64,000 nt of DNA. Origin: Burkholderiales bacterium (lineage in GTDB: Bacteria > Pseudomonadota > Gammaproteobacteria > Burkholderiales > Burkholderiaceae_C). The notes below the pieces were generated by a model, which did no database searches, was not told where the DNA came from, and saw only the letters and a list, made by a program, of their open reading frames with translations. Both the position numbers and the translations under genes were made by a program. This document shows positions 1 through 64,000 of the stretch, piece by piece (within the stretch, counting starts at the first letter, position 1; each line of letters starts with the position of its first letter). Location of the stretch: positions 1 through 64,000 of the forward strand of contig JAGWTU010000021.1 of the NCBI GenBank assembly GCA_028868825.1, given 5' to 3'.

Positions 1-221
1 TCGGCGCGACCATCGTCGGCGAACATGCCGCCGACCTGCTGGCCGAATACGTGCTGGCGATGAAGCACGGCATCGGCCTGAACCAGATCCTGGGCACGAT
101 CCACACCTACCCGACGCTGGCCGAGGCCAACAAGTACGCCGCCGGCAACTGGAAGCGCGCCCATGCCCCGCAGGCGCTGCTGGCGTGGGTGCAGCGCTTC
201 CACGCCTGGCGGCGCGGCTGA
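1..221 (+). CDS. C-terminal end of a FAD-dependent pyridine nucleotide-disulfide oxidoreductase (partial)
   Basis: The gene enters from the left edge; 72 codons are visible, read from base 3, ending at TGA 219-221. The fragment contains GATIVGEHAADLLAEYVLAM followed by an IHTYPTL segment. This is the usual C-terminal dimerisation-domain ending of dihydrolipoamide dehydrogenase/mercuric reductase relatives, where a G-A-x-I-V-G-x-x-A segment precedes the conserved H-x-x-P-T-L. The catalytic disulfide and FAD domains lie outside the window, so substrate cannot be assigned. It sits 31 bp upstream of the amidase-like gene and in the same orientation, so it is probably the preceding member of the same operon. 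Family is fairly sure; the specific enzyme is not. Confidence 0.8.
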   Translation, partial: GATIVGEHAADLLAEYVLAMKHGIGLNQILGTIHTYPTLAEANKYAAGNWKRAHAPQALLAWVQRFHAWRRG

Positions 222-252
222 GCGCGGGCGGGGCGGGGCAGGAAGGACGGCC

Positions 253-1044
253 ATGGCAGGCCTCATCGATGCCGCAACGCAATGGCTCGGAACACGCCTG
301 GGGCGCTATCTGAGCGCGACCCGCCATGCCCACAGCGTGAGCGCGCCGACCGACCCGGGGAGCCTGATGGCGAGCCTGAAGCCCGGCGATGTCGTGCTCG
401 TCGAAGGCCAGGCCCGCATCAGCACGCCGATCAAGTACCTGACGCAGTCGACCTGGTCGCATGCCGCGCTCTACGTCGCCGACGCCAGCGACCGCCTGGA
501 TGCGCAGGGCAGGCCTTGCTGCTTCATCGAGGCCGACTTGAACGAAGGCGTGCGCCTGGTCAGCGTGGCCGAATTCGCCGGCCTGCATTGCCGCATCTGC
601 CGGCCGGTGGGGCTGGACGCGGCGGAGATCGACGCCCTCATCAGCTATGCGATGGCGCGCCTGGGCCAGCGCTACGACCTGAAGAACGTCGTCGACCTGG
701 TGCGCTACCTCCTGGCCACGCCGCCGGTGCCGCAGCAGTGGCGCCGGCGCATGCTGGCATTGGGCAGCGGCGACCCGACGCGGGCGATCTGCTCGACGCT
801 GATCGCCCAGGCCTTCCAGTCGGTGCACTATCCGATCCTGCCCATCGTCGAGAACGTCCCCACCGGCGACCCGCAATGTCCAGGCTGCCTCGCCGAGATC
901 CTCCATGTCCGCCATCACAGCCTGTTCGTGCCGCGGGATTTCGACGTCTCGCCCTATTTCGCCGTGATCAAGCCAACGCTGGCGCAGGGATTCGATCACC
1001 ACCGGCTGGATTGGCGCGACCCGGTTCCCGAGGCGGTTTCGTGA
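253..1044 (+). CDS. YiiX/YaeF-like permuted papain-fold (NlpC/P60 superfamily) hydrolase
   Basis: 263 aa. The start at 253 is preceded by a GAAGGA ribosome-binding site at 242-247; an ATG at 163 would overlap the upstream gene by about 60 bp and is rejected. Features of the circularly permuted papain-like family are visible: a KPGDVVLVEG strand, the His of TWSHAALYV (about residue 75), and the downstream Cys of AICSTLIAQAF (about residue 180), which is the expected His-before-Cys order. The family includes YiiX and lipid- or peptide-amide hydrolases; the substrate here is unknown. No signal peptide is evident. Its stop overlaps the GTG start of the next gene (GTGA), so the two are translationally coupled. 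Its role in a glycosyltransferase/flavoprotein operon is not established. Confidence 0.75.
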   Translation: MAGLIDAATQWLGTRLGRYLSATRHAHSVSAPTDPGSLMASLKPGDVVLVEGQARISTPIKYLTQSTWSHAALYVADASDRLDAQGRPCCFIEADLNEGVRLVSVAEFAGLHCRICRPVGLDAAEIDALISYAMARLGQRYDLKNVVDLVRYLLATPPVPQQWRRRMLALGSGDPTRAICSTLIAQAFQSVHYPILPIVENVPTGDPQCPGCLAEILHVRHHSLFVPRDFDVSPYFAVIKPTLAQGFDHHRLDWRDPVPEAVS

Positions 1045-1730
1045 GGCCGGACCTGGCCATCATCGTGCCGGTGCTCGAAGAAGCGCCGTCGCTGGCGTCG
1101 AGGCTCCAGGCGCTCGAGCCGCTTCGGCGGCGCAGGGCGCGCGTCGTCGTGGTCGACGGCGGCAGCCGGGACGACACGCTGGCCATCGGCCACGCCCGCG
1201 CGGATCTAGCCTTACGCGCGCCGCGCGGCCGGGCTGCCCAGATGAATGCCGGTGCCGCCGCATGCCCGGCCGACCTGTTGCTGTTCCTGCACGCCGATAC
1301 CGCGCTCCCCGACCGCGCCGACGCACTGATCGTCGATGCCTGCGGCGGCCGGTTCGGCTGGGGCCGCTTCGACGTTCACATCGAAAGCCGCGAGCCGCTG
1401 CTGCGAATCGTGGCCGCGCTCATGAACATCCGCTCGCGCGTGACAGGCATCGCCACCGGCGACCAGGCGCTCTTCGTCCGTCACGAGCTGTTCCAGCGCA
1501 TCGGCGGATTTCCGGACCTGCCCTTGATGGAGGACATCGCCATCTCGCGCCGACTCAAGCGCCAGGGCCCGCCGGCCTGCCTGCGCGAGCGCGTCACGAC
1601 CTCCGCCCGGCGCTGGGAGCGCCACGGCGTCTGGCGGACGATCTTCCTGATGTGGCGCTTGCGGGCAGCTTTTTTCCTCGGCGCCGACCCGAGACAACTC
1701 GCACGAGACTATGGCTACCGACCTCGATGA
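1041..1730 (+). CDS. Family 2 glycosyltransferase, rSAM/selenodomain-associated transferase 2 type
   Basis: 229 aa, starting at GTG 1041, which overlaps the previous stop. It has the GT-A nucleotide-binding signature: IIVPVLEEA at the N-terminus, VVVVDGGSRDDT (about residues 34-45), an AQMNAG segment, and LLLFLHADT with the DxD-like H-A-D. It is short, with no obvious membrane segment. The pattern fits TIGR04283 ('transferase 2, rSAM/selenodomain-associated'), a GT2 subfamily usually next to TIGR04282, as here. Acceptor and donor are unknown; in some bacteria these genes sit near arsenosugar-type radical SAM genes, but none is visible adjacent here. Its 3' end overlaps the next start by 20 bp. 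Confidence 0.85.
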   Translation: MRPDLAIIVPVLEEAPSLASRLQALEPLRRRRARVVVVDGGSRDDTLAIGHARADLALRAPRGRAAQMNAGAAACPADLLLFLHADTALPDRADALIVDACGGRFGWGRFDVHIESREPLLRIVAALMNIRSRVTGIATGDQALFVRHELFQRIGGFPDLPLMEDIAISRRLKRQGPPACLRERVTTSARRWERHGVWRTIFLMWRLRAAFFLGADPRQLARDYGYRPR

Positions 1731-2358
1731 CGAAGCCCTGCGCCAGGTCCAGGTCGCCGTGCTCGCCAAGGCACCGGTGGCGGGACTCGCCAAGACCCGG
1801 CTTATCCCCGCCCTGGGTGCCGCCCGCGCGGCCCGGCTGCAGCGCCGCTTGACCCGCATGACCGTGCAAACCGCCCTCGACGCCGGGCTGGGCGCTGTCA
1901 CGCTGTGGTGCGCTCCGGATGCCCGCCATCGCTTCTTCAGGGCGCTGGCGCGAACGGCGCGGCTGCCCTGCGTGGTGCAGCCGCGTGGCGACCTCGGTGA
2001 GCGCATGCATGTCGCGTTCCGCGTCCATTGCCCGGCGGGGCCACTGCTGCTCGTCGGCACCGACTGCCCAGCGCTGCGCCCGGACCATCTGCGGCGCGCC
2101 GCGCGCGCGCTCGTCGAAGGCGACGATGCCGTCTTCCACCCCGCCGAAGACGGCGGCTACGTGCTCGTCGGCCTGCGCCGGCCGCAAGCGGAATTGTTCA
2201 GCGCGATGCCCTGGAGCACAGCGCTGGTGACGCCCCAGACGCGGGCCCGGGCGCACGCACTGGGCCTGCGCGTGCGCGAGCTGGAGACGCTGTGGGACGT
2301 CGATACGCCGGCGGACCTGAAACGCCTGGCCGCGCTGGATGCCGGGGCCGGCGCATGA
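1711..2358 (+). CDS. DUF2064 nucleotidyl/glycosyl transferase, rSAM/selenodomain-associated transferase 1 type
   Basis: 215 aa. CofC/MobA-like fold: LAKAPVAGLAKTRLIPALG near residues 18-36 is the nucleotide-binding loop. LLVGTDCPALRPDHL (about 110-124) carries the D-C-P metal/nucleotide motif. DAVFHPAEDGGYVLVGLR and the C-terminal WDVDTPADL are typical of DUF2064/TIGR04282. It is probably cytoplasmic. The N-terminus overlaps the GT2 gene and the C-terminus overlaps the next gene by ATGA, so the three are coupled. The pairing with TIGR04283 is a known conserved neighbourhood; the product made has not been established. Confidence 0.87.
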   Translation: MATDLDDEALRQVQVAVLAKAPVAGLAKTRLIPALGAARAARLQRRLTRMTVQTALDAGLGAVTLWCAPDARHRFFRALARTARLPCVVQPRGDLGERMHVAFRVHCPAGPLLLVGTDCPALRPDHLRRAARALVEGDDAVFHPAEDGGYVLVGLRRPQAELFSAMPWSTALVTPQTRARAHALGLRVRELETLWDVDTPADLKRLAALDAGAGA

Positions 2359-3461
2359 AGCGCCTCGTCCTGCTCGGCGGTGGCCACGCCCATGTCAAGG
2401 TGCTCGCCGACCTGGCCGAACGCAAGCTGGACGGCTGGCAGGTCGACCTCGTCTCGCCGTATCCGCGCCAGATCTATTCCGGCATGCTTCCCGGCTGGGT
2501 GGCCGGGCATTACGCGATCGAATCCTGCGCGATCTCGCTCCTGCGCATGGCGCAGGAGTCCGGGGCCCGCCTGCACGAGACGGCGGTGGCCGGCATCGAC
2601 CTCGGGCGCAGCGAAGTCGCAGGCGCGGACGGATCCCGATGGCCTTTCGACCTCCTGTCCATCGATACCGGGCCGCAAGCGGCGCCGCTGCCGGGCAGCG
2701 TGGAGAACGCCTTGCCGATCCGGCCGATCGAGCGCTTTGTCACCGCCTGGCCCGCGCTGATCGATCGCATCGGGGGCCGATGCCGCCGCTTCGACCTCGT
2801 CGTTCTCGGAGCCGGCGCCGCCGGCATCGAGCTGGCATTCGCGATCCGGCACCGAGCCCTGGTCGATGGCTGGTCGCACCTGACCGTCACCCTCGTCGGC
2901 GCCGACGAGTGGCCGCTGGAAGGCGCTCTGCCTGGACTGCGCCGGCGGGTGGCTCGGTTGCTCGCACAGCGCGGCATCTTCTGGCAGGGATCCCGCCGGG
3001 CCGTTTCCATCAAGCCGGGGCAGATCGAGTTCGAGCAGGGTCCACCCGCCGGCTTTGACGAATGCCTGGTCGTCACCGGCGCCGCCGCCCCGGACTGGGC
3101 CGCGGCGAGCGGGCTGGCGACCGACGCGCGCGGATTCATCCGCGTGGGCCCGACTTTGCAAAGCATCTCCCACCGCCAGGTCTTCGCGGCCGGCGACGTC
3201 GCGGCTTATGCCGACCCGCGCCCCAAGTCGGGTGTCTACGCGGTGCGGGCCGGTGCGGTGCTCGCCGCCAACCTGAGGGCGGTCTGCATGGGGCAGGCGC
3301 CGCAGCCCTGGCGCGCGCAGCAGCGCGCGCTCTACCTGATCAGCACCGGCAGCCGGCACGCGCTCGCATCCTGGGGCCCCTGGTCGATCGGCGGTGACTG
3401 GGTCTGGCACTGGAAGGACCGAATCGACCGCCGCTTCATGCGGCGATTCGGCACAGCTTGA
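2355..3461 (+). CDS. FAD/NAD(P)-dependent oxidoreductase related to the N-terminal domain of SelD fusions
   Basis: 368 aa. N-terminal FAD dinucleotide-binding motif LVLLGGGHAHVKVL (residues 4-17), where G-G-H-A-H-V is diagnostic of the TIGR03169 'Nterm_to_SelD' group. There is a second Rossmann motif VVLGAGAAGIELA near residue 153, and a C-terminal VFAAGDVAAY. It resembles NADH dehydrogenase/sulfide:quinone-type flavoproteins but has no C-terminal membrane helix. Start ATG 2355 overlaps the DUF2064 stop. The electron acceptor is unknown. Its company (TIGR04282, TIGR04283) matches the 'selenodomain-associated' set although no selD is in the window. Confidence 0.83.
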   Translation: MKRLVLLGGGHAHVKVLADLAERKLDGWQVDLVSPYPRQIYSGMLPGWVAGHYAIESCAISLLRMAQESGARLHETAVAGIDLGRSEVAGADGSRWPFDLLSIDTGPQAAPLPGSVENALPIRPIERFVTAWPALIDRIGGRCRRFDLVVLGAGAAGIELAFAIRHRALVDGWSHLTVTLVGADEWPLEGALPGLRRRVARLLAQRGIFWQGSRRAVSIKPGQIEFEQGPPAGFDECLVVTGAAAPDWAAASGLATDARGFIRVGPTLQSISHRQVFAAGDVAAYADPRPKSGVYAVRAGAVLAANLRAVCMGQAPQPWRAQQRALYLISTGSRHALASWGPWSIGGDWVWHWKDRIDRRFMRRFGTA

Positions 3462-3523
3462 GCTCGCCGGAAGGCCGACGCATTTGTCTTGAGTGAACCG
3501 AACCCGGCGTACAGGAGCAGTCG

Positions 3524-4444
3524 ATGCAATGGCGCAGTCTGTTGGGCATGGGCACGGAGAGCCCGACGAGCCAGGCGAAGGGAGAGCGGGTGCAGGAGCA
3601 ACTCCAGGCCAGCCTGCTCGTGCTGGCCTGGATGGTCGAAGCGCGGGACCCATACACCGGAGGCCATCTCTGGCGCGTCTCGCGGTACTCGGCGCTCTTG
3701 TGCGAGGCCATCGGCCTTCCTGCCGTCGAGACCGCCCGCATTGCCATCGGCGGCTTTCTCCACGACCTGGGCAAGGTCGCGGTGCCCGACGCCATCCTGC
3801 GCAAGCCGGGAAAGCTCAACGACGAAGAGTACGCGGTGATCAAGACCCATCCCACGGTCGGTGCCCGCGTTCTGGCCGGCCACCCCCTGGCCGAATTCGT
3901 CGCCGACGCGGTGCTCCTGCACCACGAGATGCCCGATGGACGCGGCTACCCGAACGGATTCGAAGGCGAGGACATTCCCCTGAGCGCCCGCATCGTCGGC
4001 ATCTGCGACGCATTCGACGCCATGACGAGTTCGCGCCCCTACCGCGCCGGCATGCAGGTCGCCCAGGCCCTGGCCATCGTCGAATCACAACTCGGCCGCC
4101 AATTCGACCGTGCGCTGGGACGCCAATTCCTCGAACTGGGCGCCCAGGGTGTTTTGAACCATGTCGCTGGCCACAGCGACGACTGGATCCCCTTGCAGTC
4201 CTGCCTCGTCTGCGGCCCGACGCTGGCCATTGCGCGCGAGCAAAGAGCCGGCGATACCTTGTTCTGCCCTTCCTGCGGCAGCGGCTACCGGCTCGAAGAC
4301 CGCCATCCATTTGCCCTGCCGCAGGTTGTGCCGACCGGATCGCGCGCAACCGCGAACGACCTCGCGCCGCGAGCCGACACGGCCTTGATTGAGCGATTCG
4401 TACGCGATACGGCGCAGGCGCTGGTGACTGAGGGCAATCGCTGA
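3524..4444 (+). CDS. HD-GYP domain protein (c-di-GMP phosphodiesterase type) with C-terminal zinc ribbon
   Basis: 306 aa; ATG 3524 follows AGGAG at 3513-3517. HD-GYP residues visible: H48 in GGHLWRVSRY, H80-D81 in GFLHDLGKVAVPD, H109, H133-H134 in LLHHEMPDGRGYPNG, with the GYP triplet at 141-143, and CDAFDAMTSSRPYR. These are the metal and substrate residues of active HD-GYP phosphodiesterases that hydrolyse cyclic di-GMP. There is no N-terminal receiver or sensor domain, only about 25 extra residues. The tail has two CxxC knuckles (C227/C230, C248/C251) that look like a rubredoxin-type zinc ribbon, an unusual attachment. It stands alone 62 bp after the flavoprotein gene and may be transcribed with it. 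Confidence 0.88.
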   Translation: MQWRSLLGMGTESPTSQAKGERVQEQLQASLLVLAWMVEARDPYTGGHLWRVSRYSALLCEAIGLPAVETARIAIGGFLHDLGKVAVPDAILRKPGKLNDEEYAVIKTHPTVGARVLAGHPLAEFVADAVLLHHEMPDGRGYPNGFEGEDIPLSARIVGICDAFDAMTSSRPYRAGMQVAQALAIVESQLGRQFDRALGRQFLELGAQGVLNHVAGHSDDWIPLQSCLVCGPTLAIAREQRAGDTLFCPSCGSGYRLEDRHPFALPQVVPTGSRATANDLAPRADTALIERFVRDTAQALVTEGNR

Positions 4445-5287
4445 GTGCCTGTCGTGGACTTCGGCGATGAAGGCCGGGCCGACGTCGGGCCGCACACCGA
4501 AGTCGCCTGCGTGTCCAGCGACGATCACGCGTTTGCGAGCCAAGCGAAACGGAACGGGCACGGAATGCTCGACGCTTTGCTGATTGTCTCGACCAACAGG
4601 TCGGACGCCAAGACAGCCGGCAATTGCAGCGGCCTTGCGATGAACGCCATGCCAGTTACCGCTCGTCGGCCGGTGAAGCCCGCGGAATGTTTCTCGCTGT
4701 AAGACTTCGCCTTCTAGACCGTGAGCGCCAGCGAATCCGGCCGACACGCCTCGTGGATTCCAATCCCGGATCGGCACCAAGACCGCCTGTCCAGGGCAGG
4801 CACGGAAGTCATCTTGCATGAAGCGCACAGGACGCCTCCCGATGGCCGTCGCATCGATCAGGGGTAGCCGCTTGAGCGCGGAGGTCGAGGACCCCGACCC
4901 GACCCTGAGACGACAGTCGGCCCGCGACCTTGTAGAGCCGGTCTGCAGCGGTTGCGGCCGGTGGCGGCGTCTGGGCGAGCTCACGCTGAGCCACATGAAG
5001 CTGTCGGTGGACTTGGCAGCCGCTCGTCGCACGAACGTCTGCACTATGAACTACAGCGGCCGTAGGGTACAGCCGCCGAGAAGTGCGGTACGCGACCGAC
5101 CGACCGGTCCGCTTCGCCCCAAACTCACCATACCGACCCTGACCCGACACCCGCGCCCTTGAATTCGTCGCCCTGAAGCCGCCGGTCAGACCAAGGCGAC
5201 ACACCCGAAGGTGGTCCCGCGGCGGAGCGCACACATCGGTAGGCGACCCTGAGGGCGATTACTGGGAGGAGCACGGCTTGAGACCGT
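4445..5287. other. Non-coding/decayed spacer between the HD-GYP gene and the IS91-type element
   Basis: About 840 bp without a convincing gene. Short open frames exist on both strands (for example 4445-4702 and 4818-5162 on plus) but have no recognisable motif, no good ribosome-binding site and poor third-position bias. The sequence is a mosaic of low-complexity Pro/Arg-type triplets and palindromic scraps typical of eroded intergenic DNA in this bacterial group. It contains one copy of a 70-bp repeat (5123-5192) whose inverted partner lies at 33165-33234. Confidence 0.6.
5123..5192 (+). repeat. Dispersed 70-bp intergenic repeat, copy A
   Basis: This segment aligns without gaps to the reverse complement of 33165-33234, roughly 80% identical by eye over 70 bases. 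The shared cores include CCGACCCTGA, CCGACAC and CCGCCGGTC/GCGGCCGGTC. Weaker similarity continues about 30 bp further at the 3' side. Both copies are in non-coding spacers, so the similarity is not explained by a shared gene. Confidence 0.65.
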
Positions 5288-6821
5288 GTGGGCTCACCAC
5301 TTCGGGAGCCTCGCGTGCAAGCCATCGGCCGGCAGCCCCAGCGAGCGCCGGACGGCGCCGCGCTCCACTACGAACGCCACCGCCCCGAGCAGACCACGCT
5401 GTACCTCCTGGTGCGGCAGCATGCGGCCAGCTTCATTGCGCACACCGAGGCCAGCACTGGCACCGAGCTGCCTCGCTTCATCAAGGACGAATTCGACGCC
5501 TTCCCCGAGTGCGGCATCCTGGCGCAGGGGTTCCTGCGGCTGCGCTGCGGCGAGTGCGGCCACGACAAGCTGCTGGCCTTCAGTTGCAAGCGCCGAGGGT
5601 TCTGCCCCTCGTGCGGCGCCCGGCGCATGTCGCAGACGGCGGCGCATCTGGTCGACCACGTCATCCCGCACGTGCCGGTGCGGCAGTGGGTGCTATCGCT
5701 GCCGATCCCGCTGCGGGTGCTGCTGGCCGCGCAGCCGCAGCTCGTCACGCCGCTGCTGCAGGTGGTGCAGCGTGTGATCACGCGCCACCTGCTGGACGCC
5801 GCCGAGTTCCCCGCCGACGAAGGACAGGGCGGCGCCGTCACGGTGATCCAGCGCTTCGGATCTGCCGGCAACCTCAACATCCACCTGCACTGCCTGGCGC
5901 TGGATGGGGTGTATCGCTGCGGTGCCGATGGCGCTCCGACCTTCGTCGAGACGGATGCACCCACCGACGACGAACTGCATGCGCTGCTGCAGACCGTCAT
6001 CACCCGGCTGATGAAGATGCTCACGCGCCGGGGCGGCTGGTCGAGGACATAGGGCAGACCTACCTGGCCGAGCATGACGCCGAAGATGAGGATGCGCGGA
6101 CGCTGCGGACGCTGCAGGCGGCGGCGGTCACCTACCGCATCGCCTTCGTGCCCCGTGCCGGGCAGAAGGTGCTCACCCTGAGAGGTGCCATGCCGCGCGA
6201 GGCTGCGGCGCGCCAGCCGCTGTGCGCGGACATCGACGGCTTCAGCCTGCATGCTGCTGTGCGGGTCGAGGCGCACGACCGCAAGCGGCTGGAGCAGTTG
6301 TGCCGCTATATCACGCGGCCGGCGCTATCGGACGAACGGGTGCAAGTCAACGCCGCCGGCCAGGTGGAGCTCAAGCTCAAGACGCCGTGGCGCGATGGCA
6401 CGACGCACCTGGTGATGACGCCGTTGGTGTTCATGCAGCGGCTGGCCGCGCTGGTGCCGCGGCCGAGGCTGCACCTCATTAGGTTTCATGGGGTGCTGGC
6501 CCCAAACGCCAAGCTACGGCCGCTTGTTGTGCCGCAGGGGCCGGCTCGGACAGAACAGAGCACCGAACCCACAGCCGCTGCCGAACGCGAGATCGAGACC
6601 GCCGAGGCGCGACCTGCCCGCATCAGCTGGGCTCGGCTGCTCAAGCGGGTGTTCGAATTGACATGCAGCACTGCCCCAACTGCCGCGCCGGGGAACTGAA
6701 GATCATCGCGGCCATCCTGGAGCGGCCGGTGATCGAGAAGATCCTGACTCACCTGGGCCTGGATCCGCAGCCACTACCCCGAGGGCGGGCGTGCGAGGCG
6801 GGGCAAGACTTCGCAGCCTGA
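5288..6821 (+). pseudogene. IS91-family (HUH, Y2-type) transposase, disrupted by two frameshifts
   Basis: One transposase is split over three frames. Frame 1 (5288 to about 6035) has a zinc-finger block CGECGHDKLLAFSCKRRGFC PSCGARR and the HUH motif NIHLHCL. Frame 2 (about 6035 to 6660) has YLAEHDAEDEDARTL, LCRYITRPALS and ISWARLLKRVF. Frame 3 (6663-6821) has MQHCPNCRAGELKIIAAIL and ends in RACEAGQDFAA. Joined, they give the full-length IS91/IS801-like protein of about 500 aa, so two small indels (near 6033 and 6655) kill it. Rolling-circle elements of this family have no inverted repeats, so element ends cannot be drawn here. It inserted beside, or removed most of, the TonB receptor whose stump follows. 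Confidence 0.85.
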
Positions 6822-7095
6822 GCCACGCCCTGAACCACGCCGGCCGTCACGAACACCACGCCCCAGGGCTGCAACGCAAGACCGCAGCCGGGGCGGCGAC
6901 GCGCGACGCTTCGGCGCGACACCATCGGAATCAGGGTCAACCCTGAGGACTTGACCGCCGGCGCCCATGGCGAACGGTCCAAGGACTTACCGACACCGCT
7001 CGACGCGAAGGCACGGGCGCCGAATACCGAATCTCCGCCGAATCCAGGCACTTCAGGCCGTCGAAGGTCCGTCTTGGTCCTTGCCCAGGGCCTTT

Positions 7096-7281
7096 GAATT
7101 TCCTATGCTCTCGCTCGACCTCGGTTCGTCGTACAAGATCAGCCAGCACGCATCGGTCTACTTCAGCGCCAAGAACCTGACCAACACGCCGCTGACCTTT
7201 GCCGAGGGCGCGTCGAACCGCGTAATCCAGCGCGAGTTCTACCGCCAGACTTACCAGGTCGGCGCCACCTTCAGCTATTGA
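7096..7281 (+). pseudogene. C-terminal stump of a TonB-dependent receptor
   Basis: The last 61 codons before TGA 7279-7281 read LDLGSSYKISQHASVYFSAK then NLTNTPLTF and end in QVGATFSY. This is the final pair of beta strands of a TonB-dependent outer-membrane receptor: the N-L-x-N motif of the penultimate strand and a terminal aromatic residue. No plug domain or earlier strands occur upstream; the sequence before about 7096 is non-coding or IS-derived. The gene therefore lost its first ~90%, probably through the IS91-type element at 5288-6821. Confidence 0.8.
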
Positions 7282-7289
7282 GCGCTACA

Positions 7290-7314
7290 GGACCTGCTGC
7301 CGCGCGGCAGGTCC
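7290..7314. terminator. Hairpin after the TonB receptor stump
   Basis: GGACCTG (7290-7296) pairs perfectly with CAGGTCC (7308-7314) around an 11-base GC-rich loop, nine bases past the stop codon of the receptor stump. No T-run follows, so it is only terminator-like. It would also lie between the convergent receptor stump and phosphodiesterase genes and could serve both. Confidence 0.45.
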
Positions 7315-7361
7315 CGCGCGCGCATGCGATGCCGTTAGGGCGACGCGTCCGCGGGCCGGCC

Positions 7362-8990
7362 TCACGGTCCGGCGAAGACGAGCGGCAGCACCGGCGTGCC
7401 TTCTTTGCGCACCGCGTCGAGCCCGCGCGGATCGAGTCCGAGCGCGCGCACGATGGTCGGCGCGACCTGCGTCGTCAGCACCGGCGCGTCGATCTCGCGC
7501 TGCGCGAACGAGGGCAACGAGACGAGCAGCGCGACATGGCCGTCGTCGGCCGCATAGCCGCCATGCTCCATGTCCTTGCCGGCGCTGCGCGTGTAGATCA
7601 CGCCGGGGGCGGGTTGGACCATCAGGTCGGGCCTGCGCCCGTCGGCGGGGTTGCCGAAGCGCTGCGTCGCGCGCCAGAGGTCGGTCACCGTGCCGCCACC
7701 GTCGATGCAGACGAGCGCATTGCGGGGCGGCGCGAGATGCGTGCGCGCATCGATCGCGGGGCAGGCGCCGGCGGCGCGCAGCGCGGCGGCCGCGGCGGCA
7801 TGCCGGCCGGGGTCGCGCAGCCAGACGAAGGCGACGTCGTCGTCGATGACATGACCGCTGCCGAGGTCGTTGCCGCTGGCCGGGTCGCGGCCCTTGCCGA
7901 GGAACGGTGCGAGCACGCGCGTGACGGCATGGCCGACCTTGCGCAGCCGCGCCGGGTCGACGGGGGCCTGGCCATGCTTGGCGGTGACGATGACGAGGGT
8001 CGTCGCGGCGAGTTCGCGGCGCGCGAGTTCGGCCGTGATGCGGCCGACCGCGTCGTCGAGGTAGGCGATGGCCCCGGCGACATCGACGCCGGGCGTGTAA
8101 GCGGCATCGGTATAGCCGCCGCCGGCGGCGTGGGGCGCCTTCTGCGCTACGGCCAGGGTCTGGAAATCGGCGCCGAACACGCTCGGCACGGGCGCGGCCT
8201 GCGCACCGCCGGAGTCCCGGCCGGCGATCTCGTTGAGGATGGCGCGCAGATGCAGGTCGTCGAAGACCTCGGTGTGGCGCCAGGCCGGCGCCTTGCCGTC
8301 GGCCGATTCGGTGTAGTCGTGACCGCTGGCGGGGTCGATCGAATTGATCTCGGTGCGCGCGAGATCGTCGACGCCGTGCCCCGACGGGCCGTTGAGCCAG
8401 TCGGTGCCCCAGGCATGCTTGTCGGCCCAGGCCGTGCGGGCCGACGCGAGATGCTGCTTGACGACTTCGAAGAGCGTGTTGGTGTCGATGAAGTCGTGCG
8501 GATAGACCGGCACGCAGTCGGCACCGACCTTGCGGCGCGGGATCTGCTGCGGGTTGAAGGCGCCGCCGCCGTCAAGGTGGACGAGCTTGCCGCCGTCGCG
8601 GGCGTCGATGCCGACGACCTCGGTCAGCAGCACCTCGACGCTGCGCGGGCCGCGGCAATCGACATCGCTGCCGGCGTAGAGGCTGCGGTCGTAGATGTCG
8701 TCGTAGAAGAGTCCGGTCGAGCGCGGCGAGCCGCCGGTGACGAGCGCGGCCAGCCCCGGCACCGAATCCGACAGGCCGGGGGTGCTCGCATGTCGGTATT
8801 GCAGGCCGTGCGCGGCCAGCGCCGCGAGGTTCGGGCAGGTCGCCCGGTCGATGCAGCGCGCCAGGTCCTGCGCGTGCATGCCGTCGAAGCTGAGCATCAG
8901 TACATGCTGTGCGGTGGGCGCACCGTGTGCGGCGGATGCGCTCAGGCAGGCCAGCGCGAGGGCCGCTGTGGCGGCGAGTTTCTGGGTCAT
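7362..8990 (-). CDS. Secreted alkaline-phosphatase-superfamily phosphodiesterase/nucleotide pyrophosphatase
   Basis: 542 aa with an N-terminal signal peptide (ALALACLSASAAHGA, cleavage near residue 24). Superfamily metal and nucleophile landmarks: VLMLSFDGMH with Asp36; GLSDSVPGLAALVTGG, where Ser76 before the V-P is the probable nucleophile; the His of VTAKHGQ; and the MEHGGYAADDGHVALL segment. This fits the type I phosphodiesterase/NPP or phosphonoacetate hydrolase-like branch acting in the periplasm. The gene starts 76 bp after a TonB receptor on the same strand, suggesting the receptor imports, and this enzyme cleaves, an organophosphate ester. The real substrate is unknown. Confidence 0.85.
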   Translation of the reverse strand: MTQKLAATAALALACLSASAAHGAPTAQHVLMLSFDGMHAQDLARCIDRATCPNLAALAAHGLQYRHASTPGLSDSVPGLAALVTGGSPRSTGLFYDDIYDRSLYAGSDVDCRGPRSVEVLLTEVVGIDARDGGKLVHLDGGGAFNPQQIPRRKVGADCVPVYPHDFIDTNTLFEVVKQHLASARTAWADKHAWGTDWLNGPSGHGVDDLARTEINSIDPASGHDYTESADGKAPAWRHTEVFDDLHLRAILNEIAGRDSGGAQAAPVPSVFGADFQTLAVAQKAPHAAGGGYTDAAYTPGVDVAGAIAYLDDAVGRITAELARRELAATTLVIVTAKHGQAPVDPARLRKVGHAVTRVLAPFLGKGRDPASGNDLGSGHVIDDDVAFVWLRDPGRHAAAAAALRAAGACPAIDARTHLAPPRNALVCIDGGGTVTDLWRATQRFGNPADGRRPDLMVQPAPGVIYTRSAGKDMEHGGYAADDGHVALLVSLPSFAQREIDAPVLTTQVAPTIVRALGLDPRGLDAVRKEGTPVLPLVFAGP

Positions 8991-9066
8991 GGGCAGGCGG
9001 GGGAATGGGGGCGCGATGCCCCGAGGTGAGCGCGGCGGCGTACGCGACGCCGCCGCGGCGAAGCGG

Positions 9067-11256
9067 TCAGAAGTCGACCGCGAAGTTCGCCTGGTAGCTG
9101 CGCGTCGGCACGACGAAGAACAGCGGGTTGCCGTTCACGTCGCTGTTGAGCGAGGCGAAATCGCCGCGCCGACCGAACAGGTTGTCGACCTTGAAGCCGA
9201 GCTTGACGGCATGGGCGCCGACGAGACTGTGCGGCAGCGTGTAGCTCAGATCGAGGTTGGCGATGGTGTACGCGCCCAGCGTCAGGTTGTTGCCGTTGCC
9301 ATCGACGTTGCTGTAGCGGCTGCCGATGTTCTTGGCCATCAGCGAGGCGTACCAGCCCATGTCCTGGTAGATCAGGCCGATCGCCGAGGTGCGCTTGGGC
9401 GAGTTCTGCAGCACCGAGCCGTCGTTCGTGGTCCAGTTGTTGAGGCCCAGGTTGCCGTACAGCGACAGGCCCGCGCCGAGCACGTAGGTCGCCTCGAACT
9501 CGGCACCGTCGAACTTCACGCCGGCGCTCGTGGCGTAGCAGGCGCCGGTGATGCCCGCCGGGCAGGCCGTCGCCGAAGACAGGTTGGTCGAGTCGATGTG
9601 ATAGGCGTCGCTGCCCAGCGACAGATTCTGGCTGGACCAGTTGGCGCCGATCTGGTAATTGTCCGTTTGCGTGGGTTTGACGGTGCCGAAATTGGGCGTC
9701 GTCTTGTAGAAGACGTTCATGTTCGGCGCCAGGAAGCCCTTGGCGTATTGCGCGTACAGCGACAGATGGGGGTCGACGGCGTAATGGGCGTCGACCGACG
9801 GCAGCGCCTTGGTCCAGGTGTGGCCGCCCGCGAACGGCAGCAGTGTCTTCTGGTTCACCGCGGCATTCATCGTGCGCTTGAACGACACGTATTTGAGCCC
9901 CGGCGTCACCGTCCATTGCGCGCTCAGCTTCCACGCGTATTGCACATAGGGCTGGATCGTCGTCAGCGTGTTGTTCTGATCGCGGTCGACCGAGCCGCCG
10001 GCGCCGTTGGGCAGCTCGTTGGGCGCCATGTTCTGGGTCCAGTCGATCTCCTGCTGGAAGCGGCTGTTGGTCTGGCGGTCGACCCAGAGGCCGAACTGCA
10101 GCGCGTCGTTGCCGATGGCGCGCGAGGCGCGCACGATGTCGCCGATCGAACGGTAATTCATGTGCATGCGCTGGCCCGGCACGTCGTTCGGGTAGGCCGT
10201 CGCGCCGACCTGGGTGCCGCCGTCGCTGCCGGTCAGCGAGCCGGGGTTGGCGCCGTTGTAGCCCTGGTGGAAATAGCCGTAGGTGTAGAGCTTGTTGTCG
10301 ACGCGCCAGTCGCCGCGCTCGAGCTTCAGTCCGACATAGCCGAAATCGGAATTGATCTCGTCATAGTTGTAGGCGCTGTTCATCTGGCTCGTCGGGTCGT
10401 TGACGAGGCCGACGTTGTAGCCGAACTGCTGCTGCTGCGCCGGCGTCGCGCCGTAGGGTACATGCTGCAGCGTGTGATTGCGCATCAGCACGAAGCTGAG
10501 ATCCATGCCGGCGGCGAGCGACTTGTCGAGCTTGAAGAAGATGTTCTGGCGCTGCTGCGGGCTGTGCGTGAGGAAGCCGTCGGAGCGCAGCCCCTTGGCG
10601 TCGATCAGGTAATGTGCGGCGCCCGGCTCGTCGCCGCTGCGGCCGTCGTATTCGGCGCCGAGCAGGCCGGTGCGCCAGCTGCCCGCGCTGCCGTAGACCG
10701 ATCCGCCGCGCTGCTGCGGCACGGCCTTGGAGCCGATCGCGATCGTGCCGCCGAAAGTGGCGTCGCCGACCGTGTCCGCCTGTCCGGGGCCGCGGTCGAC
10801 GACGATGCTGCCCATGTCCTGCGGCATGAAATAGACCGTCGAGTGATGGGTGAAGTCGTTCGAGTCGCCCCAGGGGATGCCGTCGAACGTGACGTTGTAT
10901 TGCCCGTCCTGGAAACCGCGGATCGTCAGGCTCTGGCTTTCCATCAGGCCGGGGCCGTTCGGATCGACGCTGAAGACGCTGGGCGCGATATTGACGATGT
11001 CGGTGTAATTCGCACCTGCCGCCGAATTCTCGCGGATGAACTGCTGGCCGATGATCGATTGCGGCTGGATCGCGTCGAGCGAGGTGTGCGTCGGGCCGAT
11101 GGCGCTCGAGGTCGGCAGCGATGTACCGACGACGTTGACGGTCTGGACCGCGGTCGTTTCGGCGGCGCGCGCCGCGTTGCTGGCGAGGGCGCCGGTGGCG
11201 CCGAAGGCGGCAATGAGGCTCAGATGCAGAGCGGTATTGCGGTAGTGGATGGGCAT
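9067..11256 (-). CDS. TonB-dependent outer-membrane receptor
   Basis: 729 aa. Start ATG 11256 (MPIHYRN) is chosen because a signal peptide follows (LIAAFGATGALASNAARAAE). Plug-domain landmarks: NVVGTSL, IVNIAPSVFSVDPNG, LTIRGFQDGQYNVTFDGIPW, and VDRGPGQADTVGDATFGGTI. The barrel ends in SYQANFAVDF with a terminal Phe, as required for BAM recognition. There is no N-terminal FecA-like signalling extension. It is followed 76 bp downstream by the secreted phosphodiesterase gene, so the two probably form an operon. Its ligand is unknown, with phosphate esters a guess from the neighbour. Confidence 0.9.
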   Translation of the reverse strand: MPIHYRNTALHLSLIAAFGATGALASNAARAAETTAVQTVNVVGTSLPTSSAIGPTHTSLDAIQPQSIIGQQFIRENSAAGANYTDIVNIAPSVFSVDPNGPGLMESQSLTIRGFQDGQYNVTFDGIPWGDSNDFTHHSTVYFMPQDMGSIVVDRGPGQADTVGDATFGGTIAIGSKAVPQQRGGSVYGSAGSWRTGLLGAEYDGRSGDEPGAAHYLIDAKGLRSDGFLTHSPQQRQNIFFKLDKSLAAGMDLSFVLMRNHTLQHVPYGATPAQQQQFGYNVGLVNDPTSQMNSAYNYDEINSDFGYVGLKLERGDWRVDNKLYTYGYFHQGYNGANPGSLTGSDGGTQVGATAYPNDVPGQRMHMNYRSIGDIVRASRAIGNDALQFGLWVDRQTNSRFQQEIDWTQNMAPNELPNGAGGSVDRDQNNTLTTIQPYVQYAWKLSAQWTVTPGLKYVSFKRTMNAAVNQKTLLPFAGGHTWTKALPSVDAHYAVDPHLSLYAQYAKGFLAPNMNVFYKTTPNFGTVKPTQTDNYQIGANWSSQNLSLGSDAYHIDSTNLSSATACPAGITGACYATSAGVKFDGAEFEATYVLGAGLSLYGNLGLNNWTTNDGSVLQNSPKRTSAIGLIYQDMGWYASLMAKNIGSRYSNVDGNGNNLTLGAYTIANLDLSYTLPHSLVGAHAVKLGFKVDNLFGRRGDFASLNSDVNGNPLFFVVPTRSYQANFAVDF

Positions 11257-11480
11257 GAACGCTGATTCCGGTAATTCGAAATTCCGACGTGAAATTTCGG
11301 GGTAACTGGAGGACGTTATTTCCCGACGGTGACAGTCGCGTGTCATTGCGGTCATCCGAGCGCGGACCGTCGGCGCATTGCAACACGTGGAAATGGCGAC
11401 CGGATGCCGCGCATGACGGCATGTGACGCTGATTGCGCGGCGCAAGGTCCGCCGCGCCGCACGACGACTTCGGAGGAACC

Positions 11481-12335
11481 TCAGGCCGAGGCGGGCGCGA
11501 AATCGGCGCCGCGGCTGGTCGACTCCCAGGCGTCGATGTCGGCGCGCAGGGCCTCGATCTTGGCGCGGGCCGCATCGACGGCGAGGCCGCCGAGCAGCAG
11601 ATGCAGCGGCGGCTGCGGGGCCAGCGCCGCGTCGACGATGGCGCGCGCGCCGCGCTGCGGGTCGCCCGCCTGCTTGCCGCTGCGCGCATGCGTCTGCGCG
11701 CGCCGCGTGCCGGCCGTGGCGGCATAGTCGTCGATGTGGCGCGCCGATTCCTGGATCGATGGACCGGCCCATTCGGTGCGGAACGGCCCCGGCTCGACGA
11801 TCATCACGTCGATGCCCAGCGGCCGCAATTCCAGCGCCATCGATTCCGACAGGCCTTCGACCGCGAATTTCGTCGCGTGGTAATAGCCGGTGGCGGCGAA
11901 CGCGGTCAGGCCACCGATCGACGAGATATTGACGATGAGTCCGCTGCGCTGCGCGCGCATGCCCGGCAGCACGGCCTTGGTCGCCCCGACGAGGCCGAAG
12001 ACGTTTGTCTCGAACATCGCGCGCACCGCGTCGTCCTCGCCCTCCTCGATCGCCGCGAGATAGCCGTAGCCGGCGTTGTTGACGAGCGCGTCGATGCGCC
12101 CGAAACGGCGCCGCGCCGCGTCGACCGCGGCCGCGACCTGGGCGGCGTCGGTGACGTCCAGGCGCAGCGCGAGCGCGCGCTCGGGCGCCAGCGCGACGAT
12201 GTCGGCCACGCGCGCCGGGTCGCGCGCCGTGACCACCGCGCGCCAGCCGCGCGCCAGCACTTCGCGGGCGAGTTCGCGCCCGAATCCGGTCGAGCAGCCG
12301 GTGATCATCCAGACCGGGTCTTCGTGTCGCATCAT
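11481..12335 (-). CDS. Short-chain dehydrogenase/reductase (classical SDR)
   Basis: 284 aa, with an AAGGA site 8-12 bases before the start. The cofactor loop TGCSTGFG (about residues 12-19) is the variant common in retinol-dehydrogenase-like and 'oxidoreductase YbbO/FabG-like' SDRs. VNNAGYG, ISSIGG with the catalytic Ser, and YYHATK (Tyr/Lys pair) complete the active site. It is cytoplasmic. It is third in a row with an aldo/keto reductase and an old yellow enzyme, 108 bp after the former. The trio looks like a carbonyl/electrophile detoxification set. Substrate not predictable. Confidence 0.87.
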   Translation of the reverse strand: MMRHEDPVWMITGCSTGFGRELAREVLARGWRAVVTARDPARVADIVALAPERALALRLDVTDAAQVAAAVDAARRRFGRIDALVNNAGYGYLAAIEEGEDDAVRAMFETNVFGLVGATKAVLPGMRAQRSGLIVNISSIGGLTAFAATGYYHATKFAVEGLSESMALELRPLGIDVMIVEPGPFRTEWAGPSIQESARHIDDYAATAGTRRAQTHARSGKQAGDPQRGARAIVDAALAPQPPLHLLLGGLAVDAARAKIEALRADIDAWESTSRGADFAPASA

Positions 12336-12443
12336 GGTGGGCTTCCTTGTCGGGTCGGGTCGTTCGTCGTGGCGGGGCGGTCGTCGGTTGGCCGCGCCCG
12401 CGCCGATGCGGCCCGATCGCGGCGCCCGGATCGCCCGGGATCT

Positions 12444-14511
<2,068 letters not shown>

Positions 14512-14600
14512 GGCGCAACCATTCTTGAAATGACAAATGCGAGGAGCGTCGGGTCGTCCGGCAACGGCCGGGACGCTGCGCGGCAGCGACCCGGCGAGGG

Positions 14601-15662
14601 TTGGCCAAGGGCCTGCTCCGCGAGGCGGCGCTGGCCTGGGTGATCACGTCGAAGTACCTGGACGGGCTGCCGCTGTACCGGCAGACTGCGCTGCTCGGCC
14701 GCTTCGGCGGCACGGAGATGTCGCGCAACACGCTGGCCGCCAGCGTCGTGCGGGTCGGCCAGGCGACGCAGCCGGTGATCAACTTGATGCGCGACGCGCT
14801 GTTGGATTCGTTCATCGTCCACGGCGACGAAACCGAAGTGCAGGTGCTCAAGGAGCCGGGCAGAAAGGCCCAGGCCAAGAGCTACATGTGGGCGCAGATG
14901 ACGCAGGCCAGCGGGACCGCAGGCACCGGGCCGCCGATCCGGCTGTTCGGCTACTCGCCCAGCCGCAGCACGCAGGCCGCCGCGACACTGTACGAGGGCA
15001 TGCGGCCCGGTGGCGTGTTGATGAGCGACGGCTACGAGCCCTATGCGGCCATTGCCGAAAAGCACCGACTCGTGCATCTGGGATGCTGGGCGCATTGCAG
15101 GCGGTACTTCAACGATGCGCTGCAAGCGATGCCCAAGGACAAGCGCGGGCAGGAGCAACTGCCTGCGCGCTTCATCGAGCTCACCGGGCGGCTGTACAAG
15201 GTCGAGGCCGACGCTCGGCGTGACGACCTGGGGGCCCAGGCGCTGCAACAAAGACGAACTCAGCACAGCATGCCCGTGCTCGAGCAGATCCAGGCCCTGG
15301 CGTTGGAGCACCTGCACGGCGTGCTACCGGGCAGTCTGCTGGGCAAGGCGTTGCACTACGTCACCGCGCAATGGCCCAAGCTCGTGCGGTACGTCGACGA
15401 CGGTCGCTACCCGATCGACAACAACGCCTGCGAGAACGCGATCCGTCCCTTCGTCGTCGGAAGACGGAATTGGCTGTTCGCCGATACGGTGGGCGGCGCC
15501 AACGCCAGCGCAAACCTGTACTCGCTGCTGCAGACCTGCATAGCCAACGGCATCGATGGGTACCAGTACCTCAAGGCGCTGCTGGCGGAATTGCCCAGGG
15601 CCAAGACGGTGGAGGACTTCGAGGCGCTGCTGCCCCGGCGACTTGCCCCGGTCAAACGCTGA
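14601..15662 (+). pseudogene. IS66-family transposase (TnpC), N-terminally truncated
   Basis: 353 codons remain of the roughly 510 normal for IS66 TnpC. The first recognisable block is SKYLDGLPLYRQ; then come VHGDETEVQVL with a catalytic Asp, MSDGYEPY with the second Asp, HLGCWAHCRRYF, and the Glu of the IDNNACENAIRPFVVGRRNW block, all intact. The N-terminal zinc-finger and leucine-rich part and the accessory tnpA/tnpB genes are missing, so the copy cannot be autonomous. The frame is otherwise uninterrupted, suggesting recent truncation. Confidence 0.9.
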
Positions 15663-15709
15663 TCAGCAACCGGCGCCGGGCACAAGGGCGTGGTCTATTG
15701 ACCGCTTAC
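14601..15709 (+). mobile_element. Left-truncated IS66 element with its right inverted repeat
   Basis: The right end is readable: reverse-complemented it begins GTAAGCGGTCAATAGACC, the expected GTAAGC start of IS66-family termini, placing the border at 15709. The left end and the first third of the element are absent, and no matching repeat is seen before 14601. Right of the border the sequence enters directly into a beta-propeller pseudogene, so the element truncated that gene. Confidence 0.75.
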
Positions 15710-15714
15710 AAATT

Positions 15715-16521
15715 CAGCGACCCACCCGAGGCGACAGGCGTGTACCCGGAAAGCTCGTGAGGTCGATCCCCCACAGCGAAGGCGTGCACAGAGTGACCTT
15801 CGCTCCTGCGCTGGGCCTCGGCTTCACGAGCAAGGGCAAGAGCAGTTCGGTGACGTTCTTGGACCTCGTCACCTTGCCAACGCGGACCTAGATCTCGCTG
15901 TCCGGGCGGAAGCCCGATGCGTTGCTGTGCGAGCCCAAAGCCGGCAAGCTGTATGTCTTCGAGGGCGCCAGTTCCAGCGTCGAGGTGATCGACCCGGCCA
16001 CGCTGAAGGTCGTCGCGATGATCCCGGCCAGCGGCAGCCCCGAATTCGCCGCCGCCGACGTACGGGGCCATGTCTACTTCAACGTCGAGGACCGGGGCGA
16101 GATCGACGTCATCGACACGGCGACCCAGCGCATCGGCAGCGTTTGGCCGCTCAAGGGCTGCGAGAACCCGACCGGCCTGGCGCTGGATGCGGCGCATGGC
16201 CGCCTCTTCTCTTCGTGCCAGAACGGCGTGCTAGCGGTCACCGACACGGCCGACGGCAGGCAGGTGGCGGACGTCCCCATCGGCGCCCACCCGGATGCGG
16301 TGGTGTTCGACGCAGCCACGCAGACCGTCCTGACGTCGTGCGGCGACGGCACGCTCAACGTCGCCAGCGAACGCACGCCGGACCGGTACGCGGTGCGTGA
16401 GAACCTCCGCACCGCGAGGGGCGCGCGGACCTTCGCGTTGGACAGCGTCGACCGGCGCCTGTGCCTGCCAACGGTGAAGGACGGGCGCTTCGTCGTCGTC
16501 GTCGCAGCGCCGCAGCGCTGA
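15715..16521 (+). pseudogene. YncE-like YVTN beta-propeller protein, decapitated and with an internal stop
   Basis: One frame carries propeller repeats throughout: EGVHRVTFAPALGLGFTSKG, KLYVFEGASSSVEVIDPATL, HVYFNVEDRGEIDVIDTAT, and VLAVTDTADGRQVADVPIG. An amber codon at 15889-15891 splits the second blade. The 5' part with the signal peptide is missing because the reading frame starts right at the IS66 border (15709). Intact relatives are periplasmic proteins of about 320-350 aa. A remnant from 15922 could be translated from TTG but would lack export signals. Confidence 0.8.
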
Positions 16522-16546
16522 CCTTCGACCCCGCGCCAGCCGGGTC

Positions 16547-19500
16547 TCAGGTCGGCGCCGCCTGGCGCCCCTGCAACAGACGGAACAGCGCCGGCATCAC
16601 GATCAACACCAGCGGCAGCTGCACGATCAGCCCGGCGACGATCGCCACCGCCAGGGGTTGCTGCATCGCCGAGCCCTGACCGATGGCGAAGGCCAGCGGC
16701 AGCAGCGTCAGGATGGCCGCGAAGGTGGTCATCGCGATCGGCCGCATGCGGTTCTTGCCCGCCTCGATCAGCGCCTCGTGCAGCGGCCGATCACCGGCCA
16801 GGTCGCGGAACTCCGAGAAATAGAAGATCGCCACCTCGGTGACGATGCCGATGATCATCGTCATCCCCATCATGGCCGAGATGTTCAGCTCGATGGCCGT
16901 CGCCCACAGGCCGATGAAGACGGCCGACACCGCGATCAGCGGGATCGCCAGGATGGCGATCGCCATCAGGAAGCTCTCGTAGAGGAAGAGCAGCAGCAGG
17001 AACACGAGTCCGACGGCGGCCGCGAAGACGGCCATCAGACCCTGGAAGGCGATCTGCTGCTGCTTGTACAGGCCGCCGAGCTCGAAATACGTGCCCTGGG
17101 GCAGCAGCCCGGGCCGCTGCAGCACCTGCCGCACGTCGGCGATCACCGGCCCCAGCGAACGGCCACTGATGCGGCCGGTCACCGCCACCATGCGCTTGAG
17201 GTTCTCTCGCGTGATCTGCGGCTGCCCGCTGACCGGCACGATCGTCGCGACGCGCCGGAGCGGGAAGGCATGGGCGTCGGGCGCGCGGATCAGCAGTCGG
17301 CCGACGTCGGGAACGATGGCGCGCTGATCGGCCGGTGTCCACACGCGCACCCCGACCAGCTTGGGCCCACTCTGAATCTGGGTGGTGACGACGCCAGCGA
17401 GTTCGTCGCCGACGATCTGCGTGACGCTGTCCGGGTTCATGCCTTCCAGCGCCGCCTTGACGCGGTCGACGCGGATCTCCAGCGCGTCGCCGGCCGGCGT
17501 GATGCCGTCGCGGGTGTCGACCACGCCAGGCACCTGGTCGATCGCCGCCTGCACCTTCTTCGCCGTGGCCTGCAGCACCTCGGCGTTGTCCGAGAACAGC
17601 TTGATCTCGATCGGCTGCGGCACCGAGGTCAGGTCGCCGATCATGTCCTCCATCAGCTGGGCGAGCTCGATCTTCAGCCCCGGCACCTTCGTCTCGACCT
17701 GGCCGCGGATGTCGTCCATCACGTCGTCGATCGGGGGCCGTGGCCCGGGCTTCAGGCGGATGAAGAAGTCGCCCTCGTTGGCCTCGGTGACCCCACCGCC
17801 GAGCTGCGTGCCGGTGCGGCGCGAGTAGGTCTGGACCGAGGGATTGGCCTTGACGATGGCCTCGACCTGACGCAACAGCCGGTCCGTCTCGGTCAGCGAG
17901 GTGCCGGCCGGCGCGCGGTAGTCGAGGATGAAGCCGCCCTCGTCCATCGACGGCATGAAGCCCGAACCGACCTGGTTGAAGGCGACGGCCCCCACTGCCA
18001 GCAGCGGCACCACGCCCAGCAGCACCCATGCCGGCCGCGCCAGCACGCGCTGCATCATGCGCTCGTAGCGCCGGTGCAGCGCCGCGGTGATGCGCCCACC
18101 TTCCTCCTGCTCGGCGTCCTTCTCGCCCAGCCAGTGGTCGGCCAGCAGAGGCACCGCCAGCCAGGTGACCAGGAACGAGATCACCAGCCCGGCGGCCATC
18201 GTCAACGACAGGGCCTTGAAGAACGCGCCCGTGACGCCGGTCAGGAAGGCCAGCGGCAGAAAGATCACGATCGTCGACGCCGACGAGCCGGCCAGCGGGC
18301 GCATGAACTCCATCGCCGCGTCCATCACGCGGCCGTGATGCTCGGCCGGCGCGCCACGCAGACGGCGCACGATGTGCTCGATCATCACGATGGCGTCGTC
18401 GATGATCAGCCCCACCGCCGCGGCCATGCCGCCCAGGGTCATGATGTTGAAGCTCATGCCCAACGCGTACAGCAGCACGATCGTCGCCGACAGCACGGTG
18501 GGCACGACGACCGCGGCGATGATCGTGATCTTCAGGTTGCGCAGGAAGGCGAACAGCACCAGCACGGCTAGGCCGGTGCCGATGAGGATCGCGTCGCGCA
18601 CGCTGGCGGCCGAATCCAGGACCAGCACGCTCTGGTCGTACCAGTTGGCCAGCGCCACGCCGGCTGGCAGCTGCGATCGGTACGCGTCCAGCCGGGCCCG
18701 CACATCACGCGCGATCTGCACGCTGTTGCTGCCCGGCTGCTGATAGACCTGCAGCAGCACCGCCGGCCGGCCGTCCGCATTGACCTTGATCCATTGCGGC
18801 TCGACGCCGTCGGTGACCGTGGCCACGTCGTCCAGCCGCACGATCCCGTTGCTGCCGCTCTTGACGACGGTCTGCCCGATCTGCTGCAGATCCTTCAGCC
18901 GCGTGTCGGCGATCGCCAGGTAGAGCTTGTAGTGGTCCTCGAGCCGGCCGACCGCCGTCACCACGTTGGCCGCCGACAGCGACTGGGCGACATCCGCCAG
19001 CGTCAGGCCATAGACCAGCAGCCGCGCCGGGTCGACGGTGACCTGGACCTCCTCATGCGCGCCGCCCAGCACCTGGATGCGGGCGACACCGTTCACGCTC
19101 GACAGCAGCGGTCGCAGCTGATAAGTGGCGAGGTCGTTGAGTGCGGTCTGCGACTGCGTGGCCGACGTCAGGCTGTACGCCAGGATCGGGAACACGGTCG
19201 GGTCCATGCGCCGGGTCGCCAGTTGCGTGCCGCTCGGCAGGCCGGGCAGGATCTGCGTGATCGCCTGGTTGACCTGCGAGGTCGCGAGCCCCATGTCGAT
19301 GCCCCAGTCGAAGCTGACCGAGACCTCGGCCGTGCCGCGGCTGGTGGTCGAGCGCACGTCGCGCACACCCGGCACGCGGCGCACGGCCTCCTCCACCGGC
19401 TGCGTCACTGCCAGCATCATCAGGTCGGCCGGACGGTCGCCGGCATCGAGCGAGACGACGACGCGCGGGAAGTCGACGTTCGGGAACAGCGTCACCGGCA

Positions 19501-19594
19501 ACCTGAACGCGGCGAGCGCACCGGCCAGCGACAGCAGCGCGAGCAGGAAGAGGATGGAGCGACGGTGCCCCTGCATCCAGGCGCTGAATTTCAC
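16547..19594 (-). CDS. RND efflux transporter, inner-membrane subunit (AcrB/CzcA superfamily)
   Basis: 1015 aa, a typical RND length. Residues 14-31 form TM1. Porter-domain blocks such as FPNVDFPRVVVS and QPVEEAVRRVPGV follow. TM4 has LGGMAAAVGLIIDDAIVMIEH with the paired Asp of the proton relay. The second half repeats the topology. FMPSMDEGGFILDYRAPAGTS is the second-half signature common in CzcA/HME-like pumps. It overlaps the adaptor gene by 4 bp, completing an outer-membrane factor - adaptor - pump operon. Metal ions or amphiphiles are both possible substrates. The pump is last in a fourteen-gene co-oriented run headed by a PmrAB-like regulator module. Confidence 0.93.
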   Translation of the reverse strand: MKFSAWMQGHRRSILFLLALLSLAGALAAFRLPVTLFPNVDFPRVVVSLDAGDRPADLMMLAVTQPVEEAVRRVPGVRDVRSTTSRGTAEVSVSFDWGIDMGLATSQVNQAITQILPGLPSGTQLATRRMDPTVFPILAYSLTSATQSQTALNDLATYQLRPLLSSVNGVARIQVLGGAHEEVQVTVDPARLLVYGLTLADVAQSLSAANVVTAVGRLEDHYKLYLAIADTRLKDLQQIGQTVVKSGSNGIVRLDDVATVTDGVEPQWIKVNADGRPAVLLQVYQQPGSNSVQIARDVRARLDAYRSQLPAGVALANWYDQSVLVLDSAASVRDAILIGTGLAVLVLFAFLRNLKITIIAAVVVPTVLSATIVLLYALGMSFNIMTLGGMAAAVGLIIDDAIVMIEHIVRRLRGAPAEHHGRVMDAAMEFMRPLAGSSASTIVIFLPLAFLTGVTGAFFKALSLTMAAGLVISFLVTWLAVPLLADHWLGEKDAEQEEGGRITAALHRRYERMMQRVLARPAWVLLGVVPLLAVGAVAFNQVGSGFMPSMDEGGFILDYRAPAGTSLTETDRLLRQVEAIVKANPSVQTYSRRTGTQLGGGVTEANEGDFFIRLKPGPRPPIDDVMDDIRGQVETKVPGLKIELAQLMEDMIGDLTSVPQPIEIKLFSDNAEVLQATAKKVQAAIDQVPGVVDTRDGITPAGDALEIRVDRVKAALEGMNPDSVTQIVGDELAGVVTTQIQSGPKLVGVRVWTPADQRAIVPDVGRLLIRAPDAHAFPLRRVATIVPVSGQPQITRENLKRMVAVTGRISGRSLGPVIADVRQVLQRPGLLPQGTYFELGGLYKQQQIAFQGLMAVFAAAVGLVFLLLLFLYESFLMAIAILAIPLIAVSAVFIGLWATAIELNISAMMGMTMIIGIVTEVAIFYFSEFRDLAGDRPLHEALIEAGKNRMRPIAMTTFAAILTLLPLAFAIGQGSAMQQPLAVAIVAGLIVQLPLVLIVMPALFRLLQGRQAAPT

Positions 19595-20634
19595 TTCGTC
19601 GCTCCACGCACCGCCATACCGTCCTGCAGCTCGTAGTTGCCCAGGCTGACGACCGGCAGCGCCGGGTCCAGCGTCTGGCCGGGTGCGGCGGGCTGCACCG
19701 CCACCTGTCCGCCCTGTTCGATACCGGTGCGCACATCCACCCGGTGGGCCTTGCCCTGCCGCACCTGGAACAGGTAGGCCCCGTGCGCATCACGCAGCAC
19801 CGCCGATCGCGGCACGACCCAGCCGGCGGGGCGCGCGATGTCGATCGTCGCGCTCACGCGGGTGCCGGCCAGCAGGGCACCGGACGCGAGTTCGACGCGC
19901 ACGTCCACCAGCTGCGTCTGCGGGTTGACCATGCCGAAGACCTGGGTCACCCGGCCGCGCACCGGATGCGTCGCATCGACGACCGCCGCGACGCTCACCG
20001 GCATGCCGGCGCGTACCGTTCGCGCATCGCCGGGCTCCACGCCCATCAGCAGGTGCTGCCGGCCCTGGCGGGCCAGCTGCAGCAGCGGGGCGCCGGCGGC
20101 CACGCGATCACCCTGGGCCACCGACACGGCGGCGACCAGGCCGTCGAAGGGCGCCACCACGGCCTGGCGTGACCGGTCGGCACCGATGCCCTGTTGCATC
20201 TGCAGCGCTGCCTCGGCGTCGGCCACCGCCTTGTCGGCGGCGGCGAGTTGCGAGCGCGTGGCGAGTTGCTGCCCCAGCAGGGCGGCCACGCGGGCTCGCT
20301 CGCCCCGCGCATAGTCCAGCGCCTGCCGGGCCTGCCGGAAGCCGAGCTCGGCGTCGGCACTGTTGCCGAATTCGAGCAGCACCTGGCCCTGGCGCACGGG
20401 CTCCCCGGCGGCCACGCGCAGCCGCAGCACCTGCCCGGCGCGCGGCAGGCTCAGCGTCTGCAGGCTGTCGGTGTCGGGCGTGACCACGCCGTAGCCCGAG
20501 ACCACCTCGGGCAAGGCCCTGCGCACCAGCGCCACGGTCTCGACGCGCGCGCTGGGGCCATCGGCAGCGAGGGCCTGGCCACACAGTGCGATCCAGGCGA
20601 AGACCCAGGCAAGGCGGGCGGTCGGCAGCTTCAT
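19591..20634 (-). CDS. RND efflux periplasmic adaptor (membrane fusion protein)
   Basis: 347 aa with a cleavable signal (LAWVFAWIALCGQALAAD). HlyD/AcrA-type layout: a first barrel-sandwich half with RLRVAAGEPVRQGQVLLEF; a coiled-coil hairpin spanning about residues 95-150, rich in Ala/Arg/Gln; the second lipoyl half VVAPFDGLVAAVSVAQGDRV; then a beta-barrel with VRGRVTQVFGMVNPQTQLVDV. No lipobox Cys, so it is presumably anchored by interaction only. Both ends overlap neighbours by 4 bp, enforcing stoichiometric translation. Confidence 0.92.
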   Translation of the reverse strand: MKLPTARLAWVFAWIALCGQALAADGPSARVETVALVRRALPEVVSGYGVVTPDTDSLQTLSLPRAGQVLRLRVAAGEPVRQGQVLLEFGNSADAELGFRQARQALDYARGERARVAALLGQQLATRSQLAAADKAVADAEAALQMQQGIGADRSRQAVVAPFDGLVAAVSVAQGDRVAAGAPLLQLARQGRQHLLMGVEPGDARTVRAGMPVSVAAVVDATHPVRGRVTQVFGMVNPQTQLVDVRVELASGALLAGTRVSATIDIARPAGWVVPRSAVLRDAHGAYLFQVRQGKAHRVDVRTGIEQGGQVAVQPAAPGQTLDPALPVVSLGNYELQDGMAVRGATK

Positions 20635-22016
20635 CGGGGGGATTTCTGGTCGGGAGTGGGAAAGTCGGGGCCGAGCAGGGTCTGCAGCGCGATGTCCTGC
20701 TCCCGCAAGGCCTCGCGCAGCTGCAGCGCCTCGACCTGCTTGTCGGTCCAGGCCACGGTGATGCGTGTGTGATCGGCTGCGGTGAGGTTGCCGTCGCCGA
20801 AGGCCGCGTCGGCGCGCCGGGCCAGCCGGCCGAGTTCGACCACGCCGGCGTCGGTGCGCGTCCGTTGTGCCTGCAGCAGCGGGATGTTGGCCAGCGCGGC
20901 CTCGACCTCGCCGTGCGCGGCGTCCAGCCGCTGCTGGTATTCGTCATAGAGGCGCGCCCGCGTGGCCCGCTCGATAGCGATGTTGCCGCGGTTGGCATTG
21001 AGGATCGGCAGGCTGAGGCTCAGGCCGAAGCCCAGCGTGTAGAGGCCGCTCGTGTCGCGCGCGCGCGTGATGCCGACGCTGAGCGCCGGGAACTGCGCCA
21101 GCACCGCGCCGCGGTAGCTCGCTTCCTGCGAACGGTAGCCCGCCTGCAGCGCCAGCAGATCGGGGCGAAGCGCGAGCCGCTGGGCCAGATGGCTTCGCAC
21201 GGCGTGGAGATCCGGTGCGGCCGGCTCGGGGTCACCGACCAAGTCGAGCCGCACATCGGCGGCCAGCCCCAGCAGCCCGTCGAGCGCGATCGCGTCCTGC
21301 AGCTGCGTGCGCTGCAGCTCGTCGATCTGCTTCTCGACGCCTTGCAGCGCAGCGAGGTCGCTGGTCGAGGTGTCGAGCGTGACGTTGCCCGCCACCAGCG
21401 CCTGCCGGCTGCGTGCCGCGGCTGCCGCCAGCACGTAGCGCGATCGCGCCAACACAGCCAGCAGCCGTGCCTGTGAGCGCAGCCGCGTGAACAGCAGCCG
21501 CGCCTGACTCACCACCTGCCATTCCTGCCACAGCAGGTCGAGATTGACGCGGTCGACCTCGGCACCGGCTGCGGCCGAGCGCGACGAGCGCGCGAGCAGC
21601 GAGCCGACATCGAAGCCCAGGTTCAGGCCGAAGGCATTGGTGTTGCCCGCGGCACCGTTCGTCGGGTGGTCGCTGGTGATCGCCAGGCTCGGGTCCGGCA
21701 GCAGGCCGGCGGCGAAGGCCTGGGCGCGGGCAACGCCGAGGCCGTCGCGTGCGGCCTGCAACTGCGGGTTGCGGGCCACGGCGAGCATCGCGACCTCGTC
21801 GATGTCGAGGCCGTCGCTGGGATCGAACCGGTGGGACGCCAGCGACCGGAACGGCAGCTGCGCGGCGCTCACGCTCAGCGTCGTCACGTCGCGCGCCGCG
21901 GCCGCGGCCTGCGGCAGCGGCCTCGGCGTGTAGGTGGCACAACCGGCCAGCGCCCACAGCAGCAGGGCGCCGGCGGCGACGCGCGGCCGGGGGATCGATG
22001 CAGGTCCGGACTTCAT
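20631..22016 (-). CDS. Outer-membrane efflux lipoprotein (TolC/NodT family)
   Basis: 461 aa from ATG 22016. A lipobox LLLWALAGC (Cys about residue 26) shows it is an outer-membrane lipoprotein, as in OprM/NodT. The two repeated alpha-helical OEP domains are recognisable from DEVAMLAVARNPQLQAARDG and, in the second half, QRLALRPDLLALQAGYRSQEASY. Longer upstream start options lack a signal and would run into the b561 gene. It begins the three-gene pump operon; the cytochrome b561 gene ends 59 bp upstream on the same strand. Confidence 0.9.
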   Translation of the reverse strand: MKSGPASIPRPRVAAGALLLWALAGCATYTPRPLPQAAAAARDVTTLSVSAAQLPFRSLASHRFDPSDGLDIDEVAMLAVARNPQLQAARDGLGVARAQAFAAGLLPDPSLAITSDHPTNGAAGNTNAFGLNLGFDVGSLLARSSRSAAAGAEVDRVNLDLLWQEWQVVSQARLLFTRLRSQARLLAVLARSRYVLAAAAARSRQALVAGNVTLDTSTSDLAALQGVEKQIDELQRTQLQDAIALDGLLGLAADVRLDLVGDPEPAAPDLHAVRSHLAQRLALRPDLLALQAGYRSQEASYRGAVLAQFPALSVGITRARDTSGLYTLGFGLSLSLPILNANRGNIAIERATRARLYDEYQQRLDAAHGEVEAALANIPLLQAQRTRTDAGVVELGRLARRADAAFGDGNLTAADHTRITVAWTDKQVEALQLREALREQDIALQTLLGPDFPTPDQKSPR

Positions 22017-22075
22017 CGTTCGAGCCGAGCAGCCGCCACCCGGGCGCAGGTCCGATCCGGACAACGCAGGCCGCC

Positions 22076-22633
22076 TCATCGATTTCCTGCAGCCCAGCCC
22101 GGCAGCATGGACCGCAGGACGCCGTCCTTGAGGACGTGGTGATGGAACAGCCCGGCCGCCGCATGCACGCCCGCGAGCCACAGTATGGCGTCGCCGAGCC
22201 AGGTGTGGACCTCCGCAATGGTGGCGCCGAGCGCATGCGATTCGGCCCAGGGCGGGACGACGGTCACGCCCGGCAGCAGGGTGAGCGGATGGCCCTCCAG
22301 CCACGCGCCGCTGATCGCGGTGAGCGGCACGGCCAACAGTAGCACGTACAGGCCGGCCTGGACGACGCCGGCCGAGACGCGTATCCAGCGCGCGAGAGGC
22401 GGCGGTTCGGGATGCTGGTCGACGGCGCGCCACAGCAGCCGCAGCGCGGTCAGGGCCAGGACGCCGAGGCCGAGCGTCTCGTGCAGCTGCCGCTCAAAGT
22501 CCTGCGCGGCCGAATAGACCTGCGCTTCCGTGCCGCCTTGGCCGTAGAAGAAGGCCACCAGCACGAGAATGGCCGTCAGCCAATGCAAGGCCTGCGCCGG
22601 AACGCTGTATCGAGCGAGGGTCTTGGGTTCCAT
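22076..22633 (-). CDS. Cytochrome b561-family membrane protein
   Basis: 185 aa, four predicted membrane helices. Haem-ligand candidates are in the expected places: ALHWLTAILVL (His18), LHETLGLGVLALTALRLLWR (His51), and paired His in AEVHTWLGDAILWLAGVHAAAG. The family oxidises quinol or handles superoxide in the inner membrane (CybB-like). A GAAAGAAC stretch precedes the start. It lies between an FtsX-type permease and the efflux operon in the same direction; whether it serves either is unclear. Confidence 0.9.
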   Translation of the reverse strand: MEPKTLARYSVPAQALHWLTAILVLVAFFYGQGGTEAQVYSAAQDFERQLHETLGLGVLALTALRLLWRAVDQHPEPPPLARWIRVSAGVVQAGLYVLLLAVPLTAISGAWLEGHPLTLLPGVTVVPPWAESHALGATIAEVHTWLGDAILWLAGVHAAAGLFHHHVLKDGVLRSMLPGWAAGNR

Positions 22634-22703
22634 GGTTCTTTCTCTTGTCGATGCTCGTGCTCTTTGGGCGCGGGCCTAGCGGCGCGTTCCGCTGCCATGC
22701 GGG

Positions 22704-25352
22704 CTAACGCGTGCGCAGCGCCTCCAGGTCGGGGCGGGAGGACAACCGCTGCATCACCGCCAGCGCCAGCGCCGCGCAGGCCACCGCCGTGACGACAGTT
22801 GCCCCGAGATACAGCCACGGAACGACCAACGTCTCCGGCGGCGGATCGAAGGCGCCGGCCAGGATCGCGACCAGCGATTTCGCTAGCACGACGCCCGTCG
22901 CGGAGCCCAGCAGCAAGCCGGCACCGACCGTGAAGGCGCCTTCGGCGCGCAGGAAGGCGCCGATCTGGCGTGGCGTCGCGCCCAGCGCCGCCAGCACGGC
23001 GAAGTCGCGGCGGCGTTCGGCCAGGTTCAGCCCCAGGACGACGCCGGCGATGACGGCCACCAGCAGCACCGAGAAGCCGAGTTCCAGGCGCGTCAGCTGC
23101 CGCAGGTCAACGGCGGTCAGGCTGGAACTGATGATCGCCTGGGTCTCGCCGAGCGTGCTCACCCTGGCGCCCGGCAGCGACTGGGCCAGCTTGCGTGCCG
23201 CCTGCGCCACCGGCTGCGCGTCGCCGGCGGTGCGCAGCAGCACCCCCTCGGGCACAGGGGCGCCGGTGGCCTGCGCCAGGTAGGCCGCGTTGGCGACCAG
23301 GAACGAGTCCTTCAGCGCGGTCGGGAACTCCTTGACGTTGCCGACGAAGTGGAAGCGCACGCGGTGGTACTGGTGGTCCGCCGCGCTCTGCAGCCGCAGG
23401 TTCAGCTCGTCGCCGACGTGCAGCTGGAAGTCGCGCACCGTCTCCTCGGCCACCAGCACGCCGTCGGGCACGCGCTCGAGCGCGGCCAGCGTCGCGGCGG
23501 CATCGTGGTTGCCGAAGAAGGCGTCCGCCAGCGGCGTCACGTGGCCGATGCGCTTCGGGTCGATGCCGAACAGGTCCTGCAGGTCGGCGCCGACATAGGC
23601 CATGCGGTGCATCAGCGGCTCGGCGGCAACGACGCCCGGCAGCGCGCGCAGCGGCTCGAGCAGCGCACCCGCCGGTGCCGCGGTGCTGCCGCTGACATGG
23701 ACGTCGGCGCCGTTCGTCAGCAGCGCGTCGACGCGCGACTGCGCGTCGTAGGTGGTGTTGAAGATCGCCGTGGCGGTGGCAAAGGCGAAGGCCAGCGCCA
23801 CCAGCGCAGCCGCCGCGGCCACGCGGCGTCGCTGGCGCGCCAGCGACGCGGCCACCAGCGGCGCCAGGCCCCGGGGGTCAGATGCCCTGGCGGCCATCGG
23901 TCCGGCGCCGCGCTTCAGCGCTAGGCGGCCGAGCCGGATCCACAGCAGCCCGGCGCCCAGCCACAGGCAGGCCGGCGCCAGGAAGGCCTCGTAGTGCACG
24001 GCGGTCTGCGCCACGCCCTCGGTCGCCAGCACGATGCTGTAGCCGGTCTGCGCGAAGCGCCAGAACACCACGACGCCGACGGCGATGAGCGCCCCGTCCA
24101 GGCCCAGGCGCTGCCACAGCGGCGTCGCCACGGACGCGGCCTGCGACCGCGCGGCCGCCACTGTCGAGCCGGTGGCGTCGCGCCAGGCCGGCAGCACGAA
24201 GGCGGCAGCGGCCAGACCGAAGCCCAACAGCGCGGCCAGCGCGAACCAGGGCGCCGCCAGCCGGGTGTCGTCCAGGCCCCACGCCAGGCGCAGCGTGGCG
24301 GCGGCGACCAGCAGGCCCGCCGCCACGCCGGCGCTGCCGAGGGCCGCCGATTCCCACGCCGCCAGCCGCACCAGCCGCCCGACCGACGCGCCGCGGATGC
24401 GCAGCAGGGCCTGTTCGCGGCGCCGGCGCTCGCCGCCCGATGCGGCGATGCCCAGCGTGACGAGCGTCGCCAGTGCCGCGCCAGGCGCGCCGAGGAACAG
24501 GAACAACCCGCGCGCGTACAGCGCGTCGGCGCGCACCCCGTCCAGCCGCGCCGCCAGATTGTTGGCGACGGCGGCGCTGCCGGCCACGCGGGCCTCGAAG
24601 TTGTGGGCGATCTCCAGCGCCTGCACGTAGGCGGCGCCCGGGTCCGCGGGCAGGCGCGCCAGGTCGAGCCGCGCGTGCAGCTGGCGCCGCGCGCTGTCGG
24701 GGCGCACCGCGGCCTGCGGGTCGAACAGTGCGTGCCAGGTCGCGGCCGGCAGCACCACCACATTCTCCGGCGGCGCCTGCGGCGCAGTGCCCGCCGGCAC
24801 GCCGATGGCCTGGAACATCGCGTCAGCGTTCGGCAGGTTCACGATGCCGGCGACCTTCAGGTCGACCGGCGCCAGCCCCGGGCGCCGGACCGTGAAGGTG
24901 TCCCCGACGCCGACGTGCAGGTTGGCGGCCGTCTGCGTGGCGACGAGCGCGCCGTCGGCGGAGCCCAGCGCCACCGCGAACTGCCCCGGGAACCGCGTCG
25001 CGTAGTCGGCCTCGACACCCACGCCGACCCCGGCGCCGGTGGTCTGCGTCGTGCCCCCGGTGGTCGCGCCGAACGCGTCGACCGCGGCATAGCCGACATC
25101 GCGCACGGCCACCGGCGAGGCCGCCTTGCGCAGCGCGTCGCGCACCGCCGCGGCGTCGGCGCCCGGCGCCAGCAGGACCTGCCAGTGCACCGGCACACCG
25201 GCCAGCGCATGCTGCGTCATGGTCTGCGCCGACGACGCGACGAAGCTGCCCAGCGTGGCCAGCAGCGCGACCGTCAAGGCCATGCCGACGACGCTGCCCA
25301 GCACGCGTCCGCCGCGCCCGACGACGGTGCCGCGAAGCCACAGGCCGATCAC
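22704..25352 (-). CDS. FtsX-like ABC transporter permease, large two-domain type
   Basis: 882 aa, starting at GTG 25352 that overlaps the upstream stop. There is one N-terminal TM (VVGMALTVALLATLGSFVAS), then a long periplasmic MacB-PCD-like domain. Two clusters of TMs follow (about residues 275-420 and 470-520), then a second periplasmic domain, then three C-terminal TMs with the FtsX motif LNLAERRRDFAVLAALGATP. Such permeases act in mechanotransmission or lipoprotein/peptide handling rather than bulk import. It is directly coupled to two ATPase genes, so it may pair with either or both. Confidence 0.87.
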   Translation of the reverse strand: MIGLWLRGTVVGRGGRVLGSVVGMALTVALLATLGSFVASSAQTMTQHALAGVPVHWQVLLAPGADAAAVRDALRKAASPVAVRDVGYAAVDAFGATTGGTTQTTGAGVGVGVEADYATRFPGQFAVALGSADGALVATQTAANLHVGVGDTFTVRRPGLAPVDLKVAGIVNLPNADAMFQAIGVPAGTAPQAPPENVVVLPAATWHALFDPQAAVRPDSARRQLHARLDLARLPADPGAAYVQALEIAHNFEARVAGSAAVANNLAARLDGVRADALYARGLFLFLGAPGAALATLVTLGIAASGGERRRREQALLRIRGASVGRLVRLAAWESAALGSAGVAAGLLVAAATLRLAWGLDDTRLAAPWFALAALLGFGLAAAAFVLPAWRDATGSTVAAARSQAASVATPLWQRLGLDGALIAVGVVVFWRFAQTGYSIVLATEGVAQTAVHYEAFLAPACLWLGAGLLWIRLGRLALKRGAGPMAARASDPRGLAPLVAASLARQRRRVAAAAALVALAFAFATATAIFNTTYDAQSRVDALLTNGADVHVSGSTAAPAGALLEPLRALPGVVAAEPLMHRMAYVGADLQDLFGIDPKRIGHVTPLADAFFGNHDAAATLAALERVPDGVLVAEETVRDFQLHVGDELNLRLQSAADHQYHRVRFHFVGNVKEFPTALKDSFLVANAAYLAQATGAPVPEGVLLRTAGDAQPVAQAARKLAQSLPGARVSTLGETQAIISSSLTAVDLRQLTRLELGFSVLLVAVIAGVVLGLNLAERRRDFAVLAALGATPRQIGAFLRAEGAFTVGAGLLLGSATGVVLAKSLVAILAGAFDPPPETLVVPWLYLGATVVTAVACAALALAVMQRLSSRPDLEALRTR

Positions 25353-26023
25353 CGCGACGGCTCCCCAAGTGGCAGCGCGAGCCGGCCGTGGTCCATGCGC
25401 CAGCGCGTGGTCATGCGTGCGGCGACCGTCTCGTCGTGCGTCGCCAGCACCAGCGCCGCGTCGCTGTCGCCCAGCGCGGCGAGCAGCGCGTCGACGACCG
25501 ATTGCGCGGTCACGTGGTCGAGCTGCCCCGTCGGCTCGTCTGCCAGCACCAGCCGCGGCTGCAGCACGATTGCGCGCGCCACGCCCACGCGTTGCGCCTG
25601 GCCGCCGGACAGTTCATCGGGCAGCTTGTCGGCCAGGTCGGCCAGGCCGACGCGGTCCAGCGCGGCCAGCGCGGCTTCGCGGGGCCGGGGATGCTCGCCG
25701 AGCAGGCGCAGCGGCACCTCGACGTTCTCCGCCGCACTCAGCGACGGCAGCAGGTTCGGCGACTGGAAGACGACGCCGACGTGACGCGGCCGCAGTTGCT
25801 CGCGCGGCGCCAGCCCCGGCCAGTCGAGCCGGCCCGAGCTCGGCATATCGAGCCCGGCTATCAATTGCAGCAGCGTGGACTTGCCGCTGCCCGAAGGCCC
25901 GACGACGGCAATGCGCTCGCCCGCACGAACCTCGAAGCAGGCCGGTCGCAGCGCTTCGATCGGCGCATCGCGCGGGCCGAAGCGCCGCGCCACACCGTCG
26001 GCGGTCACCAGCAGCTCAGTCAT
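25349..26023 (-). CDS. ABC transporter ATP-binding protein (LolD/MacB type), distal copy
   Basis: 224 aa. Walker A GPSGSGKST, Q-loop GVVFQSPNLLPSLSA, signature LSGGQAQR, Walker B LVLADEPTGQLD, and the switch His in LATHDE are all present. The start ATG 26023 overlaps the preceding ATPase gene by 8 bp; a longer frame upstream is only read-through of that gene. It is of the LolD/MacB/FtsE class that partners FtsX-like permeases, and its stop overlaps the permease start. Confidence 0.9.
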   Translation of the reverse strand: MTELLVTADGVARRFGPRDAPIEALRPACFEVRAGERIAVVGPSGSGKSTLLQLIAGLDMPSSGRLDWPGLAPREQLRPRHVGVVFQSPNLLPSLSAAENVEVPLRLLGEHPRPREAALAALDRVGLADLADKLPDELSGGQAQRVGVARAIVLQPRLVLADEPTGQLDHVTAQSVVDALLAALGDSDAALVLATHDETVAARMTTRWRMDHGRLALPLGEPSR

Positions 26024-26732
26024 CGCCGATCCGCCCGTCCTGCATGCGCAGCACGCGGTCGGCCTGCGCGGCCAGGGCCTCGCTGTGGGTCGCCACCAGG
26101 ATCGCGGTGCCCGCCGCGCGCTGGGCGCGCAGGACCTCGAAGACCTGCTGCTCGGTCGCGGCGTCGACTTCGCCGGTGGGCTCGTCGGCCAGCAGCACCG
26201 GCGGCGATGCGACCAGCGCCACGGCGAGCCCGGCGCGCGCGACCTCGCCGCCCGACAGCTGCGCCGGTCGTGCCTGTCCGCGCTCGCCCAGGCCCAGCTG
26301 CTCGAGCAAGCGCCGGGCGTGATGTCGGTCGCCACGGCCGCACAGCGCGGACGCGAGGCGCAGGTTGTCGATCAGGCTCAGCGATGGCAGCAGGTTGTGC
26401 GACTGCATCAGGATGCCGATGCCGGCCGCGCGCTGGCGCGCCCGCTCGGCTTCGGGCCGTCGCGTCAGGCGCCGGCCGAGCAGGTCGACGTGGCCGCCGT
26501 CGGGCTCGTCGAGCCCGGCCAGGCAGTTCAGCAGGGTGGACTTGCCACTGCCCGAGGCACCGACCACCGCCACCCATTCGCCGGCCGCCACCTGCACGCT
26601 GACGCCGCGCAGCGCCAGCGTCTCGGCGTCACCGTCGTGGAAGAAGCGGTACAGGTCGACGCCGCGCAAGGCGACGGAAGCGCCGCGTGGCCTTGCCGCG
26701 GCTCCGGTTGCGCGGGTCGCTACTTCGCCCAT
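26016..26732 (-). CDS. ABC transporter ATP-binding protein (LolD/MacB type), proximal copy
   Basis: 238 aa from ATG 26732. Walker A GASGSGKST, signature LSGGEVAR (less usual E-V for Q-Q/Q-R), Walker B VLLADEPTGEVD, and the switch His in VATHSE are present. It overlaps the exported-protein gene by 13 bp and the next ATPase by 8 bp. Two non-identical ATPases for one permease suggest a heterodimeric ATPase or a permease whose two halves need different partners. Confidence 0.9.
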   Translation of the reverse strand: MGEVATRATGAAARPRGASVALRGVDLYRFFHDGDAETLALRGVSVQVAAGEWVAVVGASGSGKSTLLNCLAGLDEPDGGHVDLLGRRLTRRPEAERARQRAAGIGILMQSHNLLPSLSLIDNLRLASALCGRGDRHHARRLLEQLGLGERGQARPAQLSGGEVARAGLAVALVASPPVLLADEPTGEVDAATEQQVFEVLRAQRAAGTAILVATHSEALAAQADRVLRMQDGRIGDD

Positions 26733-27343
26733 GCGAAGCTCCGTGTGACGACGCGCCAGGGATCGACGTTGTCGGCGCCGACCGGCGCCGACAACGTCAT
26801 TGTCGCCAGCCGGCCGGCGCGCCACAGGAAGACGCCCTCGCAGTCGAGGCGGATGGCCTTGTCGGTGACCGGGTTGGGGTCGGAATTCGCGCGGTAGCGG
26901 ACGACCACGGCCGGTCCTGCAGGCAGCGTGAGCGCCCTGACGTCGAGCACCTCGACGGCCTTCGGCAGCCGCTGCAGCGCCGCCACCTCGTTCGCACGCA
27001 CGCTGGCGATGCTGGGGGCCGCAGGGCTCGGCGTCACCGTCACGCGGACGGCGTTGTACTTGTCGCTGAACAGCGCGCCGTCGGCCAGGTCGTGCCGCGC
27101 CCAGCCCTCGGGGACCTGGATCGAGAAGCCGAGGGGCGAACGCCAAGCGACGAAGGCCTGGTTGTCCGAGATGTCCCCCGGCGGGTTCTTCTCCACCGGC
27201 ATCGGTGCCACGGCGGCCATGGCGCCGGCACGGGTTTGCGCGAGGGCCGGCGCAGCCGCGCCCCCCAGCGCGCCGGCCAGTGCGAAGGTGGCCAGCGCGG
27301 CCAAGCGGCGGCGTCGGTCAGGGGTAGACCGGCGGACGGTCAC
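26720..27343 (-). CDS. Exported protein of unknown function in the ABC operon
   Basis: 207 aa, GTG start at 27343 overlapping the previous stop (GTGA). A twin-arginine-rich N-terminus (PDRRRRLAALATFALAGALG) leads a signal peptide cleaved near ALAQ. The mature part has FSIQVPEGWARHDL, followed by VRVTVTPSPAAP. That VPxGW start resembles PsbP/DUF1795-like lipoprotein folds, but I cannot assign a family firmly. The position before two ATPases and an FtsX permease suggests the periplasmic component of that system. Function unknown. Confidence 0.65.
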   Translation of the reverse strand: MTVRRSTPDRRRRLAALATFALAGALGGAAAPALAQTRAGAMAAVAPMPVEKNPPGDISDNQAFVAWRSPLGFSIQVPEGWARHDLADGALFSDKYNAVRVTVTPSPAAPSIASVRANEVAALQRLPKAVEVLDVRALTLPAGPAVVVRYRANSDPNPVTDKAIRLDCEGVFLWRAGRLATMTLSAPVGADNVDPWRVVTRSFAWAK

Positions 27344-28140
27344 GACTCAATCTCCTCGACCACTCGCACGGCACGCAGCTTCGCCCGCTGGCTCCAGGTG
27401 GCGTTGGCGACGAGCGCCAGGATCACCGACAGGAACGCCGCGCTGGTGCTGACCGTCCCCAGCCCAAGGCCGCCGTGTCCCGCCGACTGCGACAGCAGAT
27501 CGCCTAACGAGGCGCCGAAGGGTCGCGTCAGGATGTAGGCGATCCAGAACGCCAGCACCGCATTCAATCCGAACTTGAAGTGGGCCAGCGCCACGAGGAC
27601 GATCGTACTGCCGAAGGCCAGCGCCGACAGCAGGTAGCCCAGCTGCAGCGTTTCGGCGACCCAGTCGCCGGCGGCGGTGCCGAGGGCGAAGGTCAGCAGG
27701 ATGGCAGCCCAGTAGAAGAGCTCGCGGCGCAGCGTATAGACGGTGTGGATCGACAGCGTGCGCTCGCTGGCGTACCAGAACGCGAAGCAGGCTGCCAGGG
27801 CGAGCGCGAAGACGGCCGTGGTCAGGGCCAGCGGCACACCCAGCCCATCGGTGAGGTTGTCGGTGATCAGCGTGCCGACGACGCTGACGATCACCACCGC
27901 CAGCCAGTACGCCCACGGCATCAGGCGTCGCGTGGCGACCTGGCCGACGAGCGCGATCACGAGCAGCGCCGCCATCACCGCCGAGGTCCGCGACAGACCC
28001 AGGCCGAGACTGCTGTTGAGGAAGTCGGCCGCGGTCTCGCCCACCGTCGTGGCCATGATCTTGATCATCCAGAACGACAAGGTGACTTCGGGGACCTTGT
28101 TCATTCGGGACGCGAGTCCGACGCGGGAAAGCGGATCCAT
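27340..28140 (-). CDS. COG4705-type integral membrane protein
   Basis: 266 aa; ATG 28140 has AAGGAG about ten bases upstream, so the longer frame to 28425 (which overlaps the PepSY gene) is rejected. The pattern NKVPEVTLSFWMIKIMATTVGETAAD near the N-terminus is the hallmark of COG4705 'uncharacterised membrane-anchored protein', with eight or so TMs and a repeat-like LGTAAGDWVAE (two halves each with a T-x-G-E/D-x-x-A-D/E motif). Function is unknown, but these genes often adjoin PepSY proteins and two-component systems responding to metals or envelope stress. Confidence 0.85.
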   Translation of the reverse strand: MDPLSRVGLASRMNKVPEVTLSFWMIKIMATTVGETAADFLNSSLGLGLSRTSAVMAALLVIALVGQVATRRLMPWAYWLAVVIVSVVGTLITDNLTDGLGVPLALTTAVFALALAACFAFWYASERTLSIHTVYTLRRELFYWAAILLTFALGTAAGDWVAETLQLGYLLSALAFGSTIVLVALAHFKFGLNAVLAFWIAYILTRPFGASLGDLLSQSAGHGGLGLGTVSTSAAFLSVILALVANATWSQRAKLRAVRVVEEIES

Positions 28141-28219
28141 GTCTGGGAGCTCCTTGAAGGGAATTTGCGGGTAGGTGATCCGCGCGATGCGGGGTTGAAC
28201 AGGTACCGCTTGGGCCCTT

Positions 28220-28582
28220 TCAGTCGACGTCCTTTTCGTCATGCGACTCGCCGTGATAGTTCGTATCCTTGCGGGTCGACAGCACCTTGCCCGCAACCGC
28301 GTCCACCGTGACGTCGGTGAGCTGTTGGTCGGCAGCCGCCACCTCAATCTCGAAGACCGGTGCGCCGTTCTCGCTGCCGAGCTCGGCGCGCGTCGCGCGG
28401 CCTCCGGTGTGGTTCTGCGCGACATCGACGGCCTGCACCAGGCTCAGCCGGGCCTGGGCCAGCGAGGCGACGGCGTCGTCGTCTTCGTGCGCGCCCTCCG
28501 CGGCGAACACCGTGCCGGTGATCGCGATGGCGGCCGCGGCGGCGGCCAGAAGCGAGGTGGAGATTTTTGCGTTGCGGTTCAT
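28220..28582 (-). CDS. Secreted PepSY-domain protein
   Basis: 120 aa. The signal peptide STSLLAAAAAAIAITGTVFA is cleaved before AEGAHEDDD. The mature protein is one PepSY domain: ARLSLVQAVDVAQNHTGGRA followed by VFEIEV and VDAVAGKVLSTR, with an acidic His-rich tail (HGESHDEKD) that could bind metal. PepSY proteins inhibit or chaperone periplasmic activities. It lies directly after the sensor kinase gene and before COG4705. A tandem TAAG site lies 80 bp upstream of the start. Confidence 0.88.
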   Translation of the reverse strand: MNRNAKISTSLLAAAAAAIAITGTVFAAEGAHEDDDAVASLAQARLSLVQAVDVAQNHTGGRATRAELGSENGAPVFEIEVAAADQQLTDVTVDAVAGKVLSTRKDTNYHGESHDEKDVD

Positions 28583-28661
28583 AGAGGGTCCTTTTCGTGT
28601 CGGTTGCAGGCTCGGGCGGGCGCTCTCGCCTGCCCATGCAGTGCACTGTGCCGACGGGCGG

Positions 28662-28678
28662 CTTATCGCCGACTTAAG
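28662..28678 (-). promoter_or_regulatory. Tandem TAAG half-sites (PmrA/QseB-box-like) upstream of the PepSY gene
   Basis: Read on the minus strand: CTTAAGTCGGCGATAAG, two six-base half-sites ending in TAAG with a 5-bp gap. This spacing equals one helical turn and matches the published PmrA box form yTTAAk-N5-yTTAAk at most positions. It stands 80 bp before the PepSY start, in the gap after the kinase gene, and resembles the site at 33007-33023. Confidence 0.55.
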
Positions 28679-28690
28679 GGCATGCTCGCG

Positions 28691-30049
28691 TCACGCGCCC
28701 GCCGCGAAGTCGACTCGCACCTCGAGCCCGCGCCCGCCCGGCGCGGTGTGCAGGCTCGCCCGCGCGCCATGGCGCTGCGCGATCGCGCGCACGATGGCCA
28801 GGCCCAGGCCGCTGCCGCCACCGTCGCGTGCCTGCGCCGGTGCCGACGACCCGCGGTGAAAGCGCTCGAATGAGCGCTCGCGCTCGTCGACCGGGATGCC
28901 CGGCCCGTCGTCGGTCACGCGCAGCTGCGGCCGGCCGTCCTCGCTGGCGACTGCCACGTCGACCACACCGCCGGCCGGCGTGTAGCGCAGCGCGTTGTCG
29001 ATCAGGTTCTCCAGCAGCACCGCCAGCTGTTGTTCGTCGCCGTGCACGAGGACGGGACCGGGGGCCGCGGCGCCGAGATCGACGCTGGCCTGCGCCGCCT
29101 TCAGGCTGAAGCGGCCGACGGTGGCTCGCGCGAGCGCCGCCAGGTCCACCGATGCGAACGCCGCCGGCCGGCCGTCGGGTTCGGCCCGGGCAATGCCCAG
29201 CAGCTGCTCGACGAGCCGCTGCGAGCGCGCGATGCCGCCTTCCAGATCGTGCAGCGCCTCGTTGCGCGCGTCGGGGTCGTCGCTGCGCTGCAGCCACTGC
29301 AGCTGCAGCCGCAGCGCCGCGATCGGCGTGCGCAGCTCGTGCGCGGCATCGGCCACGAATCGCCGCTGCGACGCCATCGCCGCAGACAGGCGGGCCATCA
29401 GGCCATTGATCGCGCCCACCAGCGGCAGGATCTCGCGCGGGACCTCGGCCGTCGCCATCGGGTCGAGCGCATCGGCGTCGCGAGCCGACACCCCGGCCGC
29501 CGCCTCGTCCAGCGGCCGCAGCCCCCGCCGTAGGCCGTAAACCAGCAAGCCGCCGGCGGCAGCCATCAACACCAGCATCACCGGCACCAGCTTGGCGGCC
29601 GACCCGGCGGCGATCGCCCTGCGGGAGGACACGCGCTGCGCCGCCTGCACGACGCCGCTGCGTTGCACGTGGGTGTAGACGATCCACTGCTGAGCGCCGA
29701 CGGTCGGCCGCGAGAAGCCCTCGACGGCACTGAAGGGTAGCGCCAGCGAGCGCTCGGAGGCATAGAGCAGCTGGCCGTCGAGGGTCCAGCTGAGCGTGAC
29801 GATGCCGGCCTCGACGTCGGTTTCCGCCTCTTCGGCTGCCTCGCCTCCCGATGCCAGGCCCGGCACCGGCGGCGGCAGGCCGGCGCGCTGGTAGCCCGCG
29901 ACCGCCAGCGCCACGTTGCGCAACTCAGTGTCGAAGACCTCGCCCATCTCCTGCAGCATCAGCAGGTAGATCGCCAGCGTAATCAGCAGCGCGCCCAGCG
30001 ACAGCGCACCCAGGATCCAGGCCAGCAGCGTGCGCTCGATCGAGCGCAT
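28691..30049 (-). CDS. Sensor histidine kinase (QseC/PmrB type)
   Basis: 452 aa. TM1 is at about 10-32 and TM2 at about 155-173, flanking a 120-residue periplasmic sensor with an acidic stretch (GGEAAEEAETDVEAG, residues 68-82), the kind of patch that binds metal or cationic peptides. Then come HAMP, the phosphoacceptor His237 in AAHELRTPIAALRLQLQ, the N box LIDNALRYTP, G1 DDGPGIP and G2 GSGLGLAIV. It begins immediately after the regulator's stop codon. By position it phosphorylates that regulator. Confidence 0.92.
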   Translation of the reverse strand: MRSIERTLLAWILGALSLGALLITLAIYLLMLQEMGEVFDTELRNVALAVAGYQRAGLPPPVPGLASGGEAAEEAETDVEAGIVTLSWTLDGQLLYASERSLALPFSAVEGFSRPTVGAQQWIVYTHVQRSGVVQAAQRVSSRRAIAAGSAAKLVPVMLVLMAAAGGLLVYGLRRGLRPLDEAAAGVSARDADALDPMATAEVPREILPLVGAINGLMARLSAAMASQRRFVADAAHELRTPIAALRLQLQWLQRSDDPDARNEALHDLEGGIARSQRLVEQLLGIARAEPDGRPAAFASVDLAALARATVGRFSLKAAQASVDLGAAAPGPVLVHGDEQQLAVLLENLIDNALRYTPAGGVVDVAVASEDGRPQLRVTDDGPGIPVDERERSFERFHRGSSAPAQARDGGGSGLGLAIVRAIAQRHGARASLHTAPGGRGLEVRVDFAAGA

Positions 30050-30709
30050 TCAGTCCTCGCTGACGCGATAGCCCACGCCACGCACGTTGACGATGCGGCC
30101 GGCACCGAGCTTGCGCCGCAGGTGGTGCAGGTGGACCTCGACAGCGTTGCTGCCGACCTCCTCGCCCCAGCCGTAGACCTTCTCTTCGAGCGCCTCGCGA
30201 GACAGCACCTCGCCGGGGCGCTGCATCAGGACCTCGAGAACCGCGAACTCGCGCGCCGAGAGCGCGACCGCCGCGCCGTCCAGCGTGACGATCTTTCGTG
30301 CCGGGTCGAGCGCAAGCGGTCCGCAGGCCAGCACCGGCGAGCCGCTGCCGGCATGCCGACGCAGCAGCGCGCGCACGCGGGCGACGAGCTCGTCGAGGTC
30401 GAAGGGCTTGATCACGTAGTCGTCGGCCCCGGCTTCCAGGCCGGCGATGCGGTCGGGCACCGCGTCGCGCGCGGTGGCCACGATCACCGGCATCGCGCTG
30501 CCGCCGGCGCGCAGCGCGTGCAGCAACGCCATGCCGTCCTTCTTCGGCAGCCCGAGGTCGAGAACGGCCAGGTCGTAGACGCCGTTGCCCAGGGCGAGTT
30601 CAGCGGCGCGGCCGTCGGTGGCCCAGTCGACGGCGAAGCCGGCGGCGGCCAGGCCCTGGCGCACGACCTTGCCGATCATCGGATCGTCTTCAACGAGCAG
30701 GATTCGCAT
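30050..30709 (-). CDS. OmpR/PhoB-family response regulator (QseB/PmrA-like)
   Basis: 219 aa from ATG 30709; the upstream extension in the same frame overlaps the phosphatase gene and has no motif. The receiver has acidic residues VEDDP, the phosphorylation site Asp51 in LAVLDLGLPKKDG, and KPFDLDELVARV. The C-terminal winged helix has SREFAVLEVLMQRPGEVLSR, then EVHLHHLRRKLG. The family binds tandem direct repeats; sites with TAAG repeats at 28662 and 33007 flank its operon and are plausible targets. Confidence 0.93.
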   Translation of the reverse strand: MRILLVEDDPMIGKVVRQGLAAAGFAVDWATDGRAAELALGNGVYDLAVLDLGLPKKDGMALLHALRAGGSAMPVIVATARDAVPDRIAGLEAGADDYVIKPFDLDELVARVRALLRRHAGSGSPVLACGPLALDPARKIVTLDGAAVALSAREFAVLEVLMQRPGEVLSREALEEKVYGWGEEVGSNAVEVHLHHLRRKLGAGRIVNVRGVGYRVSED

Positions 30710-30731
30710 CGCGTGTCCAGGATCATCGGAT

Positions 30732-31331
30732 TCAGGGTCCGGGCGGCGGCGGTCGCGCGCCGCCGGCGGCGCGCACAAGCCGATCGTAGCCTTGCAACAC
30801 CGCGTCCCACACTGGCGCCAGCGGCCGCCGCAATGCCATAGCCAGGGCGCCGCCGGCGGCCGAGACTGGCAGCGCGGCCGCCACGTCGTACGGGAAATGG
30901 ATACCGAGATAGACCCGCGACCAGCCGACCAGCCCGCCCAGCGCGAGCAGCAGGAAACACAGCACGCCGTGTCGCCGTCTCGAGAGCGACGCCAGCGCCA
31001 GCGACCAGAACACGGTCACGTGGTCGCTGGGCAGGCCTGGGTCGGCGCTGTGCCGCAGGAACTGATGCCCCAGGTGCAGCGCCGCGGGCCGCGGCTGCGG
31101 CCAGGCGAATCCAACGACCTGGCCGATGCCCAGCGCGATCAGCACCGCTAGCAGCATCTGCAGCCATTCGCGCCGGCCTGCGTCGTCGGCGCGCAGCCAG
31201 GCCAGAACGATGGCCGGCGGTAGCGCCCAGATCAGCCAGCGCGCGGCGCCGGTCGCAACAGCCAGAGGCAAGGCGCCGGCGCTGGCCGGGGCGTTGATGA
31301 GTTCGAACAGCTGGACATTGCCCATCTTCAC
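30732..31331 (-). CDS. PAP2-family membrane phosphatase (undecaprenyl-diphosphate or lipid A phosphatase type)
   Basis: 199 aa, five to six TMs. The three PAP2 motifs are visible: AWPQPRPAAL (shortened motif 1 with R-P), LPSDHVTVFW (motif 2, P-S-D-H) and SRVYLGIHFPYDV (motif 3). It resembles BcrC/YbjG undecaprenyl pyrophosphatases and lipid A phosphatases such as LpxT/LpxE. It begins 6 bp after the GT39 gene, and 22 bp separate it from the response regulator, so the four genes form one operon. Confidence 0.9.
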   Translation of the reverse strand: MKMGNVQLFELINAPASAGALPLAVATGAARWLIWALPPAIVLAWLRADDAGRREWLQMLLAVLIALGIGQVVGFAWPQPRPAALHLGHQFLRHSADPGLPSDHVTVFWSLALASLSRRRHGVLCFLLLALGGLVGWSRVYLGIHFPYDVAAALPVSAAGGALAMALRRPLAPVWDAVLQGYDRLVRAAGGARPPPPGP

Positions 31332-31337
31332 ACGCTC

Positions 31338-32951
31338 CTATCTTGCGCCGCGACGCGCCTGCGCGAGCGGCGGTCGCGAACCGGACCCGACACAGTTTGA
31401 CGAGTTGCGCAGCGGCGGCAGAATCCGCCACCGCAGGCCGGGATGGCCGGACCCCACCGGCCAGCTGTCGGCGAGATCCCAGCCGATCTCCAGCGCGCCG
31501 CACTTACCCAGCAGTGCGGGGTCGACCCAGGGGCTGATGTCGAAACGACCACCGATGAGCACCAGCGGCCGCTCGGGCAGCTGCAACGCCAGCGCGCCCG
31601 CAATGGCGCCGTCGCCCGCGACGATGCGGATCGGTCCGCCCAGCCGTGCACGCGCGGCCGCAGCGACATCACGGGCCAGATCATGCGAATCGAAACGGCT
31701 CCAGCCGCGAACGCGGTCGGCCAGAATTCCCTTCGGGGAACTGAGCTGCAAGCTGACCAGGAGCAGGCCCTGGATCATCAGGAAGCTGCCGATGACCACG
31801 GCAGGGTCGCTTTGCCGAAAGCGGTTGCGGGGCATCAGTTCCATCGCCGCCGGCACGACGAACAGCAGGAACGGCAGGCCCCAGTGCAAAGGTAGCCGCG
31901 CGCCGAACAGCAAGCCTGTCGCGGCGACGAAGGCGAGCGGAACCAGGCCCCAGATCAGGAGGAAGGCGCGCGAGCCGTCTGCCGTCACGCTGGAGGCCTC
32001 CGCTCGCAAGGGCTTGGATCCACGCTCCCTCGCCGTCACAGCGGCCACGCCCAGCAACAGGAATGCGGGCAGCGCGCGATTCAGCAGCTGGTCGGTCAGC
32101 CAATGCGCTGCCTCGACGATCCGGTCGGGGGGTGAAAGCCGGGCGTCCAGTGACGAATCCAGCGCATAGTGCAGAGGCAGGAAGTCGTGCCTGACGACCC
32201 AGACCAGATGCGGAGCGATGAAGACGAGCGCGATCATCACCGACAGCAGCAGGCCGCGACGATGTCCTGGATGGCGCCAGGCCCGCCGGTGGATTGCGAA
32301 CGCGAGCACGCAGGCGGCGCTCACCGCCATCTGGTACTTGGCCAGTGCGCCCAGGCCGAGTGCGCAGCCCAGTGCGATCCAGCCCGGACGGCTGGGGTTG
32401 CCGAACGCCTGCCACGCGATCGCTGCGCAGGCCGCCGACAGCAGCATCAGGACGACCTCGTGGTTGTAGTAGTTCAGCCGCCGGCTGTAGTACGTGACGC
32501 ACAGCATCGCCAGCAGGGCGATGCCGGCGTAGGTGTGGCCGCGCAGGGTTACCAGGAGGCGCCAGACGATGGCCAGCGCACCCAGCGTGCAGGCGGCGCC
32601 CAGCACATTGCTGACTGCAGCCGACAGGCCGAAGATGTGCACGGGCAGCCAGAGGAGCCACGTCGGCAGCGGCGGGTGCTTGTAGTAGCCCCACTCCAAT
32701 GCGCGCACCCAGTTCAGCTGCTCGATGTTGTCGTCGGGTGGCGACAGCGACATCAGGGCGAGCAGGGACAGCCAGACCGCCGCGAAGACGACCAGGCCAG
32801 TCGTCACGGCGCGGCCCAAGGGCCAGCGCAGTCCACCCTCGGCAACCGCCCTGGCTTCGGTGTCCGCATTGGGTGAGGGTTGCGGCATCGCGATCGGCGC
32901 GACGAACGCCGAGCAGGCAAATGACGCGTCTGGCATCGAATCTCCGGGCAT
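31338..32951 (-). CDS. ArnT-like GT39 membrane glycosyltransferase
   Basis: 537 aa, about eleven TMs. The N-terminal loop after TM1 carries the family acidic motif DDNIEQLNWVRALEWGYYKHPP, where D-D replaces the usual D-E. Next comes WLLWLPVHIFG. RLNYYNHEVVLM and QMAVSAACVLAFAI belong to the PMT/ArnT fold, which transfers sugars from polyprenyl phosphates to lipid A or proteins. The start is uncertain: Mets at residues 1, 6 and 22 are possible. Linked with a PAP2 phosphatase and a PmrAB-like pair, it is probably an envelope-modifying (lipid A) enzyme. It leads the operon. Confidence 0.88.
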   Translation of the reverse strand: MPGDSMPDASFACSAFVAPIAMPQPSPNADTEARAVAEGGLRWPLGRAVTTGLVVFAAVWLSLLALMSLSPPDDNIEQLNWVRALEWGYYKHPPLPTWLLWLPVHIFGLSAAVSNVLGAACTLGALAIVWRLLVTLRGHTYAGIALLAMLCVTYYSRRLNYYNHEVVLMLLSAACAAIAWQAFGNPSRPGWIALGCALGLGALAKYQMAVSAACVLAFAIHRRAWRHPGHRRGLLLSVMIALVFIAPHLVWVVRHDFLPLHYALDSSLDARLSPPDRIVEAAHWLTDQLLNRALPAFLLLGVAAVTARERGSKPLRAEASSVTADGSRAFLLIWGLVPLAFVAATGLLFGARLPLHWGLPFLLFVVPAAMELMPRNRFRQSDPAVVIGSFLMIQGLLLVSLQLSSPKGILADRVRGWSRFDSHDLARDVAAAARARLGGPIRIVAGDGAIAGALALQLPERPLVLIGGRFDISPWVDPALLGKCGALEIGWDLADSWPVGSGHPGLRWRILPPLRNSSNCVGSGSRPPLAQARRGAR

Positions 32952-33006
32952 GACGGCTGGCGGCGTGGCGCCTCAAATGGCGGCGGCGCAGTGTCCGAGC
33001 CATTGG

Positions 33007-33023
33007 CTTAAACGACCCTTATG
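33007..33023 (-). promoter_or_regulatory. Tandem TAAG half-sites upstream of the GT39-PAP2-regulator operon
   Basis: On the minus strand it reads CATAAGGGTCGTTTAAG: two half-sites NWTAAG separated by 5 bp, in the same orientation relative to the gene and with the same 11-bp period as the site before the PepSY gene. It ends 56 bp upstream of the longest GT39 start. By family knowledge PmrA/QseB-type regulators recognise such repeats; that the local regulator does so is inference. Confidence 0.55.
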
Positions 33024-33650
33024 AATCGATCTCGGGTGGTGCTGCCGGCGTGGAGCGGGCCAACCCATTTACCTTTAGACAAAGCTTGGCCTTACGCGCA
33101 ACCCCTGCCACAAAGTCGAGCGGGTCAGCCTTGCTGCAGGGCCTCCTTCTGGGGTCTGCGTACGGGTCGGACCGGCCGCTTTGGGGCGGCGAGTTCAGGC
33201 CCGTGAGTGTCGGTTCAGGGTCGGTTTGATGAGTTCGTGGTCCACGGAAGCTGTCCTTGGGCTGCCCAGGCCGCCCGCCGGCCTGATGGTCAGCTTACTG
33301 AGCGTAGCGGTCGGAAGCACGTCCACGCGACGAACGGCAGCTTTCGGCGCCCGCAGCCGCACAGCAGCCAAACCTGACCGACCGCACCCAGTCTGACGGG
33401 AGCCTTCGTCTGGCCGTGGCGTACAGCCGCTTGATGTCCGACCTTGACCGCGGAGCATCCGACGGCTCATGGCGGCCGAGCGCTGTTGAGCAGGCGATGG
33501 CGCATTGAACCAGAATGGCCCGCCGGTCTGAATCGGCGCCCTGGCGGAGTTCGTCGGCATATGCGCCTCTACCGGACTCGGCTGAAGCTCCCGCGCCAGT
33601 GCAACCGCCGCATGCCGAGAAGAAAGACGTTGCGCTTGATCGCCGACAAG
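33024..33650. other. Decayed non-coding spacer with inverted repeat copy
   Basis: Some 630 bp without a supportable gene. Short open frames on both strands have neither motifs nor ribosome sites. GC content drops near 33060-33120 (TTTACCTTTAGACAAAGC), unlike the coding parts. The stretch carries copy B of the 70-bp repeat (33165-33234) and resembles the spacer at 4445-5287 in texture. Confidence 0.6.
33165..33234 (-). repeat. Dispersed 70-bp intergenic repeat, copy B
   Basis: The reverse complement of this block matches 5123-5192 over its full 70 bases without gaps, about four of five positions identical by eye. Weaker similarity continues to about 33130. It is a degenerate family member in a spacer, 28 kb from and inverted relative to copy A. 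Confidence 0.65.
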
Positions 33651-34922
33651 TCACGCCGCGCCGCCGGCAGTTCGCGCCGGTAGGCCGCGCCACAGAGGCG
33701 CCAACGCGATCAGGCCGATCAATGGTCCAGGCAGGAGCCACCAGGCAATGGCAGCACCTTGCGTGGCCACATGCGAGGTGCCAAGCTGGATCGACACCAT
33801 CGTGATGGCAAAGCCGACCGCGTTCTGCAGGGCCAGGGCACTGCCGACGATGCGCGGTCCGCAGGCTCTGGCAGACAGCGCGGAGAAATGCGGCGAGTCG
33901 GCCACCACCGCGGCGCCCCACAGCACCAGCAGGCCGGTCGCAGCCCACCGGCTCCACGCCAGACTCGCCGGAAACAAGGCGCAGCAGAGCGCCGATGCCG
34001 CCAACGCGAAGCCTGCCACGCGGGCGCTGCCCAAGCGCTGGCTGGCCCAGCCGCCTGCGATGCAGGCCGGCATCCCGACGCCGACAACGATGAAAGCCCA
34101 GGCGGACAGTGCCGCTGCATGGGGCGTGGCCCGGCCGGCGAGCACGACGAGCGTGGGCACGAGGGTCCAGAACGCATAGAGCTCCCACATGTGCCCGAAG
34201 TACGCCATTGCGGCCCGGCGATAGGCGGGGACTCGCAACGCCTCCAGCACCGCGCCCAGACTCGCGGGCTCCGCGTCGCCCTGGCGCAGGTGTGGACCGT
34301 CACCGAGCCGCGCGACCAGCGCGGCGCCGACCAGTGCCAGCAGCGATGACGCGCCCACGACGGCGCGCCAGGGCCAGTCTGCGCCCACCGCGCGGATGCC
34401 GTGCGGCAAGGCCGTGCCGAGCGTAAGCATGCCCACGAGCAGCGAGAGCGCCGCACCTGCGCGTTCCGGCGCCCAGCTCACCACGAGCTTCATGCCGAGT
34501 GGATAGACGCCGGCCATGCACAGGCCCACGGCGAACCGGAGCGGCAGTGCCGTGGCCAGGCCGTGCGAGCCGAACGCAAACGCGCCGTTGAATGCCGCGC
34601 CGGCGCAAGCGCAGACGGTGAAGATGCGGCTCGCAGCGAAGCGGTCGGCCAGGCCCGAGAGCGACAGCACGAGCGTACCGACGATGAAGCCGGCCTGGAC
34701 CGCATTGGTCAGCCAGCCGAAGTCGGCCGGCCGCAGCGCCCAGGCTGCGGACAGGTTGTCGGCGGCACCGTTGGCCGAGAACCACAGCGAGACGGCCAGC
34801 AACTGGGCGGCCACGATGATGCCGATGGCTCGACGCGCATCGTCCGTGCCCGAGGTTTCGCGCATCTGGCCGACGGTGTGCCTCATCGAGTGCCGACGCC
34901 GGTTGTTGGCCCGGTGATGCAA
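33651..34922 (-). CDS. MFS transporter paired with a radical SAM gene
   Basis: 423 aa from the longest start; Met at residue 13 (34886) or 20 is also plausible, and no clear ribosome site decides. Twelve TMs. The loop 2-3 motif is LSGLADRFAASRIF and a central pore segment is GLCMAGVYPLGMKLVVSW, as in CynX/NarK-like and fosmidomycin-resistance-like MFS proteins. The gene starts 27 bp after the radical SAM stop codon, so it is probably cotranscribed and could export that enzyme's product. Confidence 0.85.
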   Translation of the reverse strand: MHHRANNRRRHSMRHTVGQMRETSGTDDARRAIGIIVAAQLLAVSLWFSANGAADNLSAAWALRPADFGWLTNAVQAGFIVGTLVLSLSGLADRFAASRIFTVCACAGAAFNGAFAFGSHGLATALPLRFAVGLCMAGVYPLGMKLVVSWAPERAGAALSLLVGMLTLGTALPHGIRAVGADWPWRAVVGASSLLALVGAALVARLGDGPHLRQGDAEPASLGAVLEALRVPAYRRAAMAYFGHMWELYAFWTLVPTLVVLAGRATPHAAALSAWAFIVVGVGMPACIAGGWASQRLGSARVAGFALAASALCCALFPASLAWSRWAATGLLVLWGAAVVADSPHFSALSARACGPRIVGSALALQNAVGFAITMVSIQLGTSHVATQGAAIAWWLLPGPLIGLIALAPLWRGLPARTAGGAA

Positions 34923-34949
34923 GTCCGATCCCGCACGACGGCCACCCGC

Positions 34950-36032
34950 TCAGGCCAGATGGTGTTCGGCCGACGCGCGGGCCGCGCGCTGCCGTTCGGC
35001 GAGCCGCTTGGCCTTGGCAGCTGCTAGCAAGGGACCGAGGTGTTCCCGATGAAATCGGTCGCAGCCGATGCACAGGTTCTCGTAGGGTCGGCCGTCGGGC
35101 AGCGTCGTGCTTGAGGCCTCAATGAAGCGCGCTTCGTCCCAGCCTTCGCTCAGACCCATGATCTGCGGCTGCCCGAGGTTGATCGCCTCGTACGCCGGCA
35201 CTCCCACGAGCGAATCCAGGATCTCCAGCAACGGCTCCTCGGTGAGATTGCCCAGCGGCAATGCGGTCTTCACGCAGCAAGGATAGACGCTGCCGTCGGG
35301 CTCGACCGACACCTCGCTGCCGTTGTAGCGGTGGTGCAGGAAATTCAGGCCTCCTGACCAGCGGTTGCAGTTGTCGGCGATCGAGCCGCGCGGCAGGCTG
35401 TTGGCCCAGGCCCGGCCGCGCGGCCACAGCTTGCCGATCCAGTTGTCGGGCGTGGCGCCGAAGAATCCGAACAGCGGGCCCGCTTCTTCGTCGCCATTGC
35501 GGGTGGCGGCCGAGACGCCAGAGGCGCGCATGCCGTGGCACTGAAACTGCGTGGTCAAGCGGTCGACGAACGCACGCTGCTTCTCGGGGCCTTCCATGCC
35601 GACGTGGAAGTCGTCCACGCTGGCTACGGAGATCATGTAGACACCGCGCTCGAGCAACTCGCCGACGATGCGGTCGTCGAGCAGATCGCCGGTTGTCTGC
35701 ACGATGATGTTCACGCCGCCGACGGCACGGTAGCGTGCCTGCAGCCGCTCGATCACCGGGTAGGTGACGGCCTCGCGCACACCGTCGAGCAGGGCCTCGC
35801 CGCCCGAGAGAATGATGCGCCCCACTTTCTCCGAATGCTGGCCCGGTCCTTCGGCCAAGTCGATATAGGTCATGCGCTCGGGAAAGTGGTCGACGATGCG
35901 AGCGGCGTTCCGCACGGCTTGCCCCACCACGTCGTCCAGGGCCTTGCGAACGTAGGGTCGGAAGCGATCCTCGTAGCAGTGCTTGCAGCGCCGGTGACAG
36001 GCCCAGGCCATGACGTAGTAGATGGATTCCAT
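34950..36032 (-). CDS. Radical SAM/SPASM-type protein of unknown substrate
   Basis: 360 aa from ATG 36032 (MESIYYVMAW), chosen because the 4Fe-4S motif follows at once; an in-frame start at 36152 adds 40 residues of no family character. The cluster motif is C12-x3-C16-x2-C19 (CHRRCKHCYEDRF). The GGE-type SAM motif is LSGGEALLDGV. The C-terminal region has further Cys (VYPCCVKT, NLCIGCDRFH), as in SPASM-like auxiliary cluster domains. It is clearly not a short HemN or Nif type. Partners are the MFS gene downstream and, divergently, a receiver-like orphan. No precursor-peptide gene is recognisable nearby, so the substrate is unknown. Confidence 0.87.
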   Translation of the reverse strand: MESIYYVMAWACHRRCKHCYEDRFRPYVRKALDDVVGQAVRNAARIVDHFPERMTYIDLAEGPGQHSEKVGRIILSGGEALLDGVREAVTYPVIERLQARYRAVGGVNIIVQTTGDLLDDRIVGELLERGVYMISVASVDDFHVGMEGPEKQRAFVDRLTTQFQCHGMRASGVSAATRNGDEEAGPLFGFFGATPDNWIGKLWPRGRAWANSLPRGSIADNCNRWSGGLNFLHHRYNGSEVSVEPDGSVYPCCVKTALPLGNLTEEPLLEILDSLVGVPAYEAINLGQPQIMGLSEGWDEARFIEASSTTLPDGRPYENLCIGCDRFHREHLGPLLAAAKAKRLAERQRAARASAEHHLA

Positions 36033-36175
36033 CAACGAGCAGTGTCCACGTTTGTGCCACCCGCGGCAGGCGCCGCGCAGCGGATTGTCGAACAAGAACC
36101 AGCCTGGATCGCCTGGTGAAGGTCCAAGCCGATGACGGCAGGCTTCCCGCATACAGACGATTCAGGCGCCGATTC

Positions 36176-36202
36176 CTTACAGCGCCGTCCGGGCGCTGTA
36201 AG
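36176..36202. other. Perfect 11-bp hairpin in the divergent spacer
   Basis: CTTACAGCGCC (36176-36186) pairs fully with GGCGCTGTAAG (36192-36202) around the 5-base loop GTCCG. It lies between the start of the radical SAM gene (36032, minus) and the start of the receiver-like gene (36322, plus), with no T-run. A competing pairing CCGTCC/GGACGG overlaps it. It could be a regulator site, an RNA switch-like leader for the plus gene, or a relic of a mobile element. Confidence 0.5.
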
Positions 36203-36321
36203 ACCGGACGGGTGTCGGTCGTCAAACACCACCGGACCGCCACGCACATGACGCTCGGCTCCATTCGTGCCGACGTGCCGTTGGCTGCTGAAACCCTGGA
36301 CCTACATCACCGAAGAGACCC

Positions 36322-36777
36322 ATGTCCGTCGAGAAGCCTGTCCTGCTGGCCTGGCCTCATACCTTCATCGTGAACCAGGTGCGTCCGTTCCTCATCGAGG
36401 CCGGGTACATCGGGGTGGGCGCTCGGGATCTGGATCACCTTCGGTCCGAGCTTGCGTCGTCATTCAAGGGCGCCATCATCTCAGCGGCTGTCACGTCGCC
36501 CGTCGAGGCTGACGCCGCAGCCGTGTTTCGCCTCGTTCACGAGCGGCAGCCGGGCTTGCCGGTGGTCTTCGCAGGCATGGCGGACGCCGCGACCATGGGC
36601 ATCTCCGCCGAGCGCGCGGTCAAGGATCTGGTGTCGAACGCGGTCTTCGCGGGGCCGGCCGACTGCCGACCGGGCTCCAATCGAAGGGCGACATTCCTGA
36701 TCCTGCGAAAGGATGATCTGCTGAACCTGGCGACCGCCGAATTGGCCCTTCGCGCGCTTCGCAGCCATTTCGGCTGA
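36322..36777 (+). CDS. Small receiver-like orphan protein (no phospho-acceptor Asp seen)
   Basis: 151 aa; GAAGAGA precedes the start. The order of predicted strands and helices (VLLAWPHTFIVNQVRPFLIE, GYIGVGARDLDHLRSEL, FKGAIISAAV, LPVVFAGMADAATM) is that of a CheY-like receiver. However, the first strand lacks the acidic pair, and the position expected for the phosphorylated Asp reads IISAAVTSP. It would be a pseudo-receiver, if the fold guess is right. It is divergent from the radical SAM gene and separated by a hairpin-bearing spacer. No family name can be given. Confidence 0.6.
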   Translation: MSVEKPVLLAWPHTFIVNQVRPFLIEAGYIGVGARDLDHLRSELASSFKGAIISAAVTSPVEADAAAVFRLVHERQPGLPVVFAGMADAATMGISAERAVKDLVSNAVFAGPADCRPGSNRRATFLILRKDDLLNLATAELALRALRSHFG

Positions 36778-36972
36778 GCCAGCCGCAGTCCAGTCCCGCA
36801 GGCCGAAGCCTGAAATCGTCGGACTCGGAAATTTCCTGGTGCTTCGTCACGTTCGGCAGTCGGTTCGCGTCAAAGCCGGAGAAGACCGAATTCGAGCTGA
36901 GTCGGCTGCGCCCTGGAGACATGGCGCATGCCGCCAAAGACTGCGGCCTTCGAACTCAACTGGAGAATGACG

Positions 36973-38103
36973 ATGCCTTATTCAGTTTTCCCTGACCCCA
37001 CGCCGCGCGACACGGGTGGCGCGCCCGCCAAGCGGATGAAGCGAACGCCGGCCCGCCTGACGGCGCTGGCCTTCGCTGCGCTCATCGTTCCGCTGACGCT
37101 GGCCGCGCACCGGGCCGAGGCGCAGACGGCGCCCATCGTCGGCCAGGTTCCGGGCTTCTCGCCCGCGGTCGCCAACGAAGAGGGCTATTGGTACTCGCGC
37201 TACAGCATGATGACCTTGACGATGCAAAGCGGACTCGGCGTCGCGCTGCCCATGGACCAGTCGTTCATGAGCATGATGCCGCAGATGATTGCGGCCGTCG
37301 GCCCCTCGGCCAGCGATCCGGTCACGCCACCGATGAATCCGGCGCTCCTGATGGAGGTCTATGCCGCGGGCGACCCGCATTACGTGATGCCGCCCAACCA
37401 GATGGACTTCGGCACCCTGCGCTGGGCGGGCGGTCCGGCGGCGCTGTCTACCCTGGCGACCGGCAAGACGATGACCAAGGAATTGGAGTGGGCCAAGATG
37501 TTCCATCGCTACGCCCACTTCGGTCAGCCGGGGGTCGACACCTTCGGCTCGAATCAGCGCTTCGCCGGCATGCTGTTCGCGGTGATGGTGAAGGCGCAAC
37601 TGCAGTCCTACCTCGCCCACCCGTCGAGCTATTCGACGTCGAAATCCGGCGACTACGCCTTGCTGACCGCGTTCAGCGATGCCGCCGGCTTTTATTCCGA
37701 CGCCGACGAAGCCAACAACCAGGGTCCGAACGCCGCTGCGCCGGCGTATCCGGCGGCCAATCGCTATGCCGATCCGGCGGCTTCGGCCCAGTTCGCCGCC
37801 CTCGCGAAATCCGAATTCGCACGGGTTCGCGACTCGCAGCCCCGTTCGGCGAGGGATCTCAGCCTGGCGATTCAATCGGTCGTCTGGTACGCGAGCTCGA
37901 CCCAGGATGCGACGGATATCGCCCAGGCCAGGACCGCTGTCCGCAGCTGGGGCAACGCGCTGCTGCGTCCGGGCGAGGCCGACGACGGCCCGCGTTCGTT
38001 CTGGCACATGCTCCAGAAGTTGGGGTGGACGATCGCGTTGTCAGACCGCTTGCCCAAGGCGCATCGGTCGTTGAATGGGTCGTTCGACGCGGCCCGAACT
38101 TGA
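36973..38103 (+). CDS. Exported protein of unknown function
   Basis: 376 aa from ATG 36973, with GGAG at 36962-36965; ATG 36967 is an alternative. A long N-region (PYSVFPDPTPRDTGGAPAKR) precedes the hydrophobic signal LTALAFAALIVPLTLAAHRAEA. The mature chain begins QTAPIVGQVPGFSPAVANE. It is rich in Met and aromatic residues in the first 100 positions (SMMTLTMQSGLGVALPMDQ, SFMSMMPQM), then mainly helical. No Cys clusters, repeats or known catalytic motifs are seen. The AraC-type pseudogene downstream is on the other strand. I do not recognise the family. Confidence 0.7.
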   Translation: MPYSVFPDPTPRDTGGAPAKRMKRTPARLTALAFAALIVPLTLAAHRAEAQTAPIVGQVPGFSPAVANEEGYWYSRYSMMTLTMQSGLGVALPMDQSFMSMMPQMIAAVGPSASDPVTPPMNPALLMEVYAAGDPHYVMPPNQMDFGTLRWAGGPAALSTLATGKTMTKELEWAKMFHRYAHFGQPGVDTFGSNQRFAGMLFAVMVKAQLQSYLAHPSSYSTSKSGDYALLTAFSDAAGFYSDADEANNQGPNAAAPAYPAANRYADPAASAQFAALAKSEFARVRDSQPRSARDLSLAIQSVVWYASSTQDATDIAQARTAVRSWGNALLRPGEADDGPRSFWHMLQKLGWTIALSDRLPKAHRSLNGSFDAART

Positions 38104-38226
38104 CATGCAGGACGCAGATGATGAAAGGGAATTCGATGCCAGGAGCACCGAACTCGCGCATCGAGACCATGCGTCGCAAAGTCGTGCCCGCGCGTCTCGC
38201 ACGACGGTGCCCTGGGTGTCGTCGGG

Positions 38227-38545
38227 TCAGGAGGCCGGCTGCGTATCCAGGCCTCGCAGCCACTGCGTGGGCGCCTCGCCGGTCTTGCGGACGAAGGCCC
38301 GGGTGAGCACGCTCGGACTCGCGTAGCCCGCGTCGCTTGCGACATGCTTGAGCGGGCGGCGAAGCGCGCGCGCGACATGCCCGCCAGATCGGCCATGTCC
38401 TCCAGGGTCCACGCGCGAGCGGGCTCGTCATGGATGTCGAGCCAGGCTTCAAGCGCTGGCTGCCGGCAAGGGGCCGCTGCGCCGGCAGCGGCTGCGTGGC
38501 GCAGACCGGGCGGATACCGGCCCGACCTGGCCGGGCGCATCACAT
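38227..38545 (-). pseudogene. AraC-family regulator remnant with internal deletion and frameshift
   Basis: Two frames carry the halves of one AraC C-terminal DNA-binding domain. About 38459-38354 encodes the first helix-turn-helix (EPARAWTLEDMADLAGMSRA, then RFAA). About 38350-38227 encodes the second (PLKHVASDAGYASPSVLTRA, then FVRKTGEAPTQWL, ending before a stop). The 25 or so residues that normally join them are missing, and the frame changes at the junction. The N-terminal sensor half is absent. The regulator is dead; its target may have been the HupE-type operon next door, which is speculative. Confidence 0.75.
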
Positions 38546-38557
38546 GAGGACGCCGCT

Positions 38558-39712
38558 TCAGGCGGCCAGCGCGCCGGCGACGCGCACGACGAACCAGACC
38601 GACGCGATCGCGATCGCCGCGCCCGATCCGGCGCCGACGACCCAGCGCCGGTAGCCCCGCCTGCCGCGCAGCGCGTAGAGCAGGGTCACCGCCACCGCGA
38701 CGATCGCGAGCTGCCCGAGTTCGAGCCCGACGTTGAATTCGAGCAGGGCGCGCACGAACAGGCCCGTAGGCAGGTCAAGCTCGCTCAGGGCGCCGGCAAA
38801 GCCGAATCCATGGACGAGCCCGAAGGCGAAGGCCGCGCCGGCGCGCGGCAGCGGCAGCACCGGGTGCAGATTGTCGATCGCCGTGATGATGATCGTGGCG
38901 GCGATCGCCGGCTCGATGATCCCCGGCGGCAGCGCGACCCAATGCATGGCGGCCAGGCCCAGCGTCAGCGTGTGCGCGACGGTGAAGGCGCTGACGATGC
39001 CGGCCACCGGAACGACGGCCTCGACCAGGCGCGGCACCGGCGCTATCCCCTGCGGCGTGCGCCGCAGCACGGCCGGCAGCAGCAGGCACAGCAGGAACAG
39101 GATGTGGTCGTAACCGCCCAGGATATGGGCCATGCCCTGGCGCAGGAAGTCCCAGGCCGAGGGCGTCGCCGCGGCGCCGGTGAAATGCGCCGGGTCGAGC
39201 AGCAGGACTTCGGTCGGCCGGCCGTGGCGGCCATCCTTGCCGTCGTCGCGGTCGATGCGGGCGATGCCGCGGTGCGTCGGATCGATCTCGCGCATCAGGC
39301 CGTAGCGGATCACCGGCTGCCGCGCCAGCGTGCACGGCGAGCTCAGCTCGATCACGGCATAGGCGCCGTCGCTGCGCCGCTCCAGCGCATGACCGGTGGC
39401 CTTGAGCGGACAGCCGTCGATGCGCAGCCGCGGCAGCGCATAGGCGTCGATGCGCGGCCACGCGGCGCGTACCTCGCCCCAGGTGATGCGGCCGTCGTCG
39501 TCGCGGTCGATGTCGATCGCCGCATCGAGGTCGCGCAGCGCGATGTCCCAGCGCAGCGTCGTGAGGCCGGCGCGGGCGTCGATCTGCAGGTAGGCGTCGC
39601 TGGACTTGTGCGCCTGCGCCGGTGGCGCGGCGGCGAGCAGCAGCAGCGTCGATCCCAGCGAGAGCAGCGACGCGCAGGCGCGGCGCCAGCGTGATACATC
39701 AAAGCAGCGCAT
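38558..39712 (-). CDS. HupE/UreJ-family membrane protein with EF-hand-like loop
   Basis: 384 aa from ATG 39712; 39727 is also possible. A signal peptide (LLSLGSTLLLLAAAPPAQA) is followed by a periplasmic part with the calcium-binding-like loop DIDRDDDGRITWGEV (about residues 67-81). About six TMs follow, with the family motifs GMAHILGGYDHILFLLCLLL, FTVAHTLTLGLA and GLVHGFGFAGAL. HupE/UreJ proteins move Ni2+ or Co2+; this longer subfamily (HupE_UreJ_2) has no proven substrate. It overlaps the TPR gene and is last in the DUF4331 operon. Confidence 0.88.
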   Translation of the reverse strand: MRCFDVSRWRRACASLLSLGSTLLLLAAAPPAQAHKSSDAYLQIDARAGLTTLRWDIALRDLDAAIDIDRDDDGRITWGEVRAAWPRIDAYALPRLRIDGCPLKATGHALERRSDGAYAVIELSSPCTLARQPVIRYGLMREIDPTHRGIARIDRDDGKDGRHGRPTEVLLLDPAHFTGAAATPSAWDFLRQGMAHILGGYDHILFLLCLLLPAVLRRTPQGIAPVPRLVEAVVPVAGIVSAFTVAHTLTLGLAAMHWVALPPGIIEPAIAATIIITAIDNLHPVLPLPRAGAAFAFGLVHGFGFAGALSELDLPTGLFVRALLEFNVGLELGQLAIVAVAVTLLYALRGRRGYRRWVVGAGSGAAIAIASVWFVVRVAGALAA

Positions 39713-40862
39713 CGATGCGGTGGTCATGCAGATTCATCCGGTTGACGAGTGAGCGCGCCTCGCCCAGCGCGGCGGGGCTGGCGGCGGCGCGCGCGGCGCG
39801 TGCGAGCACGAGGAGGTCCAGCGGCTCGCGCTGGTGCTGCACGTCGCCGCGGGCCAGTGCCAGCGCGAGGTCGGCGCGATGCTCGATCTGCAGCGCGAAC
39901 ATCGCCTGCTCGCGGGCATGGAGCGGGACGGCCTCGGGGCGCAGATTGGCCTGGGCAATGCGTGCGCGCAGCTCCGCCGCATCGGCCGCGGCAGCGGGCG
40001 CGCCGGCGGCGGCACCGGCGATCGCCAGGCGCAGCAGCACGGCGTCGCTGCGCACCTCGCCGGCCAATGCGGCCAGCGCCTCGGCCGGGCGCCGCTCGTC
40101 GATCAGGAAGTCGGCGTAGGCGAGCTTCGTGTAGCCGTCGGCGTCGAGCTCGAGCGCGCGCCGGTAGGCGCGGTCGGCGGCGTCGCCATGGCCGGCGCGC
40201 TGCTCGAGCTCGGCCAGCGTCGTCGTCAGCCAGGCGGCCGCTTCGCGCGGCAGGCCGGGCGCGGCGAGCAGCGCTTGCAGCGTGCGCCGCGCCGCGTCGG
40301 CCTGGCCGCGCAGTCCGGCGTTCTCGGCCAGGCAGGCGCGGGCGTAGAGGTCGGCGCCGAATTCGGGCAAGCGGCGGCAGGCGACGTCGGATGCGTCGTA
40401 GCGACCCTGCACGCGCCGCACCGTCGCCAGCGTCAGCAGCGCCTGGGCGTGGACGGCCGTCGGCGGGCGCGCCGTCAGCCGCTCGAGCAGCTCGGCCGCG
40501 CCGTCGAAATCGTGCAGGTACTGCTGCAGCGTCGCGCGCATCAGCAGCAATTCGGGCGGCATCGTCGCGACATCGGTCCACGGCGCGATTGCCGCCAGTG
40601 CGTGGCCGGCATAGCGCGGGTCGCCGAGCGTGCGCGCGCGCTCGAGGTCGCGCCGCGCGGCGGCCAGCGCGATGCCGGCGTCGCGCGGCGCGGCCTCGAG
40701 CAGCCGCCGCAGGCGCTTGTCCTGCGCCCGGGCGGCGTCGGCCGGCAGCGTCTCGACGACCTCGGCGTCGTCGTGCGGCGTGATCGGCGTCGCCGGCGCG
40801 CGCGCCGCCGCCAGACACAGGGCCGTGAACCCGGCAAGCAGCAGCGGCGCTTTCATCATCAT
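39699..40862 (-). CDS. Exported TPR-like helical repeat protein
   Basis: 387 aa. Three start Mets in a row; a signal peptide LLLAGFTALCLAAARA precedes APATPITP. The rest is alternating Ala/Leu/Arg helices arranged as degenerate tetratricopeptide repeats, for example LLMRATLQQYLHDFDGAAELL, AHAQALLTLATVRRVQGRYD and AAWLTTTLAELEQRAGHGDAADRAYRRALELD. It begins 4 bp downstream of the lipoprotein stop. Likely a periplasmic scaffold; partner unknown. Confidence 0.8.
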   Translation of the reverse strand: MMMKAPLLLAGFTALCLAAARAPATPITPHDDAEVVETLPADAARAQDKRLRRLLEAAPRDAGIALAAARRDLERARTLGDPRYAGHALAAIAPWTDVATMPPELLLMRATLQQYLHDFDGAAELLERLTARPPTAVHAQALLTLATVRRVQGRYDASDVACRRLPEFGADLYARACLAENAGLRGQADAARRTLQALLAAPGLPREAAAWLTTTLAELEQRAGHGDAADRAYRRALELDADGYTKLAYADFLIDERRPAEALAALAGEVRSDAVLLRLAIAGAAAGAPAAAADAAELRARIAQANLRPEAVPLHAREQAMFALQIEHRADLALALARGDVQHQREPLDLLVLARAARAAASPAALGEARSLVNRMNLHDHRIDALL

Positions 40863-40865
40863 CGC

Positions 40866-41144
40866 TCAGCTCACCGGCTCGGGTTCGGTCGTCTCCGAGA
40901 CCGGCGGCGTGACCTGGTCCACGGACACCGGTTCCAGCGCGTCCGCGGGCGCCGCGACGAGGGCCTCGAGATACGCAATCCAGCCCGCAGGCGACGCGCT
41001 GGCCGACGCCGGCACCTCGGCCGTCGGCGGCGGCGGCATCGGCGGCGGCAGCGAGTTCGAGTCGCCGCCGCCGCAACCCGCCAGCGCGAGCACAGCGATG
41101 CCGGCCAGCCCGGCACGCAGGGTCGAAGCAGTGGGCTTGTTCAT
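40866..41144 (-). CDS. Small lipoprotein in the DUF4331 operon
   Basis: 92 aa from ATG 41144. LAGIAVLALAGC gives a lipobox with Cys about residue 22, followed by GGGDSNSLPPPMPPPPTAEV. The rest is low-complexity Pro/Ala/Ser/Glu with one possible helix (AGWIAYLEALVAAPADALEP). No family is recognisable. It starts 15 bp after DUF4331 and ends 4 bp before the TPR gene, so it is an integral part of the operon. Confidence 0.75.
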   Translation of the reverse strand: MNKPTASTLRAGLAGIAVLALAGCGGGDSNSLPPPMPPPPTAEVPASASASPAGWIAYLEALVAAPADALEPVSVDQVTPPVSETTEPEPVS

Positions 41145-41158
41145 GAGGCCCGCCGCCA

Positions 41159-42733
41159 TCACTGCGCGCCCGGCAGCGGCGTGCCGATGTACGGGAACCC
41201 CGGCAGCAGCGGCCCCTGCGCACGCACCTTCGGCCCGGCCTGGTCGACACCGTCGTGCAGCCCGAAGACGGCGGCACCCAGCGGCACGGCGGCCGGGTTG
41301 CAGGCGGCGCCGAAGCCGTAGGTGTTGGCGTTGCCGTTGGCCACGCACAGGCCGCCCATCACGGCGACCAGCGAGATGTCGACGACATCGTCGTTCGGGC
41401 GCCTGCCGTTGGGGTAGCCGGCGAGGTCCTTCGGCGCCGGACCGAGCAGGCCGCCGAGCAGGCCGAGCCGGTTCTGGCTGGCGTACGGCGTCGCCGGGAT
41501 CGCGGTGTTCAGCCGCAGCATCTCCGCCGCCTTCACATGCGCCGGCTGGTTGACGCCCGGAATGCCGGTGAGGAAGGTCGTCACGAGGTCGGTGCGCGGG
41601 TAGTTGGTCGGCGAGATGCCCGGCGCCGCGAGCGCGATCTCGAGCAGCTTGGGCAGCGTCGGGTTGGTGACGTAGGTGGCGAACTGGGCGTCGTCGCGCG
41701 GCTTCGAGGCGTTGAAGCGGTCCTTGTCGTTGAGCCCGATCACGACCTCGTTGACCAGCGGCATGCCCAGCCGTGACACCTGGGTCCAGGCGCCGCCGTC
41801 GAGCTCGGCGCTGTCGTGGCCGCTGGGCGGCTTGCCGTTCATCAGCTTGCCCTGGCGCACGCTGGCCGTCGTCCAGGCGCCGATCACCGGGTCGGCACCG
41901 CCGTTGGCCAGCAGGCAGGACGTCGGCACCTCGAGCGCCAGCGCCGTGACGTTCTTGTCGGCCAGCGAATCGGTGCCGGCGTCGCGGTTGGCGTTGTTGA
42001 GCAGGAAGGCCGCGCTCGGCACGTTCACGAGGTCGAAGATGACGCCCAGGTTGACGGCGAACGGATCCTTGCGCTGGCCGACGAACACGCGGCCCTGGCC
42101 GGCGCAGCCGGGGATGTCGATGGTGTAGACGAACTGCGCCGCGTAGGCGGGGTAATTCGGGATCGTCTTCGTGCCGATGTAATCGACCGGCTTGCCGAAC
42201 ATCGCGCTGCCGCCATGGGTGACGGCGGCGGCACTGCCGCCGCGGCGATCGCCGCGCACGACGCTCAGCGTGTAGCCCTCGGTGACGTTGAGCGTGGCGC
42301 CGCTGGCGTCGGTGACGGGGCCGAACTGCGTCAGCGGAATCGCGACGTTGGCGCCACCGATGGGCAGCGTCTGGCCCTTGGAGAGGTTCTGGAAGCGGAA
42401 CTGGAATGTGAGGTCCTCGGCGCCGTCACCGTTGTTGTCGACATGGATCTCGTAGAGCGCGCGCGGATCGAGCTTGAAATAGTTGGGGCCGCCGTAGGCG
42501 TCCTGCAGCGGCAGGTAATCGGCGATCAGCGTGACATAGCCGCTGCGCCCCGGCTCGTAGCTGTTGAACATGTAGAAATCGGCGCCGTCGACCTTGGGCA
42601 TGCCGGTGATGGCCGGCGCCTCGCGGTGGCTCGAGGCGTGGGCCGGCGCGGCGGCGAGGCCGGCGGCGATGGCGACGAGCGCGGCGGCGGCAGCGATGGC
42701 CGTCTGCGGTTGCAGCGATGAATGCAGTTTCAT
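41159..42733 (-). CDS. DUF4331 secreted protein
   Basis: 524 aa from ATG 42733, preceded by AAGGAAG. The signal peptide ends APAHA before SSHREAPAITGMPKVDGADF, and the S-S-H-R-E-A-P start of the mature chain followed by D-x-x-D-x-Y-x-F/M is the hallmark of DUF4331. The typical later block is RPNDDVVDISLVAVMGG, with a C-terminal FPYIGTPLPG. DUF4331 proteins are extracytoplasmic with no established biochemistry. It is the first gene of a four-gene operon divergent from an ECF sigma gene, with a matching promoter-like element at 42816-42842. Confidence 0.92.
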   Translation of the reverse strand: MKLHSSLQPQTAIAAAAALVAIAAGLAAAPAHASSHREAPAITGMPKVDGADFYMFNSYEPGRSGYVTLIADYLPLQDAYGGPNYFKLDPRALYEIHVDNNGDGAEDLTFQFRFQNLSKGQTLPIGGANVAIPLTQFGPVTDASGATLNVTEGYTLSVVRGDRRGGSAAAVTHGGSAMFGKPVDYIGTKTIPNYPAYAAQFVYTIDIPGCAGQGRVFVGQRKDPFAVNLGVIFDLVNVPSAAFLLNNANRDAGTDSLADKNVTALALEVPTSCLLANGGADPVIGAWTTASVRQGKLMNGKPPSGHDSAELDGGAWTQVSRLGMPLVNEVVIGLNDKDRFNASKPRDDAQFATYVTNPTLPKLLEIALAAPGISPTNYPRTDLVTTFLTGIPGVNQPAHVKAAEMLRLNTAIPATPYASQNRLGLLGGLLGPAPKDLAGYPNGRRPNDDVVDISLVAVMGGLCVANGNANTYGFGAACNPAAVPLGAAVFGLHDGVDQAGPKVRAQGPLLPGFPYIGTPLPGAQ

Positions 42734-42815
42734 GGTGTCTTCCTTCCTCTCGGTTTCGTGGCAATGGGCGGCTGGGCAGGCGGCCAGGCGGGTTGCATGG
42801 GGCGCCGAAGCCTCC

Positions 42816-42842
42816 ATACGCGGGCCGATGCGAATCGGATGC
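42816..42842 (-). promoter_or_regulatory. ECF-type promoter candidate for the DUF4331 operon
   Basis: On the minus strand, GCATCC (42837-42842), a 15-base spacer and GCGTAT (42816-42821), ending 83 bp before the DUF4331 start. The same hexamers with identical spacing occur on the opposite strand at 42866-42892 before the sigma-factor gene. Shared bipartite elements with 15-17 bp spacing are how ECF sigma factors autoregulate and drive targets. Confidence 0.6.
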
Positions 42843-42865
42843 AGGCCGCGTCGCAAATCTGCCGC

Positions 42866-42892
42866 GCATCCAAAACGACGCCGCTCGCGTAC
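42866..42892 (+). promoter_or_regulatory. ECF-type promoter candidate for the sigma/anti-sigma operon
   Basis: GCATCC (42866-42871), 15 bases, then GCGTAC (42887-42892), 54 bp before the sigma-factor start. It differs from the divergent copy only in the last base of the -10-like hexamer. The two -35-like elements are 23 bp apart back to back, so two RNA polymerases could be recruited to either side. Confidence 0.6.
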
Positions 42893-42946
42893 CATCGACC
42901 GGCGGCCCGCAGGCCTGCCGACGACTGGCCGACACGGGGGACCGAG

Positions 42947-43567
42947 ATGCCTGAAAACGATGCCGCCCGCGCCGCGAAAGATGCGCATCAGGCGCGCCTG
43001 GCGCAAGCGCTGGCGCGCACCGCGCTCGGCGACCGCGCGGCCTTTCGCAACCTGTACGAGGCCAGCGCGGCGCCGCTGCTCGGCGTGATCCTGCGCATCC
43101 AGCGCGACCGCGCCGTCGCCGAGGACCTGCTGCAGGAAGTCTTCGTGAAGATCTGGAATGCCGCCGGCAGCTACGACGCGCGCCAGTCGCAGCCGATGAC
43201 CTGGATGACGACGATCGCGCGCCATCGCGCCATCGACAGCCTGCGGCGGGCGCAGGGCGAACCGCGGCGGGTCGTCGCCGGCGACGACGACGAGGACGAC
43301 CCGCTGGACCGCGTCGCCAGCCCCGACCCCGGGCCGCAGGAATTGCTGGCGCAGGCCATCGAGGCGCGCGTGATGCGTGCCTGCCTGGGCGGCCTGAGCA
43401 GTGAACAGCAGCAGAGCCTGGCGCTGGCCTTCTACGACGGGCTCAGCCATGGCGAAGTGGCGAGCCATCTCGGCCAGCCGCTGGGCACGATCAAGAGCTG
43501 GCTGCGCCGCGGCATGCAGGCGCTGCGCAGCTGCCTCGAACAGGCCGGTGTGGCCGCGGCGGCCTGA
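42947..43567 (+). CDS. ECF-family RNA polymerase sigma factor
   Basis: 206 aa from ATG 42947; an in-frame start at 42722 would place coding sequence through the promoter region and is rejected. Region 2: DRAVAEDLLQEVFVKIWNAA and PMTWMTTIARHRAIDSLRRA. Region 4: LGGLSSEQQQSLALAFYDGL, then SHGEVASHLGQPLGTIKSWLRRGMQALR. The linker is acidic (GDDDEDDPLDRV). The overall style is SigK/ECF with RskA partner. It is 2 bp from the anti-sigma gene and divergent from DUF4331. Confidence 0.93.
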   Translation: MPENDAARAAKDAHQARLAQALARTALGDRAAFRNLYEASAAPLLGVILRIQRDRAVAEDLLQEVFVKIWNAAGSYDARQSQPMTWMTTIARHRAIDSLRRAQGEPRRVVAGDDDEDDPLDRVASPDPGPQELLAQAIEARVMRACLGGLSSEQQQSLALAFYDGLSHGEVASHLGQPLGTIKSWLRRGMQALRSCLEQAGVAAAA

Positions 43568-43569
43568 CG

Positions 43570-44274
43570 ATGGACTATTCGCGACCCGAGCGCGCCGACC
43601 GGCTGGCCGGTGAATATGTGCTGGGCACGCTGCGCGGCCCGGCGCGCCGCCGTTTCGAGGAACTGCTGCCGGCGCACCCGGCGCTGCGCCGCGCCGTCGT
43701 GCGCTGGCAGGACGACCTGATGCCGATGGCCGTCGCGGTGGCGCCGGTGCAGCCGGCGGCGGCGACCTGGCGCGGCATCGAGCAGCGGCTGTTCGGCCGC
43801 GCCGAGCGCTGGTGGCAGCGGCTGGCCGTGTGGCGCGGCGCGACGGCGGCCAGCGTCGCCGCGGCGGCGGCATCGCTGGTGCTGCTGCTGACGCTGGCGC
43901 CGGCACCGCCGCGGCCGGGCGAGGCGCCGCTGCTCGTCGTGATGTCGCCGAACCTGAACGCGACGGCGACGCAGGCGCTGCTGCAGAAGGCGCGCTTCGT
44001 CGCCAGCGTCAGCGCCGACGGGCGCGCGCTGGTGCTGCGGCCGCTGGACGCGCTGCCGCTGGAGGCGAGCCGGGCGCTCGAGCTGTGGTCGGTGCCGGCA
44101 AAGGGGGCGCCGCGGTCGCTCGGGCTCGTCGCGGCCGATCGGGCGACGCGGTTGCTGCGGGCGCGGCCGCTGGAGGATACGGCGGCATTCGCTGTCAGCG
44201 TCGAGCCGGCTGGGGGCTCGCCGACAGGGGCGCCGACGGGGCCGATCATCGCGTTGGGCAAGCTCGATAGTTGA
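43570..44274 (+). CDS. RskA-like anti-sigma factor
   Basis: 234 aa. The N-terminal cytoplasmic part (RLAGEYVLGTLRGPARRRFEE) is the anti-sigma domain without zinc-binding Cys/His, as in RskA. A single TM at about 95-115 (AASVAAAAASLVLLLTLA) leads to a periplasmic RskA C-terminal domain with ALELWSVPAKGAPRSLGLV. It would hold the upstream sigma factor at the membrane until an envelope signal triggers release. Cotranscribed with the sigma gene (2-bp gap). Confidence 0.9.
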   Translation: MDYSRPERADRLAGEYVLGTLRGPARRRFEELLPAHPALRRAVVRWQDDLMPMAVAVAPVQPAAATWRGIEQRLFGRAERWWQRLAVWRGATAASVAAAAASLVLLLTLAPAPPRPGEAPLLVVMSPNLNATATQALLQKARFVASVSADGRALVLRPLDALPLEASRALELWSVPAKGAPRSLGLVAADRATRLLRARPLEDTAAFAVSVEPAGGSPTGAPTGPIIALGKLDS

Positions 44275-44340
44275 GGGGGTGGGGCGGCCGCGGTGCGTCG
44301 GGGCCGGCCACTCCATGCCTGCGGCCAAGGCCCGAGGAAC

Positions 44341-45288
44341 TCATCGCCGCTTCGCCCGCCTCGACCCGGGTTCGCGCGGGCCTGCGGGCACCTCCCGTGA
44401 GGCCATCACTTCCCTCAGCGCCGCCACGCACAGCCTGACCTTGGCCGATTGCGCCGATCTCGTCGTCGACACGGCGTAGATGTTCGCGCTCTGCTGCCAT
44501 TGCGGCAGCAGGCGTACGAGCTTGCCGCTGGCCAGGCTCGGCGCCAGCAGCCACTGCGAACTCATCACGATGCCATGACCGTCGTGCGCCCAGCGCAGCA
44601 CGACGTCGATGTCGTTCGAGGCCAATGAGCCGCTGGCCCTGACGGTTTCGGTTCCCGCGGGCCCCGTCATCCGCCAAAGCCCTATCGGCTCCTCGCGCTC
44701 GCGCAGCAGCACGCAATCGCGCTTCGCGACCTCGGCGAGCAGGGCCGGCGAGCCATGCGCCAACAGGTACGAAGGTGCCGCGCAGAGGATGCGCGCGTTC
44801 TCGGCGATCAGGTGGCCGATCAGATGCGGCTCGGCGACCTCACCGGCGCGCACGTCGAGATGGAAGGACTCGCCGACCAGGTCGACGCGGCGATCGAGCA
44901 ACTCGAGCCAGACTTCCATCGCCGGATAGCGCTGTTTCAAGCGCGACAGCGCCGGCGCCACGACCTCGCGACCGAGTCGTGCGCTGGCACAGATGCGCAC
45001 CGGCCCCTGCGGATCGCCCGCGCCGCGCGCGACGTCTTCGCGCATGTCCTCGACATCGTCGAGGATGCGCTGCGCCCAGGCCAGCACCTTCTCGCCCTCG
45101 TCGGTGAGGCTGACCTTGCGCGTCGTGCGGCGCAGCAGCTTGACGCCGAGCGAGCGCTCGAGCAGCGCGACGCGCTTGCTCATCAAGGTCTGCGACACCC
45201 CCGCTTCGCGAGCGCCGGCGACGAAGCTGGCCTGTCTTGCGACGAAGCCGAAGAGACGCAGGTCGTCCAGCAGCGGGTAACTATCCAC
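44341..45288 (-). CDS. LysR-family transcriptional regulator of the adjacent sugar-acid operon
   Basis: 315 aa. N-terminal winged HTH: LRLFGFVARQASFVAGAREA, then GVSQTLMSKRVALLERSLGVKLLRRTTRKVSLTDEG. The substrate domain of the CrgA/DsdC-like branch starts GPVRICASARLGREVVAPAL. It is divergent from the DapA-like gene with 122 bp between, the classic LysR arrangement, so it is the probable activator of 45411-50967, with a tartrate-like acid or an intermediate as inducer (inference). Confidence 0.92.
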   Translation of the reverse strand: MDSYPLLDDLRLFGFVARQASFVAGAREAGVSQTLMSKRVALLERSLGVKLLRRTTRKVSLTDEGEKVLAWAQRILDDVEDMREDVARGAGDPQGPVRICASARLGREVVAPALSRLKQRYPAMEVWLELLDRRVDLVGESFHLDVRAGEVAEPHLIGHLIAENARILCAAPSYLLAHGSPALLAEVAKRDCVLLREREEPIGLWRMTGPAGTETVRASGSLASNDIDVVLRWAHDGHGIVMSSQWLLAPSLASGKLVRLLPQWQQSANIYAVSTTRSAQSAKVRLCVAALREVMASREVPAGPREPGSRRAKRR

Positions 45289-45410
45289 GATTCGTGCTTG
45301 GTGAAGTGCGATTCAAGACAATTGTATTTGGCTTTGGAATAGCTAAGCTGACCCCCATCGCACACCCATCCTTCCATTCATTCATCGCGACTCAGCCAGG
45401 AGACAAGCCC
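45289..45410. promoter_or_regulatory. Divergent promoter region between the LysR gene and the tartrate-type operon
   Basis: 122 bp, conspicuously AT-richer than its surroundings at 45310-45345 (ACAATTGTATTTGGCTTTGG). ATTC at 45310-45313 and GAAT at 45336-45339 frame this stretch as an imperfect dyad of the size LysR tetramers cover. AGGAG at 45398-45402 is the ribosome site of the lyase gene. Exact -35/-10 elements cannot be fixed by eye. Confidence 0.5.
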
Positions 45411-46343
45411 ATGCCCACCATCTCGAACTACCGCGGCATCATTCCCGCGATCGCCTGCCCCTTCACCCCGGACCATCGCATCGACGAGCCGGCGCTGCGC
45501 AAGCTCGCGGCCTGGCTGGCACAGCAGAAGGGCGTCGTCGCGGTGATGACCAACGGCCATACCGGCGAGGTCTTCGCGCTGACGCCGCGCGAACGCGCCC
45601 AGGTCACGCGCATCGTCGCCGACGAACTCAAGGGCAAGCTGCCGGTGATCTCGTCGATCGTCTGCGAAGGCCTCAACGATGCGCGCGAGCATGCGGCACT
45701 GGCCCGCGAGGCCGGCGCGCAAGCGCTCGACGTGATGCCGCCGCACCATTGGCTGCGCTTCGGCTTCCGGCCCGATCACGTGACCGAATACTTCGCCGCC
45801 ATCGCCGAAACCGGACTCGATCTCGTGGCGCATGTCTATCCGGCGTGGACGCGGGCCTCGTATTCGTCGGCGACGCTGGCGCAGCTCGCCCAGCTGCCCT
45901 ATGTGCAGGCCTTCAAGGTCGGGCAACGCGACATGAACCGCTATGCCAGCGACATCAAGGCCATCCGCGAGGCCGATGCCTCGAAGGCGATCCTGACCTG
46001 CCACGACGAATACCTGCTGGCCACCATGGTCCAGGGCGTCGACGGCGCGCTGGTCGGTTTCGCGACCTTCATCCCCGGCCTGATCAACGATCTGTGGGAG
46101 GCGGTGAAGGCCGGCGACCTGCATCGGGCGATGCAGATTCAGGACCTGATTACGCCGCTGAAGGACGCCGTCTACGGCGGTGGCGAGCCGACCGGCGAGG
46201 CCCATGCGCGCATGAAGGCCGGCATGTACCTGGCCGGCGTGATCGACGACGCCACGCCGCGGCCGCCGACCGAGGCGCCCACCGACGCCGAAATGGCCGC
46301 GCTGCGCGCCGCGCTGCGCAATGCCAATCTGTTGAAGCGCTGA
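45411..46343 (+). CDS. DapA/N-acetylneuraminate lyase-family aldolase or dehydratase
   Basis: 310 aa. TIM-barrel class I lyase: the GHTGE loop (TNGHTGEVFALT, residues 47-58), Tyr143 in LVAHVYPAW, and the Schiff-base Lys169 in VQAFKVGQRD. True dihydrodipicolinate synthases have G-T-T-G-E, so this is a catabolic relative such as a keto-deoxy sugar-acid dehydratase or aldolase. The ribosome site is GGAGACAAG before ATG 45411, near identical to that of the symporter gene. It opens the operon with an SDR and a D-tartrate-dehydratase-like enolase. Confidence 0.9.
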   Translation: MPTISNYRGIIPAIACPFTPDHRIDEPALRKLAAWLAQQKGVVAVMTNGHTGEVFALTPRERAQVTRIVADELKGKLPVISSIVCEGLNDAREHAALAREAGAQALDVMPPHHWLRFGFRPDHVTEYFAAIAETGLDLVAHVYPAWTRASYSSATLAQLAQLPYVQAFKVGQRDMNRYASDIKAIREADASKAILTCHDEYLLATMVQGVDGALVGFATFIPGLINDLWEAVKAGDLHRAMQIQDLITPLKDAVYGGGEPTGEAHARMKAGMYLAGVIDDATPRPPTEAPTDAEMAALRAALRNANLLKR

Positions 46344-46414
46344 TGAGCCCGGCGCTGCCGGCGCCGATCCGCTTCATCGAGTTCGTCGTCAAGGGGAAGA
46401 TCCATGTCGAATAA
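46343..46414 (+). CDS. Possible 23-codon coupled leader ORF
   Basis: An ATG overlapping the lyase stop (TGATG) opens MSPALPAPIRFIEFVVKGKI and three more codons, ending at TAA 46412-46414, eleven bases inside the SDR gene that begins at 46404. It would carry ribosomes from the lyase onto the SDR start. The peptide resembles nothing I recognise and may be the relic of a larger gene. Low confidence that the product matters. Confidence 0.25.
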   Translation: MSPALPAPIRFIEFVVKGKIHVE

Positions 46415-47117
46415 CGCCACGGCGCGCCGCGCCATCGTCACCGGCAGCGGTTCCGGCATCGGCCAGGCGATCGCCGAGCGCCTGCTGGCCGACGGCTGGC
46501 AGGTGCGGGGTTTCGACCTCAATGAGCCGCGCATCGCACACGCGCAATTCGAGCCGCTGCGCGTCGACCTCTCGGATGGCGCTGCCACGGCGGCCGCGGC
46601 TCTGGCGGCTGTCACGGCCGGCGATGTCTCGGCCTTCGTCCACGCGGCCGGTGTGCTGCGCGTGGCGCCTCTGGGCGCGCTGCGCGCCGAGGACGGCGAG
46701 CTGATGTGGCGGCTGCATGTCGATGCCGCGGCTCGCATCGCCAACGTCGTGCTGCCGGCCATGACGGCTCGCCGCGACGGTCGCGTCGTGCTCATCGGCG
46801 GCCGCGTGGCGCAAGGCAAGGCAGGGCGCAGCCAGTACGCCGCGACCAAGGCCGCGCTGATCGGCATGGCGCGCAGTTGGGCGGCAGAGGCGATCGCGGC
46901 CGGCGTGACGGTCAACGTCGTCTCGCCGGCGGCAACGCAGACCGCGATGCTGGACGACCCGGCGCGCAGGACCGAGGCGCCGAACCTGCCGCCGCTGGGG
47001 CGCCTGATACGGCCCGACGAAGTCGCGGCGCTGGTCTCGTACCTGTTGTCACCGGCGGCGGCCCCGATCACCGGACAGGACATCCAGATCTGCGGCGGCG
47101 CATCGCTGCCGCGCTGA
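46404..47117 (+). CDS. SDR-family oxidoreductase lacking the usual catalytic Ser
   Basis: 237 aa. NAD(P) loop TGSGSGIG (13-20), HAAG (80-83) instead of N-N-A-G, and Tyr145-x3-Lys149 in SQYAATK. The strand that normally carries the catalytic serine reads VVLIGGRVAQG, with Gly where relatives have Ser (I-G-S-R). The C-terminus PITGQDIQICGGASLPR is typical of sugar-acid SDRs such as 2-keto-3-deoxy acid or gluconate dehydrogenases. Placed between the lyase and the tartrate-dehydratase-like gene, it probably oxidises or reduces a sugar-acid intermediate; the missing Ser makes rate or role uncertain. Confidence 0.85.
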   Translation: MSNNATARRAIVTGSGSGIGQAIAERLLADGWQVRGFDLNEPRIAHAQFEPLRVDLSDGAATAAAALAAVTAGDVSAFVHAAGVLRVAPLGALRAEDGELMWRLHVDAAARIANVVLPAMTARRDGRVVLIGGRVAQGKAGRSQYAATKAALIGMARSWAAEAIAAGVTVNVVSPAATQTAMLDDPARRTEAPNLPPLGRLIRPDEVAALVSYLLSPAAAPITGQDIQICGGASLPR

Positions 47118-47141
47118 ACCTTCTATTGAAACGAACCCATC

Positions 47142-48308
47142 ATGAAGATCGTCGAAATACGCGAAAAGACCATTCCCATCAGCTCGGCCATTCGCAATGC
47201 CTATATCGATTTCAGCAAGATGAATCTCAGCCTCGTGGCCGTCGTCACCGACGTGATCCGCGACGGCAAGCCGGTGGTCGGCTTCGGCTTCAATTCGAAT
47301 GGCCGCTATGGCCAGGGCAGCATGATGCGCGAGCGCTTCATCCCGCGCATCCTCGAGACCGCGCCCGACGAACTGGTCGATGCCGGCGGCCGGAATCTGG
47401 ATCCGCACAAGATCTGGGCTGCGATGTTCAGGAACGAGAAGCCGGGCGGCCATGGCGAACGCTCGGTGGCCATCGGCACGATCGACATGGCCGTCTGGGA
47501 CGCCGTGGCCAAGATCGAGGGCAAGCCGCTGTTCCAGCTGCTGTCCGACCGCTACGGCGACGGCAAGCCCAACCGCCGCATCTTCGTCTACGCCGCCGGC
47601 GGCTACTACTACCCCGGGCAGGATTACCGCAAGCTGCAGGACGAGATGAAGAGCTACCTCGACCGCGGCTACACGGTGGTGAAGAAGAAGATCGGCGGCG
47701 CCTCGCTCGACGAGGACCTGCGCCGCATCGACGCCATCATGGAGGTGCTGCAGGACGGCCAGAAGCTGTGCGTCGACGCCAACGGCCGCTTCGACCTCGA
47801 GACGGCCATCGCCTACGCGAAGGCGCTGTCGCAATACGACCTGTTCTGGTACGAGGAGCCGGGCGACCCGCTCGATTTCGAATTGCAGGCCACGCTGCGC
47901 CAGTACTACAGGAACCCGATGGCGACCGGCGAGGACCTGTTCTCGATGCAGGACGCGCGCAACCTGATCCGCTACGGCGGCATGCGACCCGACCGCGACT
48001 GGCTGCAGTTCGATTGCGCGCTCAGCTACGGCCTCGTCGAGTACCTGCGCACGCTGGAGATGCTGAAGGAGCATGGCTGGTCGCCCAGCCGCTGCATCCC
48101 GCACGGCGGCCATCAGATGTCGCTCAACATCGCCGCCGGCCTGGGCCTAGGCGGCAACGAGAGCTACCCCGACCTGTTCCAGCCCTTCGGCGGCTTCCCC
48201 GACGGCGTGAAGGTCGAGAACGGCCATGTGACGCTGCCCGATCTGCCCGGCATCGGCTTCGAGGGCAAGGCCGATCTGTATCGCCAGATGAAGGCGCTGT
48301 CCGACTGA
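47142..48308 (+). CDS. tarD: D-tartrate dehydratase-like enolase-superfamily enzyme
   Basis: 388 aa. Mandelate-racemase subgroup of the enolase superfamily. The K-x-K base motif is in VVKKKIGG (Lys181/Lys183); metal ligands are Asp212 (CVDANGR), Glu238 (WYEEPGDP) and Glu264 (ATGEDLF); His321 is in CIPHGGHQM. From memory of the characterised Bradyrhizobium TarD, the blocks IRNAYIDF, GFNSNGRYGQG, PGGHGERSVA, YAAGGYYYPG and GGMRPDRDWLQFDCALSYGL match closely, and the catalytic residues fall at the same positions offset by one. The reaction would be D-tartrate to oxaloacetate plus water. The symbol rests on this recalled similarity. Confidence 0.85.
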   Translation: MKIVEIREKTIPISSAIRNAYIDFSKMNLSLVAVVTDVIRDGKPVVGFGFNSNGRYGQGSMMRERFIPRILETAPDELVDAGGRNLDPHKIWAAMFRNEKPGGHGERSVAIGTIDMAVWDAVAKIEGKPLFQLLSDRYGDGKPNRRIFVYAAGGYYYPGQDYRKLQDEMKSYLDRGYTVVKKKIGGASLDEDLRRIDAIMEVLQDGQKLCVDANGRFDLETAIAYAKALSQYDLFWYEEPGDPLDFELQATLRQYYRNPMATGEDLFSMQDARNLIRYGGMRPDRDWLQFDCALSYGLVEYLRTLEMLKEHGWSPSRCIPHGGHQMSLNIAAGLGLGGNESYPDLFQPFGGFPDGVKVENGHVTLPDLPGIGFEGKADLYRQMKALSD

Positions 48309-48345
48309 CGCGGGACGCCGTTCGATCGATTTGAAACCGGTTCGA

Positions 48346-48367
48346 CCGGCCGGACAGATCCGGCCGG
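48346..48367. other. Strong intercistronic hairpin between tarD and the symporter
   Basis: CCGGCCGGA (48346-48354) pairs perfectly with TCCGGCCGG (48359-48367) over a CAGA loop, 38 bp after the tarD stop and 51 bp before the symporter start. No T-run follows. Such GC-rich stems inside operons commonly protect the upstream mRNA 3' end or lower downstream expression. Confidence 0.55.
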
Positions 48368-48418
48368 CGTGGCGACCTGCTGGGTCGCCCACTCAAAACA
48401 ACGATGGAGACAAGTCCC

Positions 48419-49852
48419 ATGGACACTTTCGGCACGACGGATACCGCGATCATCATCGGCGTGATCGCCCTGTACATCATCGGCACGTCGTGGTTGACGG
48501 CGAGGCTGCGCAGCAAGAGCAGCAGCGAATTCATGGTCGGCGGTCGCGCCACGCCGGCGATGGTGATCGGCGTGCTGATGATGTCCGAATTCATCGGATC
48601 GAAGTCGACGATCGGCGTCGCGCAGGCGGCCTTCGATTCCGGCATGGCGGCGATGTGGGCCGTGCTGACGGCGGCGCTGGCCTTCGCGCTGTTCGGCAAA
48701 TTCATGGCCGGAAGGCTCTATGCCACCGGCGAGATGACGATCTCCGGCGCGATCGCGCAGCGCTACGGCCCCAAGGCGCGGCTGATCGTATCGCTGATCA
48801 TGATCTACGCGCTGCTGCTCGTGAATGTCGGCAATTACCTCAGCGGCGCGGCGGCCATCGCCACCGTCACCAAGTCCAGCATTCCGACGGCGGCGTTTCT
48901 CATCGCCATCGTCAGCACCTTCTATTTCGCGCTCGGCGGCATGAAGAGCATCGCCTATGTCTCGCTGCTGCACACGGGACTGAAATACATCGGCGTGTTC
49001 ATCATCCTCGGCACGGCCCTGTACATGAGCAAGGGCATGGGGCCGGTGATGGACAAGCTCCCGGCCTATTACTTCACCCTCGATGGTCACATCGGCTGGG
49101 GAACCATCTTCGCGTTCTTCATCGGCAATATCGGCGCCGTCTTCACGACGCAATACATCGTGCAGGCGATCTCGGCCACCAAAAGCGCGCGGTCGGCGAA
49201 GAACTCGGCCTACATCTCGGCCGCGCTGTGCATCCCGATCAGCATTGCCCTGGGATTCATAGGCGTCATCGCCAAGTTCCTCTTCCCCGAAATGAAGAGC
49301 CTGTTTGCGCTGCCGATCTTCATGCAGCACATGAACGTCTATCTGGCGGCGACCGTGGCCGTATCGCTGGTGGCCTCGGTGTTCCTCGGCGTCAGCACTG
49401 TCGCGCTGGCCATCGCCTCGCTCGTCGTGAAGGACTTCTACGTCCCGATAGCCAAGCCGACGCCCGAGCGCGAATTGCAGATGACGCGGTGGCTGTCGGT
49501 GGTGATCGGTTTCCTGCCCCTGGTCTTCGTGTTCTTCGCACCGGGGCTGCTGAAGCTGTCGTTCTTCACGCGGGCGCTGAGGCTGTCGCTGGCCATCGTC
49601 GCGATGATCGGCTTCTTCATCCCCTTCTTCGACGGCACGCGCGGCGCCATCGTCGGCCTGCTGGCTTCGGTCGTCGGCACGACGGCCTGGTACCTGATGG
49701 GCGACCCGTTCGGCATCGACAACATGTATGTCGCGCTGGCCATCCCGGCCATCGTCATCGTCGTCGAGAAGCTGTTCCATTGGCGCGGGCCCGTGCGGAT
49801 GCAGCCCGTGGCTACGAAACCGACGCGTCCTCAGGGCCCGTCATCCGTCTGA
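48419..49852 (+). CDS. Sodium:solute symporter (SSS family)
   Basis: 477 aa; ATG 48419 follows GGAGACAAGTCCC, so it is preferred to ATG 48404. Thirteen or so TMs with SSS landmarks: RLRSKSSSEFMVGGRATPAM after TM1, SEFIGSKSTIGVAQ in TM2, a GNYLSGAAAI segment, FYFALGGMKSIAYVSLLHTG, and ASVFLGVSTVALAIASLVVKDFY near TM9-10 (Na2-site-like). It presumably imports tartrate or a related hydroxy-acid with Na+. It is in an operon with tarD and a porin. Confidence 0.9.
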   Translation: MDTFGTTDTAIIIGVIALYIIGTSWLTARLRSKSSSEFMVGGRATPAMVIGVLMMSEFIGSKSTIGVAQAAFDSGMAAMWAVLTAALAFALFGKFMAGRLYATGEMTISGAIAQRYGPKARLIVSLIMIYALLLVNVGNYLSGAAAIATVTKSSIPTAAFLIAIVSTFYFALGGMKSIAYVSLLHTGLKYIGVFIILGTALYMSKGMGPVMDKLPAYYFTLDGHIGWGTIFAFFIGNIGAVFTTQYIVQAISATKSARSAKNSAYISAALCIPISIALGFIGVIAKFLFPEMKSLFALPIFMQHMNVYLAATVAVSLVASVFLGVSTVALAIASLVVKDFYVPIAKPTPERELQMTRWLSVVIGFLPLVFVFFAPGLLKLSFFTRALRLSLAIVAMIGFFIPFFDGTRGAIVGLLASVVGTTAWYLMGDPFGIDNMYVALAIPAIVIVVEKLFHWRGPVRMQPVATKPTRPQGPSSV

Positions 49853-49869
49853 CCCCAAACCCGAATCCC

Positions 49870-50967
49870 ATGAAAGAACAATTGACCACCCTGGCCGCGC
49901 TGGCCGCCCTGACTGCCCTTGGTGCCGGCGCGAATTCGGCCCACGCTCAGTCCGCCGTGACGATGTTCGGCATCATCGACCTGTCGGTGCGCGGCGTCAG
50001 CAACGGTTCGGCCGGCACGCTGCGGACGCTGAGCACCGATGGCCAGGCGACGAGCCGCCTCGGCTTGCGCGGCGACGAGAACCTCGGCGGCGGTCTGCGC
50101 GCCGGCTTCTGGCTCGAAGGCGCCCTGGCGCCGGATACTGGCGGCGGTGCAAAGACCGCGGCCAACCAGAACGGCAGCGGCGCCGACCCGATGAACTGGC
50201 AGCGCCGCTCCACCGTCAGCCTGGCAGGCGGTTTCGGCGAGATCCGCATGGGGCGCGACACGACGGCGACATTCGCGAATTTCTCGGCCTTCGATCCCTT
50301 CGGCTACAGCGGCGTATCGACCGTAGCCAACGTTCGGGGCTCGTTCCTCGGCTCGGGCGGCGCGACGACTGCGCTGCGCGCCAGCAACGCGATCAGCTGG
50401 TTCCTGCCCACGCTCGGGGGTTTCAGCGGGCAGTTGCAGGTCGCGGCCGGCGAGGGCGCGCAAGGGAACAAATACGCCGGTGGGCGCCTGGGCTACGCGG
50501 CGGGAGCGCTGAGCGTCAGCGCCGCTCTCGGCAAGACCTACCGCAGCGGCACGGCCATCGACGATTTGAAGACAATGAACGCCGGGGCCGCGTACAACTT
50601 CGGCTTCGCGACACTGCAGGCCTCGTACGAGAAGAGCGACTACGCGACCTCATCGCAGAAGCTGGCATCGGTCGCCGCCCTGATTCCGCTGGGCGCGGGC
50701 ACCATCAAGTTCGACATCGTCGATGCCAGCGGCCACCCGCTGGCCGGCAGCGCGCTGGCGAATTCGCTGGATGCCAGGCTGCTCGGCGCGGGCTATGTCT
50801 ACGAGCTCTCGAAGCGGACCTCGGTCTACCTGGGCTACGCCCGCATCGCCAATGGTGGCAACGGCGTCAACGGTGCCAATTACACGGCTTCCGCCAACGG
50901 GCCATCGGGCATAAAGCGCGGCGAGGCGTCGACGGCCTACGACTTAGGCATACGCCACAACTTCTGA
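49870..50967 (+). CDS. Gram-negative porin (betaproteobacterial OmpC-like)
   Basis: 365 aa. The signal peptide (ALAALTALGAGANSAHA) is cleaved before QSAVTMFGIIDLSVRGVSNG, the characteristic first strand of Burkholderiales trimeric porins (S-x-V-T-x-[YF]-G-x-[IV]-D). Later strands include WQRRSTVSLAGGFGEIRMGR with the FGxxxxGR turn. The C-terminus TAYDLGIRHNF has the terminal Phe. It closes the sugar-acid operon and would supply the outer-membrane channel. It lies 17 bp after the symporter gene. Confidence 0.92.
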   Translation: MKEQLTTLAALAALTALGAGANSAHAQSAVTMFGIIDLSVRGVSNGSAGTLRTLSTDGQATSRLGLRGDENLGGGLRAGFWLEGALAPDTGGGAKTAANQNGSGADPMNWQRRSTVSLAGGFGEIRMGRDTTATFANFSAFDPFGYSGVSTVANVRGSFLGSGGATTALRASNAISWFLPTLGGFSGQLQVAAGEGAQGNKYAGGRLGYAAGALSVSAALGKTYRSGTAIDDLKTMNAGAAYNFGFATLQASYEKSDYATSSQKLASVAALIPLGAGTIKFDIVDASGHPLAGSALANSLDARLLGAGYVYELSKRTSVYLGYARIANGGNGVNGANYTASANGPSGIKRGEASTAYDLGIRHNF

Positions 50968-50974
50968 TCATCGG

Positions 50975-51003
50975 GCCGGCGCGCCGTCGATCAGGCGGCC
51001 GGC
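50975..51003. terminator. Imperfect GC hairpin between convergent operons
   Basis: GCCGGC (50975-50980) pairs with GCCGGC (50998-51003), with partial inner pairing of CGCC and GGCG. It lies between the convergent ends of the porin gene (50967) and the GH32 gene (50991), overlapping the latter's last codons. Without T-runs it is only a candidate bidirectional terminator. Confidence 0.35.
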
Positions 51004-53047
51004 ACGTGGACGCAGGCGCGCACCAGGTGCAAGGCCGCGCTCAGCAGCAGCGGGTTCTCGGGCCCGTGGAAGATCGAGACGCCGTTGGCCTGCGCGTCCG
51101 GGTAGACCAGGTCGGTCAGCACGACCGTGCCGCCGTCGGCAAACACCTCGATGATGCTGCCGTCGGCCCAGACTTCGAGTTCGATCTCGGCGCTGTCGAG
51201 CAGCCGCGCCGCGTCGTGCCGCTCCGAATAGCCCGCGAATGGCGGCTGCGATGTCGTGCGGTCGACGAAGAAGCTGCGCCGCAGCGGGTCATAGCCGACG
51301 CGCACGGCCGAGGTCGCTCCCTTGAAGAGCTCCAGTCCCAGCGCCTGCTCCAGGCCGGCCACGGCGAAACGCAGCCGGGCCATCAGTTGGCGCCCGGCAG
51401 TACCTGCGCTTTCGAGTAGCGCCTTGGCGTCGGCGGCAGGCACGGACTCGAAGGCGATCAAGGCTTCGGGATCGACCAGCGCGCGGGCTTCATCGACGAC
51501 GCGCTGACGCAGGCGCAGGCCCACCGGCGTCGACGCCAGGTCCAGTTGGCGCACGGCGGATTGCTGGCCGCGCCAGGGGCTCGTCGGAAGGCGCGTCGCG
51601 TAATCCCAATTCGAGACCCAGCCCAGCCAGGCGACACGGCCATCGGGCATGTTGGCGAATGTGATCGGGGCGTAGAAATCGCGGCCATGGTCGGCCCAAT
51701 GCGTGATGGCCGCCATGTCGGGCTGCGGCACCGGGGCATCGACCATCAGGAGTCGGTCGACCAGGATATGGCCATCGGTCGCCTCGTCGACAGCGCGGAT
51801 CACCGCCGGCTGGCCGACCAGCGCCGAGACGTCCCAGCTTTGCCAACGCAGGATGTCGGTGCCGTCGCCACTGGCCTGCCGCACCGCCAGCCCGTCGACG
51901 AGCAGTTCCAGCCGCGTCGACGGGCCCCGGCTGCCGCCGATGAGGAAGCTGATGAACGGTTTCGTGATCGTGAATGTCGGCGAGGCCAGCGAGCCTGTCG
52001 CGGCATCACCGCCATGGAACGAGTTCATCAGGCCGCGGCCGAGATGCCCGCTGACGTAGTTCTGGCCCGGCAACGTGCCGGCCACCGGCCCGGTGCCGAA
52101 GGCGCTGCCGGTCAATTGCCAGCCTGGGGGCAGGGCGCCGCCTTCGAAATCGGCGATCGGGTCGCCTTGCGGCAACTCCACCGCAGCGGCGGCCTCGCGC
52201 GGGTCGGCGACGAAGCGCCGGCCGTCGAAATCGCCGACGAAATACTGCACGCCGCTGCCGCCCCACGGCGAGCCATGGTTGACCGAGACGACGAGCACCC
52301 AGCGCTTGTTCGATGTCGGCGACCCGTCGGCAGCGACGACCGGCAATTCGAACAATTCCGGCACTTCCCAGATATTGTTGGCGGAGGAGCCGGTCGGTCC
52401 GAAGGCCGAAACCCGGGTCCAGGATTTCAGGTCGCTCGACTGGTAGAACCACACTTCCTGCTGCAGCGCCGCCACGACCAGCATCACCCAATGCTGCTTC
52501 GGTTCGTACCAGAAGACCTTGGGGTCGCGGAATTCGGTCATGCCGGCGTCGACCACCGGATTGCCTTCGTAGGCCAAGTAGCTGCGACCGCGGTCCAGGC
52601 TGCAGGCGAGGTATTGCGACTGGCGCTTCGAGACCGGATCGAATCCCGTGTAGAAGGCCAGCAGCGGCGGCGTTTGCGCATCGGGCGGCGCAAATCCGCT
52701 CGCATGGCGGTGGTCGACGACGGTCGAACCCGAGAACGCCATCACGCCATCGGTGGCCTCGATGGCCACCGGCAATTCGCGCCAGGAGACCAGATCGGTG
52801 CTCACGGCATGGCCCCAGCTGATCCGTCCCCATTGCGCATCGAGCGGGTTGTACTGGTAATACAGGTGGTATTCGCCGTCGAACCAGACGAGACCGTTGG
52901 GGTCGTTCATCCAGTTGCGCAGCGGCGAATAGTGGTAGCGCGGGCGCCAATGTTCGGTGGTTTCTGGCATCGATGGGGCCGGACGGGGGGGCGTTGGGGG
53001 CATGGGTTCGACCGCGGCGGCGGCAGGACTTAATTCGAGTTGACTCG

Positions 53048-53051
<4 letters not shown>
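50991..53051 (-). CDS. Cytoplasmic GH32 fructan hydrolase with an inserted beta-sandwich-like domain
   Basis: 686 aa from ATG 53051, which overlaps the ATPase stop (ATGA). GH32 active site: nucleophile Asp50 in WMNDPNG (47-53), transition-state stabiliser Asp176 in FRDPK, and acid/base Glu229 in NIWEVPELFE. The propeller is interrupted at about 301-436 by an extra domain (DFEGGALPPGWQLTGSAFG, TGSLASPTFTITKPFISFL, SWDVSALVGQPAVIRAVDE) seen in levanase/inulinase-type enzymes. Propeller blade five and the C-terminal beta-sandwich (ELEVWADGSIIEVFADGG) follow. No signal peptide, so it probably cleaves imported fructo-oligosaccharides or levanbiose. Confidence 0.92.
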
Positions 53052-54100
<1,049 letters not shown>

Positions 54101-54103
54101 GTC

Positions 54104-54988
54104 TCAGCCCTTGATGCCCGCGCCGACGACGGAGCGGATGAACTGCTTCTGGAAAAGCAGGAAGAAGACGAGGACCGGCAGCGTGATGATCGACGCGTAG
54201 GCCATGATCTCGCCCCATTGGTTGGTGCGGCCGAAATACTGCTGCAGCCCCACCATCACCGGCCGCGCGCGCGCCGTGTGCACCGTCATCACCGGCCAGA
54301 GATACTGGTTCCACATGCCCAGGAAGAGGATGATGGCCGCCGTGACGATGACCGGCTTGCACACCGGCAGCACGATGCGCAGGTAGATCGTCAGCGCGCC
54401 GGCGCCGTCCATGCGGGCGGCCTCGACGAGTTCGTCGGGCACGTCCTTGAAGAACTGGTAGAAGAGGAAGACGCAGAAGGCGTTGGCGAGGAACGGCAGG
54501 ATCTGCACCTGCAGCGTGTCGAGCCAGCCCGTCGTCAGCGCGCCGGTGGCGATGTCGAACCAGGGCAGCTTGGAGACGATCAGCAGCAGCGGGATCGCGA
54601 CGGCCTCGAAGGGCACGATGAGGAAGGCCAGCACCAGCGCGAGGACGATGTTCTGCCCGCGCCATTGCAGCTTGGCCAGCGCGAAGGCCGCGGCACTGTT
54701 GATGAACAGCCCGGCGACGACGGTGATCGCCGAGACGAGCGACGAATTCAGCAGATAGGCGCCGATCGATCCCTTGTCGAACACGGCGCGGTAATTGGCC
54801 AGCGACCAGCGCGCGTCGGGGATCAGCGCCGACGGGCTGCCGATCTCGCTGAAGATCGCGTCGCCGGGCTTGAAGCCGGCGGCGAACATGAACAGCAGCG
54901 GGTAGGCGAAGACGAGGCAGGCGAGCGCGATCAGCGCCCAGTGCAGCATCTCGAGCGCCAGGCCCTTGGTGGTGGACGAGGCGTTCAC
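54104..54988 (-). CDS. Sugar ABC transporter permease (MalG type)
   Basis: 294 aa, GTG start at 54988 overlapping the other permease's stop (GTGA). Six TMs; the ATPase-contact EAA loop is ELVEAARMDGAGALTIYLRIVLP. The C-terminus LLFQKQFIRSVVGAGIKG, ending in the G-A-x-K-G motif, is typical of MalG partners in the CUT1 family. Confidence 0.93.
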   Translation of the reverse strand: MNASSTTKGLALEMLHWALIALACLVFAYPLLFMFAAGFKPGDAIFSEIGSPSALIPDARWSLANYRAVFDKGSIGAYLLNSSLVSAITVVAGLFINSAAAFALAKLQWRGQNIVLALVLAFLIVPFEAVAIPLLLIVSKLPWFDIATGALTTGWLDTLQVQILPFLANAFCVFLFYQFFKDVPDELVEAARMDGAGALTIYLRIVLPVCKPVIVTAAIILFLGMWNQYLWPVMTVHTARARPVMVGLQQYFGRTNQWGEIMAYASIITLPVLVFFLLFQKQFIRSVVGAGIKG

Positions 54989-56040
54989 GAGCCCAGCCTT
55001 TCCATGATCTTCTTCTGCGCCAGCGAGGCGACGAGCACGAGGACGAAGAAGAACAGCGTCATCGCCGAGCCGTAGCCGATGTCCTGCTCGCGGAAGCCGA
55101 CGCGCACCGCGTGGTAGATGATGGTGCTGGTGGCGTCGCGCGGCCCGCCGCCGGTCAGCATGTCGACCTGGGTGTAGAGGCCGAACGCCGCGATCGTCGT
55201 CGCCAGCACGACGAAGACGATCGTGCGTCGCAGCCCCGGCACCGTGACATGGATGAACTTCTGCCAGCGGCTGGCGCCCATCACCTCGGCGGCCTCGTAT
55301 TGCTCGACGGCGATGCCCTGCAGCCCCGACAGGAAGATCAGCATCTGGAATCCCGCGCCCTGCCAGGCCGACATGATGGCGATCGACAGCATCGCGATAT
55401 GCGGGTCGCCGAGCCAGTCGGGTTGCGGCGCATCGGCGCCGAAGATCGCCTGCAGCATCTGGTTCGCGAGACCCGATTCGGTGTGCAGGATCAGCCCCCA
55501 CAGCGCCGCGACGACGGCCATCGAGGTCACGACCGGTGCGAAGAACACCGTGCGCAGCACGATGCGGCCGCGGAACTGCCGGTTCACCCACAGCGCCATC
55601 GCGAAGGCCAGCGAGCATTGAATCGGCACGACGAGCAGCGCGAACAGGAAGGTATTGGCCAGCGAACGCAGAAACTGCGGATCGCGGGCTCCGACGAAGC
55701 CGACGGCGTCGCCGACGCCGTAGCTGCCGAGAAACTGGAACCCTTCGTAGCCCGCCGGGTTCTCGCGCTTCAGCCGCCGCCATTGCCGCGACGGGATCCT
55801 GCGCTCGACATCGCCCTGTGGCGGCGTCGGCGCGACGACCTTCAGCGTGAACATGCGCGCGTAATTGTCGAGACCGATCCACTCGAATCGGTCGGTCTGC
55901 AGCAGCTTGATGTTGCTGAAGCTGAAGGCCAGCGCCATCGCGAAGGGGATGACGATGAAGGCCGTGAACAGCAGCAGCGCCGGGCTCAGCAGCGGCAGCA
56001 CCTCGGACCAGGGGGCATGGCCGTGCCTGTCAGTAGCCAT
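54985..56040 (-). CDS. Sugar ABC transporter permease (MalF type)
   Basis: 351 aa from ATG 56040 (MATDRHG); ATG 56046 is equally possible. It overlaps the binding-protein gene by 11 bp. There is an enlarged periplasmic loop after TM1 (about residues 55-125, including QWRRLKRENPAGYEGFQFLG), longer than in short MalF homologues. The EAA loop is QYEAAEVMGASRWQKFIHVTVPGLR. It forms the membrane pore with the MalG-type permease. Confidence 0.92.
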   Translation of the reverse strand: MATDRHGHAPWSEVLPLLSPALLLFTAFIVIPFAMALAFSFSNIKLLQTDRFEWIGLDNYARMFTLKVVAPTPPQGDVERRIPSRQWRRLKRENPAGYEGFQFLGSYGVGDAVGFVGARDPQFLRSLANTFLFALLVVPIQCSLAFAMALWVNRQFRGRIVLRTVFFAPVVTSMAVVAALWGLILHTESGLANQMLQAIFGADAPQPDWLGDPHIAMLSIAIMSAWQGAGFQMLIFLSGLQGIAVEQYEAAEVMGASRWQKFIHVTVPGLRRTIVFVVLATTIAAFGLYTQVDMLTGGGPRDATSTIIYHAVRVGFREQDIGYGSAMTLFFFVLVLVASLAQKKIMERLGS

Positions 56041-57274
56041 AGTCATGGTTGCGCTTGAGATCCTGTTGGATGGCTTCGACGGCGCGGTCCAGCGCATCGG
56101 CCGGGTCGGCACCTTCGCGCACCTCCTTCAAGGCGCGCTCGAAGCTGCTGCTGATCATCGGGTAGGCGGGGGTCTCGGGGCGTATCACGGCGTCGGCGCG
56201 GGCGAGTTCGAAGAAGATGCGGCCGAAGCCGCCGCGCCGGTACAGCGGCGTCGCGTCGGCGGCGGCCTCGCTCGTCGGCATCAAGCCGGTGGCGTTGGCA
56301 AAGGCCGTGATCTCGGGCGTGCTGATCAGATGCTCGATGAATTCGCGCGCGCCGTCCGGATGCGGGCAGCTGCTGGAGATCGCCCATTGCCAGGAGCCGG
56401 CGCCGATGCGCGGGCCATGGCCGAAATCGGGCGGCGGCATCGCGACGAGGTCGTCGCCGAACTTGGCCTGGAATTCGGGCAGGGCCCAGGATCCGTTGTA
56501 GTCGAACACCGAGCGCCCGCTGGGGAACGACTGGTCGTCTATCGGTTTCCTCGCCGCGAGCTTCTCGTCGAACAGCGACTGGTAATAGTCGAGCACGGCC
56601 AAGGCCTTGTCGCTGTTCAGGTAGCCGTCGACCTGGTTGTAATTGCGGCGATCGATGAGGTCGGTGCCGGCGCTCTGCAACCAGGGCGCGTAGGCATAGG
56701 CCACCCATTCGCCACCCCATTGCGCGTTGAGTTCCAGCGGATAGCGGCGGCCCGCGCGCACGAGGCGGCGCAGGATGTCGCGGAACTCGTCGGCGGTGTA
56801 GGGATGGTCCAGCGTCGCCTCGCGCACGCCGTTCTGGCGCAGCACGCTGCGGCGCGCGAACAGCGCCAGCGCGACGTCGAACTGGCCGACGGCGTAAAGC
56901 CTGCCCTTGTAGGTGGCGCGCGCGCCGGGGATCAGCGCGTCGGCCCCGCGCGGACGCAGGCTGCCTTCGAGCGGCCGGATATGGCCGGCCCAGGCGAAGT
57001 TGGGCACCGTCGGCTGGTCGAGGTCGAGCACGCAGGGCAGCCGGTGCGTCATCGCCGCAGCGACGATAGCCTGCTGGTACGAGCCCTGCGGCAGCGTCTC
57101 GGTGACGATGCGCCAGCGCGATTGCCCGGCATTGAAGCGGGCGACGGCCTCGGCGCTGACCTTCATCTCGCTGTCGCCGGTTTCGTGGCGCCAGATCTTG
57201 ATCTCGGTCGGCTGGGCCTGCGCGTTCGCCGTGGCCGCGAGCGCGAGCAGCAGTGATGCGAGCAGTCGCTTCAA
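56030..57274 (-). CDS. Sugar ABC transporter substrate-binding protein (MalE/UgpB type)
   Basis: 414 aa from TTG 57274: GGGAG lies five bases upstream (57280-57284), and the peptide starts directly with the signal LKRLLASLLLALAATANAQA, whereas the longer frame to 57508 has 78 residues of unlikely sequence. The mature chain begins QPTEIKIWRHETGDSEM, the first strand of cluster B/UgpB proteins. It carries GQFDVALALFARRSVL and FPSGRSVFDYNGSWALPEFQ. First gene of the ABC/GH32 operon, facing the secreted GH32 gene. Confidence 0.88.
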   Translation of the reverse strand: MKRLLASLLLALAATANAQAQPTEIKIWRHETGDSEMKVSAEAVARFNAGQSRWRIVTETLPQGSYQQAIVAAAMTHRLPCVLDLDQPTVPNFAWAGHIRPLEGSLRPRGADALIPGARATYKGRLYAVGQFDVALALFARRSVLRQNGVREATLDHPYTADEFRDILRRLVRAGRRYPLELNAQWGGEWVAYAYAPWLQSAGTDLIDRRNYNQVDGYLNSDKALAVLDYYQSLFDEKLAARKPIDDQSFPSGRSVFDYNGSWALPEFQAKFGDDLVAMPPPDFGHGPRIGAGSWQWAISSSCPHPDGAREFIEHLISTPEITAFANATGLMPTSEAAADATPLYRRGGFGRIFFELARADAVIRPETPAYPMISSSFERALKEVREGADPADALDRAVEAIQQDLKRNHDYGY

Positions 57275-57429
57275 ACCGGCTCCCTGGCTGCCGGGGCGTC
57301 GTTGCCGGCGTCGCTGCCACGCGAGACGGCGTGCAGGGGCCTGCCCGACACAGGGGCCCGGCGTAGTCGGGCGGCGACACAACTCATGAATCCGATCCGG
57401 TTGGAGGTTGATGCCTGAGGGTTGAGATT

Positions 57430-57447
57430 TGACTATCGATAGCCAAA
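57430..57447 (-). promoter_or_regulatory. Operator-like palindrome, site 1, in the fructan divergent region
   Basis: On the minus strand TTTGGCTATCGATAGTCA; the core 16 bases are a near-perfect dyad centred on CG (7 of 8 half-site positions pair). It is 156 bp before the binding-protein start. Length and CG-centred symmetry are those of LacI-family operators. It matches site 2 (57631-57648) at 15 of 18 positions. Confidence 0.6.
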
Positions 57448-57630
57448 CGTTGCACAGAATACGGCGGCATCCCTTCGGCTCCATAGGTAGTTCTCCTGAT
57501 ACGGTCACGACCCGGTCGGGCGCGGTCGTCGGCCCACCGGGCCGCGACGCGCGGCGCGCGGCATCGACGCGACGGTCGCGGGATTACCCCAGGTGACGGC
57601 CCGGGTTCCGGAAATTACCATCGAACGACA

Positions 57631-57648
57631 TTTGGCAATCGATGGACA
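57631..57648 (+). promoter_or_regulatory. Operator-like palindrome, site 2, in the fructan divergent region
   Basis: TTTGGCAATCGATGGACA, 15 of 18 identical to site 1. It overlaps the first ATG of the secreted GH32 frame (57642), where a bound repressor would block transcription, or else it implies that translation begins further in (57723). A weaker related half-site (ACCATCGAACGACA) directly precedes it at 57617-57630. Confidence 0.6.
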
Positions 57649-60068
57649 TGCAACCGATCCCACGCTCATCGCCTGACCGGGCCGCCGACGTCGCCACCGA
57701 CGTCGATGCACGGGCCGGCCGCATGGGTGCGCCGGATGCTGCCGGTGCCAGCAAGGTCGGGCGCCGGCGCGTGGCTTGGCTGGCCGCCGGCCTGTGCGCC
57801 GCCATCGTCGGCCTGAGCCCCGGCAGCGCGGCGGCGCAGTCGTTGCCGGCGCCGCTGCTCGCCATCGACTTCGATCGCCTGGCCGAGGGTGCGCTGCCCC
57901 GCGGCGTCTCGATCACGACGCAATTCCGCGCCCCCGACGTCGTGCCCGGCGTGATCGGCTCGGCCTGGCGCACCGACGGCTTCTCCAGTCATGCGCAGGC
58001 CGACCTGGCGCTCGACGCGCACCAGGGCTACACGATCTCGCTGTGGCTGGCGCTCGAGAGCTTTCCTTCCGACCTCGAAGTGCCGGTGGCCGAGTTGTCG
58101 CCCTCGTCGATCGCGCAGCAGGCCGCGAACGGCGCGGGCTTCGATCTGCATATCGACACTTACGGACGTTGGGGATTCCGAGTCGCCACCGCGGCAGGCG
58201 AGCTGAACGCGGCCGCCCCCAAGACCTTCCCGTTGCGCCGATGGACGCACGTGGTGGCCAGCGTCGACCCCGCATCCGGCGCCGTCGATCTCTACCAGGA
58301 CGGCGCGCGGGTCGCCTCCGCCCACGGTGCGGCGCCCCTGACGCTGAAACTGGCGCAGGCCCCGCTGCAACTGGCCACGCCGCCCAGGCTGGCGAAGATT
58401 CTCCAATTCACGATCAATCGGCTGAACGCAGCCTACGACCTCGTCGCCGTCTACCCGGGCGCATTGACGCCGGCGCAATTGGCGCTGCTGCCCGGACCGG
58501 CGGCGTCGCAGGTGCCCTCTGCGGATCGCTCGCTCGTCGTCCCCGAAAGCCGTTTCGCCGGCGATTTCCTGCGCCCGCGCGTCCACCCGATGCCGCCGGC
58601 GAACTGGACCAACGAGCCGCATGGCTTCGTCCGCTTCGGCGATGCCTGGCATCTGTTCTACCAGCGCACGCCCAACGGTCCGTACAAGACGCAGATGCAC
58701 TGGGGGCATCTGACGAGCCGCGACCTCGTGCATTGGGAATCCCTGCCCGACGCGCTTTGGCCCGAGCTCCAGACCGACCGCTTCGGCTTCGACATGAAAG
58801 GCATCTGGTCGGGCAACGTCATCGTCGACGGCGGCAAGGCCTACGCCTTCTACACCAGCGTCAACCATGGCGACCGGCTGGCGGCCAGCAATCCCGGCAT
58901 CTCGATGGCCGTCAGCGACGATCCGCAACTGATCCATTGGCGCAAGCTGGGACCGATCCTCAATACCGAAGCCGTCAAGGATTTCCGCGACCCGTTCCTG
59001 TGGCAGGAGGGCGACAGCTGGCACATGCTGATCGGCGCCGCCCTCGCCACCGGCGGCGGGCTCGAGTATCTCGTGCTGAAGCCGGGCGAGAAGGGCGCGC
59101 GTTGGGAAGTCCAGCGCCGCTTCAGCGAACTGGCCTACCCGATCATGGACCCGGCGTCGGTGATCTGGGAAATGCCGGTTTTCGAGCAGCTCAGTGATCG
59201 CACGTCCATCCTCGTCGTCAATCCCATCGGCGGCAAGGTCAGCAAATACGGCGACCCGGCCACGAGAGCCGTCTATTGGACGGGCGAATGGTCGGGCGGC
59301 CTTTTCAAGCCCTACTTCCGCGACCCCAAGAACCTCGATCTGCTGCCGGGGCACCTCGCACCGACGGTGGCCCGCGCGGCCGATGGCACCTTGCGCGCCA
59401 TCGGCATCGTCGACGAGCGACGCACACCCCTGTCGCAGGAGCGCGCCGGCTGGGCCAACGCCCTCGGCCTGCCCCGTGTCTGGACCCTGCTGCCCGACGG
59501 CAGGACGCTGGGCCAGGCGCCCGCGCCTGAACTGCGCGCCCTGCGCGGCGAGCAGCGCATCGCGCGCGACGCGATGCCGCTCGGCCGCGAACCGATCACG
59601 GTGGCCCACGAGGGGCATGCCTACGAACTGCTCGTCGACCTCGGCGCCCGCGCAGCCGAACCGGCACCGATACGGATCGACGTCCTGGCCGCCGCCGACG
59701 GCAGCGAATACACGCGACTGATCTTCGACCAGGCCAGGCAGCGCGTCGTCGTCGACAAATCGCATGCATCGCGCGCGCCGAACGACGAAGGCCCGCAGGT
59801 TCTGCAGGGCGATTACGACAGCGCCGCCTTCGGACCGATGCGCCAGTTGCACGTCTTCGTCGACGGCTCGGTCGTCGAGGTCTATATCAACGATGCCGCC
59901 GCCTACGCGGTGCGCAGCTACCCCTCACTGGCCACGAGCACGCAGTTGCGCCTGTCGACAGACGGCACGAGTCCCACCCCAGTGAAGATGCAGCTTTGGC
60001 CGTTACGCGATCCCGCGGGATCGCAGCGGCAAGCCATTACAGCAGCAGCCAAGGAGACCCAACCATGA
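57642..60068 (+). CDS. Secreted GH32-like fructan-active protein with N-terminal LamG-like domain and variant nucleophile
   Basis: 808 aa from 57642; the start may instead be 57648 or 57723, the latter placing Met just before the signal peptide RRRVAWLAAGLCAAIVGLSPG. Next is a LamG-like jelly roll (about 60-280, GYTISLWLALESFP and WTHVVASVD). The GH32 propeller follows with W322-T-N-E325-P-H-G328 where W-M-N-D-P-N-G is usual, FRDP with Asp450, and IWEMP with Glu510. The C-terminal sandwich has LHVFVDGSVVEVYIN. The catalytic Asp is thus replaced by Glu. Either an altered mechanism/specificity or a binding role is possible. It overlaps the TonB receptor start by ATGA. Confidence 0.88.
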   Translation: MDMQPIPRSSPDRAADVATDVDARAGRMGAPDAAGASKVGRRRVAWLAAGLCAAIVGLSPGSAAAQSLPAPLLAIDFDRLAEGALPRGVSITTQFRAPDVVPGVIGSAWRTDGFSSHAQADLALDAHQGYTISLWLALESFPSDLEVPVAELSPSSIAQQAANGAGFDLHIDTYGRWGFRVATAAGELNAAAPKTFPLRRWTHVVASVDPASGAVDLYQDGARVASAHGAAPLTLKLAQAPLQLATPPRLAKILQFTINRLNAAYDLVAVYPGALTPAQLALLPGPAASQVPSADRSLVVPESRFAGDFLRPRVHPMPPANWTNEPHGFVRFGDAWHLFYQRTPNGPYKTQMHWGHLTSRDLVHWESLPDALWPELQTDRFGFDMKGIWSGNVIVDGGKAYAFYTSVNHGDRLAASNPGISMAVSDDPQLIHWRKLGPILNTEAVKDFRDPFLWQEGDSWHMLIGAALATGGGLEYLVLKPGEKGARWEVQRRFSELAYPIMDPASVIWEMPVFEQLSDRTSILVVNPIGGKVSKYGDPATRAVYWTGEWSGGLFKPYFRDPKNLDLLPGHLAPTVARAADGTLRAIGIVDERRTPLSQERAGWANALGLPRVWTLLPDGRTLGQAPAPELRALRGEQRIARDAMPLGREPITVAHEGHAYELLVDLGARAAEPAPIRIDVLAAADGSEYTRLIFDQARQRVVVDKSHASRAPNDEGPQVLQGDYDSAAFGPMRQLHVFVDGSVVEVYINDAAAYAVRSYPSLATSTQLRLSTDGTSPTPVKMQLWPLRDPAGSQRQAITAAAKETQP

Positions 60069-62785
60069 AGATCCGCAAGGGCGTCGTCCCGTTCGGAATA
60101 TTGCCGCTGGCCCTTGCGGCACAGTCGGCGTTTGCGCAGCAGGCCCCGGGCGACGCGCCGCCACCGGCGGCCGCGCCGGCCGCCACGGCGTCCAGCGCCA
60201 AGGCGCCCAGCGGCGACGGCGGCTCGGCGCAACAGGTCATCATCACCGGCGTCGGCGGCAAGGAGGTGTTGAAGAAGGACGCCACCTACACCGTCAACAC
60301 GCTGACCGACGCCGACATCCGGCGCCTGGCGCCGATCAGCACGGCCGACCTGCTGCAGAACGTCCCCGGCATCTTCGCCGAAGGCAGCACGGCCGGCGAG
60401 GCCAGCAACAACATCACCGTGCGCGGCCTGCCCGTCACCGGCGGCTACCGCTACGCGCCGCAGCTGATCGACGGCCTGCCCTGGTTCGAAGAACCCGAGG
60501 TGCCGTTCATGAACAACGACGTCGCCGTGCGCGACGACCTGATGACCAAGCGCGTCGAGGTCGTCAAGGGCGGCACCGGCGGCATCCTCTACTCGAACGG
60601 CCTCGGCGCCACCGTCAACCACATCACGCGCATCGGCGGCCAGGCGCTCGAAGGCGGCTACAAGCTCGAGGTCGCCGACTACCACTTCCTGCGCAACGAC
60701 TTCTTCCTGTCCGGGCCGATCAACAAGAACCTGACGTTCGCGGTCGGCGGCTTCTACCGCACCTCCGACGGCCTGCGCAACACCGGCTACACGGCCGACA
60801 AGGGCGGTCAGCTGCGCGGCAACCTGGTCTACCTGACCGACGACGGCCGCACCGAGTTCCAGCTGCATGCGCTGAAGATCAACGACCGCACGGCCTTCTA
60901 CCAGAACGTGCCGTTCCAGATTGCGGCGATCTCGCAGCCGGGTACGCCGGCTGATCCGGTGCGCATCGACATGAATGCCGTGTGGCCGATCGGCATCGAC
61001 TTCGCCCATGGCACGGTGGCGTCGCCATCCAACCGGCATTTCCGGATGCTGGGCGAGTACGGCGAGCGCCAGGTCGACATGGCCGACGGCATCCACCCCG
61101 ATTTCGACATCTATACGTTCAAGTTCAGCCACGAATTCGAATCGGGCTGGACCTTCGACGGCGGCCTGCGCCACACCTCGGGGAGCAGCGGCTTCAACGG
61201 GCTGTTCACCGGCAACGACACGACGACGGCGGCGCGCTTCAACAATGCGCGCTACAACAACGACGTGCTGCGCTTCGCCTCGTTCTACCCGACGGCCACC
61301 GGCGTCGCGGCCTACACGCTGGGCAGCAACACCAAGGTCGCCGACAGCGCCTACCTGGACTACCTGATTCCCTTCATCGCGACGACCGAGGCCAAGAGCA
61401 CGTCGGTCGACCTGAAGCTGAGCAAGACGGTGGACTGGAAGGGCAAGCACCAGCTGACGCTCGGCGCCTACCTCACCGACTATTCGAACAAGCAGAACTT
61501 CCAGCAGTCGCTGCTCGTCTCGACGATAGGCGAACACCCTGAACTGGTCGAGCTGCGGGCCATCGATGCCAGCGGCAAACCGGTCGGTCCGTCGGTGACC
61601 TCGGGCGGCGTGATGCGGCTGGGCTTCAACGGCTATCTGGCCGACACCAAGGTCAAGGGCGAGGCGCTGTATTTCCTCGACCATTGGGAGTCGCAGGACA
61701 GGCGCCTGAAGCTCGATCTCGGCGTGCGCCATCAGACGCAGCGCGCCAACGTCGTCTACAACGTGCGCGACCAGGTCACCGACATGACGCCCGCGGGCGT
61801 CGTTCCCGGCAGCTCGGCCGACACGATCGCCGACAACGAGATCCTGCTGCCGGGTGCGAACCAGTACCTGAATTCCAGGCTCAGCGGCACCGGCTGGTCG
61901 GTGGGCGGCAATTACGCGCTGCGGCCGAATATGGCGGTCTATGGCCTGGTGTCGAGTTCGTTCCGCCTGCCCAGCCTCGAACAGCTGAACCAGCTCCAGT
62001 TCGACCCGAATTCGCCGGGCAGCAAGGTCGAGAAGATCATGCAGTACGAGGGTGGCCTGCGCTTCTACGCCGACACCTGGGATACGCAGGTCGCGCTGTT
62101 CTACAACAAGTTCAGCCCGCGCGACCAGTATGTCGACTACCGCGATTTCACCTCGTCGCAATGCAAGATGAACGGCACGGTCGTCGACATCAACAGCTGC
62201 CCGCAGGTGCGCGAGTTCTACCGCATCGGCATCCAGAACGTCGGCGCCGAGGTCGAAGTCGCCTGGCGCCCGCCGGCGGCCAAGGGCGTCGAGCTGCGCT
62301 TCAACGGCGTGCTGCAGGACCCCAAGGTCGTCGACGCCAACTACCGCACCGTCAAGGAACTGCGCACCAACGACGTCGTGACCGGCTACGCCTTCGAGCA
62401 GATCGGCGAGGACGGACGCCGTCCGCGTCGACTGGCGCAGGTGATGCTCAACCTCCAGGGCAGCTGGGACACCAAGTCCTACACCGGCCTGCCGTTCAAG
62501 CCGTATTTCAAGTACACCTATTTCGGCAGCCGCTATTCCGAATCGCAGGACGTGAACGTGACGCTGTACCCCGCCTATTACCACATCGACGGCGGCTTCA
62601 TCTGGGACTTCAGCAAGAACAGCGCATTCCAGTTCCATGTCTCGAACATCACCAACCGACTCTCGTTCACCGAGGGCGACCCCGTCTTCACCGATCTGAA
62701 GGGCCCCAACGGGGCCACCAACCGGGGTGTCGCCCGGCCGCTGTTCGGCCGCACGGTGCGTGCCATGTACACCTACTTCTTCTGA
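60065..62785 (+). CDS. TonB-dependent receptor of the fructan locus
   Basis: 906 aa from ATG 60065, coupled to the GH32 stop. The signal peptide (FGILPLALAAQSAFA) is followed by a Pro/Ala linker, then a plug domain: QQVIITGVGGKEVLKKD, ISTADLLQNVPGIFAE, NNITVRGLPVTGGYRYAPQL and VEVVKGGTGGILYSNGLG. The barrel ends VRAMYTYFF. Its size suggests a carbohydrate or oligosaccharide importer (SusC-like in role, although without the Bacteroidetes N-terminal CarboxypepD domain). Between a secreted GH32 and a surface lipoprotein, it probably imports fructan fragments. Confidence 0.92.
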   Translation: MKIRKGVVPFGILPLALAAQSAFAQQAPGDAPPPAAAPAATASSAKAPSGDGGSAQQVIITGVGGKEVLKKDATYTVNTLTDADIRRLAPISTADLLQNVPGIFAEGSTAGEASNNITVRGLPVTGGYRYAPQLIDGLPWFEEPEVPFMNNDVAVRDDLMTKRVEVVKGGTGGILYSNGLGATVNHITRIGGQALEGGYKLEVADYHFLRNDFFLSGPINKNLTFAVGGFYRTSDGLRNTGYTADKGGQLRGNLVYLTDDGRTEFQLHALKINDRTAFYQNVPFQIAAISQPGTPADPVRIDMNAVWPIGIDFAHGTVASPSNRHFRMLGEYGERQVDMADGIHPDFDIYTFKFSHEFESGWTFDGGLRHTSGSSGFNGLFTGNDTTTAARFNNARYNNDVLRFASFYPTATGVAAYTLGSNTKVADSAYLDYLIPFIATTEAKSTSVDLKLSKTVDWKGKHQLTLGAYLTDYSNKQNFQQSLLVSTIGEHPELVELRAIDASGKPVGPSVTSGGVMRLGFNGYLADTKVKGEALYFLDHWESQDRRLKLDLGVRHQTQRANVVYNVRDQVTDMTPAGVVPGSSADTIADNEILLPGANQYLNSRLSGTGWSVGGNYALRPNMAVYGLVSSSFRLPSLEQLNQLQFDPNSPGSKVEKIMQYEGGLRFYADTWDTQVALFYNKFSPRDQYVDYRDFTSSQCKMNGTVVDINSCPQVREFYRIGIQNVGAEVEVAWRPPAAKGVELRFNGVLQDPKVVDANYRTVKELRTNDVVTGYAFEQIGEDGRRPRRLAQVMLNLQGSWDTKSYTGLPFKPYFKYTYFGSRYSESQDVNVTLYPAYYHIDGGFIWDFSKNSAFQFHVSNITNRLSFTEGDPVFTDLKGPNGATNRGVARPLFGRTVRAMYTYFF

Positions 62786-62800
62786 TTCGGGAGAACGACG

Positions 62801-64000
62801 ATGAAGAAATTGCTCTCCCTCCTGCTGATCGTGCTGCTGGCTGCCTGCGGCGGATCCAACCCCGGCCCGCTGCCGCAGCCGCATTCGCCGGTGATCACCG
62901 ATCCGGGACCGCTCAGCGTCCAGGAATTCACCATCGCGGTGACGAAGCTGTCGGTCACGAGCCCGGACGGCAACAGCGTCAAGCTGTCGCTGTCGGGGCC
63001 CGATGCCGCAGATTTCGCGATCACCGGCGACGGCACGATCCGCTTCGCGATTCCGCCCAACTACCTCGCACCGGCGGACGCGAACAAGGACAACGTCTAC
63101 CAGATCACCGTGGTGGCCGACGACACCTACTCGACGCCGGCGCAGCTGCCGCTGTCGATCAAGGTCACGGCCTGCCCGACCTGCCAGGTCGCCAACACCT
63201 CGGCCCATGTGACGACCGACGACACGACCTTCGTGCCCGAAAACATCATCGCCAGTTTCGAGTTCCCGGCGCAGATGCAGCAGGACACCGTCAAGTACAC
63301 GCTGACCGGCGTCTTCGCGACGACGACGAACTGGAACAACCTCGAGTATTCCAATCCGACCCTGGCTCCGATCGCGGCGCGCATCGGCAATGCCTCGGTG
63401 ACGACCTGCGAGATCGGCGGCGGCAGTTGCGACGCGCCGACCGGCAGCATCACGATCAACGACGTCACGATCACCAAGGACTCGATCACCTTCCTGATGT
63501 CCGGCGGCGACGGCGGCCCCGATGTCGGCGCCTCGGTGCTCTACACGCCGGCCGGCTCGACGACGCCCCAGGTGCTGGGCACGTACAACCCCAACAGCTG
63601 CGGCGACCCCGTGCTCAAGGGCGACCAGCATTACGTCAATTTCGACACCAGCGGGCTGATCGGCGAGAAGGTCCAGATCAAGATCTTTGACAACGCCAGC
63701 CACGGCTGCGGCTTCGTCGCCTTCGACCATTTCTACCAGACCGACAAGCCCCGCGGCACGAATGCCGGCGTGCTGACGAAACCGCTGGCGCCGGTGAAGG
63801 TCACGGTCGAGGGACCGGTGACGTTCCAGAAGATGATCCCGTTCGCCAGCTTCGAGAACCCGGTCGACATGGTCGCCAAGCGCGGCTGGGTCGGTACCGG
63901 CGTGTTCGCCAACCCGACGGCCACGAGCTGGCAGGGCACGACGGGCACCGATGCGAACGCGGCGCGCGTCGGCGACCGGGCCATCAGCACCTGCGAGATT
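62801..64000 (+). CDS. Surface lipoprotein with tandem GH32-insert-like modules (partial, runs off the window)
   Basis: 400 codons open to the window edge. Signal and lipobox LLIVLLAAC (Cys16). A cadherin-like stretch follows (about 30-125, LSLSGPDAADFAITGDGTI). A module starting ASFEFPAQM at about 151 continues through TGSITINDVTITKDSITFL (214-232) and VNFDTSGLIGEKVQIKIFD then HGCGFVAFDHF (to 311). A second copy starts FASFENPVDM at about 348 (period about 198). The module matches the domain inserted at 301-436 of the cytoplasmic GH32 gene. Fifteen bp from the TonB receptor gene, it is probably a fructan-binding partner of that receptor, analogous to SusD in role only. Confidence 0.82.
   Translation, partial: MKKLLSLLLIVLLAACGGSNPGPLPQPHSPVITDPGPLSVQEFTIAVTKLSVTSPDGNSVKLSLSGPDAADFAITGDGTIRFAIPPNYLAPADANKDNVYQITVVADDTYSTPAQLPLSIKVTACPTCQVANTSAHVTTDDTTFVPENIIASFEFPAQMQQDTVKYTLTGVFATTTNWNNLEYSNPTLAPIAARIGNASVTTCEIGGGSCDAPTGSITINDVTITKDSITFLMSGGDGGPDVGASVLYTPAGSTTPQVLGTYNPNSCGDPVLKGDQHYVNFDTSGLIGEKVQIKIFDNASHGCGFVAFDHFYQTDKPRGTNAGVLTKPLAPVKVTVEGPVTFQKMIPFASFENPVDMVAKRGWVGTGVFANPTATSWQGTTGTDANAARVGDRAISTCEI

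Follow-up and report, generated by a model that had tools for sequence, protein, structure and literature searches.

Two described groups of ECF sigma factors come closest to the system considered here, namely SigK/RskA (ECF18/ECF19), represented by SigK of Mycobacterium tuberculosis and Yersinia enterocolitica, and ECF11 (RpoE/ChrR), represented by PSPTO_1043 of Pseudomonas syringae and RpoE2 of Shewanella oneidensis. The -35 element of the SigK promoter contains CATCC, which would agree with the GCATCC described below and is taken here as a lead only. In M. tuberculosis SigK, two cysteines (Cys133 and Cys183) affect the hold of RskA (PMC7509140). The published ECF11 promoter consensus is TGATCC-N16-CGTA (PMC5507510 Table 3; PMC4336711), and transcript starts have been mapped for promoters of this class (PMC4336711). 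Among the P. syringae targets, PSPTO_4231 reads gcATCC-N16-CGTA and rises 7-fold when the sigma factor is overexpressed (PMC5507510 Table 3). The ECF11 regulons include cfa and glutathione peroxidase (PMC4336711) as well as catalase/peroxidase (PMC5507510).

The window (the whole 64-kb stretch of DNA that was analysed) carries an ECF sigma gene divergent from a DUF4331 gene, and two copies of GCATCC-N15-GCGTA lie back to back and facing outward between them. The features of the locus are as follows:

38558..39727, minus strand: HupE/UreJ-type membrane protein, 389 aa (PF13795, 152.3 bits); overlaps the TPR gene
39699..40862, minus strand: TPR-like protein, 387 aa (TPR_16, 23 bits against a curated cut-off of 32.7)
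40866..41144, minus strand: small putative lipoprotein frame, 92 aa (lipobox-like LAGC, by eye)
41159..42733, minus strand: DUF4331 protein, 524 aa (PF14224, 481.9 bits)
42816..42842, minus strand: predicted ECF promoter of the DUF4331 genes, GCATCC-N15-GCGTAT (-35 GCATCC 42842-42837, N15, -10 GCGTAT 42821-42816), conserved in other genomes
42866..42892, plus strand: predicted ECF promoter of the sigma/anti-sigma genes, GCATCC-N15-GCGTAC (-35 GCATCC 42866-42871, N15, -10 GCGTAC 42887-42892), a sequence match
42947..43567, plus strand: ECF sigma factor, SigK-like, 206 aa (Sigma70_r2 and r4; best solved relative SigK, 4NQW), with Cys146 and Cys196, and with Trp185 and Arg188 in region 4
43570..44274, plus strand: anti-sigma factor, 234 aa (RskA_C, PF10099, 74.5 bits)

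The DUF4331 protein is probably exported, as judged by eye from a signal-peptide-like N-terminus. Its AlphaFold2 model is of middling confidence (pLDDT 70) and gave no Foldseek match in the PDB at E <= 0.001, and we found no mention of DUF4331 in the open-access literature searched. The putative lipoprotein frame lies between the DUF4331 and TPR genes; a slightly longer version of it (40866-41162) has no Pfam match. The TPR-like gene is likely to form one transcription unit with DUF4331. Matches to DUF4331, the TPR-like protein and the HupE/UreJ-type protein, the counterparts of positions 38558-42733 of the window, occur together in 52 of the 80 named loci introduced below (L208-L287), and the sigma/anti-sigma pair is sometimes found downstream of this cluster (e.g., L239, L265 and L282).

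The gap between the two -35 elements is 23 bp, and two polymerases bound so close together may hinder each other. The plus-strand site ends at 42892, with 54 bp between it and the sigma ATG (42947), and the minus-strand site at 42816, with 82 bp between it and the DUF4331 ATG (42733). Both sites lie where the preliminary description of this DNA had placed them, on opposite strands with equal spacing within 77 bp. They are the only matches of GCATCC-N15-GCGTA in the 64-kb window, for which 0.12 matches are expected from shuffles of the window; two matches were reached in one of 100 shuffles. The genome-wide scan that the same description had proposed gave no excess in the own genome, where GCATCC-N14..16-GCGTA has 10 matches and its reversed control 11. 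An extended pattern, YGCATCCR-N14-GCGTA, gave 33 matches in this genome with one mismatch allowed, versus 42 for the control. Its exact matches there are the two sites and a third (C107), which falls within a coding region whose reading frame runs on the opposite strand, and which was taken as chance. No site outside the sigma/DUF4331 locus stands out in this genome. Since the pattern is not enriched there, the case rests on the relatives.

Two sets of DUF4331 loci, with 6 upstream regions in common, were therefore compared. The family set derives from the 150 genomes of the window's GTDB family, 48 of which contain DUF4331, and comprises loci from 29 of these besides the own genome. At a spacing of 15, the upstream regions contain the site exactly in 20 of the 29, with one mismatch in 7 and with two mismatches in 2. 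The named set comprises 80 DUF4331 loci, mostly from Burkholderiales by their titles, of which 79 have a usable upstream region; at N15, 29 are exact, 24 have one mismatch, 13 have two and 13 are worse, while spacings of 11-14 and 16-20 gave 0-2 exact matches each. In the window's genus, the ten DUF4331 genomes comprise 7 exact sites, 2 with one mismatch and 1 with two, and the core ATCC-N16-CGTA precedes DUF4331 in 9 of the 10 (one genus site, L336, has the same sequence as L229 of the named set).

The same core emerged from a search of all 4+4-mer dyads with spacers of 8-24 in the 79 named upstream regions. ATCC-N16-CGTA was the top dyad, present in 60 of the 79 and absent from 19, whereas three draws of 79 control windows had it in 1, 3 and 1. 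Sites with one mismatch or better occur in 53 of the 79 regions, versus 36 of 5724 250-base window-strands taken away from the DUF4331 upstream region. In the named set, 12-208 bp (median 54) separate the upstream site from the DUF4331 start as defined by homology; the site faces the gene in 60 of the 79 regions, and a reverse-facing copy occurs in 12. The spacers of the 29 exact sites share a mean identity of 34%, with no pair above 80%. Because the spacers diverge while the top dyad is kept, it is the hexamers and their spacing that are conserved rather than the whole region. The preliminary description was to be given up if orthologous regions lacked the hexamers; with 29 exact and 24 one-mismatch sites among 79, it withstood this comparison. 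A conserved promoter-like element in front of DUF4331, linked to the SigK-like sigma family, is thus supported by the sequence comparisons, and the control circuit looks genuine and conserved, since the same site precedes DUF4331 in many related bacteria.

The link to the sigma factor is seen in the distribution of the two genes. Taking 51% identity or more as a close sigma orthologue, DUF4331 is found in 31 of the 32 family genomes that have one, versus 17 of the 118 others (Fisher p = 9e-19, uncorrected for relatedness). Among the 24 genomes of the genus, the corresponding figures are 9 of 11 and 1 of 13 (p = 5e-4, likewise uncorrected). Sigma and anti-sigma matches lie within the DUF4331 locus itself in 20 of the 80 named loci, including those of two Moraxellaceae, Agitococcus lubricus and Paraperlucidibaca baekdonensis (L265 and L282). 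The extended pattern was scanned in 47 of the 48 DUF4331-bearing genomes, omitting one with a gene fragment only (G104), and has 171 matches there (0.73 per Mb; reversed control, 8), versus 25 (0.14 per Mb; reversed control, 5) in 47 genomes with neither a DUF4331 match nor a sigma match (E <= 1e-35). Among the DUF4331 genomes, the 30 that have a close sigma orthologue reach 0.88 matches per Mb, and the other 17 reach 0.42. These densities are uncorrected for relatedness, and the genome sets are unmatched in G+C content; moreover, part of the excess is built in, because the pattern was drawn from the sites of the DUF4331 and sigma genes, and those DUF4331 sites account for at least 21 of the 171 matches. 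As a close sigma orthologue is absent from 17 of the 47 DUF4331-bearing genomes, other sigma factors may serve there.

The site in front of the sigma gene is less widely kept. Among 31 family orthologues, 9 have a site (GCATCC/GAATCC-N15-NCGTA) within 320 bp upstream and 22 have none nearby. In five of the 31 a site on the same strand lies 1.6-3.5 kb upstream and could mark where an operon begins; for 17 no site was found, two of these having less than 2 kb of upstream sequence. When all rows at 50% identity or more are considered, 13 of 50 sigma genes have a nearby site with at most one mismatch. The preliminary description had proposed an autoregulated regulon with DUF4331 as its first target: the DUF4331 site is conserved, and with a nearby own site in only 9 of the 31 sigma orthologues, the DUF4331 target appears as the conserved part. 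On these comparisons, autoregulation is likely in the window and seems to be lineage-dependent across the orthologues. DUF3455 matches were observed near the sigma gene in 9 of the 31 regions (L288, L289, L293, L301, L302, L305, L307, L311 and L317), and in L301 and L305 the DUF3455 gene follows a promoter-like site and precedes the sigma gene.

The tight back-to-back layout was also considered as a fixed trait of the sigma-DUF4331 pair and was rejected, as the partner of the reverse-facing site varies. In only a few of the loci compared (the window, L227/L026, L036 and L267) do the sigma gene and DUF4331 diverge with a site pointing to the sigma gene. Where both sites are present, the -35 elements are 11 to 118 bp apart, and gaps of 22-33 bp recur with different partner genes (L223, L227, L230, L237 and L248).

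Like the SigK/RskA systems, the window combines a sigma factor that has only regions 2 and 4 and resembles SigK most with an adjacent RskA-type anti-sigma factor. The NCBIfam SigK model is the best match of the sigma factor, at 160.9 bits and hence below its cut-off of 226. The anti-sigma factor has the RskA_C domain (PF10099) and a membrane helix seen by eye; its sequence has no match among solved structures. Cys146 and Cys196 of the sigma factor align with the two SigK cysteines. All 32 SigK-like sigma factors aligned (that of the window and its 31 family orthologues) have Cys, Glu, Trp, Arg and Cys at positions 146, 170, 185, 188 and 196, respectively. Among more distant sigma matches in 15 picked named loci, 12 keep both cysteines, with Trp185 kept in 10 of these and Arg188 in all 12; five others lack a cysteine or are incomplete in sequence. 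The conserved target sets the window's system apart from the SigK/RskA systems: here it is DUF4331.

The comparison with ECF11 concerns mainly the promoters. The window's sites agree with the published ones in the -10 CGTA, in the spacing and, within the -35, in the ATCC core, and the ECF11 loci of the window's family also carry sites on both strands, like the sigma/DUF4331 locus. The two systems differ in the first two letters of the -35, in the anti-sigma factor (ChrR in ECF11, RskA_C here) and in the five sigma positions named above, which in 11 ECF11 sigma factors are Ala (11), Arg (9), Arg (10), Leu (9) and Leu (10), respectively. The -35 that faces an ECF11 sigma gene starts with TG, as in 9 of 9 sites found within 320 bp upstream of these genes at 11 loci, whereas window-type sites mostly start with GC or GA. 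Before ATCC, the 61 named DUF4331 sites have GC in 38, GA in 18, other letters in five and TG in none; the 27 family sites have GC in 23, GA in 2, AC in 2 and again no TG. The 11 opposite-strand sites in the ECF11 intergenic regions are more mixed (CA 3, TG 2, CG 2, and TA, AA, AG and GA one each). With this mixture, and with PSPTO_4231 reading gcATCC (PMC5507510), the two letters form no proven barrier between the systems.

The preliminary description knew of no described ECF promoter with this -35/-10 pair. In the open-access literature searched, we likewise found GCATCC-N15-GCGTA nowhere given as an ECF consensus, the nearest being the single site at PSPTO_4231. The two letters before ATCC do set it apart; the CGTA, the spacing and the ATCC core are nevertheless those of published ECF11 promoters, of which the pair, judged by its letters, is a near-variant. 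As read from these comparisons, the finding is stronger for DUF4331 than was first proposed, weaker for autoregulation, and its letters are less unprecedented.

The genome of the window also contains an ECF11 system of its own. On contig C77, away from the window's sigma gene, a ChrR above the curated cut-off lies beside an ECF sigma that is 38-39% identical to that of the window. This locus (G000:C77:10500-14000, L329) has back-to-back TGATCC-N15-(A/G)CGTA sites at 2163-2188 and 2206-2231, which point to the ECF11 sigma gene and to a divergent frame resembling, by eye, an FAD oxidoreductase. Three of the four TGATCCR-N15-CGTA matches in the genome lie on this contig within 4 kb. In the family, ChrR is found above the cut-off in 15 of the 150 genomes; 5 of these bear DUF4331, versus 43 of the 135 others, with no association (p = 1).

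We consider it highly probable, reading from the sequence, that the two elements are divergent promoters for polymerase with the neighbouring SigK-like ECF sigma, and that they drive the sigma and DUF4331 operons. The main competitor is that the genome's ECF11 (RpoE/ChrR) sigma reads them instead, here or in part. The common -10, spacing and ATCC core (PMC5507510, PMC4336711), the gcATCC of PSPTO_4231 (PMC5507510), the presence of a ChrR-linked sigma in the same genome, and the mixed opposite-strand letters, one of them GA, speak in its favour. We nonetheless hold it to be improbable: TG precedes ATCC in none of 88 DUF4331 sites (61 named and 27 family, 6 upstream regions being common), as against 9 of 9 ECF11 sigma sites; ChrR shows no association with DUF4331, while 31 of the 32 genomes with the SigK-like sigma bear DUF4331; and the region-4 residues at fixed positions differ from those of the ECF11 sigma factors. 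A transcription-factor operator, or another conserved DNA signal, is a much weaker candidate. Conservation by itself reveals no transcript start, and reverse-facing copies exist in 12 of 79 upstream regions; on the other hand, the motif is non-palindromic, its -35- and -10-like parts keep one spacing and face the gene in 60 of the 79, its distance from the DUF4331 start is 12-208 bp (median 54) in the named set, and it matches a published class of ECF promoters with mapped starts (PMC4336711). A chance match of two short strings, to which the one shuffle in 100 and the lack of enrichment in the own genome might point, is contradicted by the conservation of the site in relatives with a free spacer and can practically be dismissed.

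For divergent promoters served by the SigK-like sigma, we propose the following circuit. At rest, the RskA-type anti-sigma factor would hold the sigma factor, which an extracytoplasmic, probably oxidative, signal would set free. The freed sigma would bind GCATCC as the -35 and CGTA as the -10 on both strands, and would thereby transcribe its own operon, in positive feedback, and the DUF4331, lipoprotein, TPR and HupE genes as another, with transcripts starting just downstream of the sites. The observations on which this scheme stands are the two sites themselves, their conservation upstream of DUF4331 at a fixed spacing with a free spacer, and the joint presence of the sigma gene and DUF4331 across genomes. 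DUF4331, an exported-looking family of unknown function, would thus gain a likely regulator and a context of extracytoplasmic, probably oxidative, stress, and the promoter motif would be precise enough to predict the targets of the SigK-like sigma group from sequence.

The locus is also a natural example with which to study how the promoters of closely related sigma factors stay separate. It is conceivable that two parallel ECF circuits operate in one genome, with promoters alike in the -10, the spacing and four of six -35 letters, and separated mainly by GC/GA versus TG before ATCC and read by the fixed differences in region 4. Tentatively, Trp185, Arg188 and Glu170 on one side and Arg, Leu and Arg on the other might read the two letters, and each circuit might, speculatively, possess its own back-to-back promoter pair. 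The mixed opposite-strand letters at ECF11 loci and the gcATCC target of P. syringae (PMC5507510) lower the odds of such a separation. Such a separation, if true, would mean that two stress responses are largely insulated from each other by two base pairs and a few residues.

A wider set of candidate targets was read from 113 sites in 100 regions of 18 genomes, out of the 171 matches in 47 genomes. The recurrent downstream genes are DUF4331 (14 sites), SigK-like or other ECF sigma factors (6), TonB-dependent receptors (5), alpha/beta hydrolases (5), DUF3455 (5), DUF3034 (3) and glutathione peroxidase (2), with two sites each for catalase, ferritin-like, DUF4394 and DUF4198 proteins. Cyclopropane synthase is preceded by 7 sites, 5 of which lie inside an upstream reading frame. 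Domain names were assigned from one representative per cluster (20 proteins scanned). A small secreted target protein, DUF2282-like by eye, had no Pfam match, so that no family is claimed for it. For 34 of the 113 sites the downstream frame is a singleton and for one there is none, and several clusters of 2-3 lack a clear identity; some of the singleton or small-cluster sites will be chance. A further cluster of 7 sites from 7 genomes (L140, L149, L162, L169, L174, L182 and L185) was set aside as probably coding sequence, since its sites fall within long reading frames and the spacer is near-constant in most of them; such recurrence of a pattern in coding frames is a caution for pattern scans. 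As judged from the predicted genes, these targets suggest a response to oxidative and extracytoplasmic stress, similar to that of ECF11.

Targets seen once include a ChrR-type cupin, a molybdopterin oxidoreductase, a nickel transporter, an AhpC/TSA protein and cytochrome P460; these single cases are tentative, because the choice of each downstream frame relied on a simple reading-frame score. The short ChrR-type cupin frame (PF12973) is preceded by a GCATCC-type site (L191, G007:C1:632400-636400), and possibly represents a link between the two ECF circuits.
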